Shown here one piece after another: positions 1 through 64,000 of a stretch of 64,000 nt of DNA; within the stretch, counting starts at the first letter, position 1; every line of letters begins with the position of its first letter. Origin of the DNA: an uncultured Clostridia bacterium (GTDB lineage Bacteria > Bacillota > Clostridia > Christensenellales > UBA1242); assembly GCA_944362545.1 (NCBI GenBank), contig CALVTJ010000003.1:107975-171974 (forward strand). Reading direction: 5' to 3'. A program made the position numbers and the translations under genes. The notes beneath the pieces are model-generated. The model was not told where the DNA came from, searched no databases, and was given only the letters and a program-made list of their open reading frames with translations.

Positions 1-2
1 AT

Positions 3-1241
3 GTTTATTACAAAAAGGTGTATGACACCTACATAAGAATTTACAAACGCCTTGGCTTTAAAAACTTTGTTGTGGTTGAGGGAGACAACGGTATAATGGG
101 CGGAAAGGTCTCTCATGAGTATATGGAAGTGACCGATGTCGGCGAAGACAGCCTTGTTATCTGTCCAAAGTGCGGTTATAGCAGCAACATGGAAGTGGCA
201 GTTTCGGTTAAAGATGAAAACGACCACACCATTGCAGGTGAAAAGGAAGAAGTTTTCACTGGCAACGCGCACACCATTGAAGAAGTTTGTAAATTCTTGG
301 AAATAGATGCCAAACACACAGCAAAAGCGGTGTGCTACAAAACTGCCACAGATGGAAAACTTGTCATTGCCTTTCTTCGTGGCGACCACGAAATCAATGA
401 AAGCAAACTTGCAAAACAGGTCAAAAGCGAGTTGGAAGCGGTGGATGTTGAAGAAGAATTTAGCTTGCCAGCGGGAAACATCGGCATGCTGAATTTGAAT
501 GTTCCAGAAGGCTCACACATCTTCTTTGATTTGTCACTCAAAGGACTTGAAAACCTTGTGACCGGGGCAAACAAAAAGGATTTTCACATCAAAAATGTCA
601 GCATGACAAGAGATTTGCCTGATGTAAACTATGTCGACATCTCACTTGTAAAACAGGGCGAAAAATGTGTTCGTTGTGGTGAAACTCTCAATTTGACAAG
701 GGGAATTGAAATTGGAAACATCTTCCAACTTGGAACAAAATACACCAAGGCAATGGGTATGAAAGTAAACATGCCGGATGGTTCGGCAAAAGAACCTATC
801 ATGGGTTGTTATGGCATTGGCATTGGCAGATGTCTTGCCAGCATTGTGGAAGAAAAGGCGGATGACAAGGGGCTTATTTGGCCGATGACAATTGCTCCAT
901 GGCAAGTTTACTTGTGTCCACTTCGACTTGACAACGAAAATGTCAGCGCCATTGCTGATGAACTCTACAAAAAAATGGAAGAAGCGGGTATGGAAGTTTT
1001 GTTTGATGACAGAAATGTATCAGCAGGGATAAAACTTACAGACAGCGAACTTATGGGCATGCCAATAAGAGTTGTTATCAGTCCAAAAACGCTGTCAAAC
1101 GGCACGGCAGAAGTGACCATGCGTGGCAATGAGAAAGAGCCTCTGTTCATTCCTATTGGCGAACTTATTCCAGAACTCAAAGTCATGATTCAAGATGAAA
1201 TTGATGACATTGAAGAATACGCAAACGGAAAAAATAACTAG
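3..1241 (+). CDS. proS: Prolyl-tRNA synthetase, 5' end cut by window edge
   Basis: Charges tRNA-Pro with proline in the cytoplasm. The frame is open from the left edge, so the N-terminal catalytic part is missing; 412 residues of a family usually near 570 are visible. Seen in order: a CPKCG pair, a YbaK-like editing insertion that would remove mischarged alanine, a CVRCG pair followed by RGIEIGNIFQLG, the class II motif 3 segment GCYGIGIGRCL, and the C-terminal anticodon-binding domain with DDRNVSAGIK. This is the bacterial-type enzyme with the insertion domain. A 7-bp hairpin with a T-run follows the stop. No internal damage is seen. Confidence 0.95.
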   Translation, partial: VYYKKVYDTYIRIYKRLGFKNFVVVEGDNGIMGGKVSHEYMEVTDVGEDSLVICPKCGYSSNMEVAVSVKDENDHTIAGEKEEVFTGNAHTIEEVCKFLEIDAKHTAKAVCYKTATDGKLVIAFLRGDHEINESKLAKQVKSELEAVDVEEEFSLPAGNIGMLNLNVPEGSHIFFDLSLKGLENLVTGANKKDFHIKNVSMTRDLPDVNYVDISLVKQGEKCVRCGETLNLTRGIEIGNIFQLGTKYTKAMGMKVNMPDGSAKEPIMGCYGIGIGRCLASIVEEKADDKGLIWPMTIAPWQVYLCPLRLDNENVSAIADELYKKMEEAGMEVLFDDRNVSAGIKLTDSELMGMPIRVVISPKTLSNGTAEVTMRGNEKEPLFIPIGELIPELKVMIQDEIDDIEEYANGKNN

Positions 1242-1266
1242 ATTATTTGAAATACCAAGCACAAAG

Positions 1267-1290
1267 ACACACAACATATGTGTGTTTTTT
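1267..1290 (+). terminator. Intrinsic terminator after proS
   Basis: Perfect 7-bp stem ACACACA/TGTGTGT with a 5-base loop, followed directly by a run of six T. It lies 25 bases after the proS stop. Confidence 0.75.
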
Positions 1291-1321
1291 GTTGACACAA
1301 AGCAAAAAATGAACATTTTGT

Positions 1322-1350
1322 TTGCTATATTTTTTTGAGAGATATATAAT
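1322..1350 (+). promoter_or_regulatory. Candidate sigma-A promoter of the reductase gene
   Basis: TTGCTA, 17-base spacer, TATAAT. The predicted start of transcription is only about 6 bases before the first possible ATG (1363), so the leader is very short. Confidence 0.6.
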
Positions 1351-1374
1351 ATCATATATATTATGGGGGTTATT

Positions 1375-2397
1375 ATGGATGAAAAAATCATCATAACTGG
1401 TGCAACAGGACATATCGGAAATGTTGTGGCGCGTAAACTTGTCGAACAGGGCAAGAAATTGACCGCTCTTGTTTTGCCAAACGAAGATTTGACACCTATA
1501 AAAGACTTAAATTTGGACATTGTTTATGGTGATATAACTGACAAAGAAGCAGTGTTTAAACTGATTGAAAAAGACTCTATTGTTTTGCATTTTGCAGGCA
1601 TTATTGACATAGGCACGATGGATGAAGAGACCATTCGCAAGGTCAATATTGGTGGAACTGAAAACATTGTTGATGCTTGCGTTGGAAACAGAGCGAAAAA
1701 ACTTATCTATTTGAGCACTGTGCATATCATAGATCAAGATGCAGGCGAAGTTTTGAAAGAACCGACTGAATTTGACAAAAACAAGGTGGTTGGCAATTAT
1801 GCTAAAACCAAACTTGAAGCCACCAAATATATTTTTGATGCCTGCCACGAAAGAGGGCTCAACGCCACAGTTTTGTATCCAAGCGGGGTGATTGGTCCTT
1901 ATGACTTTAAAATTTCCGAACTCGGACAGGTCATTTTGGATTACATGAATCACAAACTTTTGGCTTATGTCAAAGGTGGCTACAACTTTGTCGATGTTAG
2001 AGATGTTGCCGATGCCACAATAAGAGCCATCACCGATGGGAAAAAGGGCGAAGGCTATATTGTCAGCGGTTATAATGTTGATTTGAAGGAACTTTTGGGC
2101 ATTATCAATGAAAAACTCGGAAGAAGAAAATTCCCGCCAAAACTTGCACTTTGGTTTGTCAGAATGTTTGCCGGCCTTGCAAATGCCTATTACAAAGCCC
2201 GCAAAAAGAAACCTGTTTTTTCAAAATATTCTCTCTACACACTCAATGTAAACCATAATTTTAGCAATGAAAAAGCAAAACAAGAACTCGGTTTTAATCC
2301 AAGGTCTGTCAAAGACAGTGTGAGTGATGCTGTGGATTGGTTTATCAAAAACAAGCCGGAACTCGTGAATTTCAAAAAACTCAACATTGATGTCTAA
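1375..2397 (+). CDS. Extended short-chain dehydrogenase/reductase (NAD-dependent epimerase / dihydroflavonol-reductase-like)
   Basis: Predicted NAD(P)-dependent oxidoreductase or epimerase; the substrate cannot be told. The N-terminus has the Rossmann signature GATGHIG, then DI in a GDITD motif, HFAG, and the catalytic YAKTK with an upstream serine (LSTVH). VRDVADA near residue 210 is also typical of extended SDRs. About 340 residues, the usual size. I place the start at the second in-frame ATG because GGGGGT lies a few bases before it; an ATG four codons earlier is possible. It sits alone between two terminators, so context gives no pathway. Confidence 0.85.
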   Translation: MDEKIIITGATGHIGNVVARKLVEQGKKLTALVLPNEDLTPIKDLNLDIVYGDITDKEAVFKLIEKDSIVLHFAGIIDIGTMDEETIRKVNIGGTENIVDACVGNRAKKLIYLSTVHIIDQDAGEVLKEPTEFDKNKVVGNYAKTKLEATKYIFDACHERGLNATVLYPSGVIGPYDFKISELGQVILDYMNHKLLAYVKGGYNFVDVRDVADATIRAITDGKKGEGYIVSGYNVDLKELLGIINEKLGRRKFPPKLALWFVRMFAGLANAYYKARKKKPVFSKYSLYTLNVNHNFSNEKAKQELGFNPRSVKDSVSDAVDWFIKNKPELVNFKKLNIDV

Positions 2398-2492
2398 CAC
2401 TTGTTTGACATCATGACAGGACGCAGACATTGTCGATTTAATACTAAAATATGGGATGATGACGCTTTGTGACAGTTAAACATATTGTCTTT

Positions 2493-2522
2493 AAACATCT
2501 TTGCATAAGCGGAGATGTTTTT
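2493..2522 (+). terminator. Probable terminator after the reductase gene
   Basis: 8-bp stem AAACATCT/AGATGTTT with a 12-base loop and a short T-run. Weaker than the other terminators in the window. Confidence 0.5.
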
Positions 2523-2556
2523 GTCGCAATATGTCCTAAACACAGGTTGTTGTCCA

Positions 2557-2562
2557 TATAAT
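2557..2562 (+). promoter_or_regulatory. -10 box of a probable leaderless promoter
   Basis: Perfect TATAAT ending five bases before ATG 2568. I see no convincing -35 at the right spacing. Confidence 0.5.
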
Positions 2563-2567
2563 AAAAC

Positions 2568-3194
2568 ATGAAGAAAAACAATCTGCATTGGGCTTTCAAG
2601 ACTTTTGTGTTGTCCATCTTTTTGTCAATCGCATTCAGTGTGGTGTCACAAAGTCTGCTTCCAAATTTGTCCATCTTTTTGTCACTTTTTATCATTGCAT
2701 TTTTCATTGTGTTCAGTGTGGCATTTGACATGATAAGTGTGGCGGTGACATCAATAAAAATAGAACAAATTTATAAACATAAAGGCGAAAAAGGTTATCA
2801 AACAGCGGTCAAACTTTGTGAAAACACCGAAAAAGTCTCCTCCTTTTGCGGAGATGTGGTGGGCGACATTTGCGGAATCTTGAGCGGTGCAGGTGGGGTG
2901 AGTCTGGTGCTGAATATGCACATTTATGATGAGACACTCTACTTTCTTGCCACCTGTCTTGTAAGTTCAATCATTGCTGGGCTCACCATCTTTGGCAAAG
3001 CGGTTATGAAAAACTATTCAGTGGAAAAATGTGAAAAAGTCGTTATGAAAACGGCGGGCATAATGGAATTTTCTCCACTTGTTTGGTTGGAAAATGTGAA
3101 AAAACGAAAGGCATTAAAGCAGAGTAAACAGAAATCGAACGGCAAAGATGACACAAAAACAAAAAATTCTCAAAAAAATGTAAAAAATGATTGA
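2568..3194 (+). CDS. Small DUF21/CorB-like membrane protein
   Basis: About 208 residues. Two hydrophobic segments at roughly 12-30 and 35-58, a cytoplasmic stretch with SSFCGDVVGDICGILSGAGG, a further hydrophobic segment near 125-145, and a Lys/Asn/Gln-rich C-terminal tail. The layout resembles short proteins annotated as CorB-like (DUF21) in Clostridia; this is recalled similarity only, and no transport role is shown. A TATAAT box ends five bases before the ATG and there is no Shine-Dalgarno site, so the mRNA is probably leaderless. Its stop codon overlaps the -35 box of the infC promoter. Confidence 0.65.
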   Translation: MKKNNLHWAFKTFVLSIFLSIAFSVVSQSLLPNLSIFLSLFIIAFFIVFSVAFDMISVAVTSIKIEQIYKHKGEKGYQTAVKLCENTEKVSSFCGDVVGDICGILSGAGGVSLVLNMHIYDETLYFLATCLVSSIIAGLTIFGKAVMKNYSVEKCEKVVMKTAGIMEFSPLVWLENVKKRKALKQSKQKSNGKDDTKTKNSQKNVKND

Positions 3195-3220
3195 CAAGTC
3201 CTGTTCATGTGTGTTAATAT
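3191..3220 (+). promoter_or_regulatory. Promoter of the infC-rpmI-rplT operon
   Basis: TTGACA, 18-base spacer, TAATAT. The -35 overlaps the stop codon of the upstream gene. It is followed by a leader of about 150 bases before infC. Confidence 0.75.
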
Positions 3221-3226
3221 ATGCCA

Positions 3227-3376
3227 GTAAGAAAGAAGAAGTTCACTTCTCACCCATCGAATTTCGTTTTGATGAGGTCAAAAATTTTAAGGTCTTTTCA
3301 AGACATAGTTTTTGATGTGTGATTTGGTGGAACTTCTCGTTCTACCAAATTTTTTGTTAAAAAGGAGATTACGACC
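3227..3376 (+). promoter_or_regulatory. infC leader, probable L20-type attenuator
   Basis: A leader of about 150 bases with several short complementary stretches ends in a strong intrinsic terminator just before infC. The position, in front of infC-rpmI-rplT, and the terminator match the known Bacillota L20 leader, where ribosomal protein L20 binds its own leader RNA and promotes early termination. The terminator is seen; the L20 binding fold is inferred from position. Confidence 0.65.
3322..3355 (+). terminator. Attenuator hairpin in the infC leader
   Basis: 12-bp stem ATTTGGTGGAAC/GTTCTACCAAAT (one G-U pair) with loop TTCTC, running into six T. It lies between promoter and gene, 22 bases before the infC start codon, so it must be read through for expression. 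Confidence 0.8.
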
Positions 3377-3892
3377 ATTTTCAAGGAATTATTTATCAAT
3401 GACCAAATCACAGCACGAGAGGTAAGACTCATCGGAGCAAATGGAGAACAACTTGGCGTTCTTCCAAAGTCGAAAGCGCAGGAAATTGCCGACCAAGAGG
3501 GGCTTGACTTGGTGCTTATGTCACCAAGCGCAAATCCACCGGTTTGCAAACTTATGGACTATGGCAAATACAAATTTGACACAGTCAAAAAAGAAAAAGA
3601 ACTTCGCAAAAACCAAAAAATCAGCGAAGTGAAAGAAATTCAACTTTCCATGAGAATTGATGATTATCACATCAGTTTCAAACTCAAAAATGCGCAAAAG
3701 ATTTTGCAGGATGGCGACAAGGTCAAAGTTTCACTGCGCATGAGAGGCAGAGAACAGGCTTATTCAAAAAATGCTGTGGAAATTGTCAAAAAATTTGTTC
3801 AAGACTTGTCGGAATATGGTTCAATTGACAAAGAACCTGTGATTATGGGCAGAAATGTCTTTGTTGTAATCAACCCTAAAAAAGCGAAGTAA
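3377..3892 (+). CDS. infC: Translation initiation factor IF-3, AUU start
   Basis: Binds the 30S subunit and controls start-codon selection. The N-domain begins FKELFINDQITAREVRLI and the C-domain contains the KEIQLSMRIDDYH-type segment; 171 residues is the normal length. The conserved N-terminus runs up to an ATT codon at 3377, and no ATG, GTG or TTG lies in frame between the AAAGGAG site (9 bases upstream) and residue 45. The start is therefore AUU. This is known for infC in other bacteria and allows IF-3 to repress its own translation. Starting at the later TTG (3509) would delete the N-domain. Confidence 0.95.
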   Translation: MFKELFINDQITAREVRLIGANGEQLGVLPKSKAQEIADQEGLDLVLMSPSANPPVCKLMDYGKYKFDTVKKEKELRKNQKISEVKEIQLSMRIDDYHISFKLKNAQKILQDGDKVKVSLRMRGREQAYSKNAVEIVKKFVQDLSEYGSIDKEPVIMGRNVFVVINPKKAK

Positions 3893-3907
3893 AAGGAGAG
3901 AATGAAA

Positions 3908-4102
3908 ATGCCTAAAATGAAGACACACAGTGGTGTAAAGAAAAGATTTTCACTCACTGCAACAGGAAAAGTTAAGTATGCAAGACCAAACAAAGGTCAC
4001 TTCTTGACAAACAAAAACAAAAATCGTAAAAGAAAACTCAGAAAAGGATCTTATATTGCTGGAAAGAATGCCCAGAATATCAAGACAATGCTCTGCAAGT
4101 AA
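3908..4102 (+). CDS. rpmI: 50S ribosomal protein L35
   Basis: Small basic 64-residue protein of the large subunit, beginning MPKMKTHSGVKKRF as in the whole family. I use the second ATG: the AAGGAG site lies 9 bases before it but only 3 bases before the ATG two codons upstream. It follows infC by 15 bases and precedes rplT by 13, the classic operon order. Confidence 0.95.
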   Translation: MPKMKTHSGVKKRFSLTATGKVKYARPNKGHFLTNKNKNRKRKLRKGSYIAGKNAQNIKTMLCK

Positions 4103-4115
4103 TTAGGAGGGGGAA

Positions 4116-4463
4116 ATGAGAATTAAAAGAGGAGTAAACGCAGTTAAAAAGCGTAGAAAGATTTTAAAGCAAGCAAAGGGCTATTTTGGAGCAAAGAGCA
4201 AACTTTACAGAACAGCAAGACAGGCTGTTATGAAGAGCGGGCAATATGCATACATCGGCCGTAAACAAAAGAAGAGAGACTTCCGTGCACTCTGGATTAC
4301 AAGAATCAACGCGGCTTGCAGAACAAACGAAATTTCTTACAGCAGATTTATTTCCGGGCTTAAAAAAGCCAATGTTGCACTCAACAGAAAGGTGCTTGCA
4401 GACATGGCAGTGAGAGAACCAGAAGCATTTGCAAAACTCGTTGAAGTTGCAAAGAAGGCATAA
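4116..4463 (+). CDS. rplT: 50S ribosomal protein L20
   Basis: 115-residue basic protein needed early in 50S assembly; in Bacillota it also represses this operon through the leader [25 protein letters not shown] at the start and [24 protein letters not shown] in the second half are family hallmarks. It has a strong AGGAGGGGG ribosome site. The next gene starts two bases after its stop, so the methyltransferase is probably co-transcribed. Confidence 0.95.
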
Positions 4464-4465
4464 CA

Positions 4466-5197
4466 ATGCTTAAAGCGACAAAAAGTTTTATAGCAAACCT
4501 AAAAAAGCAAAAACGAGAAAACAAGTCTTTGCTTTTTTTGGATAATGTCAAAATCATAAAGGATGCACTTGCAAACAAGTCAATCAGGGCAGAATGTCTT
4601 TTGACAAGCCAGGACAGTTTGCCATTTGACAGCATGGGCGTGAAAGTCTTTAAGGTTGATGACAAGACAATAGAACAATTGTCGGACACAAAAACACCAC
4701 AGAAGGTATTATGCATTGCATACCTTATACCAAATGTTGTGGAACTTCCAAAAACAAATTTTTTGGTTTTGGATGGGCTTCAAGACCCAGGAAATGTCGG
4801 CACACTCATTCGTTCGGCATTTGCCAGCGGTTTTGAAACAATCTTTTTGGTAGATTCCGTTCGCAGAGAAAACAGCAAACTTGTGAGAAGTTCGGTTGGG
4901 GCAGTGTTTAATTCAAAAGTCTATCAAATGTCACGCGAAAAATTTGTTGAACTTGCAAAGGCAAACAACTTCAATCTTTTGATGTGTGACATGAATGGGG
5001 AAAACATCTTCACATTCAAAGCAGATAGACAGGTTGGTGTTGTAGTTGGAAACGAAGGACAAGGCGTGAGCGATGAAATTGCTTCACTTTGTTATAAAAC
5101 CGTGATGATACCGATGCAAAAGGGTATTGAAAGTTTAAATGCTGGAGTGAGCGGTTCTATCATCATGTACGAAATCAACAAATCTAAATTTGAATAA
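4466..5197 (+). CDS. SpoU/TrmH-family RNA 2'-O-methyltransferase
   Basis: Predicted to methylate a ribose 2'-OH in rRNA or tRNA using S-adenosylmethionine; the target nucleotide is not known. It has the N-terminal substrate-binding segment and then the knotted SPOUT core with its three motifs: DPGNVGTLIRSA, VVGNEGQGVS and IPMQKGIESLNAGVSGSI. 243 residues is normal. Placement right after rplT matches ysgA-type genes in Bacillus. A long 3' gap of 108 bases before yebC has no clear terminator. Confidence 0.9.
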   Translation: MLKATKSFIANLKKQKRENKSLLFLDNVKIIKDALANKSIRAECLLTSQDSLPFDSMGVKVFKVDDKTIEQLSDTKTPQKVLCIAYLIPNVVELPKTNFLVLDGLQDPGNVGTLIRSAFASGFETIFLVDSVRRENSKLVRSSVGAVFNSKVYQMSREKFVELAKANNFNLLMCDMNGENIFTFKADRQVGVVVGNEGQGVSDEIASLCYKTVMIPMQKGIESLNAGVSGSIIMYEINKSKFE

Positions 5198-5305
5198 AAA
5201 ATTCATCAAAAATGATAGATTGTGTGTAAAAACCTTAATCATGATACGAAAGCACAACTCAATTCATGAAATAAAATTATAAAATTTAACAAAAGGAGAA
5301 GCAAA

Positions 5306-6040
5306 ATGTCAGGACATTCAAAATGGCATAATATACAAGCCAAAAAGGGTAAAACAGATGCTGCAAGAGGCAAAATCTTCACAAAAATAGGAAGAGAGAT
5401 TGCCGTATGCGTAAAAGCAGGCGGTCCTGATCCTAATGTTAACAGCAAACTCAAAGACATAATCGCCAAGGCAAAGGAAAACAATATGCCAAATGACAAC
5501 ATTGAAAGGTCAATTAAAAAGGCATCTGGAGAACTTAGCGGTGTAAATTATGAAGCAACCACTTATGAGGGTTATGGCGTAGGTGGTGCAGCGGTTATTG
5601 TTGAATGCTTGACAGACAACAAAAACAGAACCGCAGGAGATGTTAGACACGCATTTGACAAACATGGCGGTAGTTTAGGCTCCACAAACTGTGTCTCTTA
5701 TCTTTTCAAAAGAAAAGGCATTGTAATTGTGACAGATGTCAAAGATGTGGACACACTCATGCTTGACGCCATTGAATTTGGTGCTGTGGATGTTGTGGAA
5801 GATGAAGATGCGGTTGAAATTATCACCGAACCAAATCAAGATGGAAAGATGCGCGAAGAACTTGAAAAGAAGGGATACAATGTCGTTTCTGCAGAGACCG
5901 CACTGGTTCCAGATATGTATGTCGATTTGGACAAAGACCAAGAAGCAAAGTTTCAGCGCATGATTGATGCTCTTGAAGATTTGGATGATGTTCAAAATGT
6001 TTATCACAATGTCAACTTGACAGAAAGTGTTGAAGAATAA
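5306..6040 (+). CDS. yebC: YebC/PmpR family regulator or translation factor
   Basis: Begins [27 protein letters not shown], the family signature; 244 residues, full length. YebC-family proteins have been described as transcription regulators and, more recently, as factors that help ribosomes through difficult peptide stretches. Which applies here cannot be read from sequence. The next gene is ruvC, a common neighbour. It has an AAAGGAG ribosome site and is followed by a terminator. Confidence 0.92.
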
Positions 6041-6064
6041 AAATAACAAAACTTAATTCAAAAT

Positions 6065-6111
6065 AAAGATGGTGACAGTCGAATTTTGAGATGTTTATCC
6101 ATCTTTTTTTG
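6065..6111 (+). terminator. Terminator after yebC
   Basis: Stem AAAGATGG/CCATCTTT with a long 26-base loop, then a run of T. It separates yebC from the independently promoted ruvC. Confidence 0.65.
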
Positions 6112-6193
6112 TTTTTGCCTGATGGAATTATTTTAAGAATTTTGCATTTTCTCTTTTGTGTTTTATGCTATTTAGAATTTGCCATATTTTCAT

Positions 6194-6223
6194 TTGACAA
6201 AAAACGCATATTTGTTTTAAAAT
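6194..6223 (+). promoter_or_regulatory. Promoter of ruvC, giving a leaderless mRNA
   Basis: TTGACA, 18-base spacer, TAAAAT. Only six bases (TGCTAT) separate the -10 from the ATG, so transcription should begin at or within a base of the start codon; there is no Shine-Dalgarno site. Confidence 0.7.
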
Positions 6224-6229
6224 TGCTAT

Positions 6230-6721
6230 ATGAGAATTTTAGGAATTGACCCCGGTTATGCCATTGTTGGATATGGAATTATTGATACGGACAGAAACAA
6301 CGCGGTTGTTGATTATGGAGTGATTGAAACTCCAAAAGAGGATCCACTTCCTATCAGACTTCAGACAATTGAAGAGGGGCTTCGCGTAATTTTTGAGACA
6401 TACAAGCCAGATGAAGTGGCAGTGGAAGAACTTTTCTATTTCAAAAACCAAACCACTGTCATTCAAGTTGCACAGGCAAGGGGAGTGATTGTGCTGACAA
6501 GCCAAAAATATTGCGGGCGCACATTTGAATACACTCCAATGCAAATCAAACAGGCGTTGACAGGAAATGGCAGAGCGGACAAAAAACAAATGCAATTTAT
6601 GGTTAAAAATGTTTTGGGATTGCCGACAATTCCAAAGCCGGATGATGCGGCGGATGCTCTTGCAGTGGCAATCTGTCACAGTCAAATCAATCCAAGACTA
6701 AACTTCAACATGATGTCATAA
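6230..6721 (+). CDS. ruvC: Holliday junction endonuclease RuvC
   Basis: Cleaves four-way DNA junctions during recombination repair. The catalytic acidic residues are visible: the first Asp in RILGIDPGYAIVGYG, Glu in VAVEELFYFKNQ, and the C-terminal pair in KPDDAADALAVA. 163 residues is standard. It heads a ruvC-ruvA-ruvB-queA-tgt run that is the common order in Clostridia. The start codon is forced by the conserved N-terminus and lies right after the promoter. Confidence 0.95.
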   Translation: MRILGIDPGYAIVGYGIIDTDRNNAVVDYGVIETPKEDPLPIRLQTIEEGLRVIFETYKPDEVAVEELFYFKNQTTVIQVAQARGVIVLTSQKYCGRTFEYTPMQIKQALTGNGRADKKQMQFMVKNVLGLPTIPKPDDAADALAVAICHSQINPRLNFNMMS

Positions 6722-6764
6722 CAAGCATTTCAAACAAAAAGTAAGGGGAACAAAGGGAGAAAAC

Positions 6765-7364
6765 ATGATAGCATTTTTGGTCGGAACAATTGAAGAAAAG
6801 AGAGAGAACCTTTTGACACTTGATGTAAATGGTGTTGGATATGAACTTATCATTTCAAACAACACACTTGTATCTCTTCCAATGGAAGGAGAAACAACAA
6901 AGGTTTTGACATATTTGCAAGTGAGCGAAAACACCGGTGTATGCCTTTATGGTTTTGCCACAGCAGAAGAAAAGGCAATGTTTTTGAAACTAATCACTGT
7001 TTCAGGCATTGGTCCAAAGATGGCTATCACGATTTTGTCTGGAATGAAACTTTCTGATTTGGTGGTGGCAATAGTGGGTGGCGATTCCACACTTATTTCC
7101 AAAATCAAGGGTCTTGGCAAAAAGAGTGCAGAGAGAATTTGCTTGGAACTAAAGGATAAAATCTCTACAACATCATTTAATCTTGACAATTCTAGTGTGC
7201 TTGACACAAACTATGATGCAAACGCTCTCAATGATGCGGTTGAAACACTCATAAACCTTGGCGTGAATAAAAATGAAGCATATAGGCTTGCTCGAAGCAA
7301 AGCAACCGACGATGCCACAGCAGAAGAGATTATTTTGAAAGTTCTGAAGGATTTGGGAAGATAA
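6765..7364 (+). CDS. ruvA: Holliday junction branch migration protein RuvA
   Basis: Tetrameric junction-binding partner of RuvB. It starts with the OB-fold domain (MIAFLVGTIEEK), then the helix-hairpin-helix domain with VSGIGPKMAITILSG and IKGLGKKSAERICLELKDK, and ends with domain III, the RuvB contact. 199 residues, complete. AGGGAG lies 6 bases before ATG. It follows ruvC by 43 bases. Confidence 0.95.
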   Translation: MIAFLVGTIEEKRENLLTLDVNGVGYELIISNNTLVSLPMEGETTKVLTYLQVSENTGVCLYGFATAEEKAMFLKLITVSGIGPKMAITILSGMKLSDLVVAIVGGDSTLISKIKGLGKKSAERICLELKDKISTTSFNLDNSSVLDTNYDANALNDAVETLINLGVNKNEAYRLARSKATDDATAEEIILKVLKDLGR

Positions 7365-7426
7365 TAACACAAGATGTTGTGTAGTGTTCAAACAAGCAAA
7401 TTGCATAATACACAAAATGTTGTTTA
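7361..7426. repeat. Palindromic intergenic repeat, copy 1
   Basis: Between ruvA and ruvB. AACACAAGATGTTGTGTAGTGTT is a near-palindrome, followed by TTGCATAATACACAAAATGTTG, the second half of the same motif. It belongs to the GCATAATAC-CACAA family seen in several other gaps of this window. Unlike most copies it lies inside an operon. Confidence 0.6.
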
Positions 7427-7438
7427 AAAGGAAGTTCT

Positions 7439-8455
7439 ATGGAAGATAGATTTATAACCAGCACAAAAAATTGGACAGATGCGGAAATTGAAAATTCATT
7501 GCGTCCAACTTCGCTAGCTGAATATGTTGGGCAAGAAAAGGTCAAACAAAGTCTTGAAATCTATATCAAAGCGGCAAAATCGAGACATGATGCACTTGAC
7601 CATGTGCTTTTGTATGGACCACCGGGACTTGGAAAAACTACACTTGCGCATATCATTGCAAACGAACTTGGTTCACAATTTAAGGTGACATCTGGACCTG
7701 CAATTGAGCACGCCGCTGATCTTGCTGCCATTTTGACTAATCTTGGCAGAAATGATGTGTTGTTTATTGATGAAATTCACAGACTTAACAAGAGTGTTGA
7801 GGAAATTTTGTATCCTGCCATGGAAGACTTTGCTCTCGATTTCATTGTTGGCAAAGGACCATCAGCAAAAAATATGAGATTGAAAATTCAACCATTCACT
7901 CTCATCGGAGCGACCACAAAAGCGGGGATGTTGACAAGCCCGTTGCGTGACAGATTTGGAGTTATTTGTCGTTTGGAACTCTATGACACACAAGAACTTC
8001 AAATTATCATCAAACGTTCTGCAAAGATTTTAAACATTGAAATTGATGAACAAGCAAGTCTTGACATTGCCAAACGTTCGCGCGGAACTCCGAGAATTGC
8101 CAACAGACTTTTAAAGCGTGTGAGAGATTATGCCGAAGTTTTGGGCACAGGAAAAATCACAAAGGATATTGCCGACAAAGCACTTTCCAAAATGGAAATT
8201 GATGATTTGGGGCTTGACTTTATCGACCATAAGATTTTGGAGAGCATAATTTATAAATTCGGTGGGGGACCGGTTGGACTTGACACTCTTTCTGCCACTA
8301 TCAGTGAAGATGCCAGCACAATTGAAGATGTGTATGAGCCATACCTTCTTCAACTCGGTTTTATTGCCAGAACTCCGCGCGGAAGGGTGGCACTGGAAAG
8401 TGCTTACAAGCATTTAGGCATTGCATATCCTGAGTCAAACAATATAAAATCTTAA
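7439..8455 (+). CDS. ruvB: Holliday junction helicase motor RuvB
   Basis: AAA+ ATPase that drives branch migration with RuvA. Visible: the [16 protein letters not shown] segment, Walker [10 protein letters not shown], Walker B LFIDEIHR, sensor 1 GATTKAG, arginine finger region LRDRFG, and the C-terminal winged helix ending [12 protein letters not shown]. 338 residues, normal. AAAAGGAAG precedes the ATG. Confidence 0.96.
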
Positions 8456-8586
8456 AACAAACACAATCAAACAAAAGAAAATCAAAAATTAAAACAGAGA
8501 AACCTAAAATCAAATCAATATCAAATTCAAACTTATTTGAACACACATTTATGTGTCAAATTCGCTGAAAACTTAAAAGGAAAATT

Positions 8587-9645
8587 ATGCAAGAGGAAAA
8601 AACACCTAGGGAACTTTTGAAAAGTACCTATTTTTATGATTTGCCAACGGAACTTATTGCGCAGACTCCAATTGAGCCTCGTGACCATTCCAGACTTTTG
8701 TGCTACAATCGCAAGACCAAGAAAATTCAGCACAAGCATTTTTATGACATTCTCGACTTTCTGGGGCCGGGAGATGTTTTGGTGGTCAACAATTCCAAGG
8801 TTTTGCCAGCGAGATTATATGGCTACAAAACAGAGACAGGCGCCAAAATTGAAATATTGCTCCAAAAGCGTATTGATTTGAAAAATTGGGAAGTTATTGC
8901 AAGACCGCAAAAACGCCTGAAAATTGGCACAGAAGTTGTTTTCAACAAAAATATCAAATGCACAGTGACCGAAATTGGCGACTTTGGTTCTTGCAAAGTC
9001 AAGTTTTACTATGATGACAGCAAAACATTTGAAGAACATCTCATGGAAATTGGAACAATGCCACTTCCACCATATATAAAAGAAAAACTCAAAGACCAAA
9101 ACAGATATCAAACTGTCTATGCCAAAGTAAACGGTTCAAGTGCAGCACCAACAGCTGGACTTCACTTTACAAAAGAATTGATTGAGAAAATCAAAGCAAA
9201 AGGTGTGGAGTTTGTTGAAGTGCTGTTGCATGTTGGACTCGGCACATTCAGACCGGTCAACGAAGACAACATCAAAGACCACGAAATGCACAGCGAATAT
9301 TTTGAAATCTCACCAGAAGTAGCCGACAAAATCAACAGGGCAAAACGCGAAGGGCGTAGGGTGATTGCGGTTGGCACAACATCTGTGAGAACTCTTGAAA
9401 GCGGGGTGGATGAAAACGGAATTTTGCAGCCGCAAAAGCGTGAAACCAAGATTTTCATCTATCCGCCATACAAATTCAAAATTGTTGATGCACTTATCAC
9501 AAATTTCCATTTGCCAGAGAGCACGCTTATCATGCTCATCTCGGCATTTGTTGGAGACATTGATGAAACACTCAATATTTATAAACTTGCAGTCAAAGAA
9601 AAATATAGATTTTTCAGTTTTGGCGATGCAATGTTTATTGAATAG
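8587..9645 (+). CDS. queA: S-adenosylmethionine:tRNA ribosyltransferase-isomerase
   Basis: Moves the ribosyl part of SAM onto preQ1 in tRNA to make epoxyqueuosine. Family segments seen: FYDLPTELIAQTPIEPRDHSRLL near the start, NNSKVLPARL, SAAPTAGLHFT, HVGLGTFRPV and LITNFHLPESTLIMLISAF. 352 residues, complete. Next to tgt, so the window holds the two tRNA-acting queuosine steps; no preQ1 synthesis genes are seen here. Confidence 0.95.
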   Translation: MQEEKTPRELLKSTYFYDLPTELIAQTPIEPRDHSRLLCYNRKTKKIQHKHFYDILDFLGPGDVLVVNNSKVLPARLYGYKTETGAKIEILLQKRIDLKNWEVIARPQKRLKIGTEVVFNKNIKCTVTEIGDFGSCKVKFYYDDSKTFEEHLMEIGTMPLPPYIKEKLKDQNRYQTVYAKVNGSSAAPTAGLHFTKELIEKIKAKGVEFVEVLLHVGLGTFRPVNEDNIKDHEMHSEYFEISPEVADKINRAKREGRRVIAVGTTSVRTLESGVDENGILQPQKRETKIFIYPPYKFKIVDALITNFHLPESTLIMLISAFVGDIDETLNIYKLAVKEKYRFFSFGDAMFIE

Positions 9646-9720
9646 TGTACAAATTTTACGATGTCATTATTTCGAAAATTTTTAAAATTTGAAAATGCCT
9701 TTAAACTGCAAAACATTTAA

Positions 9721-10896
<1,176 letters not shown>

Positions 10897-10923
10897 GGAG
10901 CAAATTTTGCTAGGTGATAATAA

Positions 10924-11012
10924 AAAAATTGCATAATACTCAATCTAAATCTATTCGCAAAAGACAGGTTTTACGAATAGATAGGCTACATTTTGAGTAT
11001 TATGCAATTTTT
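10924..11012. repeat. 89-bp nested palindrome, copy 2 of the repeat family
   Basis: Outer arms of 20 bp are perfect (10924-10943 and 10993-11012) and carry GCATAATAC. An inner pair ATCTATTCG/CGAATAGAT (10949-10957 and 10974-10982) is also perfect. The outer arm ends in T-runs on both strands, so it could stop transcription from both directions. Confidence 0.85.
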
Positions 11013-11365
11013 CTTACACAATATCTGGTATTATGCAATAAAAATTGCATTTTGGCAAATCTTATGTTTTTCATCTATTTATCTGCATAATACCTAAATT
11101 AAAATTTTGATTTTAACTATTTTTTTAATCTGTTTTAAAACTTTTACAAAAACGTCTTCTAAAATGCGTTTAAATCAATTTTAACATATTTTCACAAGTA
11201 TTTACTCATCTCAAAGATACTTTTTCATTTTTCTATCCTAATCAATATCAAACTTGCACAATTCTGTTTGAATTGAAGTTTTGGAAAATTATTCGCATAA
11301 TTGTTGATTTTATTAAACTCTTTTCTATTTGTTTCTATTGTTATAAATCAAATTCTTTATAAAAA

Positions 11366-11396
11366 TAAAAAATCCACCAATTCCCATAGTGGACTT
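11366..11396 (-). terminator. Terminator after iscU
   Basis: On the minus strand, AGTCCAC and GTGGATT pair around an 11-base loop, followed by seven T. It begins 6 bases after the iscU stop. Confidence 0.7.
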
Positions 11397-11401
11397 TTTT
11401 C

Positions 11402-11830
11402 TTATTCTTGTTGTTCTTGAATTTGTCTTTTGGTTTTGCGAATAGCAGCCTTGGTTGCTTTTTCTTTCTGTTTGTAAAAATCTTCTACTGCTGACCTTAT
11501 TGATTCTTCTGCCAAAATCACACAGTGCATTTTATATTGTGGGATATCCCCCAAAATTTTGCTAATATCCTGACTTGAAACTTTCAGCGCATCGTCAATT
11601 GTTTTGCCTTTTATCAAATCGCACGCAATGTCCGATGCCGAAATAGCAACACAGCAACCGCAGGTCTTGAATTTTGCATTTTCAATGATGCTATTATCAT
11701 CAATTTTGAGATACATCTTGATAATATCTCCACATGCCGAATTTTCTACCTGCCCAATCGCATTTGCTCCGTGCATTCCTCCGGCATTTCTTGGATTTTG
11801 GAACCTATCTAAAATCGTCTTTGTGTACAT
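11402..11830 (-). CDS. iscU: IscU/NifU-type iron-sulfur cluster scaffold
   Basis: Assembles Fe-S clusters with sulfur from the cysteine desulfurase encoded just upstream. Three conserved cysteines are visible: SACGD, KTCGCC and MHC. The usual TFGCG is TCGCC here, so one extra Cys is present. A Lys/Arg/Gln-rich tail of about 25 residues follows the domain. I start at ATG 11830 because GGAGG inside the end of iscS lies 9 bases before it. The downstream terminator closes a two-gene unit. Confidence 0.88.
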   Translation of the reverse strand: MYTKTILDRFQNPRNAGGMHGANAIGQVENSACGDIIKMYLKIDDNSIIENAKFKTCGCCVAISASDIACDLIKGKTIDDALKVSSQDISKILGDIPQYKMHCVILAEESIRSAVEDFYKQKEKATKAAIRKTKRQIQEQQE

Positions 11831-11833
11831 CAA

Positions 11834-13009
11834 TTAAATCCTCCCCGCTTGAATTGGCGAAATTGCTCTCAATTTTGTGATAACTTTTTCGAGTTCATCA
11901 ACGACATAGTCAACATCGGATTTTGATATGTTAAGTCCAAAGGAAATTCTTATCGAACCTTTTGCAATTTCATCTGGAACATTCATAGCTTTCAACACAT
12001 GAGAAGGTAGAAGTGATTTTGAAGTGCAAGCAGATGATGTCGAAACGGCAATTCCCGCAAGATCCAAAAGCATCAAAATTGACTCTCCATCAACACCATA
12101 AAAACTGATGTTTAAAATGCCATTTGATTTTTGATGTGGATGTCCGTTTACTTGGAAAAATTGCACTTTTTCACTCAATTTTTCAAGGAAATATTCTCTT
12201 ATCATTTTAAGTTTTTTGTTATTGATGATATAATTTTTTGTAGCAATTTCAATAGCCTTGCCAAACCCAGCAATGCCAGGAACATTTTCTGTCCCTGCAC
12301 GTTTTCCGCGTTCTTGATTTATTCCGCCAAACGTGATTGGGTCAATTCTCACTCCATTTTTTACATAAAGTGCACCAACACCCTTTGGTCCGTGAATTTT
12401 GTGTGCAGACATTGACATAAGGTCAATTTCCATGTCTTGGACATCAATCTTCAATGTTCCAATCGCTTGAACAGCATCTGTGTGGAACAAAATGCCATAA
12501 TCATGCGCAATTTTTGCAATTGCTTTGATATTTTGAATTGTTCCAACTTCGTTGTTGACCGCCATAATTGAAATCAATGTTGTATCTTTTCTTATGGCAT
12601 GCAAAAGTTCTGAAATGCTGACAAGTCCAGTGCTGTCAACCGGCAAATATGTCACTTCATATCCTTCTTTTTCCAACTGTTGACAAGCATGCAAGACCGC
12701 GTGATGTTCTATCTGGCTTGTGATGATGTGTTTGCCTTTGTTTGCATAAGCATGAGCCACACCGATAATTGCCCAATTGTCTGCTTCTGTTCCACCACTT
12801 GTGAAATAAATTTCATTAGCCTTGCTAGCATTGATGGCTTCTTTGACTCTATCCCTTGCCCTGTCAACAATAGCCATAGCATCTCTGCCGAAACTATGAA
12901 GAGAGCCGGCATTGCCATAGATAGTGTTGAAACATGGCAACATCTCATTTAGAACTTCATTTGAAACATAAGTTGTTGAAGCATTATCCAAATAAATTTT
13001 TCTTTCCAT
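11834..13009 (-). CDS. iscS: Cysteine desulfurase, IscS/NifS type
   Basis: PLP enzyme that frees sulfur from cysteine for Fe-S clusters and tRNA thiolation. It starts MERKIYLDNASTT; the PLP lysine is in SMSAHKIHGPKG, and the catalytic loop cysteine in STSSACTSKS. About 391 residues. I take this ATG because AAAGGGTG lies just upstream and because the family starts here. It is coupled to iscU, whose start lies within 4 bases of this stop. A second cysteine desulfurase sits next to thiI, so roles are probably split. Confidence 0.93.
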   Translation of the reverse strand: MERKIYLDNASTTYVSNEVLNEMLPCFNTIYGNAGSLHSFGRDAMAIVDRARDRVKEAINASKANEIYFTSGGTEADNWAIIGVAHAYANKGKHIITSQIEHHAVLHACQQLEKEGYEVTYLPVDSTGLVSISELLHAIRKDTTLISIMAVNNEVGTIQNIKAIAKIAHDYGILFHTDAVQAIGTLKIDVQDMEIDLMSMSAHKIHGPKGVGALYVKNGVRIDPITFGGINQERGKRAGTENVPGIAGFGKAIEIATKNYIINNKKLKMIREYFLEKLSEKVQFFQVNGHPHQKSNGILNISFYGVDGESILMLLDLAGIAVSTSSACTSKSLLPSHVLKAMNVPDEIAKGSIRISFGLNISKSDVDYVVDELEKVITKLRAISPIQAGRI

Positions 13010-13195
13010 TTGACACCCTTTTATATGGAATAATTTTAACACCAAAAGAAAACAATGTCAATAGCAAAACATGAAAATCACTATTGGCACTGCATTTTTA
13101 ACATTAGGTTTGTAAACGAAAAAACCGTATAATATTGTCCTTAAAACCACAACATTCTTGCAAATAAATAATGCTGATAAAGTCGATAAAAAAGT

Positions 13196-13504
13196 TTACA
13201 TATATTTTTTAACCGCATCAACAAAATCATCGTGCATCCAAAGTCCAATATGGCGTTCCATAACCTTGCCATCTTTGAAAATGTAGATTGTAGGAATGCT
13301 CATAATTCCAAAACTGCGCGAAATTTTCTCTTCTTCATCCACATCAACTTTGTAGATTTTCACAGAATCACCAAGTTCTTCTTGCGCTTGTTCCAAAATT
13401 GGACTCATCATTCTGCATGGGCCACACCAAGTGGCAAAAAAGTCCACAACAACAAGTCCATTTTTTGTCTTTTCTTCAAAATTTTTCTCTGTCAAATGTT
13501 CCAT
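13196..13504 (-). CDS. trxA: Thioredoxin
   Basis: Small dithiol oxidoreductase, 102 residues. The active site is WCGPC inside DFFATWCGPCRMMSP; SIPTIYIFKDGK carries the conserved cis-proline. AAAGGAG lies about 7 bases before the chosen ATG; a longer start seven codons upstream would overlap that site. It stands alone, between iscS and tcdA, on the same strand. Confidence 0.94.
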   Translation of the reverse strand: MEHLTEKNFEEKTKNGLVVVDFFATWCGPCRMMSPILEQAQEELGDSVKIYKVDVDEEEKISRSFGIMSIPTIYIFKDGKVMERHIGLWMHDDFVDAVKKYM

Positions 13505-13574
13505 AACCTTCTCCTTTTTTATCATTTATATTCCAATTTAAAAATTTTTATTTTGTTTTACGGTCTGCAAAATT

Positions 13575-14273
13575 TCAATCACTCAACAGTTTGTTTATCA
13601 CAAAAGCACTCAAAACACAGCCACACATTGCCGGATAATATGAAATGCTTCCGACCACATTTTTTGATGTGTTTTTGCCGGCATTTTTTGGCTTGATTGC
13701 CGGACTTTCACTGACAACAACATCAAGCGATTTTATTTGTCTTTCTCTCAATTGCTTTCTCATAACTTTTGCAAGCCCATCATTTGATGTTTTGTAAATA
13801 TCCATCACTTTGAACGAAGGAATATCAATGCGATTTCCAGCACCCATTGCCGAGATGATGTTGATGTTGTGCTGTTTGCAAAAACAAATGAGTTCCACCT
13901 TGTCCTTGACACTGTCAATGGCATCCACAACAAAGTCAAATTTATTTGCAAAAATCTCGTTCTTTGTGTCTTCGCAAAATCGCTTACAAATGTCTGTGAC
14001 AGCACAATCTTTGTTAATTTTCAAAATCATATCTCTCATGACATTTGTTTTAAATTTGCCCACTGTGTCCTTGTTTGCCACAGCCTGCCTGTTTATGTTT
14101 GTTTCATCCACCGTATCAAAGTCCACCAAAGTGATTTTCCCAACTCCAGCACGTGCAAGCATCAAGCAAACATATCCGCCAACTCCACCAACACCAACAA
14201 CTGCCACACTTGCCTGTGACAATTTTTTTATGCCATTTTCTCCTATGAGAATTTTTGTTCTGTCATTCCACAT
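13575..14273 (-). CDS. tcdA: ThiF/E1-like tRNA threonylcarbamoyladenosine dehydratase
   Basis: ATP-dependent enzyme predicted to cyclise t6A in tRNA (TcdA/CsdL type). N-terminal MWNDRTKILIGENGIKKL, Rossmann VVGVGGVGGYV, DFDTVDETNINRQ for ATP and adenylation, DAIDSVKDK, and AMGAGNRIDPS-like IDIPSF with the C-terminal KLLSD. About 232 residues. The start at MWND has AAAGG upstream and matches the family. MoeB/ThiF is the alternative, but the ubiquitin-like partner and the zinc CxxC pairs of MoeB are not seen. Confidence 0.85.
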   Translation of the reverse strand: MWNDRTKILIGENGIKKLSQASVAVVGVGGVGGYVCLMLARAGVGKITLVDFDTVDETNINRQAVANKDTVGKFKTNVMRDMILKINKDCAVTDICKRFCEDTKNEIFANKFDFVVDAIDSVKDKVELICFCKQHNINIISAMGAGNRIDIPSFKVMDIYKTSNDGLAKVMRKQLRERQIKSLDVVVSESPAIKPKNAGKNTSKNVVGSISYYPAMCGCVLSAFVINKLLSD

Positions 14274-14310
14274 ATCAAAACCTTTACACTTTATCAATGC
14301 TTCTTAAACG

Positions 14311-14372
14311 CATATCACACAATATATTGTGGTATTATGTCAAATAATATCTGCATAACACTACAAAATCTT
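14311..14372. repeat. Palindromic intergenic repeat, copy 3
   Basis: Between hslU and tcdA. ATCACACAATATATTGTGGTAT is a near-perfect palindrome, followed by GCATAACACTACAAAATCTTG, a degenerate second copy. Confidence 0.65.
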
Positions 14373-14378
14373 GTTTTA

Positions 14379-15674
14379 TTATAAAATATACTTCTTCAAA
14401 TCAAATTTCTGTTGTCTGTCTTTAAAGACATTGTTTACATAGTTTTTGTCAATCACAACATCAAGCATTGGATGTTCACCTGTGGCATTGAAAGAGACAT
14501 CTTCCAAAAGTGCTTCCATGATTGTGTGCAATCTTCTTGCTCCCAAGTCTTCACTTGTTTCGTTTTCAATCGCTGCCATTTCTGCAATTTCATCAAGAGC
14601 ATCATCTTTGAAAATCAAATTGATGTTGTCGACTTTCAAAAGGTTTGCATATTGAAGAGTCACAGCATTTTTTGGTGTTGTCAAAATCTTTTTAAAGTCA
14701 TCTTTTGTCAAACTTTCAAGTTCTACTCTGATAGGAAATCTTCCCTGAAGCTCTGGAATCATATCTTCCATTTTTGCCACATGGAATGCCCCCGCTGCAA
14801 TAAAGAGAATGAAGTCGGTTTTGACATTGCCATATTTTGTTGGCACTGTGCTTCCTTCCACAATCGGCAAAATATCTCTCTGGACACCCTCTCTTGAAAC
14901 ATCGGCACTGTTTGTTGCCTGACTCTTGCCAATAATTTTGTCAATTTCATCAATAAAGATGATTCCTTGCTCTTCTGCAAGTGAGATCGCCTCTTCATTG
15001 ACATTGTCCATATCTATGATTTTGTCTGCTTCTTCTTGAAGCAAAACATCACGTGCATGTTTCACTGTCATCTTTTTCTTTTTATGTTTTGGTGGAGTCA
15101 ATCCATCAAACATTGAACCAAGTGTGATTTCGTTTCCGCCAATTGCCATCATAGGTTTTGGATTGTCCAAAACGACAACTTCAATCATCTCATCTTCGCA
15201 CTTTCCACTGTGGAGTTCTTCAAAAAGTGCATCGCGGTTGACTTCGACAGTGGTCACTCTTCTGTTTTGAAAAAGTGCATCAACAATCTTGTTTTCCACA
15301 ATCGGCATAACTTTGTCTTCAACTTCTTTCTTTTTCTTGTCCTTAACCATGCGCACAGCCACTTCCACAAGGTCTCTTACCATGCTTTCAACATCCCTGC
15401 CAACATAGCCGACTTCGGTATATTTTGTTGCTTCAACCTTAACAAAAGGCGCACCGACAAGTTTGGCAAGACGCCTTGCAATTTCCGTTTTGCCCACGCC
15501 AGTAGGCCCACTCATGACAATATTCTTTGGCGTTATTTCATCGCGAACTTCTGCCGGAAGTCTGCTTCTTCTGTATCTGTTTCGAAGTGCAACAGCCACC
15601 GCTTTTTTTGCTTTGCTTTGACCGACAATATATTTGTCAAGTTCATGCACAATTTGTTTTGGTGTAAAATTCAT
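14379..15674 (-). CDS. hslU: ATP-dependent protease ATPase subunit HslU
   Basis: Unfoldase of the HslUV (ClpYQ) protease. It begins with TPKQIVHELDKYIVGQ, has Walker A GPTGVGKTE, the pore-loop segment TKYTEVGYVGRDVE, an I-domain insertion, Walker B GIIFIDEIDK, and the C-terminal sensor 2 region LGARRLHTIMEALLEDVSF. 431 residues, and the C-terminus KKYIL fits docking into HslV. It lies 54 bases after hslV, with GAAGGAG upstream. Confidence 0.95.
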   Translation of the reverse strand: MNFTPKQIVHELDKYIVGQSKAKKAVAVALRNRYRRSRLPAEVRDEITPKNIVMSGPTGVGKTEIARRLAKLVGAPFVKVEATKYTEVGYVGRDVESMVRDLVEVAVRMVKDKKKKEVEDKVMPIVENKIVDALFQNRRVTTVEVNRDALFEELHSGKCEDEMIEVVVLDNPKPMMAIGGNEITLGSMFDGLTPPKHKKKKMTVKHARDVLLQEEADKIIDMDNVNEEAISLAEEQGIIFIDEIDKIIGKSQATNSADVSREGVQRDILPIVEGSTVPTKYGNVKTDFILFIAAGAFHVAKMEDMIPELQGRFPIRVELESLTKDDFKKILTTPKNAVTLQYANLLKVDNINLIFKDDALDEIAEMAAIENETSEDLGARRLHTIMEALLEDVSFNATGEHPMLDVVIDKNYVNNVFKDRQQKFDLKKYIL

Positions 15675-15728
15675 TTTCTTCTCCTTCTTTTATACTCTAT
15701 TTATCTCAATTTATTTTCAAACTAAAAA

Positions 15729-16268
15729 TTACAACTCTTCAACAATGATATTGTCATTTGTGAAAACACAAATTTCACTGGCTATCTTCAAGGCTTTATA
15801 TGCAATCTCTTTTGCCGAAAGATTGGTATTTTCCAAAAGTGCCTTGCCTGCTGCCAAAGCATAATTGCCACCTGAGCCGATTGCACAAACGTTGTCCTGT
15901 GGTTCGATGACATCACCTGTTCCATCCAAAATCAAAATCTGGTCCTTGTCAGCCACAATCATCATGGCCTCAAGTTGTCTGCCTGCCTTTCCTTCGCGCC
16001 AAAGTTGTGCAAGTTCCACCGCGCTTCTCATCAAATTACCCGCAAACTTGTTTAACATTTCTTCAAACTTTTCGCTCAACGAAAAAGCATCCGCCACCGA
16101 GCCTGCAAAACCAATAACAACCTTGTTATTGTAAATTCTCCTCACTTTTTTAGCGTTGTTTTTGAAGATAATGCTGTTTTGCATGGTCACCTGTCCATCA
16201 CCAGCAACACAGATTTTTCCATCTTTCTTAACTGCACAAATGGTTGTGCCCTTAAAAATACTTTCCAT
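15729..16268 (-). CDS. hslV: ATP-dependent protease proteolytic subunit HslV
   Basis: Peptidase ring of HslUV, an N-terminal-nucleophile threonine or serine hydrolase. The family start is [15 protein letters not shown] with AGDGQVTMQ following, so processing before the TT pair is expected. [22 protein letters not shown] and the C-terminus VEEL are conserved. 179 residues. The reading frame stays open 28 codons upstream inside the preceding gene, but AAGGAG before this ATG and homology fix the start. It overlaps trmFO by 17 bases. Confidence 0.93.
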
Positions 16269-17556
16269 AAAATTTCTCCTTAAATTTTTCAACTTGCGAT
16301 TTTGACAAAAATTTTTGCACTTCGACCTGCTTGTCGAAAAATTTTTTGTCATAGTCTCCTTTATTGATTATATCATATTTGAGATTGAATAACCTAAAAT
16401 TTATCACACTTTTTTTCAGCAAATTTTCCAAGATGACAGCGATACATGTTTTGTCGCGCAAAATGTTAATGCCAGATTTGCATTTCTTCTCCGCAACTAT
16501 GCTATACGCACAATAATTTGCCATAAGCATAATTTCGAATGGGTCGGCAAGTCCAGCAAGTCCACCACACACATAGATGTTTTCGTGTTCCTTGATTTGC
16601 ATGTTTTCATTTAAACATGCCGGTGCAAGCAAAAATGTCTTGCGCAAGATTTTGCTATATCTCAAAATTTCACAATTTCTGAAAATGTCGATTTGTTCAA
16701 CAATCTCTTTTTGTTCACTGTCCGAAAGATTGCTGAAAAAATCTTCCAAAATAAGCACCTTGTCCGGTCGGCAATAATGACATTTCAAACTTGCATAAGG
16801 TCTTTCTTCTCTCGGGCAAACGCTGTCAAAATGTGGTCGAAAAACGCAATTACGAAGGCCTTCTTTTCCACGCTTTGCAATGCTTTCCACAGAAATTTTG
16901 CGACATTCCTCACAGTCATCTGGCTCGTTTTGATGTTTGCACAATGCAACAATTTTCTCATATATATTGACATATTCACTTTCACTCAAGTTGACAAAAC
17001 ATTCATCATCTGTCACAAAATTGAATTTTTCCAAATTGAGATTTTTTCCATCAATCACCATCTTTTGTGGTTGAAAATGGCAAATTCTATGCTTGCCAAC
17101 AAATCTTGACAACTGTGCCAAGACATCTGCACTTGTGTGATGTCCTGTGGCGATAACTGTTGTTTCATTCTCATTCAAAGTGTCAATATGAATGTTGAAA
17201 ATTTTGATATTTGGATGTGAAAGCAAAAGTTTTTTGATATGTTCTGCAAACTTCTCATCAAACATAAAACCAAATTGCGAAAAATCATCTCTTCTTGCAA
17301 CAGAAAAAAGTGGACTGTCTAAGCATTCCAATTCAAATCTCATGTTTTCCACCAAAAAAGTGTCATACTTGTCGTTGTAATGTTCTTTTTGGTGCATTGT
17401 GTCAAAGATTGATTCTCTTTTTTCAAAACTATCATCAAAAATATGCACATCAAAACCATTGTTGGCAAGAATAAACGCCATCTCTGCTCCTGCCAACCCA
17501 CAGCCAACAATCTTTATCGGTTTCTTTGAAAAGTTTGATGTCATATTCAGTCTCAT
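16252..17556 (-). CDS. trmFO: Divergent TrmFO-like tRNA methyltransferase
   Basis: By position (topA-trmFO-hslV-hslU) and fold this is TrmFO, the folate- and FAD-dependent enzyme that makes ribothymidine 54 in tRNA. It has [18 protein letters not shown] for [23 protein letters not shown] (the family's catalytic-cysteine region), ERPYASLK, and [12 protein letters not shown] near the end. It differs from textbook TrmFO: the first conserved cysteine region (ELVCSNSLR in others) reads FLVENMRFE, and the middle gains CEEC and CHYC pairs. About 430 residues, usual size. Function is likely but not certain. Confidence 0.75.
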
Positions 17557-19613
17557 TCTGCGGTGTTCACCTCATAATCGCATGCTGAGCACTTGATTTT
17601 TTTGCCCTTTCTGATGAGATACTTTCCACATTTTGGACATTTCTCCCCTGTTGGAATGTCCCAACTCATGAAGTTGCATCCATCCCTATCCTCGCAGGCA
17701 TAGAATGTTTTGCCACGCTTTGACCTAACAGCATAGACATTCTTCCCACAATTTGGACATTTTCCAACCGGCTTTTTTGTGTCATCCTCAAGCGGTTTGA
17801 TGTTTCGACATTTAGGAAAGTTTGAACACCCCAAAAATTTGCCATAGCGCCCTTCACGAATGACCATTTTGTGTCCACATTTCTCACAAATGATATCAGT
17901 TTCAACAGGTTGTGACTTCATGGTTAAACTGCTGGCATCTGCCTTTGCAAGAAGTCCTTTAAATCCCTGCCAAAAACTGTCCACAACATCATGCCAATCA
18001 TCCTTATTTTCAGCGATATCATCAAGTCTGTTTTCCATGTGTGCAGTAAATTTGACATTGATGACACCATGGAAGAATTTGTCAAGATAGTCGGTTATCT
18101 TGCGACCGAGTTCGGTTGGAACAAGCGCCTTGCCCTCTTTTGTGCAATAGTTTCTTGCAGTCAAGATTGTGACAGTTGCCGCATAAGTCGCAGGACGACC
18201 AATGCCTTTTTCTTCCATTGCTTTGACCAAACTTGCCTCGGTGTAGCGTGCTGGTGGCTTTGTGAATTTCTGTTCTTCCTTGATGTTTAAGACAGTGACC
18301 TTTTCGCCTTCTTCAAGTTTTGGAAGTTTCCCTGCCTCCTGCTTTTCTTCATCAACATATTCTTTGTAAACCGCAGTGTAGCCCGCAAACTCCATTGTTC
18401 TGCCAGATGCTTTGAAATTGTAATCATTCACATCAATCGAAACACTGACATTGGAATATTGTGCCTCGTTCATCTGGCTTGCCATAAAGCGTTCGTAGAT
18501 GAGTTTGTAGAGCCTATAATTGTCCTTTGTGAGAGAATCTTTGACCATCTCTGGAGTCATTTGCATGGAAATCGGTCTGATGGCCTCATGTGCATCTTGT
18601 GCGTTCTTCTTGGTGGCATAAATATTTGGCTTTGCGGGAACATAATTTGCACCGAATTTTTGTGCAATATAATCACGGCAAGCGTTTTGTGCATCAATTG
18701 ACACTCTTGTGGAGTCTGTTCTTATATATGTGATGAGCGCAATCTTGCCTTCGCCCTTCACTTCCACACCTTCATAAAGTTCCTGCGCCGAAACAGTGGT
18801 GCGCTTCAGACTCATGCCAAGCTTGTTGAGAGCATCCTGTTGCATGGTGCTGGTGGTAAATGGTGCCGGTGCGTGTGATTTGGTGTGTGTCTTTTTGATT
18901 TGCGAGATCACAAAATCTTTGCCTTTTATCTCGCTCAAAATCTTTTCCACTTCTTCTTTGTTTGAGATTTTGATTTTTTTGTTTTTGTAAGATGTCAAAC
19001 TTGATTTGAATTTGACATTGTCCTTTTCATGTTCTGCTGTGACAGTCCAATATTCTTCCGGTTTGAAGTTTTCAATCTCTTTTTCGCGGTCAACAACAAG
19101 TTTCAGTGCCACTGATTGCACTCTGCCTGCCGAAAGTTTTGGAGCAATTTTCTTTGACAAAATTGGCGACAATTTGTATCCCACAATTCTGTCCATAACC
19201 CTTCTTGCCTGCTGTGCATTGACAAGATTGAGGTCAATCACACGAGGTTCGGTCAACGCTTTGAGCACCGCTTTTTTGGAAATCTCATTAAATTGAATAC
19301 GGCACTTGGTGTTTGGGTCAAGTCCCAAAACATGAGCAACATGCCAAGAAATTGCCTCACCTTCTCTATCAGGGTCGGTAGCAATCAAAACTTCATCTGC
19401 ACTCTTTGCCTTCTTTTTCAGTTCAGAAATGAGTTGCTTTTTGTCAGGATTGTCCTCATAATGCGGTTCAAAGTTGTTGTTAAGGTCAATTGCAAACGAT
19501 TTTGCTGGCAAATCTCTTATATGTCCCTTCGTTGCAAACACCTCATAACCATTTCCTAAATATTTTTTCAATGTATCCCTTTTTGCTGGGGCCTCAATTA
19601 CAACTAATTTCAA
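17553..19613 (-). CDS. topA: DNA topoisomerase I (type IA)
   Basis: Relaxes negative supercoils. The Toprim domain starts VVIEAPAKRDTLKKYLG and includes ATDPDREGEA; the active-site tyrosine is in ITYIRTDSTRVS. Three C-terminal zinc ribbons follow, with Cys pairs CEKCG...CSNFPKC, CPNCG...CEDRDGC and CPKCG...CSAC. 686 residues. The start is TTG, with AAAGGAG 8 bases upstream; the conserved N-terminus leaves no other choice. The stop overlaps the start region of trmFO, so translation is coupled. Confidence 0.96.
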   Translation of the reverse strand: MKLVVIEAPAKRDTLKKYLGNGYEVFATKGHIRDLPAKSFAIDLNNNFEPHYEDNPDKKQLISELKKKAKSADEVLIATDPDREGEAISWHVAHVLGLDPNTKCRIQFNEISKKAVLKALTEPRVIDLNLVNAQQARRVMDRIVGYKLSPILSKKIAPKLSAGRVQSVALKLVVDREKEIENFKPEEYWTVTAEHEKDNVKFKSSLTSYKNKKIKISNKEEVEKILSEIKGKDFVISQIKKTHTKSHAPAPFTTSTMQQDALNKLGMSLKRTTVSAQELYEGVEVKGEGKIALITYIRTDSTRVSIDAQNACRDYIAQKFGANYVPAKPNIYATKKNAQDAHEAIRPISMQMTPEMVKDSLTKDNYRLYKLIYERFMASQMNEAQYSNVSVSIDVNDYNFKASGRTMEFAGYTAVYKEYVDEEKQEAGKLPKLEEGEKVTVLNIKEEQKFTKPPARYTEASLVKAMEEKGIGRPATYAATVTILTARNYCTKEGKALVPTELGRKITDYLDKFFHGVINVKFTAHMENRLDDIAENKDDWHDVVDSFWQGFKGLLAKADASSLTMKSQPVETDIICEKCGHKMVIREGRYGKFLGCSNFPKCRNIKPLEDDTKKPVGKCPNCGKNVYAVRSKRGKTFYACEDRDGCNFMSWDIPTGEKCPKCGKYLIRKGKKIKCSACDYEVNTAE

Positions 19614-19691
19614 ATTATTCTCCTTTTGCCATTTTGACTTATGTTATATATACACAAATCAGAACAAAAATTCCTTTCCCTGGATCAGAAA

Positions 19692-20762
19692 TCAAACAAG
19701 AGCATAAGTCTGTGCTGGCAACTTTCTTATTAAACCACGAATTTCCAAAGTTGTCAAACAACTATTCAAAATATTGACAGGAATTTTAGATTTTCTTGCC
19801 AAAAAGTCAAAATCTTTCTCTCCATCCTGCAAGAGACTAACAATGTTTTGTTCATCAAAACTCAAAACTGCCACCTTTTGCTTTGATGTCTTTTTCATGC
19901 CATAAAAGTCGATGATCTCATTCGGCGAAAGTGTACACTCCGCCTGACCGGACTTTATGAGTGCATTTGTAAGTTCACTCTTTGAACTTGTTATATTCCC
20001 CGGCACAGCAAAGATGTCTTTGCCATATTCAAGTGCATATTCTTTTGTGTGAACAGTTCCGCTTTTGAATCCTGCCTCAACAATAAGCACCCCATCCGAC
20101 AAACCCGCAATAATGCGATTGCGCCTTGGAAATGTGTAGCGCTTTGCTTTGAAAGATGGCGGATATTCCGAAAGTAAAAGTCCTTTTTGCGCTATCTCCT
20201 CTGCCAAAACAGCATTTGTCGCTGGATAAATGCTGGCAAACCCACTGCCGACAACAGCAATGGTCTTTCCTCCACTTTCGAGAGTTTTGCGATGTGAGAT
20301 TTCATCAATCCCATAGCACAAGCCACTGACAATAACAAGCCCACTCTCTGCCAACTTCCCTGCAAACTTCTCTGCAACAATTCTGCCATAATTGGATGGC
20401 ATACGAGTGCCAACCATGCCAATGCTCTTTTTGTTTGCAAGTGACAGGTCACCTTTTGCATAAAGGAGAAGTGGTCTGTCCGGCAAATCTTTGAGTTTTT
20501 CTGGATAATCATCATTGAAAATTGTGACAAGTTTTATGCCATTTTTCTGCATGTTTTCAATTGCACTGTCAAGCGCGTGCCTGTCATAACTTTCCGCCAT
20601 TTTGTGCAATTCTTCTCTTGTCAAAATCTGCAAAGCAACCGGATTTGATAACACGCTATCCACAGAAAAATCATCGAGAGATTCCAAAATCATCTCTTGT
20701 TTTTTGATTGACAATTCAAAATTCGACATAAACACCAAAAGTCTATCTCTTGCTGACAGCAT
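19692..20762 (-). CDS. dprA: DNA processing protein DprA/Smf
   Basis: Loads RecA on incoming single-stranded DNA in transformation. The Rossmann-like core has VGTRMPSNYG, VSGLCYGIDEISHRKTLESGG, the TFPRRNRIIAGLSDGVLIVEA segment and FAVPGN; a C-terminal winged-helix-like domain (about 290-356) is present. 356 residues. It lies between comM and topA, the common order. It suggests retained or ancestral competence; the other transformation genes are not in this window. Confidence 0.94.
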   Translation of the reverse strand: MLSARDRLLVFMSNFELSIKKQEMILESLDDFSVDSVLSNPVALQILTREELHKMAESYDRHALDSAIENMQKNGIKLVTIFNDDYPEKLKDLPDRPLLLYAKGDLSLANKKSIGMVGTRMPSNYGRIVAEKFAGKLAESGLVIVSGLCYGIDEISHRKTLESGGKTIAVVGSGFASIYPATNAVLAEEIAQKGLLLSEYPPSFKAKRYTFPRRNRIIAGLSDGVLIVEAGFKSGTVHTKEYALEYGKDIFAVPGNITSSKSELTNALIKSGQAECTLSPNEIIDFYGMKKTSKQKVAVLSFDEQNIVSLLQDGEKDFDFLARKSKIPVNILNSCLTTLEIRGLIRKLPAQTYALV

Positions 20763-20834
20763 TGTTTTTTCTCCTTTATGTAATTTTCATGTAAAACAAA
20801 TTATCAAATTTTGCACAATCTTGGCAAACTCACA

Positions 20835-22376
20835 CTAAACACTCCAATATTTTCTGTCAAGTCCACGATATGAAATTGCCTCTGCCAAGTGCTGTGGAAG
20901 GATGTTTTCTTCTCCATCAAGGTCGGCAATTGTGCGTGCAACACGCAAGATTCTGTCATGAGCTCTGGCACTTAACTTCAAAGAATTGAAGGCTTGTTCC
21001 ATAAGTGATTGACACTCTTTTGAAAGTGAACAAAACTTCTTTGTTTGTGGAACGCTCATTTTGGCATTTGAAAAGTTTTTTGAATTTTTGAAACGTTCAA
21101 GTTGAACTTCTCTTGCCCTGTCAACACGCTTTTTGATTTCGGCGGATGATTCTTCTTTTTCATCCTTGTTTAAGTCTCTGTAAGACACACTATCAACTTC
21201 CACTTGGATGTCTATTCTATCCATAATTGGGCCGGAAATTTTGGAAAGATATTTATGAATCTGCGCCGGCGAACAACGGCACTCTCTGTCTTTTGAACCA
21301 TAGTTTCCACAAGGACATGGGTTCATGCTGGCAACAAGCGTGAAACTTGCCGGATAAGTCACCGTTTGATTTGCTCTTGCGATTGTGATATATCCATCCT
21401 CAAGTGGCTGGCGCAAAGTTTCAATCAAACTGCGAGAATATTCTGGAAATTCATCCAAGAAAAGCACTCCATTGTGCGCCAAACTGATTTCTCCGGGCTT
21501 GCTGTTTGTTCCGCCACCTGTCATGCTGACAATGGACGCCGTGTGATGCGGAGAACGAAACGGTCTTTCGGTGATAATGCCTGTTTTCAAATCAAGTTCT
21601 CCCGCGATGGAATGAATTTTTGTCACTTCAAGTGCTTCTTCAAAAGTCAAATCAGGCAAAATGCCGGCAAAACACTTTGCTAGCATGCTCTTGCCACTTC
21701 CCGGTGGACCAATCATCAAAACATTATGTCCGCCCGCTGCAGCAATTTCAAGTGCTCGCTTTGCCTGTGCCTGTCCTTTGACATTTTCAAAATCGAGTCT
21801 ATTTTTGTGCGTTTTTGACACTTCATCAAAAGATTTTGTTTGCAATTTCTCGACAGGAGACTCATTTTCATCATTCAAAAATTTGACAATGTCTACAAGA
21901 TGCGAAAAGGTATAGATTTCCATGCCATCAATAAACTTTGCCTCTTCGCTGTTCTCTTTTGGCAAGATAAATTTGGTATAACCCATCTTTCTGGCACTTA
22001 TGAGAATTGGCAAAACTCCTCTGACCTTTTTCACGCTTCCATCAAGCGACAATTCTCCGATGAAAACAAAGTCTTCATACTTTTTTGCTTTGATTTGTTT
22101 TGTTGCCGACAAAATGCCCACTGCAATGCCAAGGTCATAAAATGGTCCTTCCTTTTTGATATCGGCCGGTGCAAGATTTATGGTGTAGTGCTTAACAGGA
22201 TAATCAAAGCCAGAGTTTCTTATGGCGGATTTAACCCTCTCTTTTGCTTCTTTGACCGCCGTGTCGCCAAGCCCAACAATGTCAAAGTGAGGCACTCCAC
22301 CAACAATGTCCGTTTCAATTTGTGTCAAAAATCCATCAATGCCCATAAGTCCAAAACTTTTCACTTTTGATAACAT
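20835..22376 (-). CDS. comM: YifB/ComM family Mg-chelatase-like AAA+ ATPase
   Basis: ComM is a hexameric helicase that helps extend recombination in transformation. It has an N-terminal Lon-protease-like fold domain (GVPHFDIVGLGDTAVKEAKERV), Walker A GPPGSGKSM, Walker B VLFLDEFPE, the cysteine-rich NPCPCGNYGS...CRC loop, and the C-terminal LSARAHDRILRVARTIADL. 513 residues, full. Upstream of dprA on the same strand. A GAGG site precedes the ATG. Confidence 0.92.
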   Translation of the reverse strand: MLSKVKSFGLMGIDGFLTQIETDIVGGVPHFDIVGLGDTAVKEAKERVKSAIRNSGFDYPVKHYTINLAPADIKKEGPFYDLGIAVGILSATKQIKAKKYEDFVFIGELSLDGSVKKVRGVLPILISARKMGYTKFILPKENSEEAKFIDGMEIYTFSHLVDIVKFLNDENESPVEKLQTKSFDEVSKTHKNRLDFENVKGQAQAKRALEIAAAGGHNVLMIGPPGSGKSMLAKCFAGILPDLTFEEALEVTKIHSIAGELDLKTGIITERPFRSPHHTASIVSMTGGGTNSKPGEISLAHNGVLFLDEFPEYSRSLIETLRQPLEDGYITIARANQTVTYPASFTLVASMNPCPCGNYGSKDRECRCSPAQIHKYLSKISGPIMDRIDIQVEVDSVSYRDLNKDEKEESSAEIKKRVDRAREVQLERFKNSKNFSNAKMSVPQTKKFCSLSKECQSLMEQAFNSLKLSARAHDRILRVARTIADLDGEENILPQHLAEAISYRGLDRKYWSV

Positions 22377-22485
22377 AACAAACCTCTAAATCTTTTGCAC
22401 AAACAAATGCAAAAATCTAACATATCAAGTATATCAAATTTTTATTCTATCTCAAAATAATTTGCCATTCTGCAAAAAAATAAAG

Positions 22486-22515
22486 AAAAACAGACCGTAT
22501 TTTTGGTCTGTTTTT
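22486..22515. terminator. Bidirectional terminator
   Basis: Stem AAAAACAGACC/GGTCTGTTTTT with an 8-to-9-base loop; T-runs on both strands. It ends the minus-strand small membrane gene at 22534. Confidence 0.85.
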
Positions 22516-22533
22516 GATTTTTATATTTGAAGA

Positions 22534-22914
22534 TTAAGCATAAAATATCATTCCCATCAAAAATGCCATGCCACTTGCAAAACAAAATGCAATCATGCAC
22601 CACTTGAAAATCTTTTCTTTCAAAACTTTTTTTGAAAATTCCTTTCGAAAAGCCGTTTCATCTCTGTCAAAATCATCGGCAAAAATTTGATTTGCGTTGA
22701 TTGTTTCAATGCGATAAACCTTGAAGCGTTCTTCTAATTCTTTTTTGTAGTCGGTGAAATATTTATATATCAACCAACCCGCCCAAAAGAGCGACAACAA
22801 AAGAAGCATTGCAAGCACAAAATAGGCAAACCCCGCCCACAATGTTTGTAGGATTGCAAAAATACCTGCCAGCACAATGGCAATAATAGAAACGATATAT
22901 GAAAGATATGCCAT
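22534..22914 (-). CDS. Small membrane protein, unknown
   Basis: 126 residues, not recognised. Two closely spaced hydrophobic segments at about 4-25 and 28-52, a charged middle (about 53-100) with many Lys/Glu and an FADDFDRDE acidic stretch, and a third hydrophobic segment at 105-125. GAGGG lies just upstream of the ATG. It pairs with the next gene upstream, also a small membrane protein, 35 bases away. Confidence 0.65.
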   Translation of the reverse strand: MAYLSYIVSIIAIVLAGIFAILQTLWAGFAYFVLAMLLLLSLFWAGWLIYKYFTDYKKELEERFKVYRIETINANQIFADDFDRDETAFRKEFSKKVLKEKIFKWCMIAFCFASGMAFLMGMIFYA

Positions 22915-22949
22915 ATTACCCTCAAATCCATGATGCGATTGCCGTTAAA

Positions 22950-23276
22950 TTACAGAGCAACAGAGCAAATGTAAAGAACGACAATAAGAACTGTTGCTAT
23001 AATCCAGCAAACAAGCCACCATATATTTCTTTTTCTTCTTGTCCAGTAGAAACCAAGCCAAATGGCAACAATATATGCAATACACTCACCGATTTCTTGG
23101 AAAGCACTTGCAACACTCACATTGCCCTTGAAAATAACTTGCAAAAGCAACGCAATGGCAATAAACATAATTGCAAAGTAAGCAATGCAGTCCAAAATCT
23201 TTGTTGATGACCAAGTGTTTGTTGTCTTTGTGACAGTTTTTTTGGAACTTGAAGAAGACTTCTTCTTTTCTGCCAT
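22950..23276 (-). CDS. Small membrane protein with Ser/Lys-rich N-terminus, unknown
   Basis: 108 residues. The first 25 are Lys/Ser/Thr-rich, then three hydrophobic segments at roughly 28-48, 58-76 and 85-105. Not recognised. I chose the ATG giving MAEKKKSSS because GGAG lies 8 bases before it. It is probably co-transcribed with the 126-residue membrane protein downstream and may follow rny. Confidence 0.65.
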   Translation of the reverse strand: MAEKKKSSSSSKKTVTKTTNTWSSTKILDCIAYFAIMFIAIALLLQVIFKGNVSVASAFQEIGECIAYIVAIWLGFYWTRRKRNIWWLVCWIIATVLIVVLYICSVAL

Positions 23277-23371
23277 GATGATTCTCCTTTTAAACAAAAT
23301 TTATGAACAACAAAACATCTCTGTTTTGAAACTCATACAGAATTTTAGCACGCTATGTTAAAATATGCAAA

Positions 23372-24961
23372 TTATTTTGCCGTTTCAACAAATCTGCTTT
23401 CGCGAATGACATTAACCTTGATTTGTCCAGGATATTGCATTTCATTTTCAATCTTGCTTGCAATATCTTTTGCAAGGAACATCGCCTCGCTGTCAGAAAT
23501 TTGGTCAGGTTTGACAATGATTCTCACTTCTCTGCCCGCCTGAACAGCATAGGCTTTTTCAACACCCTTGAAGCCTTTTGCAATGTCCTCAAGTTGTTGC
23601 AAACGCTTGATATAATTTTCAAAACTATCCCTTCTTGCTCCCGGACGAGAACTTGAAATGGCATCGGCAACTTGCACAATCACTGCTTCAATAGTTTTAA
23701 ATTCAACATCAAAGTGATGTGCTTCAATGCAATGAATAACTTCTTCGCTTTCACCATACTTTCGGCACAAGTCCACACCAATTTGCACATGAGTGCCCTC
23801 AATTTCATGGTCAAGTGCTTTGCCGATGTCGTGCAAAAGTCCACCGCGTTTTGCCACCCTGACATTTGCCCCCAGCTCACTTGCCAAAAGTCCGGCAATG
23901 ATGGATGTTTCAATGGAATGTTTCAAAACATTTTGTCCATAACTTGTTCTGAATTTCAATCTTCCAAGTACCTTGACAATTTCTGGATTTAGATTGTAAA
24001 TTCCGGTTTCATTGCAAGCCTCATCACCTGCCTGTTTTATCATTTTGTCCACTTCTCTTTGCATTTTTTCAACAATTTCTTCAATGCGAGTTGGATGGAT
24101 TCTTCCATCTGCAATAAGTTTTTCAAGCGACAATCTTGCCACTTCTCTTCTTATTGGATCAAAACCAGAAATGGTGATGGATTCCGGCGTGTCATCCACA
24201 ATAAGTTCCACTCCTGTGGCTGCTTCAATCGCCCTGATGTTTCTTCCTTCACGACCGATAATTCTGCCCTTCATTTCGTCATTAGGCAGAGAAACAACCG
24301 ACACAGTCATTTCACTTGTCGTTTCGGTGGCACATCTTTGAAGTGCCTGTCCAATTATCCATCTTGCTTTGTTTTCGCCATTTTCTTTGGCATCATCTTC
24401 AATTTTTTTAACAATGACCGCTGCTTCTTTTTGCGCATCATTTTTCATGTTTGCAACAAGCATATCTTTTGCTTCTTGCCTTGAAAGTTTGGCAGTTTTT
24501 TCGAGTTCTTCAATGATTTTGCCTTTGAGTTCTTCTTGCTCTGCCTTGATTTTTTCCACATTCTCTTTCGCTGCGGCAAGTTCTTGCTTTTCACCCTCGA
24601 GTTGTTCACTTCGTTTGTCAACAGCAAGTTCTTTCTTTTCAATATATTCTTCTCTTTGGTTTAGTCGTTCCTCAAGTTTAACAACTTCCGCCCGTCTTTC
24701 TTTAACTTCTCTCTCAACATCATCTTTAAGTTTTTGAGATTGTTCTTTACTTTCAATAATTGCTTCTTTTTTTATTGTCTTCGCTTCTGCATACGCATCT
24801 TCGATAATCTTTATAGCATTAGATTTGTTTTTTTGAATTTTTTTACTGCTATATATTTTATACCCTAACAGTCCCCCGGCAATGCCGACAATTAAACAAA
24901 TAATACCCGCAACCAATCCAGATACGAGTGCAGGAGAGACAGCCAAAATCAAACCATTCAT
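23372..24961 (-). CDS. rny: Ribonuclease Y
   Basis: Membrane-anchored endoribonuclease that starts mRNA decay in Gram-positive bacteria. An N-terminal transmembrane helix (about 5-27) is followed by a long coiled coil (about 40-200, Lys/Glu-rich), a KH domain with GRIIGREGRNIRAIEAATGVELIVDDTPE, and an HD domain with LLHDIGKALDHE. 529 residues. The start MNGLILAVSP has GGGGAG upstream; a start 20 codons earlier lacks one. Confidence 0.95.
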   Translation of the reverse strand: MNGLILAVSPALVSGLVAGIICLIVGIAGGLLGYKIYSSKKIQKNKSNAIKIIEDAYAEAKTIKKEAIIESKEQSQKLKDDVEREVKERRAEVVKLEERLNQREEYIEKKELAVDKRSEQLEGEKQELAAAKENVEKIKAEQEELKGKIIEELEKTAKLSRQEAKDMLVANMKNDAQKEAAVIVKKIEDDAKENGENKARWIIGQALQRCATETTSEMTVSVVSLPNDEMKGRIIGREGRNIRAIEAATGVELIVDDTPESITISGFDPIRREVARLSLEKLIADGRIHPTRIEEIVEKMQREVDKMIKQAGDEACNETGIYNLNPEIVKVLGRLKFRTSYGQNVLKHSIETSIIAGLLASELGANVRVAKRGGLLHDIGKALDHEIEGTHVQIGVDLCRKYGESEEVIHCIEAHHFDVEFKTIEAVIVQVADAISSSRPGARRDSFENYIKRLQQLEDIAKGFKGVEKAYAVQAGREVRIIVKPDQISDSEAMFLAKDIASKIENEMQYPGQIKVNVIRESRFVETAK

Positions 24962-25133
24962 ATCTTCTCCCCTTTTTGATAAGTTTGTTGCCAAAATGAC
25001 GAAAAATAATGGCAATTTCACTTACATAACAAGTTTACATTTTTTCCAAATGTTTGTCAAACAAAATTCTTGAATATATATCAAATTTATATAATAAGGA
25101 AAAATTTGACAATGATTTAATATGTCAAAGCAT

Positions 25134-25159
25134 GAAAAAAGCAGTCATTTTAGACCGCT
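25134..25159 (-). terminator. Terminator overlapping the clpX stop codon
   Basis: On the minus strand AGCGGTC, which encodes the last codons of clpX, pairs with GACTGCT; the loop holds the stop codon TAA, and six T follow. The gene end and the terminator share bases. Confidence 0.75.
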
Positions 25160-26445
25160 TCGTTTTTGATATCTTCTCGCTTAACCAAAATCGGTTTTGC
25201 TTCCTTTTCAAAAAAGTCTTTTGTGATGATGATTTTTCCATAAACATGAGAATCTGGCATATCAAACATAAGTTCCATCATGCGAGTTTCCATGATTGTC
25301 CTAATGCCTCTTGCGCCCGTTTTGAGTTTGATGGCTTGTTGAGCAACATAAGAGATGGCATCTGGCTGAAATTCAATCTCAAACCCATCAATTTGAAACA
25401 TCTGCTTATATTGTCTTATAAGTGAATTTTTAGGTTCCACCAAAATTCGCTCCAATGCCTTTTCATCAAGATCGTCAAGTCCTGTGACAATTGGCAGTCT
25501 GCCGACAAATTCAGGAATTAGCCCATATTTTATCAAGTCATCTGGTTGAACATCCTTGGTGTAATCAATCTTGTGTTTTTCTTCACTCCCTTTAAGTTTG
25601 GCATTGAAACCAATGCCTGATTTGGTAGAAAAACGCCTGTTTATTATTTTGTCAAGTCCAACAAATGCACCACCACAAATGAACAAAATATTTGTTGTGT
25701 CGATTTGGAGCATTTCTTGGTATGGATGTTTTCTCCCTCCCTGTGGTGGGACGCTGGCAACAGTGCTTTCAATGATTTTCAAAAGCGCTTGTTGCACACC
25801 TTCACCACCAACATCACGCGTGAGCGAACGGTTTTCACTCTTTCTTGCAAGTTTGTCGATTTCATCAATGTAAATGATTCCCCTTTGAGCCTTTTCAATG
25901 TCATAATCGGCATTTTGAATAAGTTTCAAAAGCACATTTTCAACATCTTCGCCGACATAGCCTGCCTCAGTCAGTGTTGTGGCATCTGCGACAGCAAATG
26001 GCACATCCAAAATCTTTGCCAAAGTGCGAACAAGCAAAGTCTTTCCCGAACCTGTCGGACCAATCATCAAGATGTTGCTCTTTTCAAGTTCGACATCGCT
26101 TTTGCTGGCATTTGTCTTGGCATCTTTGGATTTTTTATCAGCCTTGTGATGTTCGTTGTAGTTTATGCGTTTATAGTGATTGTAAACCGCAACAGACAAA
26201 ACCTTTTTGGCTTGTTCCTGTCCTATAACAAACTCATCTAGTTTCTTTTTGATTTCTTTTGGGGAAGGCAAAACCAAGTCTTTGAAAACCTTGAGTTTGA
26301 CCTCTTCTTCTTTGATAAGTTCCGCACAAATATTTATGCAGTCATCACAGATAAACGCATCACCATTTGGACTTGCTATCAACTTTTTTGCTGCTTTCTG
26401 TGGCTTTCCACAAAAAGAACAAACACACATTTCAATATCTCTCAT
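25150..26445 (-). CDS. clpX: ClpX unfoldase, ATPase subunit of ClpXP
   Basis: AAA+ unfoldase that feeds proteins to ClpP. The N-terminal zinc finger shows CSFCGK and CDDCINIC; Walker [10 protein letters not shown]; pore loop region GYVGEDVE; Walker [11 protein letters not shown]; the ClpP-binding loop IGF; and [22 protein letters not shown] near the end. 431 residues. The start codon overlaps the clpP stop region with AGGGGA upstream, so the two are translationally coupled. Confidence 0.97.
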
Positions 26446-27047
26446 TCATTCCCCTTATTTTTGGCGTTTTTTCTAGTCACAAAAATGTTGTCAATAAGAC
26501 CATATTTTTTGGCTTCTTCGGCGGACATAAAGTTGTCTCTGTCGGTGTCCTTCTCAATCTCTTTCAAAGTCTTTCCGGTGTTCTTGCTCAAAATGCCATT
26601 GACCATATCCTTAACTCTTTTGATGTGCTGAGCCTGAATTTCAATATCCTTTGCCTGTCCTTGAGCCCCACCAAGCAATTGATGAATCATGATTTCGCTG
26701 TTTGGAAGAGCAAAACGCTTGCCCTTTGTTCCACTTGAAAGCAAGAATGCCCCCATTGAAGCAGCAAGACCAACACAGATTGTCGAGACATCACACTTGA
26801 TGTAATTCATTGTGTCGTAAATGGCAATTCCTGCACTGACTGAACCTCCAGGACTGTTGATGTAAAGGTAGATGTCCTTGTCCGGATTTTTCCCTTCAAG
26901 ATAAATGAGTTGTGCAATGACAACATTTGCTGTTTCATCTGTTATTTCTCCGGTAAGAAAGATAATACGATCTTCCAAAAGTCTGGAATAAATGTCATAA
27001 GACCTTTCACCTGCTCCTGTTTGGTCAACGACCATAGGTATCAACAT
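26442..27047 (-). CDS. clpP: ClpP peptidase subunit
   Basis: Serine peptidase ring. It starts [24 protein letters not shown]. Catalytic triad regions seen: Ser in AASMGAFLL, His in [11 protein letters not shown], Asp in [13 protein letters not shown]. About 201 residues. AAAGGAGG precedes this ATG; the ATG five codons upstream lies before the site. It stands between tig and clpX as in Clostridia. Confidence 0.97.
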
Positions 27048-27143
27048 AATTCCTCCTTTCAAAACACCAACTTCTGTTAGTGTCTTGTTTCCTTAAAAAG
27101 TTATGCGCAAATCTTTGTGCAAAATGGTATCAATTTTTCAAAA

Positions 27144-28394
27144 TTAGTCTTTAACAATTTCAAGTTTGTTGTTTTCTCTCAAGAATTTGTGAAGTTTATT
27201 AAGCAAAAGTTCATTTTCCTTTCTCACAATCTCACGGCTTTCTTTCATGCCTTTTGTAGCATCTTCAAGTTCCTTTGCAGAAACAGTAATTTTGTTTTCC
27301 TCAAGCAGTTTTCTGTAAATATAGCGGGTCTTTATCATTGTGACAGCACGGTCTGTCATGTTCTTTTTGTAGTCATCAAAATTTCCGCCGGTCTGTTTGA
27401 GATAATCTTCAAGCGTAATTTTGTAAGGAGCGAGAGTGTCTCTCATTCTCTTTATGTCATCTTCAACACTGTTGTCAATCATAACTTGTGGAATTTCAAT
27501 CTTTGTGTTTTTCAAAAGGTAGTCTCGCATGTTGTATTCAAACTCGTTTTCCATGTTTTGGTCTTTCATATCTTGAATATGAGCCTTCAAATCTTTTTTA
27601 TACTCATCGACTGTTTCAAATTCTGTCGTATCAGCAACAAATTTGTCATCCAAAGTTGGAAGTGATTTTTCTCTAACATCCTTTACTGTCACCTTGAAGA
27701 GTGCTTTTTTACCCTTAAACTCTTCAGCCTGATAGTCTTCAGGGAATGTCACATTGACATCAACTTCTTCACCCTTTTTGTGACCGATAAGTTGGTCCTC
27801 AAAATTGTCAATGAAACTGTGTGAGCCGATTTCAAGTGGATAATCCATTGCTCTTCCACCATCAAACGCCTCTCCATTGATATAACCGGTAAAGTCAATC
27901 AAAGCACTGTCGCCGTTTTTGATTTCTCTGTCAACGGAAACAAACTTTGCGTTGTCTTCAAGAAGGTGATGAATTTGATGTTCAACATCTTCATCTGTCA
28001 CTTCGTTGCTGTGAACTTTGATTGTCACATCCTTATAAGCAGGAAGTTTAAAGTCAGGAACAATCTCAAAAAAGATTTTCATCTTAAGTCCGCCATCAGC
28101 AGTGAAACTTTCAAACTGAGTTGTTGGCATTGCCACAGGTTCAAGTTCAGGGTTTTTGTCAAGAACATCGTTGAGTGCCTCATTGACAAACGTGTCAACG
28201 GTATCTTCAAAAAAGACACTGTCGCCGTAAAGTTGTTCAATCACCTTTCTTGGTGCATGTCCCTTTCTAAATCCTTCAATGTTAAATTTGCCCTTTGTGC
28301 TTTCGTAAACTGACTGAACGCCCTTTTCCCATTCAGCACTGTCAATCGACAAGTCAATTTCAACTTTTGTGTTTTCTTTCTTTATGTTATACAT
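27144..28394 (-). CDS. tig: Trigger factor
   Basis: Ribosome-bound chaperone and prolyl isomerase. The N-terminal ribosome-binding signature is GFRKGHAPRKVIEQ (about 40-55), the middle FKBP-type domain carries DSALIDFTGYINGEAFDGG (about 160-240), and a helical C-terminal domain follows. 416 residues, slightly short. ACGGAGG precedes the ATG. First gene of tig-clpP-clpX. Confidence 0.96.
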   Translation of the reverse strand: MYNIKKENTKVEIDLSIDSAEWEKGVQSVYESTKGKFNIEGFRKGHAPRKVIEQLYGDSVFFEDTVDTFVNEALNDVLDKNPELEPVAMPTTQFESFTADGGLKMKIFFEIVPDFKLPAYKDVTIKVHSNEVTDEDVEHQIHHLLEDNAKFVSVDREIKNGDSALIDFTGYINGEAFDGGRAMDYPLEIGSHSFIDNFEDQLIGHKKGEEVDVNVTFPEDYQAEEFKGKKALFKVTVKDVREKSLPTLDDKFVADTTEFETVDEYKKDLKAHIQDMKDQNMENEFEYNMRDYLLKNTKIEIPQVMIDNSVEDDIKRMRDTLAPYKITLEDYLKQTGGNFDDYKKNMTDRAVTMIKTRYIYRKLLEENKITVSAKELEDATKGMKESREIVRKENELLLNKLHKFLRENNKLEIVKD

Positions 28395-28723
28395 TTATTT
28401 TAACCTCCGTAAGTTTATAACGCAAAGATTTTAACATATTCAAGCACAAAAAGCAACAAATATTGCCACCAAAACAACGATTTTTTGTCGAAAAAGCTTT
28501 TAATGAGTCTCTAAAAAAGGCAAAATCTGTAAAAAAATAAACAACCTATAAAAAGTTTTCTAAAAATCAATATCTCGGTTGTGTTATGCGAAATTGACAC
28601 AAAATATGGAAATATTGCTTTCAAACAAAAAAAATAAACATGCCATACAATTTCTGGCATTTGATGATTTTTGCGTTTTTTCGTTTGTAAATTTTCTTTT
28701 TTGTTTGCTATAATAAAAATGTT
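28395..28723. other. 329-bp divergent intergenic region between tig and the recombinase
   Basis: Holds outward promoters for tig (not clearly resolved) and for the recombinase (28685-28714). A hairpin GCCATACAATTTCTGGC lies near 28642-28659. No coding frame is convincing. Confidence 0.5.
28685..28714 (+). promoter_or_regulatory. Promoter of the XerS-like gene
   Basis: TTGTAA, 18-base spacer, TATAAT. The -10 ends nine bases before ATG, giving a leader of about three bases and no Shine-Dalgarno site. Confidence 0.6.
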
Positions 28724-29764
28724 ATGAGCAAAATGAGTTATTTTGAAGTGAGAGATTTGAAAAACATGCAAAAAATCGGCAAATACCTGCAAAATCTGCC
28801 GGAATATTGCTATGACTTTTTCACAGGCATTGAAAACAACACATCCAGCCTGACACGCGTAAATTATGCTATGGATTTGTCAGTATTTTTTGATTATCTT
28901 GAAAAGTATGTTCTGAAAAAACCAAAAATGGAGATAACTCTTGATGATTTGAGCAGTTTGCAATCTCGAAACATAGAAAATTATCTATCCTATCTTTCAT
29001 ATTATCAAAATGAAGAAAACAAGATGCAAAAAAACTCCGAACGAGGAAAAGCGCGCAAACTTGCTAGTGTGAGAAGTTTTTTCAAATACCTTTTCAATCA
29101 TGATATGATTGCTTCAAATGTTGCAAGCAAGGTAGAGACACCAAAACTTCACAACAAAGAAATCATCCGCCTTGAAAAAGATGAAGTGGAAAGAATGTTG
29201 GATGCCGTTCAGTCGCCGACCACGTTCAGCGAAAGGCAGAAACATTACAACAAAAACACACAAGAGCGTGACAACGCCATTGTCACCCTGTTTCTTGGCA
29301 CGGGCATAAGAATTTCCGAACTTGTTGGCTTGAATGTTGAAGATTTTGATTTTTCACAAAATGCCTTCAAAGTGACAAGAAAAGGTGGAAATCAAACAAT
29401 TTTATACTTTTCGAAAGAGGTTGCAGATGCCTTGCAAACATGGCTTAAAAAACGCGAAACACTTCCTCTTGATGAGAGTGAAAATGCCATGTTTGTGTCA
29501 CTTCAAAACAAGCGTATATGTGTCAGAGCAGTGGAAAATCTAGTCAAAAAGTTTGCCAGAGAGTCAACACCGCTTAAAAAGATATCTCCACACAAACTGC
29601 GTTCAACTTTTGGCACAAATCTTTATCGCGAGACAAAGGACATCTACATTGTCGCCGATGTTTTGGGACACAAAGATGTCAACACCACCAAAAAACATTA
29701 CGCTGCAATCAGTGAAGATATGAGAAAGTCTGTGGCAAACAGGGTCAAAATTCACGAAGAGTAA
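28724..29764 (+). CDS. XerC/XerS-like tyrosine recombinase
   Basis: Site-specific recombinase, probably resolving chromosome dimers. N-terminal SAM-like domain (about 20-140) and C-terminal catalytic domain with Arg in GTGIRISEL, Lys in VTRKGGNQ, HKLR, LGHKDVNTTKKHY with the Tyr nucleophile. The insertion before the catalytic domain (HYNKNTQERDNAIV) and 346-residue length resemble streptococcal XerS more than 300-residue XerC. The usual xerC slot between trmFO and hslV is empty here, so this may be its substitute. Not linked to the phage cassette 20 kb away. Confidence 0.85.
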   Translation: MSKMSYFEVRDLKNMQKIGKYLQNLPEYCYDFFTGIENNTSSLTRVNYAMDLSVFFDYLEKYVLKKPKMEITLDDLSSLQSRNIENYLSYLSYYQNEENKMQKNSERGKARKLASVRSFFKYLFNHDMIASNVASKVETPKLHNKEIIRLEKDEVERMLDAVQSPTTFSERQKHYNKNTQERDNAIVTLFLGTGIRISELVGLNVEDFDFSQNAFKVTRKGGNQTILYFSKEVADALQTWLKKRETLPLDESENAMFVSLQNKRICVRAVENLVKKFARESTPLKKISPHKLRSTFGTNLYRETKDIYIVADVLGHKDVNTTKKHYAAISEDMRKSVANRVKIHEE

Positions 29765-29820
29765 AACCTCAAACCTTTGTTTTGTATAGCATAAATCGGC
29801 AAAAGCAAGTAAACAGACTA

Positions 29821-29855
29821 AAAACGACAACTCAAAGCGAATTGTCGTTTTTTAT
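29821..29855 (+). terminator. Terminator after the recombinase
   Basis: Perfect 10-bp stem AAAACGACAA/TTGTCGTTTT, 11-base loop, T-run of six. Confidence 0.85.
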
Positions 29856-29914
29856 TGCATAATACCACATCTTGATTATGTTATGTTGAATAATACACTA
29901 CATTTTGTGTTGCA
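29856..29914. repeat. Palindromic intergenic repeat, copy 4
   Basis: TGCATAATACCACATCTTGATTATG... followed by AATACACTACATTTTGTGTTGCA. Two half-elements of the GCATAATAC-CACA family, between convergent recombinase and spoIVB. Confidence 0.65.
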
Positions 29915-29966
29915 TCTTATTTGCTATTTACTAAAAAATTATCAAATCGATTATGCAAGTCTGCCA

Positions 29967-31136
29967 TTAAACCATCCAATCAATATAAACTCCATAACCT
30001 TTTGTTGGGTCATTTAAAAACACATGAGTGACCGCTCCAATAATCTTTCCATCCTGCATGATTGGCGAACCACTCATGCCCTGCACAATTCCGCCTGTGA
30101 GGGCTAGCAACCTTTTGTCTTTAACACGAAAAACAATGCTTTTATCCTCCGCCGATTTTTGATAATTGGTCTTTATGATTTCAATTTCATATTCTTCACG
30201 AATTCCACTTATTGTCGAAACAATAAATGCTTTGCCTACCTTCACGCCCAGTCTGCCACCGAGTTTTGCGGTCACATTTTCATCCACAAGCCCGCTGGTG
30301 TCCTTCAAAATTCCATTTATGCCAAATTTGGAATTCTCTTTGATGTCGCCCTTGCACTTTGCGCTTGATGAAAACACACAGCGAAGTTCGCCAGGATTAT
30401 TTTTCTGTCCTTTGTTTATTCCAATAAGATTGCATTCAAGCACCTTTCCACTAGATACCGGCACAATATTTCCGCCTTCTGCCTCCACAATTGGATGTCC
30501 AAGCGCGCCGTATTCATGAGTCTTTTTGTTGACAAATGTCAGCGTTCCGACACCAGCTATATCATCCTTAACCCAAAGCCCAAGTTTCAATCTGCCGGAA
30601 TTTTCATCATGCGTAGTTTTTATGAGTGTTTTCAACTCCTTGTTTTTGCGCAAGAACTTAACTTCCGCCTCTTCTTCTCCCGTTTTCAGCATTTGCTCAA
30701 CATCATTCAAATCCTCAATTTTTTGACCATTTATTTGTGTTATAATATCTCCTTCCCTCAGACCGCTTTCGCCATCATCACTAACAACAATCGCACCATC
30801 AGCACAAATAGAAAGCCCAATCGGAACCCCGCCGACATAAAAGTCCTCATCCCCCACAAGTGACACTTGCACACGCCTAACAGGAATGAACCCAAACAAT
30901 TTGAAAACAATCTCACCTTGCCTGATTTTTTGACCGCCAACTATTTTTTCTTTTTCGTTAAGTTCCGCTTTAAAAAAATCTCCAAAAGTCTTGTTTTCAT
31001 TGACAGTTTGGATATCATCATAACCTGCCAAAAAACCATTTTCCAAACTTAAAATCTCTCTCAACGGCGAAGCAATTGCTGTTAAGGTAAATGTCAACAA
31101 AAAGACCAACAAAAAGATGAGACTCCGTTTTTTCAT
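29967..31136 (-). CDS. spoIVB: SpoIVB peptidase
   Basis: Secreted S55-family serine protease that signals from the forespore to the mother cell and triggers pro-sigma-K processing in endospore formers. A signal or anchor helix lies at about 5-25, a PDZ domain at about 100-170 (GLREGDIITQINGQKI), then the peptidase domain with GALGHPI (catalytic His near 215) and GMSGSPI (catalytic Ser near 360). About 389 residues. In other spore formers it lies next to recN and before spo0A; here recN is 4 kb away and spo0A is not seen. Confidence 0.92.
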   Translation of the reverse strand: MKKRSLIFLLVFLLTFTLTAIASPLREILSLENGFLAGYDDIQTVNENKTFGDFFKAELNEKEKIVGGQKIRQGEIVFKLFGFIPVRRVQVSLVGDEDFYVGGVPIGLSICADGAIVVSDDGESGLREGDIITQINGQKIEDLNDVEQMLKTGEEEAEVKFLRKNKELKTLIKTTHDENSGRLKLGLWVKDDIAGVGTLTFVNKKTHEYGALGHPIVEAEGGNIVPVSSGKVLECNLIGINKGQKNNPGELRCVFSSSAKCKGDIKENSKFGINGILKDTSGLVDENVTAKLGGRLGVKVGKAFIVSTISGIREEYEIEIIKTNYQKSAEDKSIVFRVKDKRLLALTGGIVQGMSGSPIMQDGKIIGAVTHVFLNDPTKGYGVYIDWMV

Positions 31137-31237
31137 AACCACTTTTTAGGTTCTGCAAAAATTTCAAAATTATGCCATCTGGTACAAGCACACTTTTTAA
31201 AATTTTTCATAAAAACTGCAAAACATCACAAATCACA

Positions 31238-31266
31238 ACAAAAAACCTTTCATTTTAGCGAAAGGT
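31238..31266 (-). terminator. Terminator after the metalloprotease gene
   Basis: Stem ACCTTTC/GAAAGGT, 8-base loop, followed on the minus strand by a run of T. Lies about 95 bases after the YgjP-like stop. Confidence 0.75.
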
Positions 31267-31359
31267 CAAGGAGAAAATGTTTAACCTCGAATTTTCATAA
31301 ATCTTCATGCACATTTCCTCTTGTTAATTTTTGCAAACCTAAACATCAAAAACAGGCTT

Positions 31360-31989
31360 TTAAAAATCTGTTTTAAGAACAAACGAATATCGAGCCATTT
31401 CTTTTTTCATTGCTTTATAATTTGGACATATTGTGCCAAGTTGCTTCCAAAATTGTGGTTTGTGGTTCATGTGTAAACTGTGACACAATTCATGACAAAC
31501 TACATACACTGCAAGTTCTTCTGGCAATATCAACAATTTGTAGTTAAGTTTCATAAGTCCTTTTGAATTATAACTTCCCCAAACACGGGTCGACCCTGTC
31601 GGTTTGATATCCTTATACTTCAAACCGGTTTCCCCTGATAATTTTTCAGCCAACCGCTCAAGATTTGAAAACATGGATAGATAATATCTTTTTATCGCCA
31701 ATCGTTTTGCCTTTGGGGAAAGCTTTTCAAAACCAATAACCACATCATCCACCTTGCCTGCCTGTTGACCATTTAGGTAAATGTATTTTTTAAAATCAAA
31801 AGACCTAGAAAAATCTTCGACCTCTCTCATGCGTGCCGATGTCTTTTCCAGCCACCTTTGTTTGCTATCAACAAATTCCTTGACTTTTTTCTCACTGATG
31901 GATTGTGGAACTTTTAAAACTGCATTTTCACTGTCCAAAACTTTGAGAGCAATTGTCCTGCGTTTTTCTCTTATGACATTGATTTTCAT
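31360..31989 (-). CDS. YgjP/SprT-like zinc metallopeptidase (DUF45)
   Basis: About 209 residues. The zinc site is VCHELCHSLHMNH (HExxH) with a downstream FW..L..ICPNYK segment, typical of the YgjP (M48-like, WLM/SprT-related) group. The N-terminal half has RRTIALKVL and RWLEKTSARM segments seen in this family. Often beside restriction systems or standing alone; here none is seen. The ATG used has no strong ribosome site. The frame is open further upstream but without family similarity. Confidence 0.8.
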   Translation of the reverse strand: MKINVIREKRRTIALKVLDSENAVLKVPQSISEKKVKEFVDSKQRWLEKTSARMREVEDFSRSFDFKKYIYLNGQQAGKVDDVVIGFEKLSPKAKRLAIKRYYLSMFSNLERLAEKLSGETGLKYKDIKPTGSTRVWGSYNSKGLMKLNYKLLILPEELAVYVVCHELCHSLHMNHKPQFWKQLGTICPNYKAMKKEMARYSFVLKTDF

Positions 31990-32061
31990 GATATATATCA
32001 TATCACTTTTGAAAAGAAAAATCAAAGGAATTTTATATTTAGTGTGTATGATGACAAATTT

Positions 32062-32150
32062 TGCATAACACCACAAGATATTGTGTAGTATGTTGCATAC
32101 CACATATTTATTTTGTTATATTATGCAACAAAAAAATTTTGCATAATACC
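32062..32150. repeat. Palindromic intergenic repeat, copy 5, in divergent promoter region
   Basis: GCATAACACCACAAGATATTGTGTAGTATGTTGC is a near-complete palindrome (32063-32096), followed by GTTATATTATGCAAC and GCATAATACC. It ends 12 bases before the -35 of the PadR-like gene, so it could act as an operator. Confidence 0.7.
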
Positions 32151-32161
32151 TATAAAATTGT

Positions 32162-32190
32162 TTGACAAAAGTTTTTTTTGTTTTTATAAT
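32162..32190 (+). promoter_or_regulatory. Consensus promoter of the PadR-like gene
   Basis: Perfect TTGACA, 17-base spacer, perfect TATAAT. The strongest promoter match in the window. Confidence 0.85.
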
Positions 32191-32217
32191 TTTATTAGAA
32201 GATAGGAGATTTTGTCT

Positions 32218-34134
32218 ATGGCATTCAATTCAAATGGTCAAATTTCGTATTTGGTTTTGGACAGCCTTGCTCATGGTTCGAAATATGGACTTGAAATCAT
32301 TGAATTTATTTCACACAAAACAGGTGGAAATTACATCATGAAAAAACCCACCCTTTATTCTTGCCTGACCAGAATGGAAAAGAAGGGCTATGTTTCTTCA
32401 TCCTATTGGGGAGAAAGTGAATTCGGTGGCAAAAGACATTATTACACCATAACCACCGAAGGCAAAAGACAACTTGAAGAACTTTCAAAAGAATTTGAAA
32501 ACATGTCTTTTGATGAAAAAGCATCCCCAGTATCAACCGTTGTTGGAACAGAAACAACGACATTTTCCAATGACACCACAAGAGCAAGCGATTTTCTTGC
32601 AAACAATGCCAACCAAGATAGTGAAAACTCAAATATAGAAAACACATCCAAGCCTGTCTTTTTGCAACAAGACAGCATTTTCAACATAGTAAAGACCGAA
32701 GAAAAACCTGTTCTACAAAAACAAGAAGAACCACAAAGTGATAGTGATGTTGTCGACAATCAAATCGACTTTTTCTCTTACTCCGCCCAACAGCCGGCAC
32801 AACAAACCACTACACAAATCACCGAAATCACAGAAAGTGATGGACAAAATGCCCCAAATCTTATCACAACAGATGAAGAGACAAGCACACAATCTTCACC
32901 ATCTGTTTTAAATGAAAACACCGATGTCAACAGCGAAAAAATGCAGTATTATCAAACAATTCTTGAAACAAACACCTATCCAGAGTCCGAAAAAACCGAG
33001 ACTGTCAAAGATGATGCCAAACTTTTGGATGAAGATGAAAAACTTGCTTTGACACCTTTTCAAGAAGAACAAAATCGCCGAATTTATGACACTTCAAGTG
33101 AACTGAAAAAATACCGCAAGAAAAAGTCTTTCTCTGAAAACCAAATTGAAATGTCAGTTGTCTATGAAAAAGAAGAGGACAGAGAAATTCAAAAAAATAG
33201 GATAGAACAACTCAAAGCCTCCATGCTTCAAGCCCGTCAAAATGGTTATTCCACCATAGGAAAAACCATTCCAACAGACACATCAAATTCTTCTACTGTC
33301 ACATCTTCAAGCCAATCAAATACAGATGATGAAAAAGAACTCATCTACAAAAAAGAAGATGTTGCAGAAGACACACTCGCCGAAGATAAAAAAGATGACG
33401 CCATTTTCATCACCGGGCCAAGAATGGAAGAAAGCCAAATTCCAATTCAAAAGCGCATCACCCCGCCGAATATTGAGGTTAATATATATGATGATGACTT
33501 GCCTGCTCCAAAGCGTGACAGCAAGTTGGAACCAACCTACAAAGACATGATGGCAAAACTCTTTGAACGAAAAAAAGAAAAAGCAATCTATGTTCCACCT
33601 GAAGAGCCAGAACAAGTGGCTAATGTTGACAGTTTCACCGATTACAACACTCTGAAAAAGTATTATGCCGGTCATGGTATTGAATTTAAGGAATATCACA
33701 AAACTTCCATTGAACGCAATCATAACACCAATCTTTTAACCATGATTGGCTCCACCATTTTATTGTTATTGGCAGGTGTTGGATGTGGCATTCTATTCGG
33801 CATATTAAGTGCCTGTGGAGTGACACGAACCGGCACAAACTTTTGGTTTTACACTGTTCCATCGATATTTTTGATTTACACGATTGTGCTTCTTGTCATC
33901 TACAAAGCAATGCCAAGCAAGAAAGCTTCTCTGACTTACAACGGCGTGGTCAATTGGGCAATTTTCATCATTGCATCTCTGTTTGTTTTGATTGGAAATT
34001 TGATTGCTGGAATGCAAGCCGAAAGAGTGGAATTGTATCTGACATCCCTTCTTGTTCCAATCTATGGACTTTTGCTTGCCTTTCCGATCAATTATTATAT
34101 CAAAAAAATCTTGTTTAAAAAATTTGCAAAGTAA
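32218..34134 (+). CDS. PadR-type DNA-binding domain fused to a membrane domain
   Basis: About 638 residues. Residues 1-95 form a PadR-like winged helix (SYLVLDSLAHGSKYGLEII, KKPTLYSCLTRMEKKGYVSS, GGKRHYYTITTEGKRQL). A Ser/Thr/Glu/Gln-rich, low-complexity linker of about 400 residues follows. The C-terminus (about 500-638) has four hydrophobic segments. So it looks like a membrane-tethered transcription factor. ATG is used because TAGGAG lies 9 bases upstream. A consensus promoter and a palindromic repeat lie just before it. No target gene is obvious; a multidrug-like membrane protein lies downstream on the other strand. Confidence 0.8.
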   Translation: MAFNSNGQISYLVLDSLAHGSKYGLEIIEFISHKTGGNYIMKKPTLYSCLTRMEKKGYVSSSYWGESEFGGKRHYYTITTEGKRQLEELSKEFENMSFDEKASPVSTVVGTETTTFSNDTTRASDFLANNANQDSENSNIENTSKPVFLQQDSIFNIVKTEEKPVLQKQEEPQSDSDVVDNQIDFFSYSAQQPAQQTTTQITEITESDGQNAPNLITTDEETSTQSSPSVLNENTDVNSEKMQYYQTILETNTYPESEKTETVKDDAKLLDEDEKLALTPFQEEQNRRIYDTSSELKKYRKKKSFSENQIEMSVVYEKEEDREIQKNRIEQLKASMLQARQNGYSTIGKTIPTDTSNSSTVTSSSQSNTDDEKELIYKKEDVAEDTLAEDKKDDAIFITGPRMEESQIPIQKRITPPNIEVNIYDDDLPAPKRDSKLEPTYKDMMAKLFERKKEKAIYVPPEEPEQVANVDSFTDYNTLKKYYAGHGIEFKEYHKTSIERNHNTNLLTMIGSTILLLLAGVGCGILFGILSACGVTRTGTNFWFYTVPSIFLIYTIVLLVIYKAMPSKKASLTYNGVVNWAIFIIASLFVLIGNLIAGMQAERVELYLTSLLVPIYGLLLAFPINYYIKKILFKKFAK

Positions 34135-34170
34135 ATGCATAAATCAAAAAAACTTGTGCACTATATAAGT

Positions 34171-34260
34171 AAGTTAAGATTTCACAGCGAAACTTAACTT
34201 AAACGGAAAAGAGATATTTTAGTTCGTGCAGAACAAAACAATCATCTCTTTTCTTTTTTT
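34171..34260 (+). ncRNA. Structured element with terminator, possible small RNA
   Basis: After the PadR-like gene: a perfect 8-bp hairpin AAGTTAAG/CTTAACTT, then AAAAGAGAT/ATCTCTTTT enclosing an inner GTTC/GAAC hairpin, followed by a T-rich run. At minimum this is the terminator of the upstream gene. The first hairpin and the inner one are more than a terminator needs, so a small RNA or 3'-UTR-derived RNA is possible. Confidence 0.45.
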
Positions 34261-34362
34261 GCAGAGATATATTTTGCACCATCGCCTGTCAACAAAACAT
34301 TGTCGGCCGATTAAATTTTAGAGTGTAAACTTTGCACGGAATTTGTCATTATTTATGTTGTT

Positions 34363-34980
34363 CTATTTTTCTACTTTTTGCCTTTCAAAGAAAAACTTTT
34401 TTACGAGCCAGAAACATAGACTGACAAGCAAATAAGCACCGACAAAAATCAAGGAAAACAGGAAGATGTAAAAAGCGGAGTTCTCAAAAAACATACATAT
34501 GGTCAAAACGGCAAGACAAGAAAAAATCTCACCAATCAAAATTGCTAAAAATGCCTGCCACACCTTCAAATTTGTAAACCCAGCAATCAAACTGCCAGTG
34601 TAAACCCCTGTAAGTGGCAACGGAACCGCAACAAATGTTGCCAAAAGCAGACATTTTTTAAAAGTAGAATTTTTATGCTTCAACTTTTCAAGTTTATCAC
34701 TAAATTTGGTTTGAACTCTTGAAATAAATCTGTCATGAACAAAACCAGAAGTCCTGTTTTTGACAAATCTTGCCACACAAATGACCAGCAGAGCCGGCAA
34801 CATACTTCCCACACAACTTGCCACCGCCGACAGAACCGGCGAAAGTGTTGCCTCTCCCCAAATTTGTGATGACATCCCAAAAGGAATTGCCACCTTGCTT
34901 TCTATGGTTGGAATCATCGCCATAATCATCACAGCCACAAAGACACAATCCGAAAAATGTTCTGCCAAAAACTCCAACAT
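34363..34980 (-). CDS. Small multidrug export family membrane protein (DUF-type PF06695-like)
   Basis: About 205 residues with five or six hydrophobic segments. IPTIESKVAIPFGM resembles the family's P-x-x-E-x-R-x-A-I-P-x-G motif, and a second PLPLTGVYTG segment follows near 130. The family name is historical; transport has little support. GGAG lies about 8 bases before the chosen ATG. The start 17 codons upstream lacks a site. Confidence 0.7.
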   Translation of the reverse strand: MLEFLAEHFSDCVFVAVMIMAMIPTIESKVAIPFGMSSQIWGEATLSPVLSAVASCVGSMLPALLVICVARFVKNRTSGFVHDRFISRVQTKFSDKLEKLKHKNSTFKKCLLLATFVAVPLPLTGVYTGSLIAGFTNLKVWQAFLAILIGEIFSCLAVLTICMFFENSAFYIFLFSLIFVGAYLLVSLCFWLVKKFFFERQKVEK

Positions 34981-35089
34981 AGGACAATCTCCTTTTTTAC
35001 AATATATGAGCACTGACAAAAAATCATGCACAAAAAAATAAGTTGTTGGCTGTTCGTATATTTCTTAACACTTCGTTATCCACAATAAA

Positions 35090-35125
35090 ATAAAAAAGTG
35101 GTAAATTCATTGCCACTATTTTTAT
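35090..35125 (-). terminator. Terminator after recN
   Basis: Minus-strand stem AGTGGCAA...TTACCACT with a T-run, about 120 bases after the recN stop. Confidence 0.6.
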
Positions 35126-35243
35126 CAAATTGAAAGCTCTTCACTCTTTTTATTGTTTATTTGATTATTTTTATATAACTTTTTGTTATTTTAAAATCCA
35201 AACAAAAATTTCCAACAATCTATGTTCAATAGATTTTAAATCA

Positions 35244-36902
35244 TTATTGCCTTTCAAAAAGTTGTTTTGAATGTTCAATAGCGGTTTGTGAAACCTCTTT
35301 TGTTCCATCGATAAGTTTTGCCACTTCCACAACTGCTTCACTGCGAGTCAAACTCTTGACATTTGAAATGGTGTTGTTGTCCACAATGCTCTTTTCAACA
35401 AGCAAAAATGCGTTTGCTCTTGATGCAACAACCGGCGTGTGAGTTATGCAGATGATTTGCGTGTATTTTGAAATGTTTTCCAACTTGTCGGCAAGTCGCC
35501 CAGCAGTGTGTCCGCTTATACCAGAATCAATCTCATCAAACACCACAGTTTGCACATTTTCTTTGTCAAGCAAGACATTCTTGAATGCCAAAAGCAATCT
35601 TGACAGTTCTCCACCAGATGCTGTTTTGTGCAGATCTTTAATGTCTTGTCCTTTATTTGCCGAGAACATAAATTTGACAGCATCAAAACCTCTTGTTGTT
35701 GGTTCGGTCTTTTCAAAAAGCACTTTGAAGTCCGTGCCTTTCATTTCCAAGTCATCAAGTTGTTTTTTAAGTTGCTTTTCCAAAATATCAGCATAACTTT
35801 TGCGCTTTTCACTCAATTTTTCACAAGCATCATTGAGTGTTTTTTCTTGTTTTGCCAATTCATCCTGCAAGTTATCCAACACAACTTGACTGTTCTCAAG
35901 TTCCTCTAACTGTTTTTTGCTCTTATCTAAATAAGCCAAAATATCTTCAATGCTTTTGCCATACTTTCTCGACAAGTTTTTGATAAGGTCAAGTCTGTTA
36001 TCAATTCGTTCAAGTTCTTTTGAGTCAAAATCGGCACTCTGTTTGATGCTGTCCAAAGTTTCAGCGATGTCCTTGACTTCGTAATAGCAATTTTCAATTC
36101 TCTCTCTACACTCTTCAATCTCCTTGAAATTTGAAAAACTTGATAAAAGATTTTTCGCTTCATACAAAAGACCGGTCACACAATCACGCTGTTCATCCAA
36201 CTTGGCAAAGGCTTCGCCCGTTTTTTCAAAAATGTTTTCAGCCGATGAGACAAATTCGAATCGCTGTTTCAATTCTTCATCTTCACCCACTGTCAAATTT
36301 GCGTTTTCAATCTCTTGAACTTGAAATTGCAAAAGGTCTTTTGTGCGCTCTCTTTCTGCTTCACTGCCACCCAAGGATACAATCTTCTTTTGAGTTTCTT
36401 TCACAACAACAAAAGCTGTGGCAACTTCATTCTTCAAATTCTCCACTTCTTTGCCGGCAAATTTGTCAAGAAGTGCCAAATGATTGTTTACATTCAAAAG
36501 TCCAACACTATCGTGTTGCCCACAAAAATCAACCATTGTTTCGGCAAAATCTTTCAGCATTTTTGCTGTTGCCGGATAGCCATTGATTTTGATTGAGGAC
36601 TTTCCATCAATTGTGAGTGTTCTTGTTATGATAACTTCATCATCGAAATCAATGTCCATCTCTTGTAAAAATTTCTTTTCGGCATCATTAAGTTCAGAAA
36701 AAACAGCATCAACCCTCATTGTGTTCTCGCCAGAGCGAATCAAATTTTTATCCGCCTTTGCCCCCAACGAAAAACTCAAAGCATCAATGATAATGCTCTT
36801 TCCTGCTCCAGATTGTCCCAAAATGCAATTAAATCCATTTTGAAAATCAATGGTTTGTTTTTTGATAAGTGCAACATTATTGAGCGTAAGTGTTGAAAGC
36901 AT
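35244..36902 (-). CDS. recN: DNA repair protein RecN
   Basis: SMC-like ATPase acting at double-strand breaks. Walker A GQSGAGKSIIIDALSF near residue 30, a long coiled coil in the middle (about 150-370), ASGGELSRLLLAFK signature, VVFDEIDSGISGHTAG Walker B, and the THTPVVASRAN segment. About 552 residues. GGAGG lies 7 bases before this ATG. It follows argR, as in Bacillus and Clostridium. Confidence 0.96.
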   Translation of the reverse strand: MLSTLTLNNVALIKKQTIDFQNGFNCILGQSGAGKSIIIDALSFSLGAKADKNLIRSGENTMRVDAVFSELNDAEKKFLQEMDIDFDDEVIITRTLTIDGKSSIKINGYPATAKMLKDFAETMVDFCGQHDSVGLLNVNNHLALLDKFAGKEVENLKNEVATAFVVVKETQKKIVSLGGSEAERERTKDLLQFQVQEIENANLTVGEDEELKQRFEFVSSAENIFEKTGEAFAKLDEQRDCVTGLLYEAKNLLSSFSNFKEIEECRERIENCYYEVKDIAETLDSIKQSADFDSKELERIDNRLDLIKNLSRKYGKSIEDILAYLDKSKKQLEELENSQVVLDNLQDELAKQEKTLNDACEKLSEKRKSYADILEKQLKKQLDDLEMKGTDFKVLFEKTEPTTRGFDAVKFMFSANKGQDIKDLHKTASGGELSRLLLAFKNVLLDKENVQTVVFDEIDSGISGHTAGRLADKLENISKYTQIICITHTPVVASRANAFLLVEKSIVDNNTISNVKSLTRSEAVVEVAKLIDGTKEVSQTAIEHSKQLFERQ

Positions 36903-36992
36903 CAAACGACCTCCAAATCAAAACATTTAAAATGCAAATTTTACGCATATATCGGCAAGAACAAACAATAAACCGCAAAATCTAACAACACA

Positions 36993-37445
36993 TTATATCA
37001 TAAGTTGGTTTAAAGTGACAACCGCTTCGCTGGCATAAGTTGTTGTTGGAAAAACCAGCATGACCGTGTCATCGCCATAGGTTGCACCCATAAGTTCAGT
37101 CAAGTTCAACTTGTCAATAAACGAACAAACACTCATCCCCATGCCTTTGATAGTTTTTATCACAGTCAAGTTCAAAGCGGACTTGACAGAGATGACACAT
37201 TCTTTGAAGATGTTTATGTATTTGTTTGAAACGACCTGTTGCTCGGAGCCAAGGATGGCATATTTGTATTTGCCAGAACTGCTCAAAATCTTGGTCAAAC
37301 CAAGTTCCTTAATATCACGAGAAATGGTTGCTTGAGTGATGTCAAAATTGGCATTTTTCAATTCTCTTGCCAATTCTTCCTGAGTTTCAATCTCTTTTGT
37401 GGAAATCAATTCCAAGATTTTTGATTGTCTAGAACTTCTTGCCAT
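36993..37445 (-). CDS. argR: Arginine repressor ArgR/AhrC
   Basis: Arginine-sensing hexameric regulator. The N-terminal winged helix holds NFDITQATISRDIKELGLTK; the C-terminal domain has GTIKGMGMS-like KTIKGMGMSVCSFID and a GATYGDDTVMLV segment for arginine binding. 150 residues, standard. AAGGAG precedes ATG. Its upstream region has several ARG-box-like sites, so it probably controls itself; no arginine biosynthesis genes are in this window. Confidence 0.94.
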   Translation of the reverse strand: MARSSRQSKILELISTKEIETQEELARELKNANFDITQATISRDIKELGLTKILSSSGKYKYAILGSEQQVVSNKYINIFKECVISVKSALNLTVIKTIKGMGMSVCSFIDKLNLTELMGATYGDDTVMLVFPTTTYASEAVVTLNQLMI

Positions 37446-37497
37446 CGTTTTCTCCTTAATCGCTACATCTCGCTAATTTAGCGGTGTATAGCCATTT

Positions 37498-37591
37498 TGC
37501 ATAAATATAAATTTATGTTTATTCATGCATTTTTGATTATTATACAATAAAATTTATAAATATGCAAGTGATTTTTGTATATTTATTCACT
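37498..37591. promoter_or_regulatory. Candidate tandem ArgR operators
   Basis: Several AT-rich partial palindromes of ARG-box type: TGCATAAATATAAATTTATG, ATGTTTATTCATGCA, TATAAATATGCAAG and TATATTTATTCACT. ARG boxes in other bacteria are 18-bp imperfect palindromes around TGAATAAATATTCA. Matching spacing and position in front of argR support autoregulation; this is inference. Confidence 0.5.
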
Positions 37592-37747
37592 CATTTTTTA
37601 TAAAAATATGAAAATATGCAAGTTTATAAAATTGAAATTTATAATTATAACCCTTTATACATTTTTAAAATTTGTCCAACAAACACAATCTAATCTTCCC
37701 GCCCGCCTTCTGCCATAACCTTTTTGCCTCCATTTATAATAGGATAT

Positions 37748-37775
37748 CAAAAAAGACATATCAAGAAGATATGCC
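37748..37775 (-). terminator. Terminator after thiI
   Basis: Minus strand GGCATATC/GATATGTC, 5-base loop, six T. Confidence 0.75.
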
Positions 37776-37918
37776 ATTTTTATAAGCAAAGTTTGACAAC
37801 TCATAAATTCTTAAAAATTTTACCACCCCTATCCTATTATATAGGAGTCGCAAATTAAAGTCCACTTATTGTTATAAAACTTTCTCAAAATTGATGTTAA
37901 AGTTTTGAAGGATGAAAG

Positions 37919-39085
37919 TTAATAATTTTTAATTTCCAAAATCTCTTCATTGTTAAGTGCGTTTTCCACCAACCTGTCTATGTCCAAATTTCTTTCCAAA
38001 AATTCTGCACGTTTAATTGTCGGTTTGATTACAGGATTTTTTGGCAAAAACACTGTGCAACAATCTTCATAAGGCAAAATGGAAGTCTCATATGTTCCAA
38101 TCTTTCTAGCGATGTCCATAATTTCTTCTTTGTCAAAAGCAATCACAGGTCTAAACACTGGCAAATCCACAACCGCATTTGTCACAGTCATACTCTGCAT
38201 CGTTTGACTTGCCACCTGTCCCAAACTTTCTCCAGTCACGATTGCACCACATCCATTTGCCTTGCACAACCTTTCAGCAATACGCATCATGATTCGGCGC
38301 ATGATGGTTATCATATATTCTTCATCACAATTTTTGTGAATTTGTTCCTGAATTTCCGTGAAAGAGATTATGTGAAGTTTGATATTTCCACAATATTTCG
38401 AAATCAAATTTGCAAGTTCAATCACCTTTTCCTTCGCTTGTATGCTTGTGTATGGATAAGAATGAAAGTGCACTGCTTCAAGAGCAAGCCCACGCTTTGA
38501 CATCAGATAACCTGCAACAGGACTGTCGATTCCTCCCGACAAAAGCAAAAGTCCCTTCCCGGCGCTTCCAAGCGGAAGTCCACCTGCACATGGAAGCAAA
38601 TCTCTGTAGACATAAGCCTTCCCATTTACGCGGAGTTCAACAAAAATTGTCACATCCGGATGATACAAATCCACTTTCAAATTTGGATGTTTGCCCAAAA
38701 CAACGCCACCAAGATGTTTGTCAAGTTCCATAGAATTCATAGGAAAAGATTTGTCAGCCCTTTTCGTTTCTACCTTAAAAGTCTCCACTCCTGACAAATC
38801 AAACTTTAGCACTTCATCTTCAATATTTTCAAGACTTGTGTCAATCTCCTGTGCAATTGCAACGCCAATTAGCCCAAACATCATTTGAACATTTTTCACA
38901 ATTTCATCTTCATCACCGAGCGAATAATCACAAATTATCAAACGCCCCTGTGTTTCCATCAAATTACATTTAAAATCTTTCAGTTTCAGCATGATATTGT
39001 TTTTGAGAAGTTTCAAAAATTCTCTTCTATTTTTCCCCTTCAAAAACAATTCGCCAAATTTCAATAACAAAACTCTCTTTTCCAT
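37919..39085 (-). CDS. thiI: tRNA 4-thiouridine synthetase ThiI
   Basis: Adenylates U8 of tRNA and inserts sulfur; in some bacteria also serves thiamine. It has an N-terminal ferredoxin-like and THUMP part, PP-loop LLLSGGIDSPVAGYLMSKRG (about 175-195) and GCGAIVTGESLGQVASQT. 388 residues, without the C-terminal rhodanese domain of the E. coli protein, like most Bacillota ThiI. It lies 23 bases after a dedicated cysteine desulfurase, the usual pair. Confidence 0.95.
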   Translation of the reverse strand: MEKRVLLLKFGELFLKGKNRREFLKLLKNNIMLKLKDFKCNLMETQGRLIICDYSLGDEDEIVKNVQMMFGLIGVAIAQEIDTSLENIEDEVLKFDLSGVETFKVETKRADKSFPMNSMELDKHLGGVVLGKHPNLKVDLYHPDVTIFVELRVNGKAYVYRDLLPCAGGLPLGSAGKGLLLLSGGIDSPVAGYLMSKRGLALEAVHFHSYPYTSIQAKEKVIELANLISKYCGNIKLHIISFTEIQEQIHKNCDEEYMITIMRRIMMRIAERLCKANGCGAIVTGESLGQVASQTMQSMTVTNAVVDLPVFRPVIAFDKEEIMDIARKIGTYETSILPYEDCCTVFLPKNPVIKPTIKRAEFLERNLDIDRLVENALNNEEILEIKNY

Positions 39086-39108
39086 AACCTACCTTTATGA
39101 AGTCTTCT

Positions 39109-40230
39109 TTAAGACACTCTTTCTTTTATGTCACGATAAACCTGGCAGATAACTTTTCCAGCCTCTTCAATTTCTTCACTTGTCTGATAAGCATTGAAAC
39201 TGATTCGCACACTGGAGATTATCTCATCTTTTGCTATACCAATTTTTTCTAAAACACGATTGCCCGCTTTTTTTGATGAACAAGCACTGCCAAGCCCCAC
39301 AATCACGCCCTTTTCATTGAGCGCATGAAGCATGGTCTCACCCTTAACCCCTTCAAAAATCACACTTTCGATATATGGCGAAGCTTCAAAATCCAAAATT
39401 TTGACACCATCGCACTTTGCTAAAATGTCATTAAGTAGATGTTTCAGTTCCAAAGTATGCGTAAAATTTTTGTCGATATCAATAAGTTCCACTGCCTTTC
39501 TAAACTGCATAATCCCAGACACATTTTCAGTGCCAGAGCGTAGACCGTATTGTTGTCCACCACCCTGATAAAGTTCTTTAAGCGCGCTCTTATTTTTGAC
39601 ATAAAGTCCGGCCACACCCTTTGGCCCATGAATTTTATGCGCGCTAAAGGAGTAAAGGTCAACACCAGTCTTTCGAAGAGTAAACGGAATTTTCATAAAG
39701 CCCTGCACCCCATCCACATGCAAAATTGCCCTTGGACACAGTCTTTCTTTTAACTTTGAAATTGCCACCAAATCATTGATAGCTCCCGTTTCATTACTTA
39801 CATGCATGATGCTGATAAGTCGCGTTTTGGCATTTAAAACCTTTTCAAGTGCCTGTAAATCAACTTCTCCTTTTGAGTTAAGTGGAACAAAATGCACAAC
39901 ATGACCATCCTGCGCCAATTTTTGTGCAACATTGAAAACTGATGGATGTTCTCCTTCCGAAAAAACATATTCCCAATCACCATTACGCAGACTTCCTTTG
40001 ATTGCCAAGTTGTTGCTCTCTGTCGCACATCCTGTGAACAACACATTGCCCACATCAGCACCTAGTTTTTTTAAGAAAAATTTTTCTGTTTCAGAAATCT
40101 TTTTTGACACTTGCATTGACTGCGCAGACAATGCTGATGGATTGTAAAAATCTTGACAAGAAAAGATGCGATGAACTTCAACGCACTCATCAAACATCTT
40201 GGTTGTTCCCGCATTGTCAAGATAAATCAT
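39109..40230 (-). CDS. Cysteine desulfurase paired with ThiI
   Basis: Second PLP desulfurase, 373 residues. MIYLDNAGTT start, PLP lysine in SFSAHKIHGPKG, catalytic Cys in GLGSACSSKKAG. Shorter than the IscS at 13 kb and only moderately similar. Position right before thiI matches the NifZ-type desulfurase of Bacillus that supplies sulfur for 4-thiouridine. GGAAGGTG lies upstream. Confidence 0.92.
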   Translation of the reverse strand: MIYLDNAGTTKMFDECVEVHRIFSCQDFYNPSALSAQSMQVSKKISETEKFFLKKLGADVGNVLFTGCATESNNLAIKGSLRNGDWEYVFSEGEHPSVFNVAQKLAQDGHVVHFVPLNSKGEVDLQALEKVLNAKTRLISIMHVSNETGAINDLVAISKLKERLCPRAILHVDGVQGFMKIPFTLRKTGVDLYSFSAHKIHGPKGVAGLYVKNKSALKELYQGGGQQYGLRSGTENVSGIMQFRKAVELIDIDKNFTHTLELKHLLNDILAKCDGVKILDFEASPYIESVIFEGVKGETMLHALNEKGVIVGLGSACSSKKAGNRVLEKIGIAKDEIISSVRISFNAYQTSEEIEEAGKVICQVYRDIKERVS

Positions 40231-40333
40231 TTTGCACCTTCCATCAACTTATAAAACAGTTTAAATATCAATCCAAATATCTTAAAATTTTAATAATTTA
40301 CAGCAAAGAAAACCTCTCATCATTTACAATATC

Positions 40334-40392
40334 TAGTGTAGTATGCAAATTATTATTGCATAACACGCACAAAATATTGTGCATAAATACCT
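40334..40392. repeat. Palindromic intergenic repeat, copy 6
   Basis: TAGTGTAGTATGCAA and, after a short spacer, TTGCATAACACGCACAAAATATTGTGCATAAATACC, between pheT and the desulfurase gene. Confidence 0.65.
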
Positions 40393-40406
40393 AATTTTCT
40401 TCGCTT

Positions 40407-42824
40407 TTACACTTGACGAAGTTTTGCTCCATAGCGATGTTCCAGACTTCTCAAAACCTTGCCAACAGTGGCGTTAATTTCATCTCCTGTCAAAGTCTTC
40501 TCATCTGACATGAACAAAATCTTGTAAGCCATGCTCTTTTTGCCATCACCCAAAACTTTGTTTCTGTAAACATCAAACAAAACAACATCATAGAAAATCT
40601 TGCCACAAGCCGATTTGATGGCACTTGAAAGTTCTTGATTTGTCACATTTTCATCAACAACAACCGCAATATCTCTTTCCACAACAGGAAATTTTGAGAT
40701 TTCTTTTGTGGCATACTTCTTTTCCGGCAATTTTGACAAATAGTCGGTATCAATTTCAGCATAATATACATCCTGCGAAATATCGTAATTCTTCAAAACT
40801 GCCTTATGCACTTTTCCAAACCAACCAACAACAGTGCCATCAGTTGCAATTATGTCAGCACTCACACCACGGTGGAGAAAAACCTCCTTTGAGCGTTCAA
40901 GTTTATATCTAAGTGAGGTGCCGAGAAGCAGATTTTCAATCACTCTTTTCATCATAAAGAAATCATAGCCCTCTTCACAGACCGCAATGGACAACCTGTT
41001 GTTTTCCACAGGAAGTTCGGTCAAAGGAAGTTGTTTTGGCAGATAAATTCTTCCAACTTCAAAAAATCTCAAATCTTTGTTTCCAACTGACAGGTTATAT
41101 GCCACATCAAGCAAAAGTGCGTGAGCCATAATAGTTCGCAAAGTCGACATATCTTCGCTGATTGGATTGGCAATCTTGATGACATTTCTTCTCATATCAT
41201 CCTTTGGCAAGAGCAACTTATCACAAGCCGATGCCGTGTAAAGCGAATAATTCAAAGTCTCATAAAACCCCATGTCAACCAAGATGTTTTTCATGTTGTT
41301 TTCCATGGTAAGTCGCTGGTCATACTGTCCGATTGTTATTGTGGAATTTTCAAACAGGCCACCTTCAATATCGTTGTAAACATCATAACCATAAATTCTT
41401 ATAACTTCTTCGGCAAGGTCATTTTCATTTTTGATATCATCTCTAAAATAAGGTACAACACAGGTCAAATCATCACCTGAAATTGTCGTTTTGATTCCTA
41501 AAGCATTCAAGATTTGAATCATTTTTGTCTTTGGAACATCCACACCCAAAATCTTGCATATCTTTTTGTAAGAAGCATGCAACCTTTCGCTATTTTCAAG
41601 TTTTTGCTTGGCGTTAACCTCATCAATAATTCCATCAACAATCTCACCGCACCCCAAAACATCCACAAGATGCAACGCACGTTTTAGTGCCACACTTGGA
41701 GAATTTATGTTGACACCTTTTTCATAACAAGCAGAAGAGTCTGTTCGAAGTCCAAATTTTTTAGCAGTCAATCGAACACTCTTCAAGTCAAAAACCGCAC
41801 ATTCAAAAACGGTATCTTTTGTGTCATCTCCAATGCAAGAGTTGACTCCACCAATCACACCAGCAATAACCACCGGTTTTTTTGCATCTGCAATGATCAT
41901 AACATCCTTGTCAAGTTCATATGTCTGACCATTCAAAACAGCAATCTTCTCGCCTTGCTTTGCTTGTCTTACCACAATTTTCTTGCCTTCAAGATACTTA
42001 TAATCAAACGCGTGCATAGGCTGACCTTGCTCAACAAGGATATAGTTCGTGATGTCAACCATAGTGTTTATTGTTTTGATGTCAACAGCATGCAAACGGC
42101 TGCGAAGCCAAAGTGGAGAACGTTCCAGTTTGATGTTTTTGATGTAAGCCGCACTGTAGCGTGGACAATTTGAAGTTTCAACACTAACAGAGACATAATC
42201 TTTGACATTTTCACTTACTGTTTTATATGACACATCAAAATCTTTAAACTTTTTTCCATAAATTGCACAAATTTCTCTTGCAATGCCAACTACACTGTTG
42301 CAATCAGGTCTGTTTGGAGTCACATTTATGTCAAAAGCAATATCATTGAGCATCAAAGCATCTTCAATTTTTGTTCCAGGGACAAAATCATTTGGCAAAA
42401 TTAAAATTCCATTGACACCTGCGCCCTCAAAATAGTTTTCATCAATGCCGATTTCTTCTCCAGAACAAAACATTCCTTCGCTTGGCACTCCTCTAAAATT
42501 GGTAGGTTTGATTTTGACGCCATTTGCAAGGTCAGCGCCATCAAGAGCCACCGGAACAACTGCTCCCTCAAAAACATTTGTTGCCGATGTGATAATCTGT
42601 GTCTTTTTAAATCCAATATCCACATAGCAAATTTGCAACCTGTCCGCCTGTGGATGTTTTTCAATCTTCGTGATTTTGCAAACATAGACATCATGCAGGT
42701 GTTTATTCATATAAATGACATCTTCAACCTCAAAGCCAGAGGTTGTCAACTTGTCAGCAATCTCTTGTGGCGAAATGCCTTCCAAATCTACAAAATCTTT
42801 CAACCAATTGTAAGAAACTTTCAT
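40407..42824 (-). CDS. pheT: Phenylalanyl-tRNA synthetase beta subunit
   Basis: Large subunit of the alpha2-beta2 enzyme. N-terminal EMAP-like tRNA-binding domain (about 40-150), B1/B5 domains, B3/B4 editing domain (about 200-380), and the C-terminal anticodon-binding fold ending in LRSLEHRYGAKLRQV. 805 residues, full length. AAAGGAG lies before ATG. A palindromic repeat lies between it and pheS. Confidence 0.96.
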   Translation of the reverse strand: MKVSYNWLKDFVDLEGISPQEIADKLTTSGFEVEDVIYMNKHLHDVYVCKITKIEKHPQADRLQICYVDIGFKKTQIITSATNVFEGAVVPVALDGADLANGVKIKPTNFRGVPSEGMFCSGEEIGIDENYFEGAGVNGILILPNDFVPGTKIEDALMLNDIAFDINVTPNRPDCNSVVGIAREICAIYGKKFKDFDVSYKTVSENVKDYVSVSVETSNCPRYSAAYIKNIKLERSPLWLRSRLHAVDIKTINTMVDITNYILVEQGQPMHAFDYKYLEGKKIVVRQAKQGEKIAVLNGQTYELDKDVMIIADAKKPVVIAGVIGGVNSCIGDDTKDTVFECAVFDLKSVRLTAKKFGLRTDSSACYEKGVNINSPSVALKRALHLVDVLGCGEIVDGIIDEVNAKQKLENSERLHASYKKICKILGVDVPKTKMIQILNALGIKTTISGDDLTCVVPYFRDDIKNENDLAEEVIRIYGYDVYNDIEGGLFENSTITIGQYDQRLTMENNMKNILVDMGFYETLNYSLYTASACDKLLLPKDDMRRNVIKIANPISEDMSTLRTIMAHALLLDVAYNLSVGNKDLRFFEVGRIYLPKQLPLTELPVENNRLSIAVCEEGYDFFMMKRVIENLLLGTSLRYKLERSKEVFLHRGVSADIIATDGTVVGWFGKVHKAVLKNYDISQDVYYAEIDTDYLSKLPEKKYATKEISKFPVVERDIAVVVDENVTNQELSSAIKSACGKIFYDVVLFDVYRNKVLGDGKKSMAYKILFMSDEKTLTGDEINATVGKVLRSLEHRYGAKLRQV

Positions 42825-42857
42825 TTTTTCTTCTCCTTTAAATGTTGCCTAAATGTC

Positions 42858-42920
42858 GCATACTACACAATCTATGGTGTATTATGCAAGCATAATACCG
42901 CAAAATACTGTATTATATCA
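42858..42920. repeat. Palindromic intergenic repeat, copy 7
   Basis: GCATACTACACAATCTATGGTGTATTATGC is a 30-base palindrome with one mismatch between its 11-base arms, followed by GCATAATACCGCAAAATACTGTATTAT. Lies between pheS and pheT. Confidence 0.75.
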
Positions 42921-43937
42921 TCTCATCTGTTTCAAAAATCTCAAATCATTTCTAAACAGATATTTGATGTTTGGAATCTTGTTTGTCACCATGACACTTC
43001 TGTCAATACCAGGACCAAACGCAAAACCGCTATATTTTTTGCTGTCTATTCCGCTCATTTCCAAAACTTTTGGATTGACAACACCCGCCCCAAAAACTTC
43101 AGAAAACCCAGAGCCTTTGCAAAGCGAACATCCCCTGCCTTGACACATCTGACAAGTTGCATCAATTTCAATGCTTGGTTCGGTAAAAGGAAAATATGAT
43201 GGTCTAACTCTCATTTTCACATTTTCACCAAAGAGCCTTCTCAAAATCTCCTTTATCATCAACATCAAATCTTTAAGTCCAATGTTTTCATCAATCACAA
43301 GAGCCTCAAATTGATTGAATATTGGCGAATGAGAACTGTCACTATCATTTCTGTAAACTCTGCCAGGACAGACAATTTTGAATGGAGGTTTCATTGTCTC
43401 CATCGCCCTAACCTGCATATTTGAAGTCTGCGACCTTAAAAGGATGTTATCTGTGATAAAGAAAGTGTCCTGCATATCTCTTGCTGGATGATTCTTCGGC
43501 ACATTCAATGCTTCAAAGTTGTAATAATCTGTCTCTACTTCTGGACCTTGAATGACTGTAAAACCCATTTCCACGCAAATTTCCATAAATTTGTTATTAA
43601 AACGAGTCAATGGATGCAAAGCACCTTTTGCAACCCCCTTGCTTGGTTCGGTGATGTCAATTTTTTCTTTTTCCATTTCGCGTGCAAGTTCGGCATTTTC
43701 AAGATTGGCAAGAGTTTCAGACAATTTGTTTTCCAACTGTTCCCTAACAGAGTTTGCCAAACTCCCCACTTCCCTTCTCTGTTCTGGAGGAACTTCTTTC
43801 ATTCCGCGCAAAATCTGTGTCAAAAGTCCTGTTTTCCCAAGATATTTTACTCTTATTTCATCCAAAATCTTCAAATCTGTTGCCGATTCAATTTCAACAA
43901 TTCCATTTTTTAAGATTTCTTCAATTTTTTCTTTCAT
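42918..43937 (-). CDS. pheS: Phenylalanyl-tRNA synthetase alpha subunit
   Basis: Catalytic subunit. N-terminal coiled coil (about 1-85), then class II core with HPLTRF, FEALVIDE after HSPIFNQ, and motif 3 GFAFGPGIDRSVMV. About 339 residues. A CxxC...CxxC group (CQMCQGRGCSLCKGSG) sits before motif 3; similar Cys-rich loops occur in some Bacillota PheS. AAGGAGAG precedes the chosen ATG. Controlled by the T-box upstream. Confidence 0.95.
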   Translation of the reverse strand: MKEKIEEILKNGIVEIESATDLKILDEIRVKYLGKTGLLTQILRGMKEVPPEQRREVGSLANSVREQLENKLSETLANLENAELAREMEKEKIDITEPSKGVAKGALHPLTRFNNKFMEICVEMGFTVIQGPEVETDYYNFEALNVPKNHPARDMQDTFFITDNILLRSQTSNMQVRAMETMKPPFKIVCPGRVYRNDSDSSHSPIFNQFEALVIDENIGLKDLMLMIKEILRRLFGENVKMRVRPSYFPFTEPSIEIDATCQMCQGRGCSLCKGSGFSEVFGAGVVNPKVLEMSGIDSKKYSGFAFGPGIDRSVMVTNKIPNIKYLFRNDLRFLKQMR

Positions 43938-43959
43938 ATCCTCTCCTTCTTCCACTCAA

Positions 43960-44209
43960 AACAAAAAATCGCCCAATCATTAGGACGACTTCAAACCGTG
44001 GTACCACCTAATTTTGCACATTTCGTGCCTTGTTGAACAATTTACGCATGTCAAACGGCATCTCCTACACTTTTGCAACAGCAAAATTTCAAAGTGCGAC
44101 TAGAAAGTGAATTCAACATTTTCAATTTTACCCAATCTCATCAAAATGGGCTCTCTGTAAAAATTTCCAAAGCCTACTACTCTTTCATCACTGTCTTTAA
44201 AACAAATTT
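43960..44209 (-). promoter_or_regulatory. T-box riboswitch controlling pheST
   Basis: Contains the T-box core AGGTGGTACCACGG (43996-44009), AGAGAG of Stem I, and a terminator hairpin TCGTCCTA/TTGGGCGA followed by six T (43963-43988). The specifier is probably UUC (Phe) at 44109-44111 within GAATTCAC. Uncharged tRNA-Phe would favour the antiterminator and pheST expression. The core and terminator are plainly visible; the specifier is inferred from position. Confidence 0.92.
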
Positions 44210-44238
44210 ATTTTATCATTATGGACAAATCAAGTCAA
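44210..44238 (-). promoter_or_regulatory. Promoter of the pheST T-box transcript
   Basis: On the minus strand TTGACT, 17-base spacer, TAAAAT. Transcription would start just before the T-box leader. Confidence 0.75.
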
Positions 44239-44256
44239 CTAAAACATCAAAAAATT

Positions 44257-44284
44257 TTGAAAACATCACGTTTTGTGATATATT
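44257..44284 (+). promoter_or_regulatory. Possible leaderless promoter of the pseudouridine synthase
   Basis: TTGAAA, 16-base spacer, TATATT, six bases before ATG 44291. Divergent from the pheST promoter. Confidence 0.4.
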
Positions 44285-44290
44285 TGTTAT

Positions 44291-45286
44291 ATGGAAAATT
44301 TTAAACACAAATCCACCGCACAATCTGTCTGTCACATATCAGTCAATCAAATCGACATCACACAAACAGCACAACCATCAGCAATGAAATATGAAACTTT
44401 TGTCATCAAAGAAGCGAATCTGTTGAAACAGCAAACAGTTTACTTTTTCTTAAAGTCGAAAGGAATATCTGAAAGTTATATCAACAAACTTCGCAAAAAA
44501 TCAGGACTAATTTTGTTAAACAACACCCCAGCCAATCTTAAATCATCACTCAAAGAAAATGATATCTTGCAAATTGCCAAAGACCCATCCACAAAACAAA
44601 CACAATTTGGAAATAACTCAACCGCTCAGAGTTTGCAAATTTTGTTTGAAGATGATGATTTTTTGATTGTAAACAAACCACACAATCTATCGTGTATGCC
44701 AAGTCGCAGCCACTTCAACGACAATCTCGGCAATTTAATTTGTCAATATATGCAAAAGCAAAATCCAAATTTTGTCTTGCGCATTTTCAATCGTTTGGAC
44801 AGAGAAACCGCTGGCATTGTTATCATTGCCAAAAATCTTTTTTCATACAACGCACTTCAGAAGCATCGCAAAGATGTTAAAAAAGAATATTATGCACTTT
44901 GCTATGGCAATATAAAAGAAAAAACAATAACAATAAACCAGCCAATTTTGACACGCACCGAAAACGGCATAAACATCTTAAAACGCGAGATTTCACCAAA
45001 AGGCAAAAGCGCCACCACACACCTGAAGGTTGTAAAAAACTTTGAAAATTACTGTCTTGCCAAATTCTCACTGGACACAGGCAGAACTCATCAAATTCGC
45101 GTACACACCTCATACATCAATCATCCACTTCTTGGCGACCGACTTTACAATTCCATTCAAGATTGCAAAAATGCAAGTCACACAATGCTTTTGCTTAAAA
45201 GCATTTCTTTTCAACATTTTCGAACGCAAAAAATCATTCAAATTGAGGTCGATTTTCCGCAAGATTGGAAACAATTTTTAAAATAA
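44291..45286 (+). CDS. RluA-family pseudouridine synthase
   Basis: Converts uridine to pseudouridine in rRNA or tRNA; target unknown. An N-terminal S4-like segment (about 35-95, SESYINKLRKKSGLILLNN), then the catalytic domain with Asp in RIFNRLDRETAGIVI, KKEYYALCYG and DTGRTHQIRVHTSYINHPLLGD. The first 31 residues lack similarity; ATG 44384 (MKYETF) may be the real start, but neither has a ribosome site and the -10 box fits the upstream ATG. Confidence 0.88.
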   Translation: MENFKHKSTAQSVCHISVNQIDITQTAQPSAMKYETFVIKEANLLKQQTVYFFLKSKGISESYINKLRKKSGLILLNNTPANLKSSLKENDILQIAKDPSTKQTQFGNNSTAQSLQILFEDDDFLIVNKPHNLSCMPSRSHFNDNLGNLICQYMQKQNPNFVLRIFNRLDRETAGIVIIAKNLFSYNALQKHRKDVKKEYYALCYGNIKEKTITINQPILTRTENGINILKREISPKGKSATTHLKVVKNFENYCLAKFSLDTGRTHQIRVHTSYINHPLLGDRLYNSIQDCKNASHTMLLLKSISFQHFRTQKIIQIEVDFPQDWKQFLK

Positions 45287-45368
45287 AGTTTGACTCATCA
45301 TGCAAAAATTCTAACTCTTTTTGTTGCTTTTAAGTTTTAAAACCAACAGAAAAATTCTATAGCAAAAA

Positions 45369-45398
45369 TAAAAAACTCACAAAATCGTGAGTTTTTTA
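45369..45398. terminator. Bidirectional terminator
   Basis: Stem ACTCAC/GTGAGT with loop AAAATC and T-runs on both strands. It serves the plus-strand pseudouridine synthase and the minus-strand 44-residue gene. Confidence 0.85.
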
Positions 45399-45412
45399 TT
45401 GGTCAGGTCCAA

Positions 45413-45547
45413 CTATTTACAAGCTTTTGCAGAACTTGATTTCTTTCCACTGCAACCTTTTGCCTGCTTTGAAGAAGTTGCTTCTTTTGAAGCTTCTGTT
45501 CCGCAGTTTTTAGAACTTGCATTTTTTGCCTTTTTTCTTCCAAACAT
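45413..45547 (-). CDS. 44-residue cationic Ser/Lys/Cys-rich protein
   Basis: Starts MFGRKKAKNASSKNCG and ends SSSAKACK: 12 Lys/Arg, 10 Ser, 3 Cys, almost no hydrophobic residues, so probably a disordered or nucleic-acid- or metal-binding peptide rather than a membrane protein. GGGAGG lies 6 bases before ATG and a strong terminator follows 15 bases after the stop, which argues that it is a real gene. Function unknown; I do not recognise a family. Confidence 0.65.
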   Translation of the reverse strand: MFGRKKAKNASSKNCGTEASKEATSSKQAKGCSGKKSSSAKACK

Positions 45548-45674
45548 AGTTTACCTCCCTTATTCAAGGCTTATTACCTTGTAATAATATTGTGTTTAAA
45601 AAGAAAAAAATTATACATTTTATAAGCATACATTTGCATTTTTGGACATTTCTTTAATATTCAAAAATTATGCA

Positions 45675-45711
45675 ATAAAAAACATGCAACAAGAAAGTGT
45701 TGCACGCTTTT
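45675..45711 (-). terminator. Terminator after the DUF1292 gene
   Basis: Minus-strand GTGCAACA/TGTTGCAT hairpin with 6-base loop and T-run. Confidence 0.7.
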
Positions 45712-45755
45712 ATGCAATATCAAAAGATAAGAAATCTCAACAAAAACAGAGTTTT

Positions 45756-46163
45756 TTACTTACTTGATTTTGAAGACTTTGATGATTTGTTTTTCTTTGC
45801 AGCTTTGCTCTTTGCTTCCGCTTCATCGAGAAGATTGTAATATTCATCAAAGACATCCATTGCTGTCTTTTCATCTGTTTCAACCATCAAAACAGGTTCT
45901 TTTCCATCCTGTTCATCAACATAGAAAACGATAGCTTCATCATCTTGAACGTTTTCAATTTTGTCAATTGGTTTCAAGACACAATAAATTTTGTCGTTAT
46001 GCGGAATAACTGCAATCTGTTCGAAAGAAAGTTTTTTCCCTTTGTCATCAACAAGCACGATTGGGTCTTTGTTATCTTCATCCAAAAGGATGTCAATGAT
46101 ATCTCTGCTTTCATCAACTTGCTTTGCAACTTCTTCAATCTTTTCCAATTTTTTCTTATCCAT
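45756..46163 (-). CDS. DUF1292 family protein (YrzB-like)
   Basis: Acidic 135-residue protein; PIVLVDDKGKKLSFEQIAVIPHNDKIYCVLKPID matches the DUF1292 fold, and the C-terminus is a Lys/Ser repeat (NKSSKSSKSSK). Role unknown. Follows yqgF by 11 bases, the usual pairing in Bacillota, so they are one transcript. Confidence 0.85.
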   Translation of the reverse strand: MDKKKLEKIEEVAKQVDESRDIIDILLDEDNKDPIVLVDDKGKKLSFEQIAVIPHNDKIYCVLKPIDKIENVQDDEAIVFYVDEQDGKEPVLMVETDEKTAMDVFDEYYNLLDEAEAKSKAAKKNKSSKSSKSSK

Positions 46164-46174
46164 AAATTCCCCCT

Positions 46175-46600
46175 TTACCTTTTTGGATTTGCATCCAGAT
46201 AATCTTGCAGTATGATTTGTGCGGAAACCTTGTCAAGCAATTCCTTGCGTTTTTCCCATTTGATGCCGGCCTCTTTGAGATATTCTTCCGCCTCAAACGA
46301 TGTATAGCGCTCATCTTGGAAAGCCACCTTCACCCCTGTTTGTTTTGCTAGTTTCCCTGCAAAATCTCGCACAACCGCTGACATCTCACTTTCAGTGCCA
46401 TCAGCATTGAATGGAAGTCCAATCACCACCAAATCTACATTTTTTTCTTTGACAAGTTTGTCAAAATAAAGTAAATCTTTTTCTTCTGTTTGTGTTTTAT
46501 AGATATGGTCAGCACTTGCGATTGTGGATGACAGGTCTGAAAATGCCACACCAATTCTTGCTTTGCCATAGTCTAGTCCCATTTTTCTTGAATACTGCAT
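46175..46600 (-). CDS. yqgF: YqgF/RuvX RNase H-like nuclease
   Basis: Putative Holliday-junction resolvase-like or 16S rRNA-processing nuclease. RMGLDYGKARIGVAFSD holds the first Asp, VIGLPFNADGTES the middle segment, and FQDERYTSFEAEEYL the later acidic residues. 141 residues. GGTGATAG before ATG is the probable ribosome site. Confidence 0.9.
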   Translation of the reverse strand: MQYSRKMGLDYGKARIGVAFSDLSSTIASADHIYKTQTEEKDLLYFDKLVKEKNVDLVVIGLPFNADGTESEMSAVVRDFAGKLAKQTGVKVAFQDERYTSFEAEEYLKEAGIKWEKRKELLDKVSAQIILQDYLDANPKR

Positions 46601-46716
46601 TCTATCACCAAATATATTTTACAAAATTGCTTTGATTTAGTCAATCATTTTCACAACTAAACATCCCAAAACGAGTTTTTTCTTTCCTCAAACCATGTTA
46701 TTATTTTGTTGGTCAA

Positions 46717-49212
46717 TTATTTACATTCATACAAATTCTTTCCACTTGACACAGAAACTGTCAAAGGCACGACAAAATCACAAACCGATTCCATTGTTGT
46801 TTTGAGAATTTCCTTCACTTTCTCTACTTCCTCTTTTGGGGCATCCACAATAAGTTCATCATGAATCTGCAAAATTATATGACTTTGCATCCCTTTCAAT
46901 TTTTCTGCAATTCTCACCATAGCAATTTTGATAACATCAGATGCCGTGCCTTGAAGTGGCATATTCATTGCCACACGCTCTCCAAACTTGCGCACATTGG
47001 CATTTGAAGATTTGATTTCTGGAATATGTCTTATCCTGCCAAAGTATGAACGGATATAACCGTGTTCTTTGGCAAATTCCACATTTTTGTCCATAAAAAT
47101 TTTGATTTTTGGATAACGATTAAAATAGTTATCAATATACGCTTTTGCCTTGTAGCGCGAAGTTTTGATATTTTGCGAAAGTCCAAAGTCACTTATCCCA
47201 TAAATAATGCCAAAGTTGACCGCCTTTGCATCTCGCCTTTGTGAATCTGTGACCTTGTCAACTGGCACACCAAAAATTTCACTTGCCGTCTTTGTGTGAA
47301 TGTCGATGCCATGCCTGTATGCATCTATCATGCTGTTTTCATCTGCCATGTTAGCCAAAAGTCGCAACTCAATCTGGCTGTAATCTGCTGATATAATCTG
47401 TCCATCGACATATTTTGAAATGAAAATTTTGCGTAAATTTTTACCCTCTTCATTTCGTGTTGGAATGTTTTGCATGTTCGGTTCCGAACTCGACAGACGC
47501 CCGGTCGATGTCAAAGTTTGGTTGAAAACTGTGTGAATAACAGGTCCATCATTTTTGCAAATGTTCTTGTAAACATTTATATATGTGCTGACAAGTTTGC
47601 TCAATTTTCGGTATCGAATTATCAAATCGACAATCTCATGTTGCCAGCGAATATCATCAAGAATTGCAAAACTTGTGGAATGCTTTTTGTTGTTGAAAGA
47701 GTCAAGTCCAAGTTTTTCAAACAAAATATATCCCACCTGCTTTGGTGAATTGATGTTGAAGTTTTCTCCGGCAAGTTCATAGATTTTTGAAGTCAAATCT
47801 TCAAGTTCGGTTTGATATTTTTCTCCCAATTCATCCAGCATCTTTTCATCAACCTTAAACCCTTGATTTTCCATATCAGCCAAAACTTTAACAAGCGGAA
47901 TTTCAACTTCGGCATAAATTTTGTTAACTTTCTCATCAATCATCTGCTTTTCAAGTTCATTTTTCAAATTTTGATATTCCGCCACATCCGGCGTTGGCAA
48001 TTTTGGCAAACCAGCAAACAACACATAGCGTGCAATGTCAATGTCAAAAAAGTTGCAAAGTTTTATTCCAAGTTTCCACAAAACTTTGACATCGGTTTTT
48101 GAAGAATTTGTTATTTTCAAGATGTTTTCGTTCTCAAAAATCGGCTTTAATGCCATCAAAACTTCATCCAAATCCAAAGTATTTGAAAACAAGTCAATCT
48201 CTTTTTTGATATAAAAAACATTGTCATCACCAGAAGAAAATTCCATCTTTTCAAGGTCATAACACAATGTCTTTTCAATGTTTTGTGCAAACTGCAAAAC
48301 CTGTTTCATGTTTTCAAATATGGTGCGTTTTGTCTCTTTTTTCTCGTCCTTAACATCATCTGTAAACAAATCTTTTCGATTTGTCAAACTGCGAAAATTC
48401 CATTTTTCAAAAAAATCGCGCACTTCTTGTCCAAACGGAAAATGGTATTTGCAATCATTTAAATCAAAGTGTATGTCACAATCGGTCTTGATTGTCGCCA
48501 ATGTTTTTGACATATATGCAGACTCTTTGCCAGCAATGAGTTTATCTTTTAATTTGCCCTTAACTTCTTCCACATGAGAGTAAACATCATCCAAATTTTT
48601 GTATTGCGCAAGCAATGACAATGCTGTCTTCTCTCCCACTCCAGCAACACCAGGAATATTGTCAGATGCATCGCCCATAAGAGCCTTCAAATCAATGACA
48701 CCCGCAGGTGTGATATGAAATTTTTCAAATAATGCCTTTTCATCAAACACTTCCACTTCTGTGACACCCTTTCTTGTCAGCCAGACAGTTGTGTTGTCAT
48801 CAATAAGTTGCAACAAATCTCGGTCGCCAGAAACCAAAATGTTTTCTATTCCAGAATGTTTGGCTATCGTTCCAATGATATCATCCGCTTCAATGCCAGC
48901 AAATTCAAAAACTTTAATTCCCATCATTTCAAGCATCTGCTTTATAACAGGAAATTGAGAAAGAAGGTCAGGTGGAGTTTCCTTCCTCTGACCTTTGTAA
49001 TCTTTGTAAATCTCATTTCTAAAAGTCTGCCTTGCATGGTCAAATGCCACGGCAAAATAATCCGGCCTTTGCTCAACAAAAAGTTTGACAAGCAAATTAA
49101 CAAAGCCAAACATCGCTCCAGATGGCTGTTTTTCGCGATTAGTCAAATAAGGCATCGCATAATATGCCCTGTTTGCCAAACTGTTTCCATCTACAATAAT
49201 AATCTTTTCCAC
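46717..49212 (-). CDS. polA: DNA polymerase I
   Basis: Repair and Okazaki-fragment polymerase. N-terminal 5'-3' exonuclease (about 1-290: IIVDGNSLANRAYYA, SGDRDLLQL, ALMGDASDNIPGV), a middle domain where the proofreading acidic residues are not visible (as in Bacillus enzymes), and the polymerase with SADYSQIELRLLAN, RRDAKAVNFGIIYG and QIHDELIVD. 831 residues. GTG start with AAAGG upstream. A small membrane gene and then the phage cassette lie upstream. Confidence 0.96.
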   Translation of the reverse strand: MEKIIIVDGNSLANRAYYAMPYLTNREKQPSGAMFGFVNLLVKLFVEQRPDYFAVAFDHARQTFRNEIYKDYKGQRKETPPDLLSQFPVIKQMLEMMGIKVFEFAGIEADDIIGTIAKHSGIENILVSGDRDLLQLIDDNTTVWLTRKGVTEVEVFDEKALFEKFHITPAGVIDLKALMGDASDNIPGVAGVGEKTALSLLAQYKNLDDVYSHVEEVKGKLKDKLIAGKESAYMSKTLATIKTDCDIHFDLNDCKYHFPFGQEVRDFFEKWNFRSLTNRKDLFTDDVKDEKKETKRTIFENMKQVLQFAQNIEKTLCYDLEKMEFSSGDDNVFYIKKEIDLFSNTLDLDEVLMALKPIFENENILKITNSSKTDVKVLWKLGIKLCNFFDIDIARYVLFAGLPKLPTPDVAEYQNLKNELEKQMIDEKVNKIYAEVEIPLVKVLADMENQGFKVDEKMLDELGEKYQTELEDLTSKIYELAGENFNINSPKQVGYILFEKLGLDSFNNKKHSTSFAILDDIRWQHEIVDLIIRYRKLSKLVSTYINVYKNICKNDGPVIHTVFNQTLTSTGRLSSSEPNMQNIPTRNEEGKNLRKIFISKYVDGQIISADYSQIELRLLANMADENSMIDAYRHGIDIHTKTASEIFGVPVDKVTDSQRRDAKAVNFGIIYGISDFGLSQNIKTSRYKAKAYIDNYFNRYPKIKIFMDKNVEFAKEHGYIRSYFGRIRHIPEIKSSNANVRKFGERVAMNMPLQGTASDVIKIAMVRIAEKLKGMQSHIILQIHDELIVDAPKEEVEKVKEILKTTMESVCDFVVPLTVSVSSGKNLYECK

Positions 49213-49251
49213 AGTCCAACCTTTACATAAAATTCAAACTTGGTGCTTTGA

Positions 49252-49599
49252 TTAAATTCTCAAAACTGCTCTAACCAAACTTTCTGTTCCCGCTGGGTCA
49301 TCTGCACCGCCGAAAAGATTATAGAAAAATTCAGGCGCCGCCAACACGATGATGTAAAGAACGATTGCCACAATAAGCAAAATAAAGAATACCGTTTTCA
49401 CTGGACTGCCAGCAAAGTTTACAAGAGCAAAGCAGAAAATAAGAGCCACTCCGCCAAATCTGACAATCAAATCAAAAACCTGTGTAAACCATCCCATGTC
49501 AGGATGCCAGTCGTTTGCGTCCATCACAATGTCCAATGACAAGAAAACGATGTAAACAATGGACAAAACTGACAAAATCGAATACATAACTTTTTTCAT
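49252..49599 (-). CDS. Small membrane protein, unknown
   Basis: 115 residues with three hydrophobic segments (about 5-25, 42-62, 68-92) and a short tail. AAAGGAG lies upstream. It sits between polA and the phage cassette terminator and is separated from the cassette, so I treat it as host. Not recognised. Confidence 0.65.
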   Translation of the reverse strand: MKKVMYSILSVLSIVYIVFLSLDIVMDANDWHPDMGWFTQVFDLIVRFGGVALIFCFALVNFAGSPVKTVFFILLIVAIVLYIIVLAAPEFFYNLFGGADDPAGTESLVRAVLRI

Positions 49600-49755
49600 G
49601 TGCTATCTCTCCTTTTTTGTTATACTTTAATTATCATAGCACAAAAACGACAAATTTACAAACTTTTTTCAAAATATCTTCCAACTTTACAAAATCAAGA
49701 TGTTAAACAACAACAAATTCCTAGAACTTTACATGAAAATATCTTTATAACAAAC

Positions 49756-49795
49756 AAAAAACCGCACAAGGCAGTTCAGCCTTATGCGGTTTTTT
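49756..49795. terminator. Strong bidirectional terminator ending the phage cassette
   Basis: AAAAACCGCACAAGGC pairs with GCCTTATGCGGTTTTT (one mismatch) around a 6-base loop, with T-runs both ways. It is 40 bases after the holin stop and marks the left border of the cassette. Confidence 0.9.
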
Positions 49796-49835
49796 ATTCT
49801 GTATATTTATACAATTTTATGCGTATTTATGCACA

Positions 49836-50186
49836 TTATTTTTGTTTGTTTTCATCAACATTCTCTTCATCTTTTTCTACCAATGGTTCTTCATTTTCAT
49901 TTGTTTTTGAAGAGTTTGATGTGTCAGTTTCTTTTTCAGCCTCCTGAGCATCTTCACTGCTTTCATTGTTTTCATTATCATCGTTTGATGCTCCTGTTGC
50001 CCCCTTCATCGAGACCACTCCAAGCACCATCAAAACACCAGCAACTGACATGATGACATCTTCAACAATTTGGTTTTCAATTTGAAAACCAAAAACCCTG
50101 CCAAGTGCATTCAAAAGCACAATCACAGCACCCGAAAGACTCACCCAAAAACTGTAAGACTGAAATTTTTTAAAGAAGTTCTTCAT
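49836..50186 (-). CDS. Phage holin, phi-LC3/LL-H-like
   Basis: 116 residues. Two hydrophobic segments (about 10-30 and 42-60) with the pattern FWVSLSGAVIVLLNALGRVFGFQIENQIVEDVIMSVAGVLMVLGVV typical in layout of Gram-positive phage holins, then a long acidic Asn/Glu-rich tail (about 65-116). Would form membrane holes for lysis or release. GGAG lies 9 bases before the ATG used. Starts inside the end of the BhlA gene. Confidence 0.75.
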   Translation of the reverse strand: MKNFFKKFQSYSFWVSLSGAVIVLLNALGRVFGFQIENQIVEDVIMSVAGVLMVLGVVSMKGATGASNDDNENNESSEDAQEAEKETDTSNSSKTNENEEPLVEKDEENVDENKQK

Positions 50187-50403
50187 TGTCATCAGCTCCT
50201 TTCAAATATTGTTTAATGTCGGTTATATCTTGTTTGACATCATCCAAAACTTGTAAGCGTGAAGTTAAATCCGAAATGGTTTGTTGATATTTCTCTTCTC
50301 TTTTTGAACTGTCTTTGAGTTGATACACAAACAGCCAAACAAACAAAATTGCAAACACTCCATTGCTGACAATAATGCTTATTATATCATTCCAAACATC
50401 CAT
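50170..50403 (-). CDS. BhlA/UviB-type holin-like protein
   Basis: 77 residues: one N-terminal membrane helix (about 8-28, GVFAILFVWLFVYQL) followed by a charged coiled coil (RLQVLDDVKQDITDIKQYL). This is the BhlA/UviB holin-like layout found near lysis genes and bacteriocins. AAAAGGA lies 8 bases upstream. A 129-base gap separates it from the propeller gene, the only sizeable gap in the cassette. Confidence 0.75.
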   Translation of the reverse strand: MDVWNDIISIIVSNGVFAILFVWLFVYQLKDSSKREEKYQQTISDLTSRLQVLDDVKQDITDIKQYLKGADDNEELL

Positions 50404-50532
50404 TGTCTTTGTCCTTTTGCCATTTTAACAATTTTTTCATTTTTACATAGTCCCCCATTTTATAGAAGAAAGACTTTTTGAAAAATTTGATTTTGTCACA
50501 AAAAATTATTTGTTTAAATTTTATGCAATTTT

Positions 50533-52029
50533 TCATGAAATGACATCAAAAACGATCATCGGCTTGCAAATTTTGCAACATTCGGTATTTGTTTTGAAAG
50601 AAAATTGAAACACTTTTCCGTATACACAGACAGGCAAACGCTGTTGTTTTTCACTGCCGGAAAATGAAAATGTTTTTGTTTCTTCATCTGATTTTATCTC
50701 CACCTGACAGTCATAAAGAGTTTCAAGGATAATTTCCTTCACCCTTTTGCGTTTAAATCGAAATTCTAAATCTGTCTCGAAAGATTGCCAACTTTTTTGA
50801 TTTATACCTGTAAAAATTTTTCCACTAAAATCAAGTTCACCAATGTGCTGTTTAAAGTTGTTGTAAAAGCAAGCACACAACTTGCTCATGTAAGGATTGT
50901 CAATTGCCAGCAATTTTCTTATGTCAACACCACGCAAAACATTTAGGTCAAAAGTTTCAATGTCAACCTCAAACAAAACATTGTTGACATGGCTTGCACT
51001 TTCACATCCAATGCTTGCACCATCATCAAAGTGACATTTCGTGGCAAAATAATATTTTCCATTAAGGCACGCCGAAGAGCAATTTGTGTTGTCGCAATTT
51101 TTGAAGTATTTATCAAGATTTACCGCCACCTTGTTTACACTTGTGCCATTGAAAGAATAAAGTCCATCGCGTGTCACAAAAAAGATTTTATCTCCGCAAA
51201 CGCAAACGGAGTTCTCAAAAATTTTTGATGAAGAAGTGTAGAGATGTGTAAATGAAAAATCATCTTTGTTTGTGTAAATTGAAAGTTTGGTTATACCATT
51301 TTCTCTGAATAAATATACATAATCATTAAACCCAACAAGTTTGGTAAAAGCACCACGATTGTCCAAAAATTCCACCGTTGAGTTTTCCTCATCTGACCAT
51401 TTGGTTAAGTCCAAATTTTTGGTGTAGATGAGAGTGTTTCGGTTTGTGTTTGTGATTCCAAAGAAATTATCATAGTGCACAACACTTGAAATAAGTGGTG
51501 GCACTTCTTCGCAGAATTTGTCTTGATAAGCAGCAAGAAAAAGCATTCCACCTTCAGTGAAAAAGAGTGTGCAGTCGGTGTTTTCAATGCGATAAGAACA
51601 CTGATAAATTGGCGGATAATCAAGATAACTGTATCTTTCATAGACAAAGCCGTTGTCTTCATCAATAAGTGTTATCCCCCAAATTACATAATTTGAATCC
51701 ATCATAAGCAAATTGTAAATATATGTTTCATAGTCGGTGTTATACCACCTATCGGACCAAATGTTTGTGATTTCATCAATCTTTTCGCCAAAGTTAAAGC
51801 CATGAAGGGTTTCAAGGTCGCTTGTCGAAGCTGGCACTTGCAAATCATGAAAGCCCAGCCCCGTTTTCAGCGCCCCATCACTGATAGAAAGATTGTAAAA
51901 TTGTTTACATTCATTTGGTTTCGAAATCAAATCATCTTGATTTGACACAACACCATTTGCAAAGATAGAAAACACAACATCCTTTTCTTCCGTCTTTTTA
52001 TGCTTTTTTATGTTTTTATAAAAAATCAA
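50533..52029 (-). CDS. gp10-like tail hub / DNA-plug beta-propeller protein
   Basis: About 498 residues, mostly short beta-strand repeats with aromatic turns (LIYTKNLDLTKWSD, KIFFVTRDGLYSFNG, GKYYFATKCHF), like a beta-propeller. Size, position after the gp4-like adaptor and repeat style match P22 gp10, which plugs the portal after packaging. Rich in Cys in the second half (CVCGD, NCDNTNCSSAC). The chosen TTG overlaps the adaptor stop (TTGA) with AAGGAG upstream. Identity is by layout, so moderate. Confidence 0.6.
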   Translation of the reverse strand: MIFYKNIKKHKKTEEKDVVFSIFANGVVSNQDDLISKPNECKQFYNLSISDGALKTGLGFHDLQVPASTSDLETLHGFNFGEKIDEITNIWSDRWYNTDYETYIYNLLMMDSNYVIWGITLIDEDNGFVYERYSYLDYPPIYQCSYRIENTDCTLFFTEGGMLFLAAYQDKFCEEVPPLISSVVHYDNFFGITNTNRNTLIYTKNLDLTKWSDEENSTVEFLDNRGAFTKLVGFNDYVYLFRENGITKLSIYTNKDDFSFTHLYTSSSKIFENSVCVCGDKIFFVTRDGLYSFNGTSVNKVAVNLDKYFKNCDNTNCSSACLNGKYYFATKCHFDDGASIGCESASHVNNVLFEVDIETFDLNVLRGVDIRKLLAIDNPYMSKLCACFYNNFKQHIGELDFSGKIFTGINQKSWQSFETDLEFRFKRKRVKEIILETLYDCQVEIKSDEETKTFSFSGSEKQQRLPVCVYGKVFQFSFKTNTECCKICKPMIVFDVIS

Positions 52030-52589
52030 AGCCAACTCCTTTTCGGCAAAATATGTTCACCACGCTTTCTGCTCAAAACGAACAAACTCTGCTTAAAGCG
52101 TTCTTCCCAAATGTCAGCATCATCACTTAGCCCATCAATCAACAAAAATTCACTTGCCACGCCATAGGCATAAACTCTGGCACTCAATCCATTCAAGACT
52201 TCCACTTCATCATTCAAAGTTTTGTCTTGTGGAAGATAACTGTAGGTCACATTTTTTGCATGTCCAAAAACTTCCACAAAATCCGGAAAGAGTTTAAACT
52301 TCAAATTCATGCCAAAGCGGTTTTTGATTTCGTAGATGTTTATCACGGTTTTGGAAAGTTGTGAAAAATTTAGAATGCTGTCGTTGATATCAACTTCTTC
52401 TTTGGTTAAAAACGGCAAATAGTCACTTGCAATCTCTTGATTTACAAGATTGAAACACCTAACCATGCTGTCAACCTTCTCTTGTTCTCGCTCTGTTAAT
52501 TCTCCTTGCGGTGAAGCATCGAATTTTGACAAAATCTCTCTTTCTCCAACAAATTCACAAACCAATTTGATTATATCTTTAACTATCAT
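52026..52589 (-). CDS. gp4-like head-tail adaptor
   Basis: About 187 residues. N-terminal helical segment MIVKDIIKLVCEFVGEREIL, then acidic helices and a short beta part (FPDFVEVFGHAKNVTYSYLP), typical in order and size for the adaptor that docks on a portal (P22 gp4 has 166 residues). AAGGAG lies 6 bases before this ATG. Overlaps the preceding gene by 11 bases. Confidence 0.6.
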   Translation of the reverse strand: MIVKDIIKLVCEFVGEREILSKFDASPQGELTEREQEKVDSMVRCFNLVNQEIASDYLPFLTKEEVDINDSILNFSQLSKTVINIYEIKNRFGMNLKFKLFPDFVEVFGHAKNVTYSYLPQDKTLNDEVEVLNGLSARVYAYGVASEFLLIDGLSDDADIWEERFKQSLFVLSRKRGEHILPKRSWL

Positions 52590-52896
52590 ACAATTTCTCC
52601 TTAAAGTCATCCAAAACTTCTTTGATTTTCTTCTTTTCAAGTTTTGCATTTTCTCGTTCCATTTCTTCAAACAGTTTGTCACTATTCTGCACCCTGGTTT
52701 TTAAGGTTAACAAATAAGCACGCTCATCAAGTTGTGAAAACGGAAAAGTTAGGCAATAAGAATATCTTTGTGCACGATTATGCAGTTCAAATTTCTGTTT
52801 TTTCGGATTGAAAACGACAAAATAATCTTTGTCAATTGCCTTTATTCGCTTGATTATGTCAAGACAATCACTTTCAATTTCAAATGACTTTTTCAT
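52579..52896 (-). CDS. Conserved small phage protein, unknown
   Basis: About 105 residues. The middle VFNPKKQKFELHNRAQRYSYCLTFPF is seen in small proteins between coat and adaptor genes of Clostridia phages (from memory), and the C-terminal half is a charged helix (EEMERENAKLEKKKIKEV). Role unknown. AAAGGA lies upstream of the ATG used. Confidence 0.6.
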   Translation of the reverse strand: MKKSFEIESDCLDIIKRIKAIDKDYFVVFNPKKQKFELHNRAQRYSYCLTFPFSQLDERAYLLTLKTRVQNSDKLFEEMERENAKLEKKKIKEVLDDFKEKLYDS

Positions 52897-52923
52897 AGAG
52901 TTTTCCTTTTGGTATTCCAAAAA

Positions 52924-54096
52924 TTAGTCGCCTGAAGGCACTGTTGTTGGAATGTTTTTGCAATAAGCCACACCAGATGGTTTTTGGCAAATAAGTTCTG
53001 TGTATTTTACAAGTGTTGCACTGTAAGAAGCATAGTTTGGATTTTGTTTAAGCACTCTGCCTGCTTCATCTTCCAACCACTTCCAATCACCAAGTTCATA
53101 GAACACAAAATCATCCGTGTTCAAGAAATAGCACTCGCCACTTGCAAGATGATTTGTTGGAACAAGCGGAATTCCAAAGTGTGTTATCACTCTTGTTCCA
53201 TCTTCAAGAGTTGCGTATTCCACATTTTTGCTGTAAAGTGTCATATATTTGTGATACAAACGCTTCAAATCATATGAGCAGTTGATGAAGTTTACATCTG
53301 TGCCTGATTTCTCAAGGTCATCAATAATTTTTTGCACATACTCTTCATCAAATGCATCGGTTGATGTTCCAGTGTATGTCTTGGCATTCATCACAGGATA
53401 ATCCTTTCTTGTCACTCCATAGAGTGTTGCATTTGACACAATGCCTTTAAGTCCAATAATTTCGTTGTTCATTGAAGCATGAAGGTAAACCTTAAATCCT
53501 GTTGCTGGAGTGATAAGATCCGACAATGTCCAATCTATTACTCCTGTTGTCTTGTCTACATTTTTGACATATATGCTGGTTTGCTTGACAATTCCCTCAG
53601 CATCATAAAGGTCAACATACATTCCTGGAACAATTGCTTCGGTGTTGTCAACTGTCACAGTTTCACCGGATACGGTCAGAGTTGCAAGGCAACCCGTTCC
53701 ATCACCATAAATCATGCGTGAAAGATTGAAGATGCTGGCGTGAAGCAAACTGTCCATTCCATCCTGCAAAAGATTTACAAACGAATTTACATCGCTTGAA
53801 GAACATCTGACAGCCTTGTCACTGATTTCAAATCTTCCATAAAGGTTTTTGAGTGGTGCAACAAATGACAAATATGGTGTATCTCTTCCAACAGGAAGTT
53901 CGCTAGTTTCTTCTCCTGCCATAATTCCGCCATTGATGCCGATTGGTGCAACAACTCTAATTTCTTTTCCTACAATGTTTCTTGTGCTTCTTCTAATTTT
54001 GCTGAAAAGCGGATTTGTTTTGGTGTTTATCTGGTCGGCAATAACGCCAAGATAGACATCTTTAAGCACATTTTCCGCACTTGCTAATGTTATCAT
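52924..54096 (-). CDS. Major capsid (coat) protein, HK97-fold
   Basis: 390 residues. N-terminal arm with MITLASAENVLKDVYLGVIADQIN, then YLSFVAPLKNLYGRFEISDKAVRCS and a GDGTG loop, an inserted beta domain (about 140-210), and a C-terminal P-domain-like half with the HFGIPLVPTNHL motif. This matches podo- and siphovirus coats of the HK97 fold with an extra insertion. AAAGGAG upstream; follows the scaffold gene. Confidence 0.8.
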   Translation of the reverse strand: MITLASAENVLKDVYLGVIADQINTKTNPLFSKIRRSTRNIVGKEIRVVAPIGINGGIMAGEETSELPVGRDTPYLSFVAPLKNLYGRFEISDKAVRCSSSDVNSFVNLLQDGMDSLLHASIFNLSRMIYGDGTGCLATLTVSGETVTVDNTEAIVPGMYVDLYDAEGIVKQTSIYVKNVDKTTGVIDWTLSDLITPATGFKVYLHASMNNEIIGLKGIVSNATLYGVTRKDYPVMNAKTYTGTSTDAFDEEYVQKIIDDLEKSGTDVNFINCSYDLKRLYHKYMTLYSKNVEYATLEDGTRVITHFGIPLVPTNHLASGECYFLNTDDFVFYELGDWKWLEDEAGRVLKQNPNYASYSATLVKYTELICQKPSGVAYCKNIPTTVPSGD

Positions 54097-54111
54097 TTTT
54101 TCTCCTTTTGT

Positions 54112-54777
54112 TTATGAAAGCAAGTCAAGAACAATCTTTTTTGCTTGTTCAAAACTATCTGGTTTTGGGGTAACCGGTTTGGTCACCCTTTCACCAGAGT
54201 TTGAGGACATCACAATTGGAGTTTTCTGTTCTTGAAGTTGTTTCATATAATCTTCGATTATCAAATTTTTCAAATCTTTGTCTTTCAAAATCATATCTTT
54301 GACAAGAGGTTCTTTGGCTCGGTTTGGTGATGAAAGTTTTTCAAACAACATCTGCGACCAAACTTTGTCAAAACAATTCTCATCATTTTTAAGACTTTCG
54401 TTTTGATTTATGCGGGATTTGAGTTCTTCCGCATACAAAACCGCCTCCTGATTTTTTGAAAGGAACGCCTTCAACTTGTCATCAAAACTTGTGTCCGATG
54501 GTGCTGATTGCGTTTTTTCTTTCTCCATTTCAGCAAGTCTTTGGCTTTTGCGTGTGAATTCTGCTTGAAGATTTTGATAAGCAGTCACAAGGTCATCTAC
54601 ACTTTTAAATTTTCCTGCGGGAACGCCCCTTTCTGCTTCACCTTTGCTCTTGTCATCACCCTCTTGCAAAATTTCATTTGAGGAGCCATTCACATTCTCT
54701 TCCGCCTGTGGCATAACGCTGTCAATGGTCGAGTTAATGTTTTGTGGTTGTTCCTCATGTCTTATGTTTTCTTCCAT
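54112..54777 (-). CDS. Capsid scaffolding protein
   Basis: About 221 residues, highly charged and helical. Contains GKFKSVDDLVTAYQNLQAEFTRKSQRLAE, typical in phage scaffolds, and a basic, helix-rich C-terminus that usually binds coat. Position between portal and coat is standard. AAAGGAG before ATG; starts right after the portal stop. Confidence 0.8.
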   Translation of the reverse strand: MEENIRHEEQPQNINSTIDSVMPQAEENVNGSSNEILQEGDDKSKGEAERGVPAGKFKSVDDLVTAYQNLQAEFTRKSQRLAEMEKEKTQSAPSDTSFDDKLKAFLSKNQEAVLYAEELKSRINQNESLKNDENCFDKVWSQMLFEKLSSPNRAKEPLVKDMILKDKDLKNLIIEDYMKQLQEQKTPIVMSSNSGERVTKPVTPKPDSFEQAKKIVLDLLS

Positions 54778-54778
54778 G

Positions 54779-56641
54779 TTATTCTCCTTTCTGTTCCACC
54801 TTTTCAAGTGCATCTTTGTGCGCTCTTATGTGTTGCAAAAAGATATTTTCAACCTTTTTATCAACATCCTTTGAATAAATTACTTTGAGCATATATGCTA
54901 TGTGTTGGTTGATGTGCAATGAGTGGTCATCAATCTCTTTGACTTCCACCATATCACAACTTGCCATTTTGGCATTTTCGCTGTCGGCATTTTTGATGTG
55001 CAAATCACTCAAATCCACCGAATAATCCCAAATACCAAAACCAAGATTTTCCATAATTTTGGACTTCATAGATTTTGAAATTTTTCCATCTTCATCTGCA
55101 AGCAGTCCTTTGTCCAAAAGTGTGAAAATCATCTGTCTGCGTTGTGAGAGTGTGTCATTGCTTTCATTGTCAGTGTCAAACTGAACATCATCGCTTGAAA
55201 TGTCACTACCCTTAAAATAAAAAGTATCAAGCTCACCATTTGTCCCAACAATCTTTTCAATGCGCGGAAATGTAGCAAACTGTCTGTAAAGTCTCAAGAT
55301 ATGCTTTGCAATGCTTTTGATGGCTTCTTTTATGCTGTCAGTGGTAAACACAAGTCGTGTTTCATTTTCATCAATGATTAGTTCCAGTGTCACACCACTC
55401 AAACTCGATGAAAGGTTTTCCATGTTTCCAAGCACACTTGTTCCGCTCAAAGTGGAAAACTCATCAAGCAGTTTGTCCTCTTCTTTTTCAAAATCGGTTG
55501 GCAACTGTTCTCCATCCAAAAATTGTGGTGCATTTGAGCCCTGTCTGTAAACCAAAATTTTACCTGGAGCAAGTCCTTCTTCTTCCAAGTTGTCAATGTC
55601 AACACTGCCATCTTCGACTGCAAGAACCCCCATGGTCAAGCGATTGAGATATTCCTGTTTTCGATTTTTGACCGCATTGTAAGCCCTTTGGATTGGTATC
55701 AAACGATTTATCATGCTGACTCCCCAAAAAGAACCGAGTTGACTGCTACAAATCTGTCTTATAAAAGGAAATTCTCTCTTGCCATCTACACCATTGACAT
55801 AAGGCATTTGCCCATCATACACCAATGTATCACCAGCAATAATAATCAATCTTCCATCTGGATATTCAGCATTTGGTCTTACATACTTTTCCAAAACAAT
55901 GGCGCTGTTTTTTCTCACTGTTTCAATCAAACTTGAAGAATATCCGCCATAGCCAAGTCCACCAAGCGATGAAGTCACACCATCAAGTGAGTAGACATTG
56001 ATGTCTTTGCCTTCAACATCCACACCATACATCTGTTTGATTTGCTCGATTGTGTAGGCTCTGGCATGAATTATACTTTGGCACTCCTGCAAACTCTCAT
56101 GTGTCGAAGAATCTGGATAAATCTCAAATGGTGAACATACCGAGATTTCCACTTCTCCTGTTTTGATTTTGCTTCCATCATCTTCAAGGGCCACCACCTG
56201 ACCAAGATTGGAGTTCCATGAGATTTTATAAAAACTCGTTCCGCAAATTTCACTCCACTTTGTTGCTTGGTTAATTTTTTCCGATAGATTCATTCGATTT
56301 GAAACAGAATCCAAAATTTTCTTTCCAACTTTTGCCGTGTAAATATCCTGTTCATCATCTGTTGCTGGCACAATCTGCATTTTTGGCTTAACCTTTGAAA
56401 GTTTTGAAAGCCTTATGTCAATGAGCGGTGCAATATGGTTGAACACTTCTCTTTCCTGCCAAAAGAATTGCTTGTCCACCTCTCTAACAAAACCGCCATA
56501 TCCAATATCACAATATTGGTTGCCCATGTAAAAATTCATGTTCAGTTGCCATTGGCTATCAAAACTCTTTCTCTCTCTAACTCTGTTTTCAAAGTCATCA
56601 AGTGTTTCTTTGACCAGAGTGTCAATCTTCTTTTCTCTCAT
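54779..56641 (-). CDS. Podovirus-type portal protein
   Basis: 620 residues. N-terminal helix region with FYMGNQYCDIGYGG, HIAPLIDIRLSKLSKVKPKMQIVPA, EICGTSFYKISWNSN and a stem-like middle, similar to P22-type or crAss-like portals rather than short SPP1 types. Twelve copies would form the ring for DNA entry and exit. The frame is fully intact; AAGGAGCG lies upstream. Confidence 0.8.
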   Translation of the reverse strand: MREKKIDTLVKETLDDFENRVRERKSFDSQWQLNMNFYMGNQYCDIGYGGFVREVDKQFFWQEREVFNHIAPLIDIRLSKLSKVKPKMQIVPATDDEQDIYTAKVGKKILDSVSNRMNLSEKINQATKWSEICGTSFYKISWNSNLGQVVALEDDGSKIKTGEVEISVCSPFEIYPDSSTHESLQECQSIIHARAYTIEQIKQMYGVDVEGKDINVYSLDGVTSSLGGLGYGGYSSSLIETVRKNSAIVLEKYVRPNAEYPDGRLIIIAGDTLVYDGQMPYVNGVDGKREFPFIRQICSSQLGSFWGVSMINRLIPIQRAYNAVKNRKQEYLNRLTMGVLAVEDGSVDIDNLEEEGLAPGKILVYRQGSNAPQFLDGEQLPTDFEKEEDKLLDEFSTLSGTSVLGNMENLSSSLSGVTLELIIDENETRLVFTTDSIKEAIKSIAKHILRLYRQFATFPRIEKIVGTNGELDTFYFKGSDISSDDVQFDTDNESNDTLSQRRQMIFTLLDKGLLADEDGKISKSMKSKIMENLGFGIWDYSVDLSDLHIKNADSENAKMASCDMVEVKEIDDHSLHINQHIAYMLKVIYSKDVDKKVENIFLQHIRAHKDALEKVEQKGE

Positions 56642-56856
56642 GTTCGCTCCTTTTTCTCTCTTTTGCGTTTAAATGGTGGTTCAACAGCTTTCGGGACACA
56701 AACCTTTGAAAAACATTCAAACATCTTTTTCATGCAATCTTCACAAAACACCAAATCCTTTCTTATAAATCCCTTGGTGCTGAAACTGTATTTTGCCATG
56801 TTTTTACAGCCGTAGAAGTCGCATTTGAGTTGGTTTTTACAGATTTCCATTTTCAT
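56638..56856 (-). CDS. Small zinc-ribbon-like protein
   Basis: 72 residues with seven Cys: CDFYGC, CEDC and others spaced like a zinc ribbon, then a basic tail (PPFKRKREKKERT). Might bind DNA or RNA. AAGGAG lies before the ATG. It overlaps the preceding gene by 20 bases and the portal by 4. Confidence 0.6.
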   Translation of the reverse strand: MKMEICKNQLKCDFYGCKNMAKYSFSTKGFIRKDLVFCEDCMKKMFECFSKVCVPKAVEPPFKRKREKKERT

Positions 56857-57190
56857 CTTCTTTCTCCTTTTCTTTCAAAAGTTGCAAAAGTCTTTCCTTT
56901 TCATGCAATAACTGTTCATCTGTCATCTTGGAAATTTCATCATCAGCAAGATTTTCTTTTTCAAGCAAAAATCGCAGTGCATTGATGTCTGGCGGATTAA
57001 ACTTTTTTGTCACCTTCCGCTTTGACAAAATCGGTTTGCCATTTTCATCCGGCACATATTCTTCGACAATTTCATCACTGACAAAGCCTAACGCCCGCTT
57101 GACCAATGCCTTTTTTATGTCTTTCTCATCCACAATTTCCACCTTTTTTTGCAACTTTTGTCCACATTTTAAAATGCAAAAATCTGTCAT
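56837..57190 (-). CDS. Small-terminase-related fragment
   Basis: 117 residues. KKALVKRALGFVSDEIVEEYVPDENGKP and VTKKFNPPDINALRFLL resemble the C-terminal half of Firmicutes small-terminase-type proteins (ALGY...PPDTTA..F.L). The usual N-terminal helix-turn-helix is absent, and the C-terminus is a Lys/Glu coiled coil. It opens the cassette and has no ribosome site; a TATTTT lies 5 bases before ATG, so it may be leaderless. Function uncertain. Confidence 0.5.
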   Translation of the reverse strand: MTDFCILKCGQKLQKKVEIVDEKDIKKALVKRALGFVSDEIVEEYVPDENGKPILSKRKVTKKFNPPDINALRFLLEKENLADDEISKMTDEQLLHEKERLLQLLKEKEKEDENGNL

Positions 57191-57277
57191 TCAACAAAAT
57201 ATGCCAAAATTTTGGCTACGCGTGGAAAATTCACAAATTTTAATCAAGAAAATAGAATGTAATTGTAGAGGAGAAAA

Positions 57278-58054
57278 ATGGAAAACTTGCTAACTTTCAA
57301 AAATGTGAACTACTTTTATCAAACCAAAAATGATGAAATTTTTGCATTAAACAATGTAAACTTCACCATTGAAAAACAATCTTTTGCTTCTCTTGTCGGA
57401 CCAAGTGGCTGTGGCAAAACCACAATTTTGTCACTAACAGCCGGACTTTTAAAGCCATCCTCCGGTGAAATTTTACTTGATGGTGAAAACAAAATAAACA
57501 CCAAAAAGATTGGATATATGTTTCAAAAGGATTTTCTCTTTGAATGGCGAAGTGTCTGGAAAAATATTACTTTAGGCATTGAAATTCAGCATCCAAAAAA
57601 CAAGGATGAAAAACTCAGCTTTGCCGAAGAACTTCTGAAAAAATATGATTTATACAACTTCCGAAACCAAAAGCCACGCTCACTCAGTGGCGGAATGCGA
57701 CAGCGCGTGGCGCTCATTCGCACTTTGGCACTTGAACCAAAACTTCTGCTTTTGGATGAACCATTTTCCGCGCTTGATTTTCAAACGCGCCTGTCGGTTT
57801 GTGATGATGTTTATGAGATTATAAAGAGTGAAAAAAAGACAGCCCTGCTTGTCACACATGACATTTCAGAGGCCATCTCAATGTCTGATAAAATCATTGT
57901 TCTCTCAGCGCGCCCAGCAACTGTCAAAGACAATATCATCCTAAATCTTGAAGGCAAAACACCGTTGAAGAAGCGTGAGGACAAATCTTTTGCTAGACTT
58001 TTTGACAAAATTTGGAGTGAACTTACAAATGAAAAAACAGAACAAACAAATTAA
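57278..58054 (+). CDS. ABC transporter ATP-binding protein (NitT/TauT/SsuB type)
   Basis: ATPase of an importer for a small organic or inorganic ion (nitrate, sulfonate, riboflavin or pyrimidine-precursor-like; not resolved). Walker A GPSGCGKTT, Q-loop MFQKDFLFEW, signature LSGGMRQR, Walker B LLLDEPFSALD, switch THD. 258 residues. AGGAG precedes ATG. Overlaps the permease gene by 26 bases. No substrate-binding protein is adjacent. Confidence 0.92.
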   Translation: MENLLTFKNVNYFYQTKNDEIFALNNVNFTIEKQSFASLVGPSGCGKTTILSLTAGLLKPSSGEILLDGENKINTKKIGYMFQKDFLFEWRSVWKNITLGIEIQHPKNKDEKLSFAEELLKKYDLYNFRNQKPRSLSGGMRQRVALIRTLALEPKLLLLDEPFSALDFQTRLSVCDDVYEIIKSEKKTALLVTHDISEAISMSDKIIVLSARPATVKDNIILNLEGKTPLKKREDKSFARLFDKIWSELTNEKTEQTN

Positions 58055-58841
58055 CTTTTCAAAAGCACACAAAGAATATGTAAAAAAATTGCGAAGGGAC
58101 AAATTTGTCATCATCTTCTTTCGCATCTTTGTGCTTATTGCTTTTTTGGGACTGTGGGAACTGTTGACTTATTTCAACATCCTTGACCCATTTTTTGTCA
58201 GTTCGCCATCGCGCATAATCGCCCAACTTGGCACGCTGGCACAAAGTGGAACACTCTTCACGCACGCTTGGATAACACTCTATGAAACACTAATTGGCTT
58301 TGCTATTGCCACCATTTTAGGCTATTTGATAGCGGTGCTTCTGTGGTGGAACGAAAAGGTGCGCAAAATTTTTGAACCGTATGTTGTTGTGCTCAATTCT
58401 CTGCCAAAAATCGCACTCGGTCCTGTGATTATTCTGTGGGTAGGTGCGGGAACAAGTGCTATCATCACCATGTGCGTGCTCATCTGCATTGTAATAACAA
58501 CCATGAGCATGCTCTCTGCCTTTTTGTCGGTGGAAGAAGGCAAAATTTTGCTCTTAAAATCTATGAATGCCAACAAATTTCAAATTTTGTTCAAACTTGT
58601 TTTGCCAAACTCCATGCCAGAATTTATCTCTGTGCTCAAAATCAATGTCGGCATGAGTTGGGTTGGAAGCATCATGGGAGAATATCTCACCAGCAAGGCA
58701 GGCCTTGGCTATTTGATTGTCTATGGCGGACAGATTTTCAAAATAGATCTTGTCATGGCATCAACATTTGTATTGTGTATTCTCGCGTTTGGAATGTATT
58801 ATCTTGTCAGTCTGCTTGAAAAAAGATATCAACGAAGATAA
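58029..58841 (+). CDS. ABC transporter permease (NitT/TauT/SsuC type)
   Basis: About 270 residues, six to seven membrane segments. Contains the EAA loop LLLKSMNANKFQILFKLVLPNSMPEFISVLKINVGMSWVGSIMGE. The longer N-terminus (18 codons upstream) would lie inside the ATPase gene, so ATG 58029 with GGAG upstream is chosen. Partner of the preceding ATPase. Confidence 0.9.
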   Translation: MKKQNKQINFSKAHKEYVKKLRRDKFVIIFFRIFVLIAFLGLWELLTYFNILDPFFVSSPSRIIAQLGTLAQSGTLFTHAWITLYETLIGFAIATILGYLIAVLLWWNEKVRKIFEPYVVVLNSLPKIALGPVIILWVGAGTSAIITMCVLICIVITTMSMLSAFLSVEEGKILLLKSMNANKFQILFKLVLPNSMPEFISVLKINVGMSWVGSIMGEYLTSKAGLGYLIVYGGQIFKIDLVMASTFVLCILAFGMYYLVSLLEKRYQRR

Positions 58842-58859
58842 ACGCAAATTCTGGCAAAA

Positions 58860-59852
58860 TTATCTAAAAATGTATTTGTGAGTTTTGTCTTTTCCAAAAA
58901 TGAAAAACAGCTCAACCCCCAACACAAAAATTGCCAAAACACTGCAAATTGGATAAAGAAATGACACAATTTGCGAAAACCCCAAACTGCTGATAGCAAA
59001 CGGCAGAAAAACAGCAAACACACTCGCCATTTTTTCATTTTTGCAATATTTTTCAAATGCAGATTTGACAGTCAAACATTGTGAAATCAATGTTGTAAAA
59101 CAACCTACAAGGATGATAAAAAAGGTGAGAGAAAACATAAATTTGTTGCCTCGCACAAGAAACAAAAACGGCATTTCACTTGAAAAAATTGCACTGTTTT
59201 TCTGCAGGACAGAATTCCCCAAAAATAAAAAGACCAAAAGAAGCAAAGTGGAAAACAGACTTGCAAAAAGAGTCTGCTTTTTGTTCATTCCACCACCCAC
59301 TTTTGACACAACAACGGCACTCATTGAAGTGTTTAACGCGACATATAGCGGTGCATACAAAAATCCCGCCCAAGAATTTGTCACAAACACAACATTTGAA
59401 GAAAGCGATTGAGCATAAAACAGCACCACCAAAAAAATCAATGAAGTTGCCGGCATTAAAATGCAATTGAGTCTTTCAAAACCTTTAACCCCTCTGATTG
59501 TGACCAAGATGGCACAAAAAAGCATCAGAGAAATGCACAAAACATAAAGCCATTCATCAAAAAATTCAAACAAACTTTTCATTCCAGCAAACATGGATGC
59601 ACAGAAAATGATTGAGATAAAAGCCATACACAAATTCATCCATCGGGATTGTTCGAAGAAAGAAGTTAATCTTTTACCAAACCGCAAAAAAATATAAAAC
59701 AAAAAGAAAAACATCGCCCCTGCAAGAGAGATAAAGATATATGACAAATTCCCAAATTGAGAGAAAAACACCAAAATTTCCTTTCCGCTTGCAAAACCAG
59801 AGCCAACCACCGTGCCAAAAATGACAAAAACAACTGTAAAAACTTTTAACAT
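58860..59852 (-). CDS. YkvI-like APC-superfamily transporter
   Basis: 330 residues, ten or so hydrophobic segments. Starts with the unwound-helix motif TVVGSGFASGKEI of sodium-coupled amino-acid-type transporters. Substrate unknown. A TATAAT lies 5 bases before ATG and no ribosome site is seen: probable leaderless transcript, divergent from the next gene. Confidence 0.8.
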   Translation of the reverse strand: MLKVFTVVFVIFGTVVGSGFASGKEILVFFSQFGNLSYIFISLAGAMFFFLFYIFLRFGKRLTSFFEQSRWMNLCMAFISIIFCASMFAGMKSLFEFFDEWLYVLCISLMLFCAILVTIRGVKGFERLNCILMPATSLIFLVVLFYAQSLSSNVVFVTNSWAGFLYAPLYVALNTSMSAVVVSKVGGGMNKKQTLFASLFSTLLLLVFLFLGNSVLQKNSAIFSSEMPFLFLVRGNKFMFSLTFFIILVGCFTTLISQCLTVKSAFEKYCKNEKMASVFAVFLPFAISSLGFSQIVSFLYPICSVLAIFVLGVELFFIFGKDKTHKYIFR

Positions 59853-59857
59853 ATAAA

Positions 59858-59863
59858 ATTATA
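59858..59863 (-). promoter_or_regulatory. -10 of a probable leaderless promoter
   Basis: Perfect TATAAT on the minus strand, five bases from ATG 59852. A TTGACA lies 20 bases further up, longer than the usual 17-base spacer. Confidence 0.45.
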
Positions 59864-59882
59864 TTTTTCAAGAAGAATTTTC

Positions 59883-60515
59883 ATGTCAAAACCGCATGAA
59901 AAACTCAAAACAAGGCACAATAATGCCATGAAGCAGACAACTCTCATTTTTGTTATGATTTTCACTCTCACGGCACTGATTTTTTCCTGCCTATTTCCCT
60001 ATCCCATTTTTTCAAATTACAACAACATCACACAAAGCAACGCATATGATATCAACAACTATCAAGAAACCGAACTTCAAAACCGAAGTGTTCAAAAAGC
60101 CAAAATCCTTTGTCTTGACTGGAGTCAAACGGACAACCTTATTCCACAAGAATGTGAATTTGAAGTTGTAGATTTGCAAACTGGTCAGTCCTTTATGGCG
60201 GTTCGCACTGGTGGCGAAAATCACGCCGACATAGAGCCAAAAGATGAAACGGATGTTCAAATTCTCAAACAGATTACGCCATGGACATGGACAAGACGCC
60301 CTGTGCTTGTCAAAGTCAACGACTTTGCATATCTACCCGCAAGCCTTGCACTATATCCACACGGTTTTTGCCAAATACAAACAAGTATAAATGGACATAT
60401 GTGTCTACACTTTAAAAACTCCAAAACACACGGCACAAACAGACCTGATGAAGAGCATCAAAAATGTGTTGAGCGTGCCACCGAACTTGGAGAAAATTAT
60501 CTTCAATCTCTCTAG
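59883..60515 (+). CDS. Secreted or membrane-anchored protein with conserved C-terminal domain
   Basis: 210 residues. After a basic N-terminus, a signal or anchor helix at about 20-45 (TLIFVMIFTLTALIFSCLF). The exported part has FEVVDLQTGQSFMAVRTGGENHADIEP, WTWTRRPVLVKV and the His-rich HMCLHFKNSKTHGTNRPDEEHQ, a domain also found at the end of LysM/peptidoglycan-associated proteins in Bacillota; it may be a hydrolase or cell-wall-binding domain. ATG 59928 (MKQTTLIF) is an equally good start. Confidence 0.65.
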   Translation: MSKPHEKLKTRHNNAMKQTTLIFVMIFTLTALIFSCLFPYPIFSNYNNITQSNAYDINNYQETELQNRSVQKAKILCLDWSQTDNLIPQECEFEVVDLQTGQSFMAVRTGGENHADIEPKDETDVQILKQITPWTWTRRPVLVKVNDFAYLPASLALYPHGFCQIQTSINGHMCLHFKNSKTHGTNRPDEEHQKCVERATELGENYLQSL

Positions 60516-60534
60516 ATATCAAAAAATAAATAAA

Positions 60535-60571
60535 AAAGAAAGAATGCTATTTTGATTCTTCCTTTCTTTTT
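60535..60571. terminator. Bidirectional terminator
   Basis: AAAGAAAGAAT/ATTCTTCCTTTCTTT imperfect stem with T-runs on both strands, between two converging genes. Confidence 0.75.
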
Positions 60572-60572
60572 G

Positions 60573-63500
60573 TTATATTCTTATACTTTCGCTCAATGTT
60601 GTAGCAAAGCGAACACCAAACATGTTGTCAAGCCAACTCGATGTGTCCATGCCGGCAGATGTGATTATCTTTCCATTGCCAAGATTTGTGCCTAGTGTGC
60701 GTGTCCAATAGTTTGCATATTCATCTCTGCCTATGCCTAGCAAGAAGCAAACCATGTCACTTGCATATGCTCTGATATCTTCAAAACTTTCTTCTATCTC
60801 ATCCACACTTGCCACTCTTAAACCATTCTCTGTTCTGCTTACAGTGGTCACCTTGTCTTGTTGCCCGGCATTGCCAAATTTATAATATTTCACACTTGTG
60901 TTGGTGTCATATTCAAGATTAGCATATGCACTTGCACTGTTTGTGTTGGAAATGGACACATTTGAAAACAGTTCACTTGATGTAAATGCCCAACCTTCAC
61001 TGACAGTTTGATTTGTCACCGCACTTGCCATAAGCACCCTGTCACTGACCACAGTAAAGTTTGTCTTGTAGGAACCATATGCATCCCATCCATCTGGATA
61101 GTCTGTGCTTGACACTCCATATTCACTCACTCGCCACCTAATTGGCTCAACTTTAAAGAAATAATAATGTCCACTTGTAAAGTCTACACTCCCAACACTT
61201 GTTTGAATTGTCATTGTTTTGCTTGCCGTAAGGCGTGCATACCTTTCGCCATTATATGAATAAATAGGTATTGAAACATTTGTCGTGCCGTTGAAATATG
61301 AGATTGACTCATTTGCTGATGTTGCAGCACCTATCAATGTGCTATTTAGACTATCCCCCACATAACTTTGTGGATACTCGCCATCTTCAAAATACCAATA
61401 CTTATCCGTGCTGTCATACTTTAAACGGTTTGCAGAAACTTTTTTGAAATATGCATAGACTGTATAACTCACATCTTGATCTGGTGGTGTAAATGTTGTT
61501 ATCAATGTCTCTTCGGTTATTCCACTTGAAGATGTCGAAACTCCAATAAAAGCATAACTTGCATTGTCTCCACTGCCCGTTGTTGCGTGTCCTGTGAATC
61601 TAATTACCCTGTCTGTAAACGGTGTGTATGTCAAAGCAACTAAACTTGATGAGTTTACTATTTGCGTGTATGATGTTGACGAATTGTTATTATCTCGATA
61701 ATATGTCACAGTCACATATCCACCCGCATTTGAACTTTCCCATGTTGTGCCGTCAGTCGAAGTTTTTATCTGCACTTTCACTGTCGATGTAATCGGCGTC
61801 CAGTCGGCATATAGCGTAAGATTGGCGTTTGTCGAATATGACTCACCATTGTTGTAATGTGTACCTGTTCCACTTGAATTTGTGTTCCAACCATTTGCTG
61901 TGTAATATGTTCTTGTCAAAGAATTGCTACCAAGTGCAGCATCTGTGTTATGTATTTTATACGGTGTGCCTGGTGTCGTTCCAGAGCCATTGTTTTTGTT
62001 GTATGTGATTGTGTATCGCTGGTATATATAAATGTTGATTTGAGAATTTGCGGTCGGCTTCCATGAGTAAGAATATGAATCGCTTGAACTGTCAAACAGA
62101 TATGTGTATGATGAAGTTGTTGGAGCACTTCCTATTCTCATGTAATAATCATAACTTGCATCATTTGTCAAACTTATTTTCACCGAAACAGTGGATGTGG
62201 TGTAAGTGTGGCTGACTTTGACAGTGTCTTCACTGCTTGGATAACCAACTGACGAACCGCTTTCATAGGCAATCGTGCAACCTGATGCCGACACAGTAAA
62301 ATCGGTTTCATTTGTCTGTCCTTTGCCCGCATAATAAAGCGTCAATGTGTAGGTGTTTGCCTGCCAATGTGCAGTAAATGTCACTGTTTCTGAATCTGAA
62401 TTAAGATTAATAAAATATGTTGCTTTAACATAAGAACCATTATCCATCCAATGTGTCGTCACATTGCTAGATGAAGTCCCATACTTCGCATATACAACTT
62501 CACTATATCCAGTCTTCCAGTAATCAATATTGGAGGCAGACCAACCCATAAATGTATAACCTGTGCGAGATGGATTAGAAATCCTAACAACAGTATCATA
62601 TACTGCACTTGAAGGAGCATAAGTTCCAGAACTTCCACCACTATAATTATAATCAATATAATAAGTCGATGGAGTTTCCACACTAAACAATTCAATATCC
62701 TTATTTACTGATGAAGCACTGTATGAAACAGTGACTCCTAAACCCCATGTGTAATTGCCATCCTTAATATTTTTCGTTGTAGAAAAACCAACTGGTATAT
62801 ACCCAATGGTGTGCATAGTGATTGAACTTGGACTTGTTGTCGAGACACTAACACCTGCCAGCATATCAACCTTTTTAATTATATAATCATCATCATTACT
62901 ATCAGTAGACTTAAAAAATTTAAGGTCATATTCTCTTCGCAATTTCACATAAATAGTACAACTTGAAATCTGTGAACCAACAGAACTAGCACTTGGAGCG
63001 CTTGTTGATGTTCTAACAGTTGATGATGATGAGCCTCCATAAAAATAAGCATAACTATAACTTGATGTATAACTTGAATTTGACCATGACGAACTTGTAG
63101 ATATTCCACAAATGGCAAAACCATTCAAAGCAGATATTTTTGCTCGCCTTTTGTTTGAACCCAAAGAATAAAAGTTGTATGAAAAGTAAGAACAATCAGC
63201 AGTCCCATTATTATCATTGATAACAGCAGTTGAATTTTTTGATTTGCCAGTGTTTCCCCAATCATAATTTGTTCCATTCTCGTTTTGCCACTGGATATGC
63301 AGATAATTTGTTCCCGTTTGAGTTGACGCAGTTGTACATGTTCCACTGTCTGTTTTATACTGTGCAATTACAGTAAAAGTATAGTCTGTTGCCCACAAGT
63401 TGGCTTCAATATCGCCTTCATTTTCATTATCTTCGCCAGCATTTCCTTCATTTTCGTCATTGTCCGTATTTCCACCCTGATTGTCGTCAGATTTATCAGC

Positions 63501-63669
63501 ATTTTCGGTTTTATCGCTGTCATCAGTCGGATTTTCTACTTCAACGGAGTCTGAAATCCCCCCCGCTTTGTTCTGTGCTCGTGCCACAGGATGACAAAAG
63601 AAGAGTTCCACCTCCAATCACAGTGAACCCACACAAAATCATTAAGATAACCGTAATTACCTTTTTCAT
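60573..63669 (-). CDS. Large repeat-rich surface lipoprotein, frameshifted at a G7 tract
   Basis: About 1031 residues if read through the shift. The 5' part encodes a lipoprotein signal (MKKVITVILMILCGFTVIGG...LLSSCG). After 28-35 codons a run of seven G (63558-63564) breaks the frame; with six G the signal would join an acidic linker (Asp/Glu/Asn-rich) and then the body. The body has Ser/Tyr/Thr-rich beta domains, InlB/Listeria-type repeats (SRTGYTFMGW, NLTLYADW), and a C-terminal DUF6273-like module (EPIRWRV, YWTRTLG). Probable adhesin. Either phase-variable or an assembly/sequencing error. Confidence 0.7.
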
Positions 63670-63675
63670 ATCGTT

Positions 63676-63704
63676 ATTATACCAATATAAACACTGTTTT
63701 ACAA
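63676..63704 (-). promoter_or_regulatory. Promoter of the lipoprotein gene, leaderless
   Basis: TTGTAA, 17-base spacer, TATAAT; six bases to the ATG. No ribosome site. Confidence 0.6.
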
Positions 63705-63752
63705 AACTTTTTTCGACATTTTTCAAGCTTTTTCAGCCTTCCCACCGCCTTT

Positions 63753-63818
63753 GTCATGCTGAACGTAGTTGAAAGATCCAAAGAAAACACCGAGATTCTT
63801 CGACAGGCTCAGAATGAC
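63753..63818. repeat. 66-bp imperfect inverted repeat
   Basis: GTCATGCTGAACGTAGTTGAAAGATC and GATTCTTCGACAGGCTCAGAATGAC form a long imperfect hairpin. Sequences of this type (TCTTCGACAGGCTCAGAATGAC) recur as intergenic repeats in many gut bacteria. Between the rRNA terminator and the lipoprotein gene. Confidence 0.75.
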
Positions 63819-63828
63819 CACATAAGCA

Positions 63829-63856
63829 ATAAAAAAACTAGGAACATTGTCCTAGT
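63829..63856 (-). terminator. Terminator about 90 bases after the 16S gene
   Basis: Perfect 7-bp stem ACTAGGA/TCCTAGT, 6-base loop, then seven T on the minus strand. It would end the 16S transcript before any 23S gene. Confidence 0.8.
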
Positions 63857-63945
63857 CTTCTTTTTCTTTAATTAAACAGTTTTCTTGTCAAACTCGTTAT
63901 CTCGTTCACTTCAAGAGGTTTCTCCTCTCGTCGACCATTCTCTTT

Positions 63946-64000
63946 AAAAGGAGGTGATCCAGCGGCACCTTCCGATACCGCTACCTTGTTATGACTTCAC
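63946..64000 (-). rRNA. rrs: 16S ribosomal RNA, 3' end only
   Basis: Minus strand reads GTGAAGTCATAACAAGGTAG, the helix 45 hairpin with GGAA loop, and GGATCACCTCCTTTT, the anti-Shine-Dalgarno tail. The rest lies beyond the right edge. Compared with the usual bacterial sequence there is a G-to-A change at the site matching E. coli 1497 and a paired C-G to G-C swap in helix 45. No tRNA or 23S follows. Confidence 0.95.

Follow-up and report, generated by a model that had tools for sequence, protein, structure and literature searches.

Few groups have well-documented gene transfer agents (GTAs), and a podovirus-like one was first reported in 2026 (PMC12946183). This system, FpGTA of Faecalibacterium, has a podovirus-like operon with a small terminase (TerS) without obvious DNA-binding domain, a large terminase (TerL), portal, scaffold and capsid, and its operon I was present in 12 of the 12 Faecalibacterium genomes that its authors examined (Borodovich et al. 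2026, PMC12946183). A holin gene is also described, the host belongs to the gut Clostridia, and in one strain the parts are divided between two loci with about 125 kb between them (PMC12946183). The locus studied here bears a likeness to FpGTA in all these features. The same work found GTA-like packaging in Christensenellaceae (HGM11616 and QANA01, 3 of 25 events), and its accessible text names no GTA genes for them (PMC12946183). A TerS without the DNA-binding N-terminal part has been proposed as a hallmark of GTAs (PMC6854486, PMC11841831).

Here we analyse a phage-derived cassette from an uncultured Clostridia bacterium. The window, the whole stretch of 64,000 nucleotides that was analysed, is C3:107975-171974 of the genome's contig. 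The cassette lies inside it, flanked by an ABC transporter and polA. Judged by its genes, it is probably one half of a GTA, a domesticated short-tailed phage particle that is kept by the host.

Gene content of the cassette

The cassette consists of ten open genes, encoding a TerS-like protein, the cysteine-rich p72, the portal, a scaffold-like protein, the capsid, p113, an adaptor-like protein, a plug-like protein and two holins. Every frame is open and the genes are coupled, as a sequence-only reading of this DNA had stated; they all lie on the minus strand. The features are listed below in window positions.

49759..49777, minus strand: terminator-like hairpin at the cassette end (sequence scan)
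49836..50192, minus strand: holin A (Phage_holin_1 type), 118 aa (PF04531, E 3.2e-5; phrog_297 holin, 4.5e-12)
50170..50403, minus strand: holin B (BhlA type), 77 aa (PF10960, E 2.8e-18)
50533..52035, minus strand: plug/nozzle-like virion protein, 500 aa (phrog_3287 virion structural, 1.5e-5)
52026..52589, minus strand: head-tail adaptor-like protein, 187 aa, start corrected (position between p113 and plug)
52579..52920, minus strand: p113, small conserved protein downstream of the capsid gene, no assigned function (conservation)
52924..54096, minus strand: major capsid protein, 390 aa (phrog_14242 major head protein, 5.9e-44)
54112..54777 (listed ORF from 54813), minus strand: scaffold-like charged protein (position between portal and capsid)
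54779..56641, minus strand: portal protein, 620 aa (PF16510 P22_portal, 7.9e-19; phrog_156, 1.3e-36)
56638..56856, minus strand: p72, small cysteine-rich protein (sequence; 41 of 41 close loci with room)
56837..57190, minus strand: terminase small subunit core (TerS), 117 aa (phrog_309 family matches; hhalign)

Phage-derived head, portal and packaging genes of the kind that a GTA carries are present and intact. The portal, coat and holins named by the sequence-only reading are borne out by family matches (PF16510, phrog_14242, PF10960 and PF04531). Its adaptor and plug-like genes are also intact, but their identities are tentative labels based on position and weak profile matches. Among the aligned relatives of the plug, 15 of 37 match phrog_3287 (best 8.8e-20), and the plug profile matches 7z47_G, a 'Surface protein', in the PDB (E 0.003). 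The adaptor has a confident predicted structure (pLDDT 88.8); none of 38 relatives in its family has a PHROG match, and PDB profile searches gave nothing for the capsid or the adaptor. No convincing family match is found for the scaffold-like protein in the PHROG and Pfam scans. Its gene is kept in every one of the 41 close loci that have room for it, and so is p113, which is also found in many clusters of other families. By reading of its sequence, p72 appears zinc-finger-like. The single terminator proposed for the cassette end corresponds to a terminator-like site at 49777-49759, which is weak evidence alone, with eight such minus-strand sites in the region against 5.2 expected from shuffles.

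The adaptor most likely starts at 52589 and not at 52682, because in close loci every in-frame stop of that frame falls within the first 31 residues. The scaffold and p113 frames probably start some codons later than listed; in close loci their stops are found only up to residues 11 and 8, respectively.

Conservation in the genus and the order

Nearly every species of the genus has kept the cassette set, and it is also present in many families of the order. The portal is found in 104 of 112 genus genomes, TerL in 105 and both in 100. Forty-three loci with a portal at least 54% identical, assigned to the genus by that criterion, are taken as close loci. All ten genes are present in the 41 that have room for them, and no stop is observed in the body of any cassette gene in the 43, so the frame disruption that would have spoken against a kept particle is not seen. 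Internal stops were counted initially in five genes (adaptor, scaffold, TerS, p113 and holin A); all of them precede the likely start, except for those near the end of TerS (residue 115 of 117) and in the final part of holin A (residues 92-100 of 118). The position of the cassette, which the earlier reading proposed to compare among relatives, is also kept: the ABC transporter is directly upstream in 39 of 39 close loci and polA lies within 3 kb in 26 of 34. A complete prophage bearing the cassette is not seen in the loci of close relatives that were read, where the flanks were compared with the window's genes.

In other families of the order one contiguous cluster is observed, running from a regulator, an SH3 protein, TerL, TerS and the portal to the holins; in genome G054 (family f19) polA is again its neighbour. 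Among the carriers of the contiguous cluster is a cultured strain, Anaerocaecibacter muris CLA-AA-M11 (locus L075). Matches in Clostridia outside the order also exist. A few genomes have two portal matches, most of which are pieces of one gene. Where loss has occurred, the cassette is either missing or visibly disrupted (G064, G050). In G064, which is 100% complete, TerL, portal and capsid are all absent and no close orthologue of the ABC ATPase is found.

Inheritance and selection

The portal and PolA trees share 9 of 23 splits (null mean 0.32, maximum 3), and their distances give a Mantel r of 0.70, with 0 of 2000 permutations as high. The two trees are concordant far beyond chance, yet only in part. 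The comparison covers 26 of 30 genomes, leaving out G065, G298 and G066 (PolA in two pieces) and G078 (portal locus not entered). These 30 were picked for having TerL, and the presence of the portal in 30 of 30 is for that reason co-occurrence and not prevalence. PolA is not a fully independent marker in some of the genomes compared because it adjoins the cluster there.

The dN/dS test suggested by the sequence-only reading gives 0.03-0.06 for the portal, 0.05-0.08 for the plug and 0.04-0.07 for polA in the seven closest pairs; portal and plug are on a par with polA, and capsid, scaffold and holin A evolve faster than polA in close pairs as well. Over all pairs with dS 0.2-1.5 the medians are 0.27 for the plug, 0.22 for the capsid, 0.13 for polA and 0.11 for the portal. 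Both comparisons leave out sequences that have an internal stop under automatic start choice. The vertical inheritance and purifying selection expected of a GTA are observed, with partial tree agreement and dS often saturated. The descent of the cassette appears largely vertical.

Terminase subunits

The sequence-only reading described a cassette with no packaging motor. This holds only locally. An intact, solitary TerL is found at C3:12330-13760, about 144 kb away on the same contig, in the genome search for a large terminase that the reading had called for. It matches PF03237 (E 5.8e-18) and solved large terminases in a PDB profile search (best 4.4e-15). GGNR[ST]GKTE, DEEPP, D289, D351 and D437 are invariant in 11 TerL, and none of 30 TerL has a stop in its body. 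Its dN/dS has a median of 0.15 over 24 pairs and is 0.037 in the closest pair. Strong TerL matches number 243, which is 313 minus 70 rows with E above 1e-60. A sigma-70-region-4/Q-like gene adjoins TerL. No convincing common promoter motif is found upstream of TerS (44 sequences) and TerL (34 sequences).

Nineteen genomes of the genus have TerL and portal on a single contig, at distances of 6-152 kb: 6-9 kb in six, 32-55 kb in seven and more than 100 kb in six, the window's genome included. The P22 head holds about 44 kb of DNA, and the gap of more than 100 kb is beyond the capacity of a podovirus head. At such a distance the gene set could not be packaged or moved as a unit, as expected of a GTA; this is firm only for the group above 100 kb, because the verdict depends on head size.

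The short TerS family matches phrog_309 TerS in 22 of 26 members (best 1.6e-7). By hhalign (probability 97.2) it aligns with the TerS of genome G069, a protein of 177 aa, over residues 76-173 of the latter, and it is without the N-terminal part of its longer relatives. Fewer than 50 residues precede the TerS core in 128 of 138 loci, and there is room for 50 or more in 10; only loci with an upstream stop in view are counted, some genomes twice. By analogy, we infer that the missing part is the DNA-binding domain.

Tail region, flanks and phage relatives

A coiled-coil tail-region protein (DUF7934, PF25588) is conserved in other families and absent from the window's cassette. A profile search covered 37 genomes, of which 23 belong to the genus. 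Eight of these 23 give matches, all short and weak (E 6.6e-4 to 6.8e-6), and those in G005, G015 and G020 are to the C-terminal part and lie near the cassette. In a sister subgroup a frame of 94-101 aa replaces this protein between plug and holin B (6 of 8 loci); the two loci looked at in the window's subgroup have no such frame there. The variable fibre-like genes of other families are missing from the cassette, and no tailspike or endolysin is found in it or in the scanned flanks.

A Pfam scan of ten flanking proteins gives seven host-type matches and three proteins without match. No terminase, integrase, lysin or repressor is found among these ten, which agrees with the sequence-only reading for the neighbourhood. 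The integrase, repressor and phage replication genes that stand beside the structural genes of a prophage are not seen in the cassette and the ten flanking proteins.

The nearest isolated phages are 22-27% identical for portal and capsid, and by this measure the cassette has no close relative among them. Among the matches listed, the only related provirus is an IMG/VR record of 34.8 kb that matches G069. It encodes a replication initiator, a fibre of the collagen type and a TerS of 194 aa; no integrase is identified in it. It belongs to another family and is 23-54% identical per gene. The short TerS does not align significantly to its TerS (probability 8).

A probable split gene transfer agent and its alternatives

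The best reading of these genes is a podovirus-derived, largely vertically inherited GTA that is split in the genus and resembles FpGTA. Of the three options of the sequence-only reading, the evidence backs the GTA-like carrier whose terminase lies elsewhere. An ancestral contiguous cluster would have been split in the window's lineage. Upon some signal, the sigma/Q-like regulator beside TerL may turn the genes on. Portal, scaffold and capsid would form a small procapsid, and the short TerS, no longer able to pick a phage start site, would steer TerL, which would cut host DNA and fill the heads headful by headful. Adaptor and plug would seal the head, the holins would help cell lysis, and the particle would take random host fragments to relatives. 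We infer DNA packaging and transfer by the particle from its gene set, and members of these lineages may be capable of sending fragments of their own DNA from cell to cell.

PBSX has a long tail, and no long-tail gene is seen in the cassette. It is unlikely, though worth weighing, that the particle works like PBSX, packaging host DNA but delivering none and being kept for killing or deterring relatives or for useful lysis. Holins in all of the 41 close loci that have room and tail-region genes reduced or absent in the genus would suit such a role. However, killing needs no packaging motor under constraint, and a ComEC family protein is present in the window's genome, ComEC being part of the DNA uptake route in RcGTA recipients. 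PBSX acts as a tailocin, and the FpGTA authors leave the same question open for Faecalibacterium (PMC12946183). A DNA-free capsid or nanocompartment, in which nucleic acid is never packaged, is very improbable: TerL does not adjoin the capsid genes in the window, but 100 of 112 genus genomes have both TerL and portal, the two form part of one contiguous cluster in other families, and the TerL motifs are kept at low dN/dS.

The same co-occurrence speaks against a phage satellite that uses a helper's terminase, which we find scarcely credible. The terminase lies apart from the structural genes in the window, as a satellite would have it, but a satellite lacks its own large terminase and this genome has an intact one, together with a TerS core in the cassette. 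Furthermore, the cassette occurs in nearly every species of the genus, the close loci occupy a single position on the ABC side, and among the ten flanking proteins neither an integrase nor a phage replication protein is seen, but only host-type PolA and RuvX. An ordinary decaying prophage, or a temperate podovirus family acquired repeatedly, is highly unlikely. The 34.8 kb provirus and the few genomes with two portal matches could point that way; the provirus is only 23-54% identical per gene, and the cassette is nearly always single-copy, keeps its position, is intact in all 43 close loci, agrees for the most part with the host tree, and is missing or visibly broken where it has been lost. 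Empty capsid, satellite, decaying prophage and repeated acquisition are ranked low and poorly supported.

Several observations weigh against a GTA: tail-region genes are reduced or absent, fibre-like genes are missing, the portal and PolA trees agree only in part, plug and capsid exceed polA in median dN/dS over all pairs, and G064 is without TerL, portal and capsid.

A wider scenario has, in our estimate, an even chance. An ancient podovirus would have been domesticated close to the root of a large clade within the Clostridia order and inherited since as a GTA with its own regulator and membrane SH3 protein. The genome-reduced (about 0.9 Mb) genus would have shed tail-region genes, and TerL would have drifted from the head genes with both halves kept. 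This GTA would account for the packaging of random host DNA that was reported for Christensenellaceae in viromes of human faeces.

If the GTA reading is true, gene exchange or DNA repair by a domesticated phage would be a basic trait of these gut Clostridia. The cluster is kept even in genomes below 1 Mb, where much dispensable DNA is gone. Candidate genes are supplied for packaging already seen in human faecal viromes, and the ten-gene set with the short TerS provides a sequence signature for finding such systems. It is also a warning that dozens of catalogued 'viral' contigs are probably fragments of a host-kept cluster.

Comparison with known systems

The portal matches P22_portal above the cut-off and there are sub-threshold matches to SU10_portal and SU10_MCP, a likeness to the heads of P22/SU10-type podoviruses. 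The present set differs from them in being host-kept, with a shortened TerS and no phage replication or integration genes beside the cassette. RcGTA of Rhodobacter capsulatus and CcGTA of Caulobacter belong to Alphaproteobacteria and have siphovirus-like tails, and to our knowledge their head genes have no known relation to those of the cassette. They are similar in consisting of host-kept phage-derived genes at several loci (PMC6854486), and their regulation (PMC11150451) can be set beside the sigma-70-region-4/Q-like gene next to TerL. PBSX of Bacillus subtilis is likewise a GTA-like element of a Gram-positive, but differs in its tailocin action (PMC12946183); no such tail is seen in the cassette. 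FpGTA belongs to another lineage, and is likened here by its described gene content. Its split separates a head and packaging locus from a fibre/lysis locus (PMC12946183), whereas here TerL is separated from the head genes. FpGTA particles have been shown, about 40 nm in size and with about 9 kb of DNA (PMC12946183), whereas the present system is known from its genes.

Organisation of the head-gene cassette

The host genome of the window (G000; 927,123 bases, nine contigs), in which the window occupies C3:107975-171974, carries a cassette of phage-like head, connector and holin genes with the following organisation.

57190 to 49836, minus strand: ten genes in open frames, overlapping or closely spaced, in the order 117-aa protein, 72-aa cysteine-rich protein (p72), portal, scaffold-like protein, major capsid, p113, adaptor-like protein, plug-like protein and two holins
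49777-49759: terminator-like hairpin, 3' of the cassette
Flanks: host-type genes for pseudouridine synthase, DUF1292, RuvX, DNA polymerase I, an ABC ATPase, an ABC permease and a repeat-bearing surface protein

Clear family matches are found for the portal, the capsid and both holins; the names of the adaptor and scaffold rest on gene position only. The plug gives a weak match in the PDB profile search, and 15 of its 37 aligned relatives match virion-structural PHROGs (best 8.8e-20). Seven of the ten flanking proteins have host-type Pfam matches and three have none. A short divergent promoter region at 57191-57277 precedes the small terminase (TerS) gene and shows good conservation among the close loci, which are 43 loci with a portal at least 54% identical and are taken as the window's genus. 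It holds a TTTTGGCATAA-like stretch, and a dedicated promoter is possible. The surface-type proteins at window 60573-63617 and L032:5974-6927 share one part at about 70% identity, and a Listeria-Bacteroides repeat is present in the former.

The large and small terminases

The sequence-only reading had described this cassette as one with no packaging motor. A Terminase_6N family search of the same genome shows that this is true only of the cassette's surroundings. It finds a single place, C3:12486-13136, within a complete large terminase (TerL) gene on the same contig (C3), with about 144 kb between it and the nearer end of the cassette.

C3:12330-13760: TerL, open frame of 476 aa containing the Terminase_6N match
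Beside TerL, divergent: SH3-domain protein gene, with a signal peptide and terminal membrane segment as read from the sequence
Beside TerL: regulator gene, sigma-70 region 4 match (4.6e-6)

The regulator also matches phage Q-antiterminators, more weakly than sigma-70 region 4. GGNR[ST]GKTE, DEEPP and aspartates 289, 351 and 437 of TerL, which we take to be ATPase and nuclease residues, are invariant in 11 homologues.

The 117-aa protein matches phrog_309 (TerS) at positions 196-244 of 319 only (E 0.0036), and 22 of 26 homologues across the order match the same profile (best 1.6e-7). It aligns with residues 76-173 of the 177-aa TerS of genome G069 (probability 97.2%), and the N-terminal part of the latter has no counterpart in it. 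Fewer than 50 residues precede the TerS core in 128 of 138 loci, counted from the furthest possible start. The 117-aa protein is thus predicted to be a small terminase of the GTA (gene transfer agent) type. A related provirus located in G069 encodes a TerS of 194 aa with a phrog_4102 match (8.2e-20) and a helix-turn-helix as read from the sequence; compared by hhalign, this protein does not reliably resemble the short TerS (probability 8).

Gene order and separation of the motor gene

The cluster of other families is usually contiguous, with some genes undetected in some clusters. Its order is regulator, SH3 gene (opposite strand), TerL, TerS, p72, portal, scaffold and capsid, followed by p113, adaptor, plug, a coiled-coil protein or variable genes, and holins. 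In the close group, the next gene ahead of TerS belongs to an ABC transporter at 39 of 39 loci with that side visible. polA is found within 3 kb after the cassette at 26 of 34 loci, and the eight exceptions are one subgroup (portal 54-58% identical). The cluster of G054 (L117, family f19) also ends beside polA. This is a hint that the location is ancient and common to both families; it may be older than their divergence. In G003, G018, G023 and G033, the transporter block separates the portal from TerL, which is 6-7 kb upstream. In the 19 genomes where a single contig carries TerL and portal, their distance is 6-9 kb in six, 32-55 kb in seven and 105-152 kb in six. The most economical history has the transporter block inserting between TerL and TerS, with rearrangement afterwards. 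A single podovirus-sized particle cannot hold halves more than 100 kb apart, though both are kept.

The coiled-coil protein is absent from the window cassette, and 94-101 residues of it are left in six of eight sister-subgroup loci. This remnant is the C-terminal part and matches the coiled-coil profile in three genomes. The 94-101-aa frame is that of L066, L067 and L069-L072, where it follows the plug gene and precedes holin B, the site that the coiled-coil protein has in other families.

Selection and descent

Each of the 41 close loci that have room for it carries the full set of ten cassette genes. No stops are found across the 43 close loci in portal, capsid, p72, plug (42 seen) or holin B (41 seen); those in the remaining cassette frames precede the probable start codon or lie in the final part of TerS or holin A. 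The earlier observation that every frame is open extends to gene bodies throughout the close loci. TerL is free of stops in 30 of 30. Portals in two pieces or cut are found elsewhere in the genus (G018, G842, G815, G814 and G850).

In the dN/dS comparison proposed earlier, portal (0.03-0.06) and plug (0.05-0.08) are close to polA (0.04-0.07) in the seven pairs with the most similar polA. The rate of change of capsid, scaffold and holin A is higher than that of polA. Medians over all pairs with dS 0.2-1.5, where dS is near saturation, are 0.11 for portal, 0.27 for plug, 0.22 for capsid and 0.13 for polA. For TerL, a set of 24 pairs gives a median of 0.15. The capsid (window 52924-54096 and close loci) is only about 45% identical in the subgroup with portal identity of 65-69%, by either faster evolution or exchange. 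For the pair L054/L055, polA dS is 0.32, far under the values near 1.0-1.6 of several neighbouring genes, which suggests recent recombination at polA.

Portal and PolA trees (FastTree, 26 genomes) have 9 of 23 splits in common, against a mean of 0.32 and a maximum of 3 in 500 relabellings. The Mantel r is 0.70, with 0 of 2000 permutations as high. The PolA tree is not fully independent there, because polA adjoins the cluster in some genomes (among them the window's genome G000, G033 and G054).

Distribution and loss

Portal is found in 104 and TerL in 105 of 112 genus genomes, and both in 100, some partial at contig ends. With completeness of 90% or more and contamination of 5% or less required, 72 genomes remain, and each of the two genes is found in 69 of them. 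G030, G064 and G841 have neither; G836 has no portal and a weak TerL match (2.4e-15). G064, a genome of this genus in 8 contigs with a completeness rating of 100%, lacks portal, TerL and capsid, and the neighbouring ABC ATPase has no close orthologue there. This is a real, natural loss of the system, and the system is thus not essential. Lost systems decay, as in G050, with three stops in TerL and a capsid match down to 41 residues.

Of 396 genomes sampled across the order, 313 have some TerL match. The match is strong (E 1e-60 or better) in 243 of them, from 18 families; the remaining 70 have weak matches that probably belong to other phages. In the class, 26 of 391 genomes have a hit to the capsid alignment, and 12 of the 26 are outside the order. 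Related capsid genes lie amid host genes at L368 (G576) and L373 (G755), from other families of the class, with neither TerL nor portal within the stretch fetched. The recognised genes of G755 are scaffold-like and capsid only, and serC, with frames as read, adjoins the cluster in G576 and lies about 5 kb off in G755. These two loci are possibly other split domesticated heads. A genome titled Roseburia (L076, JAMPDA010000008.1) bears this order's cluster; its label may be wrong.

Relatives among phages and virus catalogues

A search of 50,697 phage records gave 12 matches for the portal and 13 for the capsid, with identities of 22-27% throughout; TerL had 483 matches, with up to 30% among the 25 listed. 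The capsid also matched 46 IMG/VR loci. Many of these contigs (L248-L292) look like host-kept cluster fragments filed as viruses, because 42 of the 45 loci listed carry a TerS homologue of the cassette's family.

The important exception is L287, a provirus record of 34.8 kb that corresponds to sequence in G069. It has a replication initiator, a collagen-type fibre and a phage-type TerS; an integrase was not identified in its gene content. It is related to the cluster's ancestor, at 23-54% identity per gene. G069 holds both a cluster with the longer TerS (L203) and this related provirus (L204/L287), a possible before-and-after pair for domestication. The coiled-coil protein of L203 has a LysM-like start.

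Proposed mechanism and comparison with known systems

Gene content, conservation, the separation of TerL, the short TerS and the complete TerL are established by sequence. The window's system is largely vertically inherited, podovirus-derived and GTA-like, with the motor gene separated from the head genes in the genus. From these features we infer a GTA function. The regulator would drive expression of the particle genes, and a procapsid would assemble on the scaffold. Host DNA would be packaged non-specifically, headful by headful, and adaptor and plug would close the head. The holins may assist cell lysis, and the particle would deliver DNA to relatives. Delivery is the least certain step, because the coiled-coil protein is absent from the window cassette and cut to 94-101 residues in most sister-subgroup loci. 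No tail spike, fibre or endolysin was recognised among the cassette genes. The window's genome encodes a ComEC family protein, and ComEC is part of a DNA-uptake route.

A report of this cluster was not found in the open-licence literature. In the parts consulted of one study (PMC12946183), GTA-like packaging is reported for Christensenellaceae, with the genes unnamed there; the order of the window is probably Christensenellales of GTDB. The same parts describe FpGTA of Faecalibacterium, which is podovirus-like, lies in two loci about 125 kb apart, has a TerS without an obvious DNA-binding domain and forms particles of 40 nm that contain about 9 kb of DNA (PMC12946183). On that description FpGTA is the closest described system to the window's; its particles have been seen, whereas the window's system is known from its genes.
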